Both the position numbers and the translations under genes were made by a program. The notes below the pieces were generated by a model. That model worked only from the letters and a program-made list of their open reading frames with translations, did no database searches and was not told where the DNA came from. Source: a virus. Taken from it: a DNA stretch of 25,294 bases. Positions 1-25,294 of the stretch are shown here, in pieces. The DNA is taken from positions 1 through 25,294 of IMG/VR virus record IMGVR_UViG_3300023179_000474. One strand, given 5' to 3'. Position 1 is the stretch's first letter; the number at the start of each line of letters is the position of its first letter.

Positions 1-152
1 GGTGAGGTGCACCCGTAGCGGGCGAGGTGCGCCGGGCGGGTGAGGTGCGCCCGTAGCGGGCAAGGTGCGCCCGTAGCGGGCAAGGTGCGCCCGTAGCGGG
101 CAAGGTGCGCCGGGCGGGTGAGGTGCGCCCGTAGCGGGCGAGGTGCGCCGGG
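1..152. repeat. GC-rich tandem repeat, 20-bp and 18-bp units
   Basis: Eight head-to-tail units can be read. Full 20-bp units have the form YRAGGTGCGCCCGTAGCGGG (at about 3-22, 41-60, 61-80, 81-100 and 119-138). Shorter 18-bp units (23-40, 101-118) and a last partial unit (139-152) replace CCCGTAGCGGG by CCGGGCGGG. Units 61-80 and 81-100 are identical. The array touches the left edge of the window, so its full length is unknown. It is far richer in G+C than the following 300 bases and has no evident coding potential. Function is unknown; protein-binding site array or recombination-generated satellite are both possible. Confidence 0.9.
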
Positions 153-220
153 AAAGTCAGGTCTAAGCCCGTGATTTTACTAGAGAAGCGAGGGGTTTTT
201 GCATCTCTTTTGATGCTTTC

Positions 221-383
221 TCTAATGATTTATAGGGGTTAACCACGATTCAGGGGGTTAGGTGAATTTCTAATGATTGATAGGGGTTAACCACGATTCA
301 AGGGTTTAGAGATTTGTGTTTTTCTCTAATGATTTATAGGGGTTGGAAAAGTATATAGGAATCAGGGGTTTAATCACGATTCA
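221..383. repeat. second direct-repeat family (TCTAATGATTTATAGGGGTT)
   Basis: The motif TCTAATGATTTATAGGGGTT starts at 221, 269 (one change, TGATTGATAG) and 325. Copies one and two continue with AACCACGATTCA; a related TAATCACGATTCAGG lies near 371-383 after a degenerate part. Copies are spaced about 48 and 56 bp apart. The block is AT-rich and gene-free and sits between the GC-rich array and the first gene. A 14-bp piece at its end (TCAGGTACTTAGGT, 381-394) recurs at 4195-4208 beside the putative origin. Confidence 0.8.
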
Positions 384-394
384 GGTACTTAGGT

Positions 395-486
395 TGCCAG
401 GGGGACCCCCCGAAAATTGGGTTTGAGAATTTTTTCTAATATATTTTGAAATGGTTTTACGTTTTTTGGAAATTTCCCCCAGATAT
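395..486. other. gene-free spacer with G/C-run palindrome
   Basis: No convincing gene is present. It begins with TGCCAG, as in the origin motif family, followed by GGGGGACCCCCCG (400-412), a near-palindrome of a G-run and C-run that recurs at 2775-2788. The remainder is AT-rich (TTTTTTCTAATATATTTTG). Part of it could form a short hairpin in RNA but there is no clear U-tract. Confidence 0.45.
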
Positions 487-564
487 AGTTGACACCTTTT
501 ATCGTTGTGGGGTAATCATAGCAGTAGAGAGTGACGTGAAGCTCTCGTTTTCTTGGAGGACAAT
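487..564 (+). promoter_or_regulatory. duplicated leader, copy 1: GTTGACAC site plus hairpin
   Basis: GTTGACAC (488-495) contains a perfect TTGACA -35 sequence, but no good -10 lies 16-18 bp downstream, so it may be an operator rather than (or as well as) a promoter. A hairpin follows at 527-546 (GAGAG...CTCTC), then a U-rich stretch and the ribosome binding site TTGGAGGA before the ATG at 565. The same arrangement recurs at 1596-1678. Confidence 0.5.
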
Positions 565-1419
565 ATGACAGTTCGTACAGACATTCATCGACCATCTGCA
601 ATTCAGCCTGAGAACTACGACTTCGTAGGCATCTGGTATGACCCCAAGGCAGTTGAGGTTGTAATGGGCTCTGAGCTTCTTTTCGAGGAGCAAGAGAACA
701 TTCGAGAGCACATGAAAAGTAGCGGCGGGCGCTGGTCGAATCATGAGCACGGCGGAACGTGCGACTGCTGCGGAGCTCATGCCGTATATCTCGCTACATT
801 CCACCACGCTCTCACAAACACATATATCAACGTGGGCGAAGAGTGCGCCAACAAGCTTCGCATGGGCGAGGGCGAGCGATTCGCAAGAGCTCGCAAAGCC
901 GCTAAGAGCGCTCGTGAGGCGATTGCAGGGAAAAAGAAGGCTCAGCTTATTCTCTCGGAGCTTGGACTCTCTCGAGCCTGGGAGTTGTACAACGATAAGG
1001 CCAAGGCCGACATGTACGAAGAGAATACGGTCCACAATATGGTGATGGATCTTACCCGCTACGGGAATATGTCGGACAAGCAAATAGCCTTCATGCGTTC
1101 TCTCGTTCACCGCATCGATAACAGAGAGGCGATAACAGAAGAGCGAAAGAGAGAGAAGGAGGCCGCAGCGCCATGCCCTAATGGGCGTCTTCAGGTAACC
1201 GGAACCGTGCTCTCGACTAAGTGGTCCGATGGCGTTTACGGGCGAGTGCTTAAGATGATGGTGAAGGCGGAGGGCGGTTACACGCTCTGGGGCACTGTGC
1301 CCTCAGCATTAGGGGAGGTGGAGAAGGGCTCTGTGGTGACCTTCAAGGCCACTATCGAGCCTTCCCAGAAGGACCCGAAGCACGGGTTCTTTTCTAGGCC
1401 GTCAGCGCAAAAGCAGTAA
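565..1419 (+). CDS. conserved phage protein, zinc-ribbon-like N-terminal half and OB-like C-terminus
   Basis: A 284-residue protein of unknown function. The start is the ATG at 565, 6 bases after TTGGAGGA. An N-terminal cysteine group CDCC (residues 66-69) followed by GEEC (91-94) looks like a zinc-binding site. A lysine/arginine/alanine-rich helical segment follows (about 105-135). The C-terminal 75 residues (VTGTVLSTKWSDGVYG ... VTFKAT ... GFFSRP) have the alternating pattern of a small beta-barrel and resemble OB-type nucleic-acid-binding folds; that is inference. It opens a rightward early block and is preceded by a hairpin leader. A DNA-metabolism role is plausible but not shown. Confidence 0.85.
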   Translation: MTVRTDIHRPSAIQPENYDFVGIWYDPKAVEVVMGSELLFEEQENIREHMKSSGGRWSNHEHGGTCDCCGAHAVYLATFHHALTNTYINVGEECANKLRMGEGERFARARKAAKSAREAIAGKKKAQLILSELGLSRAWELYNDKAKADMYEENTVHNMVMDLTRYGNMSDKQIAFMRSLVHRIDNREAITEERKREKEAAAPCPNGRLQVTGTVLSTKWSDGVYGRVLKMMVKAEGGYTLWGTVPSALGEVEKGSVVTFKATIEPSQKDPKHGFFSRPSAQKQ

Positions 1420-1427
1420 AGGTTTTC

Positions 1428-1457
1428 GCCCGCACACTCGATAAGGAGTATGTGGGC
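1428..1457 (+). terminator. hairpin between genes, possible attenuator or weak terminator
   Basis: GCCCGCACACTC (1428-1439) can pair with GAGTATGTGGGC (1446-1457) with one mismatch and one G-U pair, leaving a six-base loop. No U-tract follows, so intrinsic termination is uncertain; transcript processing or stabilisation is equally possible. It separates the 565 gene from the small gene at 1480. Confidence 0.4.
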
Positions 1458-1479
1458 AGTTAATGACTAGGGAGGCAAT

Positions 1480-1620
1480 ATGAGAACGGCAAACATCATC
1501 ATGGGAACTATCACCGCAGTATTATTCACGATCTGGTGCATTCAGAAGGTTGAGTACGCACTAAGACCGGAAGAGATGAAAAAATCTATTTATTCAGTTG
1601 ACACAATGATAGAGGTGTGA
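1480..1620 (+). CDS. 46-aa small membrane protein
   Basis: ATG at 1480 follows a strong ribosome binding site (GGGAGGCAAT). The peptide has one hydrophobic stretch near the N-terminus (ANIIMGTITAVLFTIWCIQ, residues 4-22) followed by a charged tail, so it is probably a single-pass inner-membrane peptide. Its last codons overlap the GTTGACAC element of the next leader. No family recognised. Small early phage membrane peptides often modify host processes, but nothing here identifies a target. Confidence 0.6.
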   Translation: MRTANIIMGTITAVLFTIWCIQKVEYALRPEEMKKSIYSVDTMIEV

Positions 1621-1678
1621 GAAGGTTGGTCCACGCTAGAGAGCGATGTGACGCTCTCAAGTTTTTTAGGAGGCTAAT
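1596..1678 (+). promoter_or_regulatory. duplicated leader, copy 2: GTTGACAC site plus hairpin
   Basis: GTTGACAC at 1597-1604 is followed about 35 bp later by a perfect seven-base-pair hairpin at 1639-1658 (GAGAGCG / CGCTCTC, loop ATGTGA). A U-rich run and TTAGGAGGC then lead to the ATG at 1679. Order, spacing and much of the sequence match 487-564. No good -10 is visible, so transcription start is not assigned. Confidence 0.5.
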
Positions 1679-1846
1679 ATGACAAAGAAACTTTACAAGA
1701 TAACTCGACTCTTCATCGGTGGAACCCTCAAGGGACTTACGCACACGGAGATAACTCCGGTCCACTTCGAAGTTGGCTTCGTATGCGAAAAGCCATGCGG
1801 CGTAGCATCAAGCCCTTACGTCATCATCGCAGTAGAGGAGGCGTAA
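1679..1846 (+). CDS. 55-aa hypothetical protein
   Basis: ATG at 1679 lies 6 bases after AGGAGG. The product (MTKKLYKITRLFIGGTLKGL ... VVIIAVEEA-like end) has a basic N-terminus and a short C-terminal hydrophobic strand (SPYVIIAVEEA), with no recognised domain. It looks like a compact alpha/beta phage accessory protein. The stop codon is 4 bases before the ATG of the next gene, which shares the GGTC spacer, so the two are probably co-translated. Confidence 0.7.
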   Translation: MTKKLYKITRLFIGGTLKGLTHTEITPVHFEVGFVCEKPCGVASSPYVIIAVEEA

Positions 1847-1850
1847 GGTC

Positions 1851-2279
1851 ATGTACGAAGTTTCTTTATACACAAACACTGGCAAGCAGTACGATTTCGC
1901 AACTTTTACTTGGCAGGACGAAGCCCGCAATTACGCCCAACGGCGTCTTGGCAGTGTCTACTCGGCTCAAATAGTGAACACGCAGACTGGCAACACAGCC
2001 ATCTTCAAGCTGCAGGGCAGCGAGTTGGTTATGATCAAGTGCTACTCAATCAAGAAGGAGGAGCCTATCGAACTCGAGGCGGTAACTGCAAAATGGTATT
2101 TCCAAAACTGGGAGCTAGATCATCCAGAATACGCAGAGCTTGTTTCAGAGGGAGAGTCCCATGCTGATGCAGCCGCAGTAATTGTTAGGGTGGCTAAAAA
2201 TCGTGGTTTTGAAATTAGCGTGGAGGATGTCGAGAAGTACCTCGACGAAATGAAGGAAGAAGGAGGCATAAGGCTATGA
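1851..2279 (+). CDS. 142-aa hypothetical protein
   Basis: Unknown function. The upstream GAGGAGGCG inside the end of the previous gene serves as ribosome binding site for the ATG at 1851. The N-terminal half (YEVSLYTNTGKQYDFATFTW, then AQIVNTQTGNTAIFKLQ) reads as a small beta-rich domain. The C-terminal 50 residues are acidic and helical and hold a possible short regulatory helix (VEDVEKYLDEMKEE). It ends in a 4-base ATGA overlap with the next gene, so translation is coupled. Confidence 0.75.
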   Translation: MYEVSLYTNTGKQYDFATFTWQDEARNYAQRRLGSVYSAQIVNTQTGNTAIFKLQGSELVMIKCYSIKKEEPIELEAVTAKWYFQNWELDHPEYAELVSEGESHADAAAVIVRVAKNRGFEISVEDVEKYLDEMKEEGGIRL

Positions 2280-2773
2280 GACTAAAGATAGACAGAGACT
2301 ACAGACAATCACGGGAGCTCGCTCCTTACCTATGCTGGGACGGCGACATGCCACGCCCAGTCATGCTGACGGTGGACCCAGAGACAGGCGAGGCTTTTCT
2401 CGCCAATCTCCCTGACGGTGGCGTATGCCTCCCGGAGGGCCTCAAAACCTTCCCGGTGGACCCATGCCTGACGGTCAACGGCATCGACCAACTCTTCGCC
2501 TACCCAGGCGTAGAGGAGGCGCTGCAGGGCGTTCTCGACGGCGACAAGGAATCCGAAGCGTTCCTATGGGAGCTGGCGTCCTCGGGCGTCTACGACCGAT
2601 TAGAAGGCCTACAGCCGATGGAACCCTGGGAGTACGCACAGGACAATCCACTGGAGGTTAGGGAGGACGAGAGCATCGAAGCGGCTGCAGAGCGCATCGT
2701 AGCGGAGGCGCTTGAAGACCTCGTGTACCTTCGGGCCTTGAACGTCGAGTTCTATCTCGAAGGCGATGAGTAG
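2276..2773 (+). CDS. 165-aa acidic hypothetical protein
   Basis: Starts in ATGA overlap with the preceding stop, with AAGGAGGC a few bases upstream. The protein is strongly acidic, with many Asp/Glu in the C-terminal half (LEVREDESIEAAAERIVAEA, LEGDE end). It contains a proline-rich central part (PEGLKTFPVDPCLTV). No catalytic motif or domain recognised. High acidity is common in DNA-mimic and inhibitor proteins, but this is only a general resemblance. Confidence 0.75.
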   Translation: MRLKIDRDYRQSRELAPYLCWDGDMPRPVMLTVDPETGEAFLANLPDGGVCLPEGLKTFPVDPCLTVNGIDQLFAYPGVEEALQGVLDGDKESEAFLWELASSGVYDRLEGLQPMEPWEYAQDNPLEVREDESIEAAAERIVAEALEDLVYLRALNVEFYLEGDE

Positions 2774-2774
2774 T

Positions 2775-2793
2775 GGGGGGACCCCCCGTTTTT
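2775..2793 (+). terminator. G6-A-C6 palindrome with T-run
   Basis: GGGGGG A CCCCCC (2775-2787) is followed by G and five T (2789-2793). As RNA it could form a short very stable GC stem, with a loop formed from inner G/C bases, and a U-tract. It is therefore a candidate intrinsic terminator after the 2276 gene. The near-identical element at 400-412 lacks the T-run. Confidence 0.4.
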
Positions 2794-2835
2794 AGACGTT
2801 GGGGGCCTAATGGCTAATATATTTTGGAGGCAATT

Positions 2836-3600
2836 ATGAACTATGTGAATTTTATGGACCTGAGTAGCAAAGAGACGGTGAGGGCATCGAGCCCATGCGA
2901 GCGCATGAGCGCAGAGTATTCGATGGTCTCAACGGCGGACATCCTTGAGACCTTTCGGGCTGACGGCTGGGTGCCTACGGACTACCGGGAGAAGAGGGTT
3001 CGTGTGGCAGAGCGCATTGGCAAGCAGCAGCATTGCATCGTTCTCACACGCACAGAGTCGGAAGGGTCCACACTCCCTCGCATCATGCTGAAGAACAGCC
3101 ACGACGGCAGTTCCTCGCTTCAACTCCTCTCGGGCCTGTTTGAGCGCATCTGCGCCAACGGCCTAGTGGTAGGTGCGAGCGCTGAGGACGTCCGGTTCCG
3201 TCACCTTGGCTTGACTGAGGAGGTTATCCGGGCCGGGATACAGAGGGTCACATCGTCGCTCGATAGGGCAATCTCTCTGGCGGATAGGATGAAGGCTATC
3301 ACTCTTGACGGGCGTCAGCAGCTGGAGTTTTCCCAAAGAGTGATTGAGATGGTATGGGACGGAAGCGGCTATCGGGTATCTCCGAACGCCCTCCTCTGGA
3401 ACCATCGCCAGGACCAGCGGGTGCCGACGCTCTGGAACACGTTCAACACGGTTCAGGAGCGAATTATCCGAGGTGGCGTTCCTCAGTATCGAGAGAACGG
3501 GACTTCGATACGCTCAAGAGAGGTGAAGGCCATCGACCGTTCAATTTCTCTTAACCAGAAGATGTGGGACATTGCGGAGGCCCTATGCGTGAGTTGTTAG
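2836..3600 (+). CDS. DUF932 family protein
   Basis: 254 residues from the ATG at 2836, 6 bases after TTGGAGG. The central part (YSMVSTADILETF, then a basic segment, then LPRIMLKNSHDGSSSLQLL and FERICANGLVVG) matches the DUF932 family of phage and plasmid proteins, whose function is not established. The C-terminal third (WNTFNTVQERIIRGGVPQY and SREVKAIDRSISLNQKMW) is also typical. The 3' end overlaps the next gene by 16 bases. DUF932 proteins are frequently encoded near replication and recombination modules, which fits the putative origin 300 bp downstream. Confidence 0.88.
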   Translation: MNYVNFMDLSSKETVRASSPCERMSAEYSMVSTADILETFRADGWVPTDYREKRVRVAERIGKQQHCIVLTRTESEGSTLPRIMLKNSHDGSSSLQLLSGLFERICANGLVVGASAEDVRFRHLGLTEEVIRAGIQRVTSSLDRAISLADRMKAITLDGRQQLEFSQRVIEMVWDGSGYRVSPNALLWNHRQDQRVPTLWNTFNTVQERIIRGGVPQYRENGTSIRSREVKAIDRSISLNQKMWDIAEALCVSC

Positions 3601-3782
3601 AATTAGCGAAGAAGTCTGATATCCCAGAGGTGCTTGAGGCGGTGGCTGCGGCGATTATGCACCATGCATCCAAGAGCCCTGCGGATGAGGAGTGCGACTG
3701 GGCTAGAATGGCCCACGAGCTCAAGGAGCTGGCGGGTACCGCTCGAGAATACGAGCAGCATTTCGCCGCAAGGAGGGAATAG
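3585..3782 (+). CDS. 65-aa helical hypothetical protein
   Basis: ATG at 3585 is chosen because GGAGG lies 4 bases upstream, within the last codons of the DUF932 gene. The protein is almost entirely predicted helix (MRELLELAKKSDIPEVLEAV ... HELKELAGTAREYEQHF), similar to small phage proteins of unknown role that carry leucine/alanine heptads. It is the last gene before the strong terminator at 3857. Confidence 0.65.
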   Translation: MRELLELAKKSDIPEVLEAVAAAIMHHASKSPADEECDWARMAHELKELAGTAREYEQHFAARRE

Positions 3783-3856
3783 TGGAGGGTATCAAAGGGG
3801 GGGGGTATCCCCTGCTTTTCCACCCCTCCCCCCATCTGCCTTATATATTTCCCACA

Positions 3857-3881
3857 GGCCCTCTTCGGAGGGCCTTTTTTT
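3857..3881 (+). terminator. strong intrinsic terminator
   Basis: GGCCCTC TTCG GAGGGCC forms a seven-base-pair GC-rich stem capped by a UUCG tetraloop (3857-3874), followed immediately by seven T (3875-3881). This is a textbook Rho-independent terminator for the rightward 565-3782 block. It insulates the origin-like region from transcription arriving from the left. Confidence 0.93.
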
Positions 3882-3902
3882 GTGCAATATCCCCGAAAAG
3901 CA

Positions 3903-4130
3903 TCAACAGATTACCGTGGAGTAAAACACTGTATCAACGTATTCCCACGGTAATCTGTTGACAATCTACGGTAATCCGTTGACTCTTTTGCGGTAATCTG
4001 TTGATAGTTGACGCACAATAAATCTGTAACTACCTGAATTTAGGTTCACTTTTGACACTTATTACCGTAGGCCGTTGACACATCGCAACGCAATTTCAAC
4101 TACTTACAGGAAAATTATCAACAGATTACC
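3903..4130. repeat. iteron family A, core GGTAATCTGTTGA, five copies
   Basis: Copies at 3903-3915 (minus), 3949-3961 (plus), 3970-3982 (plus, one change), 3992-4004 (plus) and 4118-4130 (minus). The three plus copies are spaced 21 and 22 bp apart, close to two helical turns, so a bound protein would sit on one face. Copies 1 and 2 form a perfect inverted repeat with a 25-base loop (TCAACAGATTACCGTGG and its complement). A degenerate copy may lie at 4061-4080. Confidence 0.9.
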
Positions 4131-4144
4131 GCAAAAGAGTCAAC
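3978..4144. repeat. perfect 29-bp inverted repeat
   Basis: Arms at 3978-4006 and 4116-4144 are exact reverse complements over 29 bases, starting GTTGACTCTTTTGCGG and ending in the iteron TAATCTGTTGATA. The spacer is 109 bp and AT-rich. The repeat stops exactly at both ends (flanking bases do not pair). It may have arisen from duplication and inversion of an iteron segment, and it may allow looping or cruciform extrusion at the origin. Confidence 0.9.
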
Positions 4145-4257
4145 TTAATTAACGAAATAAAAATATGAGCTAGGGGGGGGAGGGTAACCTTCCGTCAGGT
4201 ACTTAGGTCACTTTTTTCTGCCAGGGTTGCCAGAGGTCTGCCAGACCCCTGGCAGAG

Positions 4258-4507
4258 TTATCCACAGGCTTAAGTCGTTAGAACCACTACATCTTTTCCT
4301 TTTTTACCCTTACTTATCCACAGGCTGCCAGAGGTTACTCAAAGTGAAGTACCTTTTTTTTTTACGGTATTGTGGTGATACTTAATAAAAACACACAGTG
4401 CGTAAAAAAAAAGAGGGCCTTTCCCACTTTTGATCAGACCTCTGGCAGAGTTATCCACAGGCAACCCTCTTTCTCGAATGATATGGCACCCTTAGCCCTG
4501 TGGATAA
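4258..4507. promoter_or_regulatory. four perfect DnaA boxes
   Basis: TTATCCACA, the high-affinity DnaA-box consensus, occurs at 4258-4266, 4314-4322 and 4451-4459 on plus and as TGTGGATAA at 4499-4507 on minus. Each continues to TTATCCACAGG. Three of the four are joined to GGCAGAG or its complement, so box and family-B motif form a composite site. Four exact 9-mers within 250 bp is far above chance. Confidence 0.85.
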
Positions 4508-4521
4508 CTCTGCCAGAGGTC
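4437..4521. repeat. 25-bp perfect inverted repeat carrying two DnaA boxes
   Basis: Arms 4437-4461 and 4497-4521 are exact reverse complements (25 bases) separated by 35 bases. Each arm contains a family-B motif (CTGGCAGAG) fused to a DnaA box (TTATCCACAGG). The design places two DnaA boxes in opposite orientation facing each other. Confidence 0.9.
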
Positions 4522-4666
4522 CAAAAACCTCTGGCAGACCTCTGGCAGGGCTGGCAGAGAGTTCTAGAGATGTCTAACCATTATGAGCAGTTATGGCGTA
4601 AGTGCCTGTTTTCGACCCCTGGCAGACCTCTGGCAGACCCCTGGCAGGTGGTGTACATCACCCCTC

Positions 4667-4945
4667 ATGAGCGACCACGAAACCATCATTCTCATCAACG
4701 ACGGGGACCTCTCCGAGGGCTTCTTCCGTTTCAGCACCACCAAGCCTCTCCAGTTCGCCAAGCTATGCAAGCGAGTTGGTGGCGAGGAGAACCTGCTCTC
4801 CGTCACCACTTCGAGCCACGGAGGCAAAATCACCTCTTGGGTGTGCAAAGTGCCCCTGAAGTACCTCTCCAAGCGAAACTGGAGTATAGGCCCCAAGCGT
4901 AAATCCTCTACAATCCCTCCGAGCCGCCATCCAGCGCACGTTTGA
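4667..4945 (+). CDS. 92-aa conserved phage-type hypothetical protein
   Basis: ATG at 4667 (MSDHETIILINDGDLSEGFF) opens just after the last family-B repeat; no clear ribosome binding site is visible, and an in-frame longer version would run through the repeats, which is unlikely. The body (FAKLCKRVGGEENLLSV, GGKITSWVCKVP, YLSKRNWSIGPKRK) resembles a small phage protein family in which a CKVP motif is followed by a YL-x3-NW-x-(I/V)G end. Function unknown. It lies at the origin edge, so a replication-associated role is possible. Confidence 0.65.
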   Translation: MSDHETIILINDGDLSEGFFRFSTTKPLQFAKLCKRVGGEENLLSVTTSSHGGKITSWVCKVPLKYLSKRNWSIGPKRKSSTIPPSRHPAHV

Positions 4946-5058
4946 GCGACGATCTCCATCGAGGCTATGGGTACCCCTAGCCCCAACGACGATCATCGCT
5001 CCAGAGCGCTTCTAGCGCCTCCTTGTCCTCGCTGATCCCTGGTGCTAGGTCGCCCGGT

Positions 5059-5424
5059 ATGGCTTCAAGGATTTCCGAGCACACCGAGCAATCCCGGTTC
5101 TTCGCCGTACTTCGACGGCTCAAGCAGCCATGGGCTCAGTACGCCTTCGCTATCCCCAACGGCTTCCTTGACAGCAAGGCCAAGCGGATTAGGGCCTGGA
5201 AGGAAGGAATGCTCTCTGGGACTCCCGATGTCTTCATCCCTTTCCCTTCTAAAGGCTTCCACGGCCTCTTCATTGAATTTAAAGCGCATGGGGGCACCCT
5301 CTCTATGGCTCAGAAGGAATTTCTCGCCTACGCCCGTTCTGTGGGCTATAAAGCCGAAGTGGTCTTTTCGCTCCGAGAAGCCCTAGAGGTGCTGAAGGGG
5401 TACGCAGAGGCCGAGGCCCCATGA
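5059..5424 (+). CDS. VRR-NUC domain nuclease
   Basis: 121 residues from the ATG at 5059; a longer form could begin at the TTG at 5023. The fold is the PD-(D/E)XK-type VRR-NUC domain: the basic segment after IPNG (33-35), GTPD (54-57), IEFKA (72-76, catalytic E73 and K75), LSMAQ (81-85) and the terminal VVFSLREAL (101-109). VRR-NUC proteins are stand-alone phage nucleases related to Holliday-junction-type and flap nucleases (as in FAN1). They usually sit in the replication and recombination region, as here. The 3' end runs into a 31-bp repeat shared with the next gene's start. Confidence 0.9.
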   Translation: MASRISEHTEQSRFFAVLRRLKQPWAQYAFAIPNGFLDSKAKRIRAWKEGMLSGTPDVFIPFPSKGFHGLFIEFKAHGGTLSMAQKEFLAYARSVGYKAEVVFSLREALEVLKGYAEAEAP

Positions 5425-5514
5425 GCAAAGAGCCCAAAGCCCCATATGTCGATAGTGGTCATTCACACCCTGGGAGGCCAAAAGCCCCATGAGCAAAGAG
5501 CCCAAAGCCCCATA
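5416..5514. repeat. 31-bp exact direct repeat duplicating a gene start
   Basis: The 31 bases at 5416-5446 recur at 5484-5514 (offset 68). Each copy contains an ATG and encodes MSKEPKAPY. From the first ATG (5421) the frame ends after 23 residues at a TGA (5490-5492) that overlaps the second ATG (5489), an ATGA junction. The first copy may be a leftover start region after tandem duplication, or a short leader peptide coupled to the real gene. Confidence 0.9.
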
Positions 5515-5800
5515 CATCGACTACGACGAAGAGGCCGAGCCCCAGCTGCCCGAAAAGCGTCTCCTAGTGGCCGTCATCCACCGAGCCATCATCGACTACT
5601 CCGTGCCCATATACGACCGACCACACCTACGGTACTGGGCGTCAGCCTGGCTCTTTTCGGACTCCAAGGAAGTCATGAGCCTTTACTGGATATGCGCCCA
5701 CCTGTCCGAAAACCCCGAGAACCTTCAGGAGGCCATCAAGAAAGCCGCTGTCGAACGTCCCATAAAGAAAAACAGCGTTGTAATTCGGGTGGATAAGTGA
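5489..5800 (+). CDS. 103-aa phage protein with RAIIDY / WLFSD motifs
   Basis: The start at 5489 is the second of two identical start regions and gives the complete frame. After an acidic/proline N-terminus, residues 25-90 (LLVAVIHRAIIDYSVP, ASAWLFSDSKEVMSLYWICA, NPENLQEAIKKA) follow a pattern seen in small phage proteins of unknown function: an A-x-RA-x-x-D helix, a W-LFSD segment, then an IC-x-x-L helix. The protein encoded at 12327 has a similar helix (RAVLDLITPG followed by ALEWITG), so the two may be distant relatives. Role unknown. Confidence 0.78.
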   Translation: MSKEPKAPYIDYDEEAEPQLPEKRLLVAVIHRAIIDYSVPIYDRPHLRYWASAWLFSDSKEVMSLYWICAHLSENPENLQEAIKKAAVERPIKKNSVVIRVDK

Positions 5801-5816
5801 TGCCGAGGGGACACAT

Positions 5817-5978
5817 ATGCTAGTAGCTCTCATAGTCCACATAATCCTCACTACCATGGCGCTCTGCCACCTCTCCAAGCAACTACGGTCCCACGGTTTG
5901 GCCATCCTCGCATTGGCCAAGGCTCTGACGCTGGTCATAGAGCACCGACAGAAGCAGGAGGACCGAGAGTGGAATTAG
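5817..5978 (+). CDS. 53-aa small protein with N-terminal hydrophobic helix
   Basis: ATG at 5817 follows GAGGGGACAC. The N-terminal 15 residues are hydrophobic (MLVALIVHIILTTMALC), then come a short basic part, a second moderately hydrophobic stretch (GLAILALAKALTLVI) and a charged tail. It could be a small membrane protein with one or two helices. Its end overlaps the GTG start of the next gene by 10 bases. No family recognised. Confidence 0.5.
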   Translation: MLVALIVHIILTTMALCHLSKQLRSHGLAILALAKALTLVIEHRQKQEDREWN

Positions 5979-6430
5979 ACCAGTGCATCGGCTGTCAGAG
6001 GTGCCTCCAGAGAAAGCCTGGCAAACAGAGAGGCTACCCGTGCGACGAAGGCTGGAAGGGAGCACTTCCCTCCCTCCTCGAGCTCCTAAAGCGCCTGTTC
6101 TCCAAGAAAAAATGGCGGGAGCTGCGAGGACGCATAAAGCCAGGAACCCACAAGAGGGTGAAGAGCGCATATCAGGCAGAGAGAAAAAGAAGACAAAAAG
6201 GCCCCTCAGCTTGGCAGACGGCCCGACGGACCACCGCTCCCTCGGGCCTCTCTATCGACTCAGAGTCTCCAAGGATTGTCACCTCCGCCATCTACGGACC
6301 GAATGCCATGGCACGTAACTTTTTCCCGGATGTTCTCGAGTGCCCCCGGATAACCCTGACCGAAAAAGAAGCCCTCCGACTCACCATCGAGGACCAGAGG
6401 CACAAGCTTCGAAAGATGTATCGGATATGA
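5969..6430 (+). CDS. 153-aa basic protein with N-terminal Cys cluster
   Basis: Starts at GTG 5969 within the end of the previous gene. The N-terminus carries C6-x2-C9-x2-C12 (CIGCQRC) and C25, a pattern for zinc or iron-sulfur binding, close to but not a full ferredoxin motif (no C-x3-CP). The middle is very rich in Lys/Arg (LLKRLFSKKKWRELRGR, AERKRRQKG), suggesting nucleic-acid binding. The C-terminus has a short conserved-looking end (LTEKEALRLTIEDQRHKLRK). Ends in overlap with the TerS-like gene, so it may belong to the packaging module. Function not known. Confidence 0.7.
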   Translation: MELDQCIGCQRCLQRKPGKQRGYPCDEGWKGALPSLLELLKRLFSKKKWRELRGRIKPGTHKRVKSAYQAERKRRQKGPSAWQTARRTTAPSGLSIDSESPRIVTSAIYGPNAMARNFFPDVLECPRITLTEKEALRLTIEDQRHKLRKMYRI

Positions 6431-6984
6431 GTAAAAAAGCGACTGAGAAGTACATTAACCAACTACTAGGCGTAGAGGAACCATTCTCCTCTGCGGTCGA
6501 AAAGACCTCTCCGCTCTCCGTCGACCAGCAGAAGTTCATCGATGCTTACACGACAAACGGCGGAATAACCAAGGCGGCTCTGCGCTCCTCTGGTGTTAGT
6601 AGGGCCTCTCTGGAACGTTGGAAAACAGAAGACCAAGAGTTCAAGAAGGCCTTAAAGATTGCCGAAGAGCATTGGGTTGAAGAGCTCCGCAAGGCCGCAT
6701 TCCTTCGTGCTCAAGCTAAAAGCGACGTGCTCTTGATGTTCCTCTTGAAGGCGATGAAGCCCGAAGAGTTCGATGATGACGTTCGCAAGGCTCAGTATGT
6801 GGGGCTGAATAGTAACCCGGATAATATACCCGTGAGGGCGACACTCGTACGGGATAATAATATACTGGTGCAGAATATATCCCTTGGTACCGAACAGAGC
6901 GACCGCCTCCGTGACATGCTGAAAGAAGAAGAAGCGCTGGAAGTAGAAGGGTCATCAACACCCATCGACGACAAAGAATTCTAG
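6427..6984 (+). CDS. terminase small subunit-like helix-turn-helix protein
   Basis: 185 residues from the ATG at 6427, which overlaps the upstream TGA (ATGA). An N-terminal helix-turn-helix (LSVDQQKFIDAYTTNGGITK, then AALRSSGVSRASLERWK, residues about 30-66) is followed by helices EHWVEELRKAAFLRAQAKSD and LLMFLLKAMKPEEFDD. This arrangement is typical of phage TerS-like proteins and of the phBC6A51-type homeodomain HTH family. TerS recognises the packaging site and loads the large terminase. No large terminase gene follows here, because the next gene is convergent, so the assignment rests on fold only. Confidence 0.78.
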   Translation: MSKKATEKYINQLLGVEEPFSSAVEKTSPLSVDQQKFIDAYTTNGGITKAALRSSGVSRASLERWKTEDQEFKKALKIAEEHWVEELRKAAFLRAQAKSDVLLMFLLKAMKPEEFDDDVRKAQYVGLNSNPDNIPVRATLVRDNNILVQNISLGTEQSDRLRDMLKEEEALEVEGSSTPIDDKEF

Positions 6985-7055
6985 TAATCATAAAGCCTCC
7001 TAGAAGATACACACATACTCAGTATCCACTCGGAGGCCTGAAGATGTCAACAGAT
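6985..7055. other. convergent gene junction with weak inverted repeat
   Basis: A 71-bp gap between the rightward TerS-like gene and the leftward primase. GCCTCC (6995-7000) and GGAGGC (7032-7037) could pair around a 31-base loop. No U-tract is present, so this is at best a weak bidirectional terminator. Confidence 0.3.
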
Positions 7056-9314
7056 TCAGAACGGACAGGGCTCTATGTCAAACACATCATTGGTGACTCT
7101 AATGCCGAAGAAGCCTCGTCGGTTATTGCGCCGCTCTTTCCTCTTTCCGAGGGTGGGGTGCGCTGATATCTCCTGGAAAAACCGCTGCTTATGCTTCGTG
7201 TGCCTCCCTGAGTCCTTGCACCACTCCTTGTACGAAGCCCAGAGGTCATCAGCGGTGACAAAGCTATGTGGCATGTCCTTGACCTCTATGCATTCAGAAA
7301 CATACCCCTGCACACTGTCTAACTGCTCCGTTATCTCTTGTATGGCCTCCAAGCCTTTCTGCGCCGTAAATAGTTTGTCGCCTCTCAAGAGCCTTCTGGC
7401 CCCTACGAGCGCCCAGTTAAAAATGCCCTGCGTCTCCTTTGCCAGCCGCTCCTTCAAGCCCGTGTCCTCCTGGCCCAAGAAGCTCTTCCAGAACGGGAAC
7501 ACTACCATTCTGTTAGTCAGAGCATTCTCATCGTTCAAAAAATTCGGAAGTTTATTGCACACGAAGGCTATCTTTACTCCGAGCCTTTGGAACACAACAG
7601 TTTGCCCTTTTCGGTTTATACCTACTGGGTCATTGCTGGCCAATGACTTAATGCGCTCTGTGGCCACACCCATTCGGTCCAAAGATGCTCTCTCTGCATC
7701 TTGGAAAACACAGAGCTTGCGGCCCATGAGGTTTTCGAGCCCGAAGTCAGAGCCGATGAGAGAGAGCGACGTCGACGCCGTGTTCTCTCGCCCAACGATG
7801 TTCTCAATAACCGATGCCAAGGTGCTCTTCCCCGCTCTTGATGCCCCTTTAAACACTGCGAACTTTTCCATGCTGCAGGATGTGAGTAGGCAGTACCCCA
7901 TCCACAACCGAAGAGACTCGATAAGCTCTGCGTCTCCGTCCCATATATTTTCAAGGAACTTAAGAAACTCAGGACACCCTCCGTCCTCGATATACACCAT
8001 CGGCAATGAATGAAAGCAGAACCACTCCTTCTGGTGTTCTAGAAGCTCGCCCGTCGACACATCCAAGATGCCGTTCTTCACAGTAATGTAGTCCGTTCCC
8101 TCCACACCCTCCTTACGCCAACAGACGTCAGGTATTCCGTATGGCTTCGACAACTCCATCTTCACGATCTTACGCACGTCAGAGAACATCGACGCTTTAA
8201 TGGTCTGGGTAACCTCTTGTGGCATGTCACGAAAGATAAGGCTCTCAATCGCACCATCCGTGATAACTCTCCACATTTTTCGATTTGTGTCATAATGTAC
8301 AAATTGCCCATCGAAGCAATCGACCGTGCCCTTCATCCGCTCAATAAACACCCGAGCGTTATGCACTGCATGTTTTTTCGAGTACGCCAGAACCGTCTGC
8401 TGCTCCACCACAACTGGCTCCTCATCGAAAACGTGCTCTATCGACATATTCCCTTGGCCCCTTTGGGCATACTTAAAGGCATTCTTCACCTTCTCGGCTA
8501 ACTCTTGAGTGCCCCACGGAGGGCTGCATCGGTGATTATACTCTTCAGTCAGTAGGTCGAATACCTGCCGTTGTGACAATCCGTAGTCACGGCACATCAA
8601 AGCAGCCTTCAATGTCTGCAGGTCTCCGCCTCCTCCTTCGATTGCCGGAGGAAAAGAGCGAATGGCGAGTCGTGCGGCATGAAGGTCTAAGTTACCGCCA
8701 AGCTTGTCTTCTTCTTTCCTTTTCTCTATAGGCCGAAGGGTGGAGGTCATCTCGTCAACTATCCACTGCGGGAGCTCGTCTGCTTCTTCGAGCACATCGA
8801 GTAGGTCTAGGCCCCGGTCGAACGCATAGGCTCCGAGGCCGCTCTGATGCACCGATGGCCATGTCACTACTTGGTTACCACCGTCCGCAAGGATGTCGAC
8901 GCCTTTGAAGATTCTTGCGGCACTACTCCTCGATTTGAGCTCTCCTTCGATGTTGGTCGGATAGCGGTAGTAGAGATGCATTCCTCCGCTTGGACTTCGC
9001 TCGACTATTGGATTGCCGAGATGCATCTCGTGCTCCTCGTACCATCCAGGCTCATCGATATCGACGCACACGAGCCCGGAGGCTTTTCCCGTCACAACGC
9101 CGATGTTACAGCCGCCTTCCTTGGCCCATACTCGCTCCAACTCTTTTGAAAGCTCTTCCCACGCCTGCTTTTTCTTTTGCCATCCGTATTGCGTTGGAGC
9201 CTTGCCCCGCTTGACGGAGTTTTGGCACTTAGCACTATGAACTGCAATGATCTGCAGTCCATTGAGCACATATTTTTCTGCCACTTCAAAGAGTAGCTGC
9301 TTTTCTTGATTCAT
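7056..9314 (-). CDS. primase-polymerase / SF3 helicase fusion
   Basis: 752 residues; ATG at 9314 follows GGGAGG by 7 bases. N-terminal Prim-Pol domain (about 1-190): NIGVVTG (70-76), metal-binding VDID (84-87), SGGMHLYYRYP (109-119) with the active-site His, and GVDILADGGNQVV (138-150). A central PriCT-like helical region follows (about 205-285). The C-terminal SF3/D5 helicase has Walker A GASRAGKS (490-497), Walker B KLCVFQDAE (533-541), sensor NKLP (587-590) and an arginine at 602. This architecture makes primers and unwinds the phage origin, as in P4-type alpha proteins and D5-like helicases. It likely works on the origin 2.5 kb to the left. Complete and intact. Confidence 0.96.
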   Translation of the reverse strand: MNQEKQLLFEVAEKYVLNGLQIIAVHSAKCQNSVKRGKAPTQYGWQKKKQAWEELSKELERVWAKEGGCNIGVVTGKASGLVCVDIDEPGWYEEHEMHLGNPIVERSPSGGMHLYYRYPTNIEGELKSRSSAARIFKGVDILADGGNQVVTWPSVHQSGLGAYAFDRGLDLLDVLEEADELPQWIVDEMTSTLRPIEKRKEEDKLGGNLDLHAARLAIRSFPPAIEGGGGDLQTLKAALMCRDYGLSQRQVFDLLTEEYNHRCSPPWGTQELAEKVKNAFKYAQRGQGNMSIEHVFDEEPVVVEQQTVLAYSKKHAVHNARVFIERMKGTVDCFDGQFVHYDTNRKMWRVITDGAIESLIFRDMPQEVTQTIKASMFSDVRKIVKMELSKPYGIPDVCWRKEGVEGTDYITVKNGILDVSTGELLEHQKEWFCFHSLPMVYIEDGGCPEFLKFLENIWDGDAELIESLRLWMGYCLLTSCSMEKFAVFKGASRAGKSTLASVIENIVGRENTASTSLSLIGSDFGLENLMGRKLCVFQDAERASLDRMGVATERIKSLASNDPVGINRKGQTVVFQRLGVKIAFVCNKLPNFLNDENALTNRMVVFPFWKSFLGQEDTGLKERLAKETQGIFNWALVGARRLLRGDKLFTAQKGLEAIQEITEQLDSVQGYVSECIEVKDMPHSFVTADDLWASYKEWCKDSGRHTKHKQRFFQEISAHPTLGKRKERRNNRRGFFGIRVTNDVFDIEPCPF

Positions 9315-9331
9315 GGTTTGCCTCCCAACAC

Positions 9332-9853
9332 TTATTCTTTGCCTACGTCTTCTTCAGACTCAAAAAGCACCGTAGCTACCTTCGTCGTTTTTCTGTATTC
9401 ACGCACGGGTTTTTTTGCGTTGTAGCGCCAAATAGTTCCGACCTCGTCAGTTCGTTGGAATCCACGCCTTCCCGTTTGAGCATAAAAGTCTAACTTGTTA
9501 TTTTTTTTTCTCTCGGCTACGAACTCTTTTTTTTCGAGCCGATAGAGCCTCACAGACTCCAGCTTATCTTCGTAATCTTTCAGTCTTTCTAGCCCCACAG
9601 AGTCGGCGATTTCTTGCCACAAAAGATTGATGGCATGAAGGATAAGATCGTTGCGAGAGATTCCGAAGTGTAAGCACAAAATATTCATGTAGTGCTCAGT
9701 CTCTTCAGATAGTTTGAGCTCCGTTCTGACTTTAACAACGTTCCATAATTTCTTCCTAAACGACCTCGGGAGCTCTGGGACTTTTGTACCACGACCCAGT
9801 TCTTCGAGCTTTGGAGTTCTCGTCTTAAAGTTTTCTTTGACGCCCTTTGGCAT
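9332..9853 (-). CDS. 173-aa protein with ribbon-helix-helix-like segment
   Basis: ATG at 9853 follows AAAAGGTAAG. Residues 42-80 (VRTELKLSEETEHYMNILCL, GISRNDLILHAINLLWQEIA) show the strand-helix-helix pattern of ribbon-helix-helix DNA-binding proteins: an alternating strand, then SEE, then GISRNDLI. The C-terminal half is rich in Lys/Arg and Tyr. It precedes the primase by 17 bp on the same strand and opens directly onto the divergent control region at 9854-9900. It could autoregulate that region, or serve as an initiator reading the iterons; both are inference. Confidence 0.72.
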   Translation of the reverse strand: MPKGVKENFKTRTPKLEELGRGTKVPELPRSFRKKLWNVVKVRTELKLSEETEHYMNILCLHFGISRNDLILHAINLLWQEIADSVGLERLKDYEDKLESVRLYRLEKKEFVAERKKNNKLDFYAQTGRRGFQRTDEVGTIWRYNAKKPVREYRKTTKVATVLFESEEDVGKE

Positions 9854-9900
9854 TTCTTACCTTTTCAAACGTGTCAACTTTTGATACCACAGAGATATTC
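9854..9900. promoter_or_regulatory. divergent control region between primase and helicase operons
   Basis: Only 47 bp separate the leftward 9853 start from the rightward 9901 start. It holds GTGTCAAC (9871-9878, the GTTGACAC octamer on minus) and TTGATAC (9881-9887), two half-sites in everted orientation. On minus this includes a perfect TTGACA, but no good -10 fits before the 9853 ATG. A shared operator for both operons is the likeliest reading. Confidence 0.5.
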
Positions 9901-11178
9901 ATGTCGCTATACAAATACCAGCTCGAGGGAATAGAGAAACTTTTTTCCATCGTTACCCAGCGAGACGAACGTGCCGCAATGTTGTGTGACCCTCCTGGCG
10001 CAGGAAAAACTCCTCAAGCCATTGGGCTTCTTAATCGACTCAAAGGGCGAAGCGCTCTGATAGTTTGTCCAGCGAGCCTTAAAGAGAATTGGAAGAGAGA
10101 AATTCACAGATGGTCTTCCTATCCTTTAACAGTCCAGGTACTTAACTCCTCTTCAGATCAACTTGAAGGCGCTGATGTCGTCGTTGTCTCTTACAACCTA
10201 GCCACTAGGATGCACGAAGAGTTATGTCGTCGCTCATATGATCTACTAGTGTGCGATGAATCGCATCTGCTTAAGTCTGCGAGCTCTCAATCCGCTCGCA
10301 TCGTCCTTGTGCCCCTATGGTCTCGTTGTCTCTATAGACTGCTCATGACTGGAACGCCATTACCAAACGGAAGGGCCGTTGAAGCTTATACCTCTTTTTC
10401 TCGGTGCTGCCGACAACACTTTGGAACCTGGGAGGGTTTCAAGAATCGCTACTGCGTTGAGGAGCGGACTCGGTGGGGCGTGACGTATCCGCATTCCAAA
10501 AACCTGACGGAGCTTAAAGAGCTCTCTAAGTCTTTCATGGTGCGTAGAAGTAAGACCGAAGTGCTTGGAGAGCTTCCTGGGCTTGTCCGACAGAACGTCT
10601 ACATCAGATTGCCGGAGCTTGATGTCTTCTCTGCCGAAGAGGGCATTGACGTCGATGCGATTGTCGACGCCGTGGAGAATGGAGTGCCACTTGAGAGCGA
10701 GCACATCACTACTGTCCGACGAAAACTCTCGATGTTAAAAGCTCCTTTCATCGTCGAAGCGATAAAAGATGCACTGGAAGAAGTTGAGCAGCTTGTAGTG
10801 TTCGTGCATCACCGAGAGCTATTCGAGCATCTGATGAAAAATATTTCTGACTCTGTTGGAATTAACGGGTTGACACATCCAACAGAAAGACAGCAATATG
10901 TTGATACTTTCCAAAATGGAAAGGCAAAGGTTTTTATCGCATCGTTGAAAGCAGCAAATACTGGTTTAACTCTTACACGAGCACATACCTTATTTATGGC
11001 TGAATACGATTGGGTTCCTTCAACCAATGAGCAGGCCGAGGGAAGAGTTTTTCGTGTTACGCAAAATGAAATTTGCCGAGTGAAGTACCTAGTAGCGGCA
11101 GACAGTCTTGATGAAAAAGTCTTGAAGGTCGTGCAAAGAAAGCAGCGTCAAATTGAAAAAGCATTAGGCGAAACGTGA
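9901..11178 (+). CDS. SNF2-family DNA helicase/translocase
   Basis: 425 residues from the ATG at 9901; an in-frame start at 9847 would cross the control region and is disfavoured. Superfamily 2 motifs: Q-like KYQLEGI (5-11), Walker A PPGAGKT (31-37), IVCPASLKENW (54-64), DESH (119-122), MTGTP (149-153), and in the second RecA-like lobe ASLKAANTGLTL (348-359) and QAEGRVFRVTQ (378-388). The compact size resembles phage SNF2 proteins related to annealing helicases such as SMARCAL1. They translocate on dsDNA and are thought to remodel forks or displace proteins. It ends in a 4-base GTGA overlap with the next gene. Confidence 0.95.
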   Translation: MSLYKYQLEGIEKLFSIVTQRDERAAMLCDPPGAGKTPQAIGLLNRLKGRSALIVCPASLKENWKREIHRWSSYPLTVQVLNSSSDQLEGADVVVVSYNLATRMHEELCRRSYDLLVCDESHLLKSASSQSARIVLVPLWSRCLYRLLMTGTPLPNGRAVEAYTSFSRCCRQHFGTWEGFKNRYCVEERTRWGVTYPHSKNLTELKELSKSFMVRRSKTEVLGELPGLVRQNVYIRLPELDVFSAEEGIDVDAIVDAVENGVPLESEHITTVRRKLSMLKAPFIVEAIKDALEEVEQLVVFVHHRELFEHLMKNISDSVGINGLTHPTERQQYVDTFQNGKAKVFIASLKAANTGLTLTRAHTLFMAEYDWVPSTNEQAEGRVFRVTQNEICRVKYLVAADSLDEKVLKVVQRKQRQIEKALGET

Positions 11179-11777
11179 GAAAACGAGCAGGCGGTAAAGT
11201 GCAGACAGATACTGGAATACGAACGGCAAAGATTGTCGATATCGTGTCTAGGTTCTCTCTGCTTCATGCATACGGAGTTGGTCTGGATGTTTTTAGACAA
11301 CTTCCTGAACAACAGAGGATGCGAGGAATTGAGTATGCGAAATGGCTGTTAGCGTTCGCACTCGACGATGAAATTGACTCGGCATACTTGTTTTTCAAGG
11401 CATTGCACTGTGATCGTTTTCATCCCAAGTCGGAGAACTTTGTGTGTAGCGCATACTTGGAATACATGTATGGGTACTGGAGGCAATTATCAGGGACATG
11501 TGACAAGGAAGTACCACTTGGTGCTTACATTGTTGCTGGACTTCTTAGCGGTCAGCGCATCTTCTTTACCAAGAAAAGTAAGCCAGGTTTCTATATGACG
11601 ATACCATTAAAGCGTCGCACAGCGATGGAAGGGTATCTCGAAAGGCACTTCGACTTTAAGCGATGGCCTGACGAAGATTTTAAGTTTCTCGAAATTGATG
11701 AGCGAGTAGGCGATATGGAGAATTCGCTTCAAAGCGCCGATGCGCTCGAAAATGTAAAGGTAGAAGAAAATGGGTAG
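11175..11777 (+). CDS. 200-aa hypothetical protein in the replication operon
   Basis: Begins with GTG at 11175, overlapping the helicase stop (GTGA). Mostly helical, with hydrophobic aromatic-rich segments (FSLLHAYGVGLDVFRQLPE, YAKWLLAFALDDEIDSAYLF, CSAYLEYMYGYWRQLSG) and a basic region (FFTKKSKPGFYMTIPLKRRT). It ends 8 bases after the start of the ssDNA-binding gene. No family recognised. Its position between SNF2 helicase and ssDNA-binding protein suggests a replication accessory role. Confidence 0.75.
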   Translation: MRKRAGGKVQTDTGIRTAKIVDIVSRFSLLHAYGVGLDVFRQLPEQQRMRGIEYAKWLLAFALDDEIDSAYLFFKALHCDRFHPKSENFVCSAYLEYMYGYWRQLSGTCDKEVPLGAYIVAGLLSGQRIFFTKKSKPGFYMTIPLKRRTAMEGYLERHFDFKRWPDEDFKFLEIDERVGDMENSLQSADALENVKVEENG

Positions 11778-12327
11778 TGTATTTGGCGAAAAGATGACGA
11801 CACCAACTGGTCGTGTATCGTTCCCTTATGTGTTTGAGAAGGCTAAGAGCCTCGAGGCTGGAAAGGAAGGTAAATATGAAATTACCATCTATATTCCTAA
11901 GAGCGAGGACATCTCAGCACTTCGAAAGAACCTTGAGAAGGTAGCTCGTGAGGCTTTCGGTGCGAAGTTCGTTTCGCTCGAAAAGCTCAAGCATCCACCA
12001 ATTAAAGACGGCGACGACAAGGACCCAAGCGACCCTGCATACGGCCACTGGATTATTCGTGCAAAAAGCGCAAAGCGTCCCGTAGTAGTAGACGCATCTC
12101 GCACTCCAATCGAGTCGAAGGACGCTCTGTACGGTGGCTGCTATGGTCGAATAAACATAACCCCGGCAAGCTATCAGATCCCAACTGGATGGGGCGTCAC
12201 CCTTTACCTTAACGCAGTTCAGAAGGTGAAGGATGGTGAGCGCTTTGGCGGTGGCGGAGTAAGTGCTGAGGAAGTTTTTGAGGCGCTTGCTGTTGAAGAG
12301 CCAGTAAGCATTGAGGACAACTTCTAA
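11770..12327 (+). CDS. DUF2815 ssDNA-binding protein
   Basis: 185 residues. Recognisable DUF2815 pattern: TGRVSFPYVFEKAK near the N-terminus, YEITIYIPKSED, AYGHWIIRAKSAKRPVV, then DALYGGCYGRINITP and the glycine-rich FGGGGVSAEEVF followed by an acidic C-terminus (VEEPVSIEDNF). These proteins have a gp2.5-like OB fold; the acidic tail is typical of phage single-strand binding proteins and mediates partner contacts. In this operon it would coat ssDNA produced by the primase-helicase and the RecB-like nuclease. Overlaps the next gene by one base. Confidence 0.93.
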   Translation: MGSVFGEKMTTPTGRVSFPYVFEKAKSLEAGKEGKYEITIYIPKSEDISALRKNLEKVAREAFGAKFVSLEKLKHPPIKDGDDKDPSDPAYGHWIIRAKSAKRPVVVDASRTPIESKDALYGGCYGRINITPASYQIPTGWGVTLYLNAVQKVKDGERFGGGGVSAEEVFEALAVEEPVSIEDNF

Positions 12328-12731
12328 TGAAAAAACCATTCGTGCTGTATAAGATGAAGAAGAATGCATCGGCAGCTAGGTCACGCAGACTGATTGCGCC
12401 GATGCAGAAACAAGTAACGCAGTGCGAGTGGTTTGTCCCGCATTCCGGGTGTTGCCCTGAAAGCGCTCTCGGAATGGCGGTCTTACAACGTGCCGTGCTT
12501 GATTTGATTACGCCAGGTATTTCAGAGCGAGACAAGCACAGCGCTCTTGAGTGGATCACCGGAAACTTTGGCGAGCAGTATGAGAGAGAGTATGCTCTTT
12601 CGTTCTCTCGCATCGTAGAAGGTTTTACTAATATCGGCATAGAAGAGTTTCGCAGCAAGATATTCGCATTTGCCGAACAAGCACAGGTTGAGCAAGGAGT
12701 TGCCGATGGGTTCAGGTTTCAGCGCAGTTAG
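12327..12731 (+). CDS. 134-aa hypothetical protein
   Basis: ATG at 12327 overlaps the DUF2815 stop by one base (TAATG). The first 45 residues are basic with several cysteines (QCEWFVPHSGCCPESALG). A helix then carries AVLQRAVLDLITPG, followed by SALEWITGNFGEQYEREYA and FSRIVEGFTNIGIEEFRSKI. This three-part pattern is like that of the 5489 protein (RA-x-x-D helix, W-containing segment, final helix), suggesting a shared small fold. Function unknown. Confidence 0.72.
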   Translation: MKKPFVLYKMKKNASAARSRRLIAPMQKQVTQCEWFVPHSGCCPESALGMAVLQRAVLDLITPGISERDKHSALEWITGNFGEQYEREYALSFSRIVEGFTNIGIEEFRSKIFAFAEQAQVEQGVADGFRFQRS

Positions 12732-12930
12732 TGACAAACATGTGATGCGATGCCCAATGTGCGGATGGGTGAGTATGACGAAGATGGTCTTTGACGTTCC
12801 TCACATCGGATTGATGTTTAATACAATTTCCGATCATTTTATTTGCACTAATCTGCAATGCGAGGTCGAGCGTATTTATGGCGATAACGCCGTGATGTTG
12901 ATCAAAGATGCGACACAAGAAAAGACGTAG
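12706..12930 (+). CDS. 74-aa zinc-ribbon protein
   Basis: ATG at 12706 is preferred because AAGGAG lies 7 bases upstream; it overlaps the previous gene by 26 bases. C16-x2-C19 (CPMC) and C47-x4-C52 (CTNLQC) frame a hydrophobic middle, giving a zinc-ribbon-like pair of knuckles. Such mini-proteins in phage operons are often DNA- or RNA-polymerase-binding, but no specific family is recognised. Confidence 0.65.
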   Translation: MGSGFSAVSDKHVMRCPMCGWVSMTKMVFDVPHIGLMFNTISDHFICTNLQCEVERIYGDNAVMLIKDATQEKT

Positions 12931-13177
12931 GAGTTTTTACGAGATGACAAATGGCCAGAGAATTACACTTCCACGGTGGAAGACTCTTATTGTTCGTATG
13001 TTTGGCGAAGAAGTAATGAGTACAAACACGGCGAGAATTTACAAATTTAGAGGTATTTTGATGTCATTAAATAAACAGGAATACTCTGAAAAGAAGGAAA
13101 TGGCGATTGTTTTCTTTTTGTTTATGCTTTCTGTAGTTGTTCCGGTCTTTTTGCTTATTTGGTTGGTGATGCAATGA
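12908..13177 (+). CDS. 89-aa basic protein with C-terminal membrane helix
   Basis: Longest start at 12908 inside the previous gene. Two in-frame internal ATGs also have ribosome binding sites: 12944 (after GGAG) and 13061 (after AGAGG), the last giving a 38-residue peptide. N-terminus very basic (MRHKKRRRSF); the C-terminus is a clear transmembrane helix (IVFFLFMLSVVVPVFLLIWL). It may be one membrane protein or a nested smaller one from 13061. Ends in ATGA overlap with the next gene. Confidence 0.55.
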   Translation: MRHKKRRRSFYEMTNGQRITLPRWKTLIVRMFGEEVMSTNTARIYKFRGILMSLNKQEYSEKKEMAIVFFLFMLSVVVPVFLLIWLVMQ

Positions 13178-13407
13178 GCGCAAAGAAGGTCTACTGGGAC
13201 ATACAAGACCCCAAAGAGGCTGCGTACCGACAAGGCATAAAGGACGCAGAGGATATATTTCATCGGATGCACTGCGATTGTCGAGGGAAGTATTGTACCG
13301 AACAGTGGTGGGGAAAGTATTGGGATGTCAGAAAAGAAATGCAGATGGCGGCCAGTAGAGGGTACAGAGTTTCACTTCTACGAAGTCGAGATGAAGGTGT
13401 GCGATGA
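13174..13407 (+). CDS. 77-aa hypothetical protein
   Basis: ATG at 13174 overlaps the upstream stop (ATGA). Charged helical protein with three close cysteines, C34, C36 and C41 (HCDCRGKYC), perhaps metal-binding, followed by an aromatic patch WWGKYWDV. No family recognised. It is one of a run of short translationally coupled genes. Confidence 0.65.
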   Translation: MSAKKVYWDIQDPKEAAYRQGIKDAEDIFHRMHCDCRGKYCTEQWWGKYWDVRKEMQMAASRGYRVSLLRSRDEGVR

Positions 13408-13598
13408 AAGTAGACAATGATGACATTTCCCTCGAAGAGCGGTTTGAAGCTCTCGAGCAGTACATGAACGTGGCGCAGATGAAGATAATGGCGCTGCAAG
13501 ATGCGGTGAATGCACTCTTATTCGCCTCAGATATTGATGACGAGAAGGCAAAGAAATTTATGGAAAATGTAATGAATAACTTTGGGAGACATAAGTAG
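13404..13598 (+). CDS. 64-aa coiled-coil hypothetical protein
   Basis: ATG at 13404 overlaps the preceding stop (ATGA). The chain is acidic and helical with heptad-like hydrophobics (LEERFEALEQYMNVAQMKIM, then LQDAVNALLFA), consistent with a small coiled-coil dimer. No catalytic motif. Unknown function. Confidence 0.6.
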   Translation: MKVDNDDISLEERFEALEQYMNVAQMKIMALQDAVNALLFASDIDDEKAKKFMENVMNNFGRHK

Positions 13599-13600
13599 GC

Positions 13601-13831
13601 ATGAGAAAAGTGTTGGAGGCAATGGATAATAGGTTTCCGTGTAGACCGAACATAAAGTTTATTAAGCCGCATAGACGACTTGGCGCTATGCATCACGAAG
13701 GTCAGCCAGACTTTGATAGCTACATTGAGCGTATGTATGACTGCATAGAAGTGCCATACGAAGTTGTAAAGCAAATCTATGAAGCGGGTTGGAATGACGC
13801 AAGAGACGCTGTGAAGGAGGCAATATCATGA
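13601..13831 (+). CDS. 76-aa hypothetical protein with IYEAGWNDARDA helix
   Basis: The start lies 2 bases after the previous stop. The C-terminal helix VVKQIYEAGWNDARDAVKEA belongs to a pattern (A-G-x-x-x-A-x-x-A) that recurs in the neighbouring genes at 14142 (FLDGVKFGYELAKRE), 14311 (FLAGYHAAKEH) and 14778 (FIAGYRAAMEK). This suggests a shared short helical motif spread by duplication. The ending includes the AAGGAGGC ribosome binding site for the next gene. Confidence 0.62.
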   Translation: MRKVLEAMDNRFPCRPNIKFIKPHRRLGAMHHEGQPDFDSYIERMYDCIEVPYEVVKQIYEAGWNDARDAVKEAIS

Positions 13832-14145
13832 ACGATTCAAAAGTAGTTGACCTATTGGGCTATAAGTATGCCAAGAGTGGCATGAAGCAAGATGGGCACA
13901 CGTTCGACGCTCTCAAGTATCTTTTCGCCAAGCAGATGCAGAAGAAGACCACTGTGATTGAGTGGGTCAGTGTTGCTGATCGATTGCCAGATGGCGAAAT
14001 CCGTCTATTTGCAGTGCTAGTGCGGTGTATTGGCAATTTGAAGCCATATATATCTAGCTCTAATTTTATACACGGCGAGTGGACGCATTGTAACTCAGCA
14101 GAAACCGTTACCCACTGGGCTGAGATGCCGGAGGAGTTGCCATGA
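13828..14145 (+). CDS. DUF551-type protein
   Basis: 105 residues; ATG overlaps the previous stop (ATGA) and is preceded by AAGGAGGC. After an N-terminal helical part, residues 44-105 carry the DUF551 hallmark: EWVSVADRLPDGE, then VLVRCIG, then VTHWAEMPEELP at the C-terminus. DUF551 proteins are small, very common in phages and prophages and have no established function. This is the first of several DUF551-like genes in the window. Confidence 0.85.
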   Translation: MNDSKVVDLLGYKYAKSGMKQDGHTFDALKYLFAKQMQKKTTVIEWVSVADRLPDGEIRLFAVLVRCIGNLKPYISSSNFIHGEWTHCNSAETVTHWAEMPEELP

Positions 14146-14327
14146 GCAAATCCATCGAAGAGCAGGTAAGGCTATACATCTCCGAAGAGTATCACGAGCA
14201 ACTACTCAGAGAAGTTAGGATAACTGATAGCCTGGTAGAGAAAGTATTTCTGGACGGCGTTAAGTTTGGCTATGAGTTGGCGAAACGAGAGAAAACAAGG
14301 AGGATAGAAGATGAGCAAGACACCTGA
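14142..14327 (+). CDS. 61-aa helical hypothetical protein
   Basis: ATG overlaps the previous stop (ATGA). An acidic helical chain with a central FLDGVKFGYELAKREKT helix like that of its neighbours, and a basic end. Its 3' end overlaps the next gene by 17 bases and includes that gene's ribosome binding site (AAGGAGG). No function assigned. Confidence 0.6.
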   Translation: MSKSIEEQVRLYISEEYHEQLLREVRITDSLVEKVFLDGVKFGYELAKREKTRRIEDEQDT

Positions 14328-14781
14328 AGACTTGGCGAAAGAATACGCACTAAAAACGCACTTAGGTGGCTGGGAAGTTGCAGCGTCAGAGGATGGCTTC
14401 CTCGCTGGCTACCACGCCGCAAAGGAGCACGCACATGCAGCACTAGAGGAGGCTGAGGCTGAGATAGATAGGCTGCAAACCAAACTAAGTGAAGCGGGGA
14501 TACTGACTACTGAGCATCTTATTGACGCAAGCAAAATGGTCAGTAATTCAGCAACTCTTAATAACTGGATCTCGACAAAAGATAGGTTGCCGAAGATAGA
14601 AGAGTATGTGCTGATAACGCATCGAACCTCTCAAGACTATGAGAACTTAAAGGTGATGCAAGCGTTTAGAATTAACGATTGCGAGTATGTGATCGATATA
14701 TACAGCGATGGAACATGCGTCTTAGCAGACTATGTGGACTATTGGATGCTGCTTCCCCAGCCGCCCAAGGAGGCTTCATGA
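14311..14781 (+). CDS. two-part protein: FLAGY helix module plus DUF551
   Basis: 156 residues, ATG at 14311 after AAGGAGGATAGAAG. The N-terminal part (TPEDLAKEYALKTHLGGWEV ... FLAGYHAAKE) resembles the whole of the 68-residue protein encoded just downstream. A coiled-coil segment (EEAEAEIDRLQTKLSEAG) links to a C-terminal DUF551 domain with NWISTKDRLPKIEEYVLI and DYWMLLPQPP. The combination suggests module shuffling within the small-gene cassette. Ends in ATGA overlap. Confidence 0.82.
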   Translation: MSKTPEDLAKEYALKTHLGGWEVAASEDGFLAGYHAAKEHAHAALEEAEAEIDRLQTKLSEAGILTTEHLIDASKMVSNSATLNNWISTKDRLPKIEEYVLITHRTSQDYENLKVMQAFRINDCEYVIDIYSDGTCVLADYVDYWMLLPQPPKEAS

Positions 14782-14984
14782 TCAAGACGCTTGAAGAACT
14801 AGCGGACGAGTACGCACAGACATGGTGGGGACCTCGTCAGGACTATTCTTCTATAGCCACACGACAAGCCTTCATCGCTGGCTACAGGGCTGCAATGGAA
14901 AAGTCCACTGAGATCGCTGAGATTGCCTGGAGGCAAGAGCAAGAAAGATTAATTGAGCGTTTGCGGAGCAAGGAAAATAAGTAG
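14778..14984 (+). CDS. 68-aa paralogue of the upstream N-terminal module
   Basis: ATG at 14778 overlaps the previous stop (ATGA). The sequence TLEELADEYAQTWWGPRQDY, then AFIAGYRAAMEKSTE matches the start of the 14311 protein in order and spacing (LA-x-EYA ... F-x-AGY-x-AA-x-E), so it is probably a stand-alone copy of that module, ending in a basic helical tail (QEQERLIERLRSKENK). Function unknown. Confidence 0.68.
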   Translation: MIKTLEELADEYAQTWWGPRQDYSSIATRQAFIAGYRAAMEKSTEIAEIAWRQEQERLIERLRSKENK

Positions 14985-14989
14985 TTGTG

Positions 14990-15235
14990 ATGTCACCTAT
15001 CCCAGAACAACAACCGAAGTATGAAGGCTGGCTGCTTGTAGAGCAGAATCCGCCAGTGACTGGGAACTATATTGTTGCTGTTGAGCCGTATGAACCTATC
15101 ATCGCCCTGTTTATAAAAGGAAAGGGTTGGTACTTGGGAGACACAATTCACGCAGCACTAGAAGAGAGAATCGTGGCGTGGATGCCATTACCGGAGATTA
15201 GATATGACCGACGATATCAACCACAGCGCCCGTAA
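14990..15235 (+). CDS. 81-aa DUF551-like protein
   Basis: ATG at 14990 is taken, though GTG at 14987 is in the same frame. Residues 10-70 follow the DUF551 scheme with NPPVTGNYIVAV in place of the RLP segment and RIVAWMPLPEI at the end. Its last 32 bases overlap the next gene's start, which supplies the ATG at 15204. Third DUF551-type gene in 1.4 kb. Confidence 0.7.
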   Translation: MSPIPEQQPKYEGWLLVEQNPPVTGNYIVAVEPYEPIIALFIKGKGWYLGDTIHAALEERIVAWMPLPEIRYDRRYQPQRP

Positions 15236-15992
15236 ACACGCCCTCTGCTCTGCGAGCTCTGCCGAGCGATGGCTAGAGTGCCCTGGCTCTGTCGGGCTCT
15301 CTATGACTGTTCCAGAGCCACCGACAAGCGTTTATGCCCTTGAAGGGACCGAAGCGCACGAGCTCTCAGAGAAGATTCTCGCTCACTGGCTAAAGAACAA
15401 CTACGACCTCAACGACGACTTTCTTTCTGAGTGTAAGAGCGGGAAAGAGGAGATGTTCGACTTTGTTATGCAATACGTCCATGCGTGTGTTGAGGAGTCT
15501 ATGAGCTTCGACAGTACCCCTACCATTCGTATCGAACAGCGCCTCACGTTTAATGAGGATATGGCTATGTTTGGGACCGCCGACTTTATCGCTATCGGGA
15601 TGATTGACGGGAAAGCCACGGGTGTCATCGTCGACCTAAAATACGGGCGGGGTAAGAAGGTGAAGACCGAAAACAATCCGCAGCTTGCCTATTATGCCGT
15701 CGCTCTACGCTCATGCTCTAAAAAGAAATTAGAACAAGTAAAGGTTCGCATTGTTCAGCCAAGGGTCGAGGACGCCTCTACATCAATTACATTTTCTACG
15801 CACGACCTGGACGCTTGGGGCCTGAAACTTACACTAGGAGCGGAGCAGGCTTTATGGATGGCAGGAAAGGCTAAGACGCCTGTGTATAAAGAAGGTGGCT
15901 GGTGTTGGTTCTGCCCAGCCAAGCAGGTTTGTCCAGAGATCGCCAGGAGACTGGGCGAGAAGCTCGCTGACCAGTTTCCTGACGATCTTTAA
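15204..15992 (+). CDS. DUF2800 RecB-like nuclease with Fe-S cysteines
   Basis: 262 residues. N-terminal SSAERWLECPGSV (18-30) supplies C26; EGTEAHEL (48-55) follows; the PD-(D/E)XK core has GTADFIAIG (124-132) with D127 and VDLKYGRGKKV (143-153) with D144 and K146, then NPQLAYYA (158-165). Cysteines C234, C237 and C243 at the end (CWFCPAKQVC) with C26 give the four ligands of an AddB/Cas4-type iron-sulfur cluster. This is the DUF2800 family of phage RecB-like exonucleases, which process dsDNA ends for recombination with the ssDNA-binding protein encoded upstream. Intact. Ends 4 bp from the convergent HTH gene. Confidence 0.94.
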   Translation: MTDDINHSARKHALCSASSAERWLECPGSVGLSMTVPEPPTSVYALEGTEAHELSEKILAHWLKNNYDLNDDFLSECKSGKEEMFDFVMQYVHACVEESMSFDSTPTIRIEQRLTFNEDMAMFGTADFIAIGMIDGKATGVIVDLKYGRGKKVKTENNPQLAYYAVALRSCSKKKLEQVKVRIVQPRVEDASTSITFSTHDLDAWGLKLTLGAEQALWMAGKAKTPVYKEGGWCWFCPAKQVCPEIARRLGEKLADQFPDDL

Positions 15993-15995
15993 CCA

Positions 15996-16274
15996 TCATT
16001 TGGGGGTTGAGGCCATATCAAAGTGCTCTCGAGCTATGGCTTCGATGCGAGCCGCTGCAAGGCCCGATAGCCGTGCAAGAGTCTTCCAGTGCTTGGATGG
16101 GATTGGCCGTGTGAGCCACATACGGACTGCATAGACTGAGATATCCTCTTCGTATGCAATGACCACATCGCCACGGCGCTTGCCGCCCTTCTTGGCTATG
16201 ATAGTAAGAAGCTCTTCGATACCTTCTTGATGCTTCTTCTCGTCCAGACATTTAGCTACTCCTATCTTTGGCAT
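15996..16274 (-). CDS. Cro/YdaS-like helix-turn-helix regulator
   Basis: 92 residues; ATG at 16274 follows AAGGAGGCGAA. Residues 40-80 (AYEEDISVYAVRMWLTRPIP, then HWKTLARLSGL) match the small HTH class in which a recognition helix with AVRMW is followed by RPIP and HW, as in YdaS/Cro-type regulators. The N-terminal third is basic and helical. It is leftward while its neighbours are rightward, and it is preceded by a small gene and a palindromic operator, so it is a plausible transcription switch. Confidence 0.75.
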   Translation of the reverse strand: MPKIGVAKCLDEKKHQEGIEELLTIIAKKGGKRRGDVVIAYEEDISVYAVRMWLTRPIPSKHWKTLARLSGLAAARIEAIAREHFDMASTPK

Positions 16275-16462
16275 TTCGCCTCCTTATCAAATATTGTTTC
16301 CATAATGAGGTCAAAAAGGTCTTCAGGATGCGTGTTCGTCTCGGCTGCTAGATTGTCAAAGCCACCGTCCACATCAACGCCCGTATCAGTTGCCCACGCT
16401 CGGAAGGTAACTCCTTCATATTCTATGAGGTATTCGCTATCCGCAGCCGTAAGTATTTTCAC
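16262..16462 (-). CDS. 66-aa acidic hypothetical protein
   Basis: GTG start at 16462 with AAGGGGC 5 bases upstream. It reads YLIEYEGVTFRAWATDTGVD, then an acidic helix (NTHPEDLFDLIMETIFDKEA). No family recognised. It overlaps the HTH gene by 13 bases, so both are co-translated from the 16481-16540 control region. Acidic partner proteins of HTH regulators are common, but an interaction is inference. Confidence 0.6.
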   Translation of the reverse strand: MKILTAADSEYLIEYEGVTFRAWATDTGVDVDGGFDNLAAETNTHPEDLFDLIMETIFDKEAKCQR

Positions 16463-16546
16463 TCTTGCCCCTTGTATTTAGTTGATACAATGTGTCAACT
16501 ATGCCACTGTATAGATGCAGTGTCAACTTTTTCGAGAGGCTTAAAT
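16463..16546. promoter_or_regulatory. divergent control region with palindromic operator
   Basis: GTTGATACAATGTGTCAAC (16481-16499) is a 19-bp palindrome with nine-base arms differing at one position. A third half-site GTGTCAAC lies at 16520-16527. On minus, TTGACA (16521-16526 complement) sits 17 bp from CATAGT, a fair sigma-70-like promoter for the leftward HTH operon. Rightward, TATAGA is visible (16510-16515). Repression of both directions from the palindrome is a reasonable model. Confidence 0.55.
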
Positions 16547-16624
16547 ATGATGGCGCTTATATTTTCACTTCTGTGTTTATTGGTAATCGACGTAATTTTA
16601 GCTATCGCATTCTTTAGGAAGTAA
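16547..16624 (+). CDS. 25-aa hydrophobic peptide
   Basis: ATG at 16547 (followed at once by a second ATG) has GAGAGGC 8 bases upstream. The chain MMALIFSLLCLLVIDVILAI then AFFRK is a single transmembrane helix with a positive tail. It is the first reading frame after the divergent control region and ends 5 bases before the next gene. Such microproteins are easily missed; expression is not proven. Confidence 0.45.
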   Translation: MMALIFSLLCLLVIDVILAIAFFRK

Positions 16625-16629
16625 GCCGT

Positions 16630-17529
16630 ATGGAGTTCTACAAATACACAGACTCGTGGAGCTTTCTAAAGCAGTTCAATCTTCAAACACACTTCGAGAG
16701 CCGAGAGCAGTGGTGGGAGCTTCAAGAGCGCATGTCAGAAGCCTATGACTCCGCTTTCATGTATCGCCGAGTGTTGCTTGAGAAGAAATGGACACAAAAA
16801 GACCGCCCCTACTACAACTGCTACCCGGCAATCCTCCCAATGCTGATGAAGCTAAAACTCGATATCCCCTGCTCATCGCTGAGAGGGCTGGAGGTTGAGC
16901 CCATCGAAGTGCGTCTTCCAAAGGACCAGAATAACGGCCCGTTCACTTGGGGCGAGCAGCATGTCCGCACAGTCTTCTTCGGCATCCAGAAGATGCCCAA
17001 GGAAGTCGACAGCGAGGAGATGGTCGACGGCATCTGCATTTGCTTTGACATCGGAGAGGTCTCAGATCTTAACGAACCGATATACTCGTTTCGCTTTTTC
17101 CCGCTAAGAGATGATCTGACAATCGACGAGGCGTCTAAGCTATTCACCAAGCATCATACGGCGGATGAGGGCGTCCAAGTACCTTTAGAGATTGTCGAGA
17201 ACATAATCAAATTATGCGCCTGTCTTGCTCTAATTTCCCAGGATTCTGAGCTTATCACTCCCGATGTCCTTAAGAAGCATGAGGGAGAGTGGAACGATGC
17301 CAGCGAGGTCAGAAGGACCGAGATGGTCAATATGGCCAGAAACCGTGGCAAGAACGGCTGGAACGTAGGAGCGGAGATAGAATACTCTCCACACTATAGG
17401 CGTCCCCATCCGGCTCTTGTGCGAGTCGGCAAAGGGCGTATATCTGCTCGTATAGTCATGCGCCGAGGCTCAGTGGTACATAGGAGCAAGATAGCAAGCA
17501 TACCAAGTGGATTCGATGGAAACGGCTAG
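16630..17529 (+). CDS. 299-aa conserved phage-type hypothetical protein
   Basis: ATG at 16630, nine bases after AGGAAG. The N-terminal 250 residues are mixed alpha/beta without a recognised active site. The C-terminus (GWNVGAEIEYSPHYRRPHPA, VRVGKGRISARIVMRRGSVV) resembles a tail found on a family of phage and plasmid proteins in which a PH-x-RR-x-H motif is followed by a glycine/basic GKG segment; that family has no known function. Its histidines and arginines could be a metal or nucleic-acid site. Resemblance is from memory and should be treated as moderate. Confidence 0.72.
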   Translation: MEFYKYTDSWSFLKQFNLQTHFESREQWWELQERMSEAYDSAFMYRRVLLEKKWTQKDRPYYNCYPAILPMLMKLKLDIPCSSLRGLEVEPIEVRLPKDQNNGPFTWGEQHVRTVFFGIQKMPKEVDSEEMVDGICICFDIGEVSDLNEPIYSFRFFPLRDDLTIDEASKLFTKHHTADEGVQVPLEIVENIIKLCACLALISQDSELITPDVLKKHEGEWNDASEVRRTEMVNMARNRGKNGWNVGAEIEYSPHYRRPHPALVRVGKGRISARIVMRRGSVVHRSKIASIPSGFDGNG

Positions 17530-17746
17530 TATTTTAACTTTCTCCACCCCAAAGTATATGGTTCGCTTATGGAGATCCGTTCCGTATAAGCCTACAGGAT
17601 TTACTGATATTCAGCTTCTTGCGCTGAGGCTTCAGGACACTATGGAGATTTATGAGTTTGCCGAAGAGCTTCTCAAACAGCCTAATGTTTTAATGGTGGA
17701 AGTTCTAGACTGGGATAAAAATGGAGTTACTTGCTTAAATGAGTAG
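17516..17746 (+). CDS. 76-aa hypothetical protein
   Basis: ATG at 17516 overlaps the preceding gene by 14 bases; GTG at 17507 is an alternative. A short beta-rich start (ASILTFSTPKYMVRLWRSVP) is followed by a helix (LALRLQDTMEIYEFAEELLK) and a terminal strand. No family recognised. Overlaps the next gene by 8 bases. Confidence 0.6.
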   Translation: METASILTFSTPKYMVRLWRSVPYKPTGFTDIQLLALRLQDTMEIYEFAEELLKQPNVLMVEVLDWDKNGVTCLNE

Positions 17747-18002
17747 AGATTGGACAGAATACGAATACACGAGCTCAGATAATCTCTGGGAGTTTATTGA
17801 CCTACAGATTGCACGAATAGAGTTGCAGCAAGAGGAGGGGTTCATTACATCCTCAGAAGCTTGTAAACTCATTCTGTTTGGTAAAAAGGAGATGTTAGAT
17901 GCCTTTGCCACTCTTGTTCACGAACATTCAAAACGACTAAAGGAGATTGTAAATGACCACAGTATCCACCTATCAGAAGAGCCAGATGACAGCTACTCCT
18001 AA
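17739..18002 (+). CDS. 87-aa helical hypothetical protein
   Basis: ATG at 17739 lies inside the previous gene's end. Helical with a conserved-looking centre (IARIELQQEEGFITSSEACK, LILFGKKEMLDAFATLVHEH). It overlaps the next gene by 50 bases, an unusually long overlap that is supported by a strong ribosome binding site for the downstream start. No function assigned. Confidence 0.6.
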   Translation: MSRDWTEYEYTSSDNLWEFIDLQIARIELQQEEGFITSSEACKLILFGKKEMLDAFATLVHEHSKRLKEIVNDHSIHLSEEPDDSYS

Positions 18003-18183
18003 AGACGACTTCTGGAAGAAAGTGTCCGAAGGTTTGCCGACCGAGGAAGAAGCCCTTTACCTTGTAGTACAAAATGGACTTCTTGGGCTCGCATACCTTA
18101 GAAAAAATGGTGATGGCGTACTTCAATTCACAAAGGAAGACGTAACGCACTGGGCTCCAGCGCCAGCACTTCCAGCGGAGTAA
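17953..18183 (+). CDS. 76-aa DUF551-like protein
   Basis: ATG at 17953 is favoured by AAAGGAGATTGTAA directly upstream, although it overlaps the previous gene by 50 bases; ATG 17986 is an alternative. The sequence WKKVSEGLPTEEEALYLVVQ ... VTHWAPAPALP matches the DUF551 scheme (W-x-x-V-x-x-x-LP ... V-HW end). Fourth DUF551-type gene of the window, separated from the other three by the HTH island. Confidence 0.72.
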   Translation: MTTVSTYQKSQMTATPKDDFWKKVSEGLPTEEEALYLVVQNGLLGLAYLRKNGDGVLQFTKEDVTHWAPAPALPAE

Positions 18184-18185
18184 TT

Positions 18186-18467
18186 ATGGCCGAGACCCGA
18201 GACGGAAAGAAAGTCACGCTCAATAAGCCATTCAGAACTCCTGACGGACCGAAAAAGTTTGCCGTATACGTTAAGAACGATAAGGGCAATGTCGTGCGTG
18301 TTAATTTCGGCGACCCAGATATGGAGATTAAGCGAGACGACCCAGATCGTCGAAAGAACTTTAGAGCTCGACACAACTGCGATGACCCAGGCCCAAAGTG
18401 GAAAGCAAAGTGGTGGAGCTGTAAGTTCTGGAGTGCTAAGTCTGTATCGGATATTTTAGATGATTAA
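18186..18467 (+). CDS. 93-aa conserved phage protein (NKPFRTPDGPKKF family)
   Basis: Starts 2 bases after the previous stop. The dense sequence VTLNKPFRTPDGPKKFAVYV, then GDPDMEIKRDDPDRRKNFR, ARHNCDDPGPKWKAKWWSCK is a well-conserved small domain that I recall from many phages, where it occurs alone or fused to head-associated proteins. Its exact role is not established. It is basic with a conserved Cys pair. It sits with two other lysine-rich small proteins, which suggests a common role in DNA or head assembly. Confidence 0.75.
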   Translation: MAETRDGKKVTLNKPFRTPDGPKKFAVYVKNDKGNVVRVNFGDPDMEIKRDDPDRRKNFRARHNCDDPGPKWKAKWWSCKFWSAKSVSDILDD

Positions 18468-18470
18468 CTT

Positions 18471-18494
18471 TCTCACTCGGAGTTTCGAGTGGGA
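18471..18494 (+). terminator. hairpin, possible terminator or attenuator
   Basis: TCTCACTCG pairs with CGAGTGGGA (nine pairs, one G-U) around a six-base loop. The following TATATATTTA is AT-rich but not a clean U-run, so efficiency as a terminator is uncertain. It separates the 18186 gene from the lysine-rich gene at 18519. Confidence 0.5.
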
Positions 18495-18518
18495 TATATA
18501 TTTATGAAGGAAAAATAA

Positions 18519-18680
18519 ATGGCTCCTCTAACCAAGAAAGGCAAGATGCTTAAGAAAGAACTGCAAAAGGAATACGGCAAAAAGAAAGGCGAAAGCGTTC
18601 TTTACGCCATGGAAAATAAAGGAACTGCAAAGGGTATTACTAAGAAGACTGCTAAGAAGAAAACAACTAAGAAGAAATAA
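18519..18680 (+). CDS. 53-aa lysine-rich phage protein
   Basis: ATG at 18519 after GAAGGAAAAATAA. The sequence LTKKGKMLKKELQKEYGKKK, then GESVLYAMENKGTAKGI is a recurrent small phage motif (GKKKGE-x-V-x-YA-x-x-NKGT). It is followed by an almost pure lysine/threonine tail (TKKTAKKKTTKKK), reminiscent of histone-H1-like tails. It likely binds DNA or RNA electrostatically; this is inference. About 30% lysine. Confidence 0.72.
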   Translation: MAPLTKKGKMLKKELQKEYGKKKGESVLYAMENKGTAKGITKKTAKKKTTKKK

Positions 18681-18689
18681 AGTTTCTTT

Positions 18690-18839
18690 ATGGCAGTTAA
18701 AAAGAAAACTAAATCTTCCTCCGAGAGCCCTGAACAGAGACGTCCCCTTGAAGGCTATCAGTGCGAGTACAGCCTGATGGCACAAAAAGGTGTGCAGGAT
18801 TATGTTGGAGATCTTGTGACAAGCAGGGTCAAAGAATAA
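18690..18839 (+). CDS. 49-aa hypothetical protein
   Basis: ATG at 18690 starts 9 bases after the lysine-rich gene, with only a weak ribosome binding site (AAGTTTC). It begins with another basic stretch (MAVKKKTKSSSES) followed by a mixed tail (RPLEGYQCEYSLMAQKG, VQDYVGDLVTSRVKE). No family recognised. It lies directly before the hairpin at 18865. Confidence 0.5.
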   Translation: MAVKKKTKSSSESPEQRRPLEGYQCEYSLMAQKGVQDYVGDLVTSRVKE

Positions 18840-18864
18840 TATCTCAACAGGGATTAACTTCTTA

Positions 18865-18905
18865 GGGGGTAGCGGGAGTGAAGACTCGCTACCCCCGCTT
18901 TATTT
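18865..18905 (+). terminator. intrinsic terminator-like hairpin
   Basis: GGGGGTAGCG (18865-18874) pairs with CGCTACCCCC (18887-18896) in a ten-base-pair stem; inside it GAGT and ACTC can also pair around GAAG. It is followed by GCTTTATTT, a short T-rich run. Likely ends the 16630-18839 transcription unit. Confidence 0.7.
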
Positions 18906-18915
18906 AGGAGGCAGT

Positions 18916-19137
18916 ATGAACCGTGGTGCCAAATCTCTTTACGATAAATATGCGTTTCGTTCCAAACACGACAAGAACTCTTTTGAGTGCGGAGCCACTT
19001 CGCTTAAAAAAGAGATAGAGGAATGGATTAAGGAGCAAATGAAAGGCAAGAGGGGAGACGCCTTCTCTATGGGCCAGGATGATGGATTGCAGTGGGTGCT
19101 AGATCATCTCCGTTTCATATTTGACGAAGAGCAATAA
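18916..19137 (+). CDS. 73-aa hypothetical protein
   Basis: ATG at 18916 follows AGGAGGCAGT. A charged helical protein ending in SMGQDDGLQWVLDHLRFIFD, a style common in small phage proteins (a G-x-x-x-G-x-x-x-x-L helix). Its 3' end overlaps the convergent leftward gene by 23 bases. Function unknown. Confidence 0.68.
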   Translation: MNRGAKSLYDKYAFRSKHDKNSFECGATSLKKEIEEWIKEQMKGKRGDAFSMGQDDGLQWVLDHLRFIFDEEQ

Positions 19138-19645
19138 ACTCTTTTCTGAGCTTATTGAACTCTCGCCGCATGAGCTCCACATCGCCGTGCCTAACAGTGG
19201 CAAACTGACAGATAACCTTGCGAATAAAGTCTTCTGGTGTATGAACGCACAACAGAGGCATATCTTTATAGATAGGATGAACAGAAAGTATCTGGCCCCT
19301 CCGCTTGGCGTACTGAGCCTCAAGCTCTGTCGCAACTGCTTTTAATATCTCTACTTTCTTTTGCTTAGGTAAATTGTGAATCGCTGAAGAGATATGGTGC
19401 ATCCCATCCGTAAGAAACTCTCGTTTCAAAGATACTGGGTGATATTCGACAAACGTATTATCAACACGGAAGTCAAAAATGGTGCGGCCTACTTTTATTT
19501 GGCATGTAATCCCATCGATACCTTGCCAGTCTGTATACTTCTCTAGCATCTTAGCACACGCATACTCACTGGCACTTTGAAAGTTTAAATGCTCTACAGG
19601 AAGCTCAGGAAGGTTAAAAGGCTCTTGGACTCTTTGATGCCTCAT
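19115..19645 (-). CDS. PD-(D/E)XK-like protein, paralogue 1
   Basis: 176 residues; ATG at 19645 overlaps the upstream stop (ATGA). FQSASEYACAKMLEKY (22-37) carries E27, then CQIKVGRTIFDFRVDNTF (48-65) with Q49 and D58, and VEYHPVSLKREF (66-77) with E67 and H69. The order E, Q, D-F, V-E-x-H-P fits a compact nuclease core in which the usual lysine may be replaced. The protein from 24321 has the same pattern at nearly identical spacing. It is leftward between rightward genes, like an accessory cassette. Nuclease activity is inferred only. Confidence 0.6.
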   Translation of the reverse strand: MRHQRVQEPFNLPELPVEHLNFQSASEYACAKMLEKYTDWQGIDGITCQIKVGRTIFDFRVDNTFVEYHPVSLKREFLTDGMHHISSAIHNLPKQKKVEILKAVATELEAQYAKRRGQILSVHPIYKDMPLLCVHTPEDFIRKVICQFATVRHGDVELMRREFNKLRKEFIALRQI

Positions 19646-19872
19646 AGTTTCGGAGCGGTTCGTTTTAGCCAGTTCTCATAGACCTTGCTAACCACATCCG
19701 TGGCGGTCTCGGCGTTTGCCGAAATGACGAGGCGCTCTTGACTATCGAACATCTGCATAATCCACATATTTCCTAAGAAATCTAAGGAAACTGCGAGGCT
19801 ATATTCTTTTGCAATATTTATTATTGCCGATAGTTTGTCGAGGGCAGGAATATCAATAATCCTATTGGACAC
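19642..19872 (-). CDS. 76-aa hypothetical protein
   Basis: GTG at 19872 has GGAGATC 6 bases upstream. A small alpha/beta protein (IPALDKLSAIINIAKEYSLA, VSLDFLGNMWIMQMFDSQER, then ETATDVVSKVYENWLKR) of the type often found in phage operons. Its stop overlaps the start of the nuclease-like gene, so they form a two-gene leftward operon. Confidence 0.65.
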   Translation of the reverse strand: MSNRIIDIPALDKLSAIINIAKEYSLAVSLDFLGNMWIMQMFDSQERLVISANAETATDVVSKVYENWLKRTAPKL

Positions 19873-20044
19873 CTTGATCTCCGTGTGTCATCATATAAGG
19901 TATACATACATTATCTCACAAGTAGTCCATAGGCCGTCAGCCTGATTGTGAGATAGTAAAAAGATTTCTTATGGATTGCCTCCTAAGAAAACGTGGTTTT
20001 GCCTGGTTTCCCACTTACACGGAAAAAATCAGGCGTTTTTCTAT
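19873..20044. promoter_or_regulatory. divergent spacer with 10-bp inverted repeat
   Basis: TATCTCACAA (19912-19921) and TTGTGAGATA (19946-19955) are perfect complements separated by 24 bases. They lie between the leftward 19872 start and the rightward 20045 gene, the place for an operator. A 25-residue reading frame (ATG 19971) ends in ATGA overlap with the 20045 start and could be a leader peptide. Confidence 0.5.
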
Positions 20045-20281
20045 ATGAAGCTTTCAAAGCCAGTCGCCGCCACGCACTACTTTAATCGGGCTCGATGGGA
20101 CGTCATCAATGAGCTTACGGCAGACAACTCGGGCTGGGAGTTTGCCATCGGTGTTAAGCACCTTGGCTCTCCTGATTTTAAAAACGAATTTCCAGAATTT
20201 GAAATAATAGCTGAATATCGGCCTTCAGCTCGTGATAGAAATAGTCGATATGCGGTCTATGGACGGCAGTTACTTTTTTAG
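20045..20281 (+). CDS. 78-aa hypothetical protein
   Basis: ATG at 20045 is preferred; a TTG at 19976 would extend the frame through probable leader sequence. Reads MKLSKPVAATHYFNRARWDV, then NSGWEFAIGVKHLGSPDFKN and a C-terminal YAVYGRQLLF. No family recognised. The end contains TTAGGAGGC, the ribosome binding site of the next gene. Confidence 0.55.
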   Translation: MKLSKPVAATHYFNRARWDVINELTADNSGWEFAIGVKHLGSPDFKNEFPEFEIIAEYRPSARDRNSRYAVYGRQLLF

Positions 20282-20289
20282 GAGGCACT

Positions 20290-20538
20290 ATGAACAATGC
20301 AAAGGCAAACGTAATAACCGCTATGAAGATATGCGGCATGGAAGCAATCAGTGAAGGCGGAATGTACCACGCTCTCTTCTCTCAAGGACTGGCAGCTGAC
20401 GAAGCAACAATGGTCGTCAAGGAACTCCTAGACGAAGGATGGATTTCACGTTCTGGTTGTGCCTTTATTTTAAAGCACTATGTTCGCAATCATGGCGAAG
20501 AAAGTTCCTCTCGGGAACGGTCAGTTTGCAATAGTTGA
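20290..20538 (+). CDS. 82-aa winged-helix-like protein, 3' end overlapped by HNH gene
   Basis: ATG at 20290 follows AGGAGGCACT. Residues 10-62 (MKICGMEAISEGGMYHALFS, then EATMVVKELLDEGWISRSG, CAFILK) have the helix-helix-wing feel of small winged-helix proteins. The last ~16 residues (NHGEESSSRERSVCNS) are encoded by DNA that is the start of the HNH gene, in another frame, and look unrelated. The original C-terminus may have been replaced when the HNH gene entered. Confidence 0.58.
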   Translation: MNNAKANVITAMKICGMEAISEGGMYHALFSQGLAADEATMVVKELLDEGWISRSGCAFILKHYVRNHGEESSSRERSVCNS

Positions 20539-20950
20539 CGACGAAGACTTTGAGCTTGTCTCAAGGTATCGGTGGCATTTGCTTCCCTCACTCAATAAGG
20601 AGGGAGGCTATGCCGTCACTAAGATGCGAATGCATCGCCTTATCCTCAATGCCCCATTAGAGATGTTCGTAGACCACATTAATGGAGATCCTCTTGATAA
20701 CAGAAGGTCTAACCTACGCCTATGCACGAACTCTCAGAATCAACAAAACACAGAGAGCCGTGGAGGTTCATCTCGCCATAAGGGAGTTAGTTTCAATAAG
20801 AAGTCAGGTAAGTGGATTGCAGCGTTTCTTTTCGAAGGCCGGAGGTACTATTGCGGGCTCTGGGAGAGCGAGGACGATGCCGCTCGTGCAGTAGACAAAA
20901 AAAGAAGCGAGGTCTGTGGGACCTTCGCCTCAAAAAACCTGATTGATTAG
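20492..20950 (+). CDS. HNH endonuclease with AP2 DNA-binding domain
   Basis: 152 residues from ATG 20492 (MAKKVPLGNGQFAIVDDEDF); ATG 20480 is four codons upstream. HNH part: MHRLIL (47-52) and DHINGDPLDNRRSNLR (61-76) with catalytic H62 and N64/N74-type residues, then CTNSQNQQNT. AP2 part: SRHKGVSFNKKSGKWIAAF (94-112), YYCGLWESEDDAARAVD (119-135), GTFASKN. This is the typical stand-alone phage homing endonuclease. It is a mobile gene, placed at the junction with the convergent leftward cluster (4-base overlap at 20947-20950). Confidence 0.95.
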   Translation: MAKKVPLGNGQFAIVDDEDFELVSRYRWHLLPSLNKEGGYAVTKMRMHRLILNAPLEMFVDHINGDPLDNRRSNLRLCTNSQNQQNTESRGGSSRHKGVSFNKKSGKWIAAFLFEGRRYYCGLWESEDDAARAVDKKRSEVCGTFASKNLID

Positions 20951-21582
20951 TTGCTAGTCCTATCATACAGAATAGACGCCAATCGCACCATAGCGTCTTT
21001 CGCATAATTTTCTGCCGCTGGGCCTTGCCCATTGTACTGCCTAAATATCTCTCTCAGACGATGTTCTGTAGCCTTAGCCTTTACACTCTCATCGATCCTT
21101 CTGACAATCCTTGCGGCGCACATGGCGCTCGTTTCAGTATCATAGAGCTTTGAGAAGTGAAGCCCACATTCCCTTTCTGCCGTAAGGCCCAGGATATGAA
21201 AAGCGCCATGAGAGCTCGCCAACATGCGAACTTCGCTGTCGCTGAGGTCCCTATAATTTTTCTCTCCACGAATTCGTGTAAACAGATGAGGTTCAAAACG
21301 ATAGAGAGCCCTTTGATTCCCTCCAGCACTCTCTTTTTCAGAGATGACGTGGAGAATGAGTGGGTCGACTCCAGTTGTCCTAGAGGCTTTCTGGATCGAA
21401 TCCTCAAGGCTCAGAGGGTTCTGCACTACTTCCTTCTTCGGAAGTGCGTCAAGCACTCTCTCCTTTGCCTGCAATGCTTTAGCGACTGTAAAGTTAAGCG
21501 CAATTTTTAGAGCCGTGGTGACTAAGACGCAGATGGCTATTCCAATGACAGCCTTGCCCATGATCGTGGTTACTTTTCTCAT
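20947..21582 (-). CDS. membrane-anchored lysozyme-fold peptidoglycan hydrolase
   Basis: 211 residues from the ATG at 21582, preceded by GGAGGTATC. An N-terminal transmembrane helix (AVIGIAICVLVTTALKIAL, 11-29) anchors or exports it. The catalytic domain reads HVISEKESAGG (78-88, E84 as likely acid), YRFEPHLFTR (94-103), SHGAFHILGLTA (124-135) and FRQYNGQGPAAENYA. The ES motif and FE-x-H-x-F / G-x-F-x-I-x-G pattern place it in the lysozyme-like superfamily, near soluble lytic transglycosylases and PF11860-type N-acetylmuramidases. It could be virion-associated or part of lysis. A terminator lies just upstream, so it may have its own transcript. Confidence 0.8.
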   Translation of the reverse strand: MRKVTTIMGKAVIGIAICVLVTTALKIALNFTVAKALQAKERVLDALPKKEVVQNPLSLEDSIQKASRTTGVDPLILHVISEKESAGGNQRALYRFEPHLFTRIRGEKNYRDLSDSEVRMLASSHGAFHILGLTAERECGLHFSKLYDTETSAMCAARIVRRIDESVKAKATEHRLREIFRQYNGQGPAAENYAKDAMVRLASILYDRTSN

Positions 21583-21593
21583 GATACCTCCAC

Positions 21594-21631
21594 ATAAAAA
21601 ACGGCAAAGAGCCAACACGAGCGGCTTTGCC
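21594..21631 (-). terminator. intrinsic terminator, leftward
   Basis: Read on minus: GGCAAAG (21631-21625) ... CTTTGCC (21609-21603) form a seven-base-pair stem with extra inner pairing, followed by GTTTTTT (21602-21596). It ends leftward transcription from the lysis genes just before the 21582 gene. Confidence 0.82.
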
Positions 21632-21689
21632 TTCTCTATAAGATTCACGGAAAACATATCTAGTTGCAACTAAAAAGTGTCAAACAGAG

Positions 21690-21977
21690 TTACTCAGTTG
21701 GAGGTAACTTTGCCTTTGCACCTTTATGAAGCACACCCACGGTAAGGAATCCAAGGCCAAGGGTTTCTAATATTGGCTCTGCGGCCTTTACAGCGTCCTT
21801 GAGCCCTTTAGAAGCGTCCGCAATCCAAGGGTACTGAGGAAACATGGGAGCTATTTGCTCAAGAGCCTGAAGAGCCGCTGCGATGATTACAAGCAGAGCT
21901 CCTATAACGGTCTTCTTGCCGTCAATGAATTTGCCAAATGATGTTTGGGAAAAAAGATAGATCAAGATTCTATTCAT
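21690..21977 (-). CDS. holin-like small membrane protein
   Basis: 95 residues; ATG at 21977 follows AAGGATGACT. One strong hydrophobic segment (TVIGALLVIIAAALQALEQI, 23-42), a helical middle, a weaker hydrophobic segment (LGLGFLTVGVLH) and a basic end (KGAKAKLPPTE). Size, topology and place in the lysis cassette fit a phage holin or holin-like protein, which forms lesions in the inner membrane to release lysozyme. No specific holin family can be named. Confidence 0.65.
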   Translation of the reverse strand: MNRILIYLFSQTSFGKFIDGKKTVIGALLVIIAAALQALEQIAPMFPQYPWIADASKGLKDAVKAAEPILETLGLGFLTVGVLHKGAKAKLPPTE

Positions 21978-21986
21978 AAGTCATCC

Positions 21987-22190
21987 TTAAAAACGGCGGT
22001 TGATAGAGATAAGAGCTCCCGTGCCCATTTTACACATGCCAGGCTCTAGCTCTACGTTACCACCATTGTCATAGTCGCTATCTGGACATACCCCTTGGCT
22101 CGGACTACCGGAGTTATCCCAAGCCTCAATTCCAATGGTAAAGCATCCAGAAAGCACTACAAGCGTTAAAAGCACTACTGCTCTATACAA
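21987..22190 (-). CDS. 67-aa lipoprotein, possible outer-membrane spanin-type
   Basis: TTG start at 22190 is supported by AGGGAGTAAAGGC upstream. Signal peptide YRAVVLLTLVVLSGC with lipobox LSGC, lipidated Cys16. The mature part is short and acidic (VCPDSDYDNGGNVELEPGMC) with two further cysteines. Within a lysis cassette a small lipoprotein is reminiscent of Rz1-type o-spanins, but it lacks the usual proline-rich character and no clear Rz partner adjoins it. It overlaps the upstream gene by 16 bases. Confidence 0.68.
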   Translation of the reverse strand: MYRAVVLLTLVVLSGCFTIGIEAWDNSGSPSQGVCPDSDYDNGGNVELEPGMCKMGTGALISINRRF

Positions 22191-22993
22191 GCCTTTACTC
22201 CCTCAAATTCCCAAGTCTCTGCCGCTTTAGTGCGTTTATGCGGTGGTACAAATGGCCCGCTATATTCATACGGCAAAAGGTTAAACCCGTAGGTCCAATA
22301 GAATATAGCTTCGCATTGTTTGGAGCCTGTCTTCAACCTTTCGAGATTTGCATTTAAGAAGGTGATACCATCAGTGTCAGAGATGCATCTCTGGCCTTTA
22401 CGATAACGCATTGAATCACCATGCTTTTCGCAGATAAGACCAGGGAGGCATTGACGTCTCAGCGGTGAATCAACTAACGACTCTTTAGGTAAGTGCTTTA
22501 ATGCCTCTCGAAGAAGTGTACGCCTTGCCCTGTCAGATATTGGACACTCAAGACATAGAGCGTATCTAAGTATTAAATCTTCACGAGGTGCTCCGAGTAG
22601 AGCCTTGGTTCTCAAGATACTTTCTCTGTATCTCTTTAAGAGTCTTGGGTCCCTTCTCTCCAGCTTTCTCTGCGCCGACCGTTTCGTCTCCCCATAAAAA
22701 ACGTCTAATTTGCCGCAGCGTCTTTTTCTTTCTGGAAAACAAGTTCCATTTGCGAGATGGACCCTCACATATTTTCCCCCAGAAAGATTCAAAAACTGTC
22801 TGACGCAGCCGCATTCATGTCCAAAAGTATCCGCAAGGTATCCAATAGCCTTTATCCGAGAGTTCTCCAGAACTTTTAGAGCTTCATCGCAGGGGAAATT
22901 ATTGCTGCACATGCCGATATAAGATGGACCTTCTAGCGGAGCGGCAAGAGCAACAGTAGAAATAAAAAGGCTAAGAATAAGGAAAAGTCTCAT
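22175..22993 (-). CDS. secreted cysteine-rich phage protein of unknown function
   Basis: 272 residues with a clear Sec signal peptide (MRLFLILSLFISTVALAAPL, cleavage near residue 18). Thirteen cysteines, many likely paired in the periplasm. Distinct motifs: SYIGMCSNNFPCDEAL, IKAIGYLADTFGHECGC, KYVRVHLANG, a charged helix RRDPRLLKRYRESI, ALCLECPISDRARRTLL, CEKHG, CISDTDG, FYWTYGFNLLPYEY. The alternation of hydrophobic strands and helices is compatible with a TIM-barrel-like glycosidase fold; this is inference. It lies between lysozyme and lipoprotein, overlapping both, so it probably acts on the cell envelope. Confidence 0.75.
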   Translation of the reverse strand: MRLFLILSLFISTVALAAPLEGPSYIGMCSNNFPCDEALKVLENSRIKAIGYLADTFGHECGCVRQFLNLSGGKYVRVHLANGTCFPERKRRCGKLDVFYGETKRSAQRKLERRDPRLLKRYRESILRTKALLGAPREDLILRYALCLECPISDRARRTLLREALKHLPKESLVDSPLRRQCLPGLICEKHGDSMRYRKGQRCISDTDGITFLNANLERLKTGSKQCEAIFYWTYGFNLLPYEYSGPFVPPHKRTKAAETWEFEGVKACIEQ

Positions 22994-23432
22994 GGCATAT
23001 CATCCCAATGACTCGTTCCGCTCGGCTCTTTACCTGCTTGAACCAAAGTGACTGCCTAAGCCCATTTTCTACTTCAAACCAATCTTCGATTCGAGCTGCT
23101 CTGATTGTATTTTTGAATTTTAGAAGCCTTGTGCGGCCTAGATTAAACGCAAGATTAATCCAGCCAAGTTGCCTATTCTCGCTCCATGAATCGAATAGCT
23201 CTCCGAAGATATCGACGCATATTTTTCGTGCGACCTGCACATCTTCGTCCAACCACTGCAAGGCCACTTCCCGAGTTATGCCTATGGTGCGATATCGCTG
23301 AAGCTCTTCTTCTGTAATGCGACGATCTGAAAGGTTGCGGCCACACCCTATTGTCCAAGCATTCGCCGTACATTTATATGCTTTGAGTCGAAGCCCCTCG
23401 TCTACGAGAAGCATTCTCTTAGCCTTATCCAT
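22971..23432 (-). CDS. T4-type lysozyme (GH24) with E-C-T triad
   Basis: 153 residues, no signal peptide. VDEGLRLKAYKCTANAWTIG (10-29) aligns with the T4 lysozyme active site at exact spacing: E12, then C21 in place of Asp20, then T27. Later parts (TREVALQWLDEDVQVA, LGWINLAFNLG, FKNTIRAARIEDW, VKSRAERVIGMIC) are typical GH24. Cysteine at the Asp position is known from P1-type endolysins and from active T4 variants, so the enzyme is probably functional. It hydrolyses the MurNAc-GlcNAc bond and needs the holin for release. Overlaps the secreted-protein gene by 23 bases. Confidence 0.93.
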   Translation of the reverse strand: MDKAKRMLLVDEGLRLKAYKCTANAWTIGCGRNLSDRRITEEELQRYRTIGITREVALQWLDEDVQVARKICVDIFGELFDSWSENRQLGWINLAFNLGRTRLLKFKNTIRAARIEDWFEVENGLRQSLWFKQVKSRAERVIGMICHETFPYS

Positions 23433-23435
23433 GTG

Positions 23436-23930
23436 TTACACCCAAGATACTAGCGCGTTTGCTCCAGTAGCTGTTCCAAGGTCAAAAGTAATCTCGATAA
23501 ACGCAGAGCCTCGGGTCTCCACCTGAAAGCTCGCAACTAAGTCATTAGTCGGACTTGACACCTTAGAGTCTACATCCGCTCGTACCTGAGTAAGAGAAAT
23601 TGTATCGGCAAACCGCTGAGAACTTGTAACCTCATAAGTATCAATGCCTACAGCAGTGGAGAGAGTGCAGGCCGCCTGTGCGAGAATAGTTGGCACCCAA
23701 AGACCAAGGTCTGATACTTTCCAGCCAATAACCCGAAGGTCAAAGGTTGCGTTATCAGCGCCATCGCCGAATGGGATAACCTGAATCCAGTCTGGCGCTC
23801 CTTGAACTACAGGGTCGCCGACTACGCCAGCGCCTGATGGTTGAGTAGCCGTTGGAGCCTTTGCAGGAAACGAAGAATCTGTGCTTGATGTAGCTCTAAC
23901 TCGTGAAAGTTTTGATGTATATGCGCTCAT
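23436..23930 (-). CDS. probable virion structural protein
   Basis: 164 residues, beta-rich and low in charge, with a Ser/Thr/Pro/Gly N-terminus (RATSSTDSSFPAKAPTATQP) and blocks such as WIQVIPFGDGADNATFDLRV, LWVPTILAQAACTLS and FIEITFDLGTATGANALVSW. The composition and the GADNATFDLRVIGW type of sequence are like phage head/tail surface proteins located near lysis genes. It overlaps the upstream gene by ATGA. The exact virion location is unknown. Confidence 0.65.
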   Translation of the reverse strand: MSAYTSKLSRVRATSSTDSSFPAKAPTATQPSGAGVVGDPVVQGAPDWIQVIPFGDGADNATFDLRVIGWKVSDLGLWVPTILAQAACTLSTAVGIDTYEVTSSQRFADTISLTQVRADVDSKVSSPTNDLVASFQVETRGSAFIEITFDLGTATGANALVSWV

Positions 23931-24196
23931 TTTGCCTTTTCCTGAATTAAGTAATCTATCTTCGACTCGATTCTGTCGAGCCTTTTGTTAAGACCATCAA
24001 CATTGGTCTCAAGAGAGCTAATACGCTGATTTCGTTCGGACATATCATGAGTAATCGAGTCAATTCGTGTCGTAAGATGAGAAAGCCAAAACGCCCCAAT
24101 AGAGGTGATAACCCCAAAAAGCCCTGAAACGACCCACCTAAATGTCTCGTTGTCTATTTTATCTATCACGGTGAGAATGAAGCCCTTGATAACCAT
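23927..24196 (-). CDS. membrane-anchored coiled-coil protein (lysis accessory)
   Basis: 89 residues; ATG at 24196 follows GAGGATTTAA. A transmembrane helix (WVVSGLFGVITSIGAFWLSH, about 21-40) is followed by a long coiled coil (HDMSERNQRISSLETNVDGL, then NKRLDRIESKIDYLIQEK). The topology recalls XhlA-like phage membrane proteins and spanin-like i-spanins, both part of lysis systems. Which one applies cannot be told from sequence alone. Confidence 0.65.
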   Translation of the reverse strand: MVIKGFILTVIDKIDNETFRWVVSGLFGVITSIGAFWLSHLTTRIDSITHDMSERNQRISSLETNVDGLNKRLDRIESKIDYLIQEKAK

Positions 24197-24320
24197 TTAA
24201 ATCCTCGCTCAGTGTATCAAATCTCATTCTTTTGTTTCTACATGCTTTATATCTTTCATAGTATTTTGTTGGTATTTAATAATCTTATGTAATGGCAAAC
24301 AAAACGATTCGTTTACGCTA
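24197..24320. other. AT-rich spacer between leftward genes
   Basis: 124 bp without a gene, about two-thirds A+T, between the nuclease-like gene and the lysis/virion genes. It is the only sizeable gap in the leftward cluster and could hold a leftward promoter (several TATAAA- and TACTAT-like elements) but no clean -35/-10 pair is visible. No terminator hairpin seen. Confidence 0.4.
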
Positions 24321-24836
24321 TTAAAACCTATGCCGAGCTAAAGCATCAAACTCCGCAATAAAATTTGCTTGTTTTGGATACCCAACCCCGAACCGTTTAA
24401 TAACCAGTTGATACAGATCGACATGATCCTGACACACGATTAGTTCTGAATCTTTGCCTCCGTGCAGCGACACTAAAAACTTGCGTCGTTGATAGTATTT
24501 CTCAGCAAACTCCTGCTTGATCGCTTTTACTATCTGCTCTCGAAACGGATGAGCGACGTGCCGCAACGCCTGAGAAAATTCTCTTGCCGCTTGTCGGTCT
24601 GAAAACTCGTGGCGAAGGTTAATGGGGTGGAACTCCACAAAAACGCCATTTACTAAAAAGTCGCACTGCTTGTTGTGGCCTATTGGCACTTGAAACGTGT
24701 GCCCCATTTTTAATTCATAATCGCCAACGTAGCGCTCCAATAACATTCCCGCCGCATACTCCGCATAACTTGCAAACGTAATGGGGCGGTCAGGTAAAGT
24801 GGGTAATCGTGCTCGTGGCTGATTAAACTGACTCAT
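24321..24836 (-). CDS. PD-(D/E)XK-like protein, paralogue 2
   Basis: 171 residues; ATG at 24836 follows GGAGATAGTGG and overlaps the preceding gene by 14 bases. FASYAEYAAGMLLERY (21-36) with E26, FQVPIGHNKQCDFLVNGVF (48-66) with Q49 and D59, and VEFHPINLRHEF (67-78) with E68 and H70 match the 19115 protein in order and spacing; both end in a helical C-terminal half. The D-F-x7-V-E-x-H-P core resembles small restriction-type nucleases. Presence in a virion/late cluster is unexpected for such an enzyme. Activity is inferred. Confidence 0.62.
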   Translation of the reverse strand: MSQFNQPRARLPTLPDRPITFASYAEYAAGMLLERYVGDYELKMGHTFQVPIGHNKQCDFLVNGVFVEFHPINLRHEFSDRQAAREFSQALRHVAHPFREQIVKAIKQEFAEKYYQRRKFLVSLHGGKDSELIVCQDHVDLYQLVIKRFGVGYPKQANFIAEFDALARHRF

Positions 24837-25119
24837 CCACTATCTCCGCAGTAGTAACGGCGTCTGTCTGAAACTGCGTGGCTATTTCTCCGATTTGTGC
24901 TGCGTGAGACCGTCCGAGATAAGCGTAAAGTCCGTCAATTATTAATCCTCGAAACAACTCTTTTGTTTGTGGCGCAGCTACCTTTGAGCAGATATACGCA
25001 CCAGCACTCAATTCCGGATACCTTTCTTCATTCCAGCCGTAATGCCGAGCAAGGGTTTCCAGATACGGCAATCGCTCTTCAGTCAACGGTAATTTAAAAG
25101 TGACGGTTAATTTCATCAT
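24823..25119 (-). CDS. 98-aa virion-associated-type hypothetical protein
   Basis: ATG at 25119 (then a second ATG) overlaps the stop of the upstream gene (ATGA). It reads MKLTVTFKLPLTEERLPYLE, TLARHYGWNEERYPELSAGA, then a helical part and an acidic end (TTAEIVDESV). Directly follows a structural-type gene and is co-translated with it, so it may be a virion component or assembly factor. No family recognised. Confidence 0.6.
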   Translation of the reverse strand: MMKLTVTFKLPLTEERLPYLETLARHYGWNEERYPELSAGAYICSKVAAPQTKELFRGLIIDGLYAYLGRSHAAQIGEIATQFQTDAVTTAEIVDESV

Positions 25120-25294
25120 ACACTTGAACAAACCTCCCAACTCATCATTGTATTAGCGAAAATTGTTGCGGTATTAGACGTTACCGTGGCGCATTGCAAC
25201 GTGATACTTCCAGCGGTCGAAGAATTTCGCACGACAAACTCCAAAACAAACCCAACCTCAATTCCAATTCCTGTAGCGAACGTAGTTCCTAGCG
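25116..25294 (-). CDS. partial structural protein, C-terminus only
   Basis: The frame enters from the right edge and ends at a TGA at 25116-25118. The visible 58 residues (GTTFATGIGIEVGFVLEFVV, RNSSTAGSITLQCATVTSNT, ATIFANTMMSWEVCSSV) are beta-rich, with small and hydroxyl residues, as in phage tail or head surface proteins. The start lies outside the window. The ATGA overlap with the next gene places it in the late leftward operon. Confidence 0.6.
   Translation of the reverse strand, partial: LGTTFATGIGIEVGFVLEFVVRNSSTAGSITLQCATVTSNTATIFANTMMSWEVCSSV

Follow-up and report, generated by a model that had tools for sequence, protein, structure and literature searches.

A replicon with a P4-type primase-helicase is believed to be independent of host initiation proteins, and P4-type replicons usually do not require DnaA. 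In satellite phage P4, the alpha protein first binds short repeats of the origin and goes on to unwind and prime (PMC4234260). The annotated type 1 repeats of the P4 origin stand in mixed orientation at 10-11-bp steps. For pRN1-type proteins, which carry Prim-Pol and SF3 domains, a large stem-loop is required in pRN1 and has been proposed for phage BIP-1 (PMC4234260). In Bordetella phage BPP-1, a near-identical relative of BIP-1, we found a long stem at about 26591-26710. In iteron plasmid origins, DnaA boxes, iterons, and an AT-rich segment make up the standard design (PMC4980987). In this study, we compared these systems with a locus at 3896-4647 of an uncultured phage, which is most likely the replication origin of its lineage and is referred to below as the putative origin.

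The window, that is, the whole stretch analysed, is the complete IMG/VR record IMGVR_UViG_3300023179_000474 of 25,294 bases. The site is shared by three further records, G1 (24.4 kb), G2 (51.7 kb), and G3 (27.1 kb), with a primase identity of 91-94%. G2 and G3 are 99.9% identical and represent one phage; hence, the comparison covers three independent lineages only, the window included. All four records are fragments, and G3 and G2 together give a genome size of at least about 55 kb. DUF932 as query returned the same relatives only, and no similar DNA was found in phages and plasmids (72,556 plasmids searched). No host was found; the nearest relatives of the primase and terminase are below 32% identity and come from varied hosts.

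The site is a gene-free stretch of about 750 bases between phage genes, with no credible gene in about 3885-4666 of the window. On its left, an intrinsic terminator (3856..3884, + strand; 8-pair stem at 3856-3875, then a T-run) closes the DUF932 operon. The terminator is kept in G3; in G1, its form is kept and its stem sequence is changed. The next gene on the right is a short one (4667-4945; 86% identity in G1). It stands between the site and the VRR-NUC gene in the window and G1 (4627-5022) and is absent from G2 and G3, which places the right-hand limit of the conserved region near 4626. The terminase small subunit gene lies 1.7 kb to the right of the site, and the large terminase gene is far off, near the other end of G2 (terminase match). 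No RNA families were found. The DUF932, VRR_NUC, and Prim-Pol/D5 identities were confirmed in the window. The gene-free region, the terminator on its left flank, the DUF932 and VRR-NUC neighbours, and the phage's own Prim-Pol/SF3 primase are as the original prediction had described them. The prediction had also read the DUF932/VRR-NUC adjacency as a hint on initiation; the adjacency says nothing about initiation and does not support this.

Exact DnaA boxes (TTATCCACA) occur four times at the site, at 4258 (+), 4314 (+), 4451 (+), and 4499 (-), and none was found elsewhere in the 25,294 bases of the window. CTGGCAG/CTGCCAG, counted on either strand, occurs 12 times within 4218-4647; the 13th copy in the window lies at 20389, inside an ORF. 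The iteron GGTAATCTGTTGA has four exact copies (3903-, 3949+, 3992+, and 4118-) and a fifth with one mismatch (GGTAATCCGTTGA at 3970+). Of the motifs listed in the original prediction, the four exact DnaA boxes stand. The claimed thirteen CTGGCAG/CTGCCAG motifs and five iterons are real arrays, with the counts corrected to 12 at the site and to four exact copies plus one variant, respectively. Chance would give the window 0.18 DnaA boxes, 3.7 CTGGCAG motifs, and 0.0025 iterons (400 dinucleotide-preserving shuffles); the four DnaA boxes thus form a cluster beyond chance, as expected of a DnaA-dependent origin. The largest cluster in 450 bp held 1, 3, and 1 copies of the DnaA box, CTGGCAG, and the iteron in the 400 shuffles versus 4, 12, and 4 observed. 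In a viral background of 118 unselected stretches fetched for another motif (1.07 Mb), 16 DnaA boxes were present, with no cluster above 2.

The right half of the site is a dyad (4217-4558), in which two inverted blocks of 52 and 62 bp surround an easily melted centre. Block L (4217..4268) contains CTGGCAG-type boxes and DnaA box 1 (4258-4266). Block R (4497..4558), its inverted copy at 92% identity, contains DnaA box 4 and CTGGCAG-type boxes. The 228 bp between the blocks hold DnaA boxes 2 and 3 and the melted segment. DnaA box 2 (4314..4322, +) lies 56 bp from box 1, is followed by CTGCCAG at 4325, and is invariant in the three lineages. The easily melted AT-rich segment 2 (4334..4393), near the dyad centre, is in the top 0.7% least stable of the window; in G1, no other 60-bp segment of the record is less stable. 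In G1, the two blocks share some of their changes relative to the window (alignment columns 10 and 20), an indication that the symmetry is maintained.

A large stem-loop (4437..4521) overlaps block R, with 25-bp perfect arms (4437-4461 and 4497-4521) and a 35-nt loop. Its arms carry DnaA box 3 (4451-4459, +) and DnaA box 4 (4499-4507, -), with one CTGGCAG box per arm. Apart from the terminal tandem array, no 100-nt segment of the window folds more stably. The fold z-scores are -9.1, -7.8, and -6.2 and the stem lengths 25, 24, and 20 bp in the window, G3, and G1, respectively. Since the arms are nearly invariant, covariation cannot separate a needed stem from paired binding sites. Farther right, three CTGGCAG boxes stand 11 bp apart (4619..4647, +), and a fifth DnaA box is present at this place in G2 and G3. 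The CTGGCAG steps within groups are 11, 11, 9, 11, and 11 bp. Each DnaA box adjoins a CTGGCAG box within repeated units; because the DnaA box is part of the copied repeat, the boxes are only partly independent of one another. Beyond the original prediction, the analysis revealed the inverted-block dyad, the 25-bp stem-loop with two DnaA boxes, and the P4-like CTGGCAG spacing.

As with P4 ori/crr, a P4-family primase-helicase is encoded, and, as at P4 ori, short repeats stand in both orientations at steps of about one turn (10-11 bp in P4, 9-11 bp here), with repeats of more than one type in the origin. However, the repeat is TGTTCACC in P4 and CTGGCAG here, and no TGTTCACC array was found among the clustered k-mers of the window. 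The P4 genome has one exact DnaA box and no cluster, whereas the DnaA boxes here lie in the arms, and P4 alpha has a Toprim primase domain in place of Prim-Pol (PMC4234260). The site is not filed as a P4 ori; by analogy, it would only work like one. Like pRN1, the phage has a Prim-Pol plus SF3 protein, and its stem-loop, lying 3' of the primase gene, may correspond to the large one of pRN1, which has a 21-nt stem and a 58-nt loop (PMC4234260). Unlike in pRN1 and BPP-1, the stem-loop here, present and conserved, is 2.5 kb from the primase gene, and pRN1, unlike the site, has no iterons. A Gp2.5-like SSB, an exonuclease, and a helicase are common to this phage and BPP-1; unlike this phage, BPP-1 has no exact DnaA box and has its own DNA polymerase.

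The left half is an iteron dyad (3896..4144) of GGTAATCTGTTGA-type repeats in both orientations, with an inverted repeat of 32 bp (3978-4009/4113-4144). Its three + strand iterons follow each other at 21- and 22-bp steps, the helical spacing of direct repeats in iteron-type origins. The easily melted AT-rich segment 1 (4105..4164) is a candidate unwinding element; it is the least stable 60-bp segment of the region and in the top 0.4% of the window for low stability (nearest-neighbour energy). Within the region, the least stable 60-bp segments begin at 4105, 4334, and 4004 and fall in the top 0.4-1.4% of the window, which agrees with the AT-rich tracts predicted; segments 1 and 2 (top 0.4-0.7%) have the character of the unwinding element of a DnaA-dependent origin. 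The G-tract TAGGGGGGGGAGGGTAACCT (4171..4190, +), a single copy in the window, sits between both dyads and is identical in the window, G3, and G1. G-runs usually drift. Like RK2 oriV, P1 oriR, and pSC101, the site combines iterons about two turns apart, several DnaA boxes, and AT-rich segments (PMC4980987). Unlike in iteron plasmids and phage-plasmids, the candidate initiator is a P4-type primase-helicase, and the proteins scanned included no identifiable initiator of the plasmid RepA/TrfA type.

The window, G1, G2, and G3 have their exact DnaA boxes in the site region only, and the remainder of the 51.7-kb G2 record contained none. In the alignment of the three lineages, the invariant columns were 36/36 for the DnaA boxes, 67/70 for CTGGCAG, 49/65 for the iterons, and 351/560 for the rest of the region. 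When the box positions were shifted circularly, the observed conservation was matched in 2 of 730 shifts for DnaA and in 0 of 730 for CTGGCAG. The iteron columns are less conserved (196 of 730 shifts do equally well), partly because G1 lost one copy and changed others together; iteron-type repeats occur at the same place in G1 and G3, in 4-6 copies with 0-2 mismatches. In each of the three lineages, the DnaA boxes keep their spacings of 56 and 48 bp; the long gap in the middle deviates by 2 bp in G1. Both the boxes and their spacing are thus conserved, as in a DnaA-dependent origin, and the original prediction, which had staked the origin on motif conservation in close relatives, passes on this point.

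The candidate initiator is the P4-family primase-helicase (7056..9314, -), whose Pfam domains are Prim-Pol, D5_N/SF3, DUF5906, and a C-terminal Pox_D5. It scored 183.6 bits against NCBIfam TIGR01613 (P4-family; cut-off 108.7). For an iteron-type origin, it may at most be a candidate for the cognate initiator encoded nearby. A profile search of the PDB gave 7ola/7om0 as its sole relative; the entry carries the label DNA primase, and we take it to be the Rep protein of a staphylococcal pathogenicity island, of a family of self-loading helicases. Related work is cited in PMC10061031. Directly upstream on the same strand, a small conserved protein is encoded (9332..9853, -; phrog_876, E 2e-4; 88% identity in relatives). 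It is weakly phage-repressor-like and a candidate DNA-binding partner. A structure model of this protein had low confidence (pLDDT 43) and was not used. Other phage proteins are an Enc34-type SSB, a DUF2800/PD-(D/E)XK nuclease, an SNF2-type helicase, and the VRR-NUC protein. PolA, DnaB, DnaA C-terminal, and integrase families were not found in the four incomplete records, and neither were the ParB and AAA_31 ParA families, the partition genes that would mark a phage-plasmid. An integrated prophage was rejected because no integrase family was found.

DnaA-box clusters were not found near primase relatives at 27-31% identity, nor in six phages whose primases are P4-type or related, VpaJT_1, BPP-1, 141O35-1, P4, Sfi21, and 1.055.O (for two of these, 50 of about 60 kb were covered). 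Viral contigs were scanned for two DnaA boxes 20-50 bp apart; at least 120 stretches were returned, and 119 were examined. Among the matches listed, 46 of the 119 had four or more DnaA boxes in 450 bp, several with a second repeat array. No P4-type primase was found in the part of each of these 46 contigs covered. L154, L171, and L203 resemble the site in having four or more TTATCCACA within 450 bp beside a second repeat array; unlike the site, their second repeats are AGGTTTGG or of the ATATAAGCAT type, with no P4-type primase in the stretches covered. DnaA-box origins in phages are a recurring, known kind, and the pairing of such a cluster with a P4-type primase looks unusual. In L171 (2850-3700) and L154 (9600-10500), the DnaA boxes stand beside nine or more copies of the second repeat. 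A GP88 protein is encoded in both L171 and G2. A search of viral contigs with CGGTAATCTGTTGA alone returned at least 120 stretches with one match each, which was read as chance, and a relaxed TGGCANNNTTATCCACAG scan found no further stretch with a comparable CTGGCAG array.

The cumulative GC skew, which the original prediction had named as a check, gives no support, with a local maximum and not a minimum at the site in both the window and a relative. In phages, skew follows transcription and a GC-skew minimum is not required. For most of its length, this genome agrees with that rule; the switch from + to - at the site lies between same-strand genes and is not explained by gene direction. GC skew was therefore dropped as an origin marker, having the opposite sign at the site and being dominated by transcription elsewhere. 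It is evidence of modest weight against an origin, which it makes less probable without excluding it. At 4750-6500, GC skew is negative and AT skew strongly positive in the + strand genes, in contrast to those on the + strand left of the site, and the relative shows the same switch.

Taken overall, the site is best and probably explained as a composite theta-type origin that uses host DnaA together with the phage primase-helicase. Initiation is likely of the theta type, in which host DnaA would bind the four or five consensus boxes and bend or melt the AT-rich segments. With somewhat less than an even chance, the Prim-Pol/SF3 primase-helicase would assemble on the dyad at the same site, by analogy with P4 alpha, its likely contacts being the CTGGCAG boxes spaced 9-11 bp apart and the stem-loop. 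Inverted blocks around a melted centre would allow two helicases to be loaded pointing apart. The GGTAATCTGTTGA iterons would serve another phage protein, conceivably the 9332-9853 product, although we consider binding of this dyad by a second phage protein rather unlikely. Elongation would likely be carried out by the host polymerase, as no PolA or DnaB was found in the incomplete records. That the site fires, that DnaA is needed, and which protein takes which repeat are what we infer from directly observed anatomy, excess over chance, conservation, and gene content. The dual host and phage initiation proposed originally is partly supported, by the composite conserved site and the phage's own primase-helicase, and not by GC skew or adjacency.

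The distance of 2.5 kb between the primase gene and the site, the distant primase relatives without a DnaA cluster nearby, and the usual DnaA independence of P4-type replication count against the composite origin. It is improbable, but deserves some weight, that the phage primase-helicase drives the origin alone, as related primases elsewhere work without DnaA clusters, and that a shared repeat unit has left the DnaA boxes, each lying beside a CTGGCAG box, behind as a relic without use. This reading would have to explain why the DnaA columns are the most conserved (36/36) while the rest of the same units changes, and why a fifth box was gained or kept in G3. Four or five strictly conserved consensus boxes and no skew minimum would also suit a sink that, like datA, titrates host DnaA and holds back host chromosome replication, with the true origin elsewhere. 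We consider this quite improbable, because it leaves the second repeat families, the dyad with matched changes, the fixed spacings, and the AT-rich centre unexplained, and no other motif cluster of this kind was found in the window.

An equally improbable reading takes the site as a regulatory region, with the repeats as phage repressor operators and DnaA as a transcription factor acting on both flanking operons. It is gene-free, follows a terminator, and lies upstream of the rightward operon; its iterons overlap two promoter-like sites (3979-4008 and 4143-4114), and the genome encodes two small possible DNA-binding proteins. However, shuffles give about as many promoter-like sites (1.3 vs 2 observed), the repeat families occur at one site and not before other operons, and twelve operators of fixed geometry together with a 25-bp stem-loop go beyond the usual operator layout. 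A locus with repeat arrays, 1.7 kb from the terminase small subunit, might instead be a centromere-like partition site or a packaging site. This is very improbable, as ParB and AAA_31 ParA families were not found in the four incomplete records, the large terminase gene is far off, and neither function explains the DnaA boxes.

If the composite origin is accepted, a hybrid class can be proposed, though only as a tentative and doubtful idea, in which a self-loading helicase of the P4-type Prim-Pol/SF3 kind uses a stem-loop or dyad whose arms contain host DnaA boxes; a phage replicon normally independent of DnaA would then be gated by, or compete for, the host initiator. If true, a need for DnaA at the same site would tie phage replication to the host cell cycle, and the site would be a compact natural system in which an SF3 helicase and DnaA share one origin. 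The combination of a DnaA box with inverted boxes spaced 11 bp apart could serve as a signature for origins in uncultured phages, which are mostly unmapped.

Two paralog-like ORFs at 19115-19645 (-) and 24321-24836 (-), with no Pfam family, have in common a DFxV...FVEYHP-like motif resembling nucleases. Contig ends were rejected as genome ends because they fall in tandem repeats, and they are probably assembly breaks. The window (1-152), L128 (1-163), G1 (1-210), and L127 (11361-11734) end in GC-rich tandem arrays, and, among the ends checked that fall in repeats, the arrays differ in each lineage.
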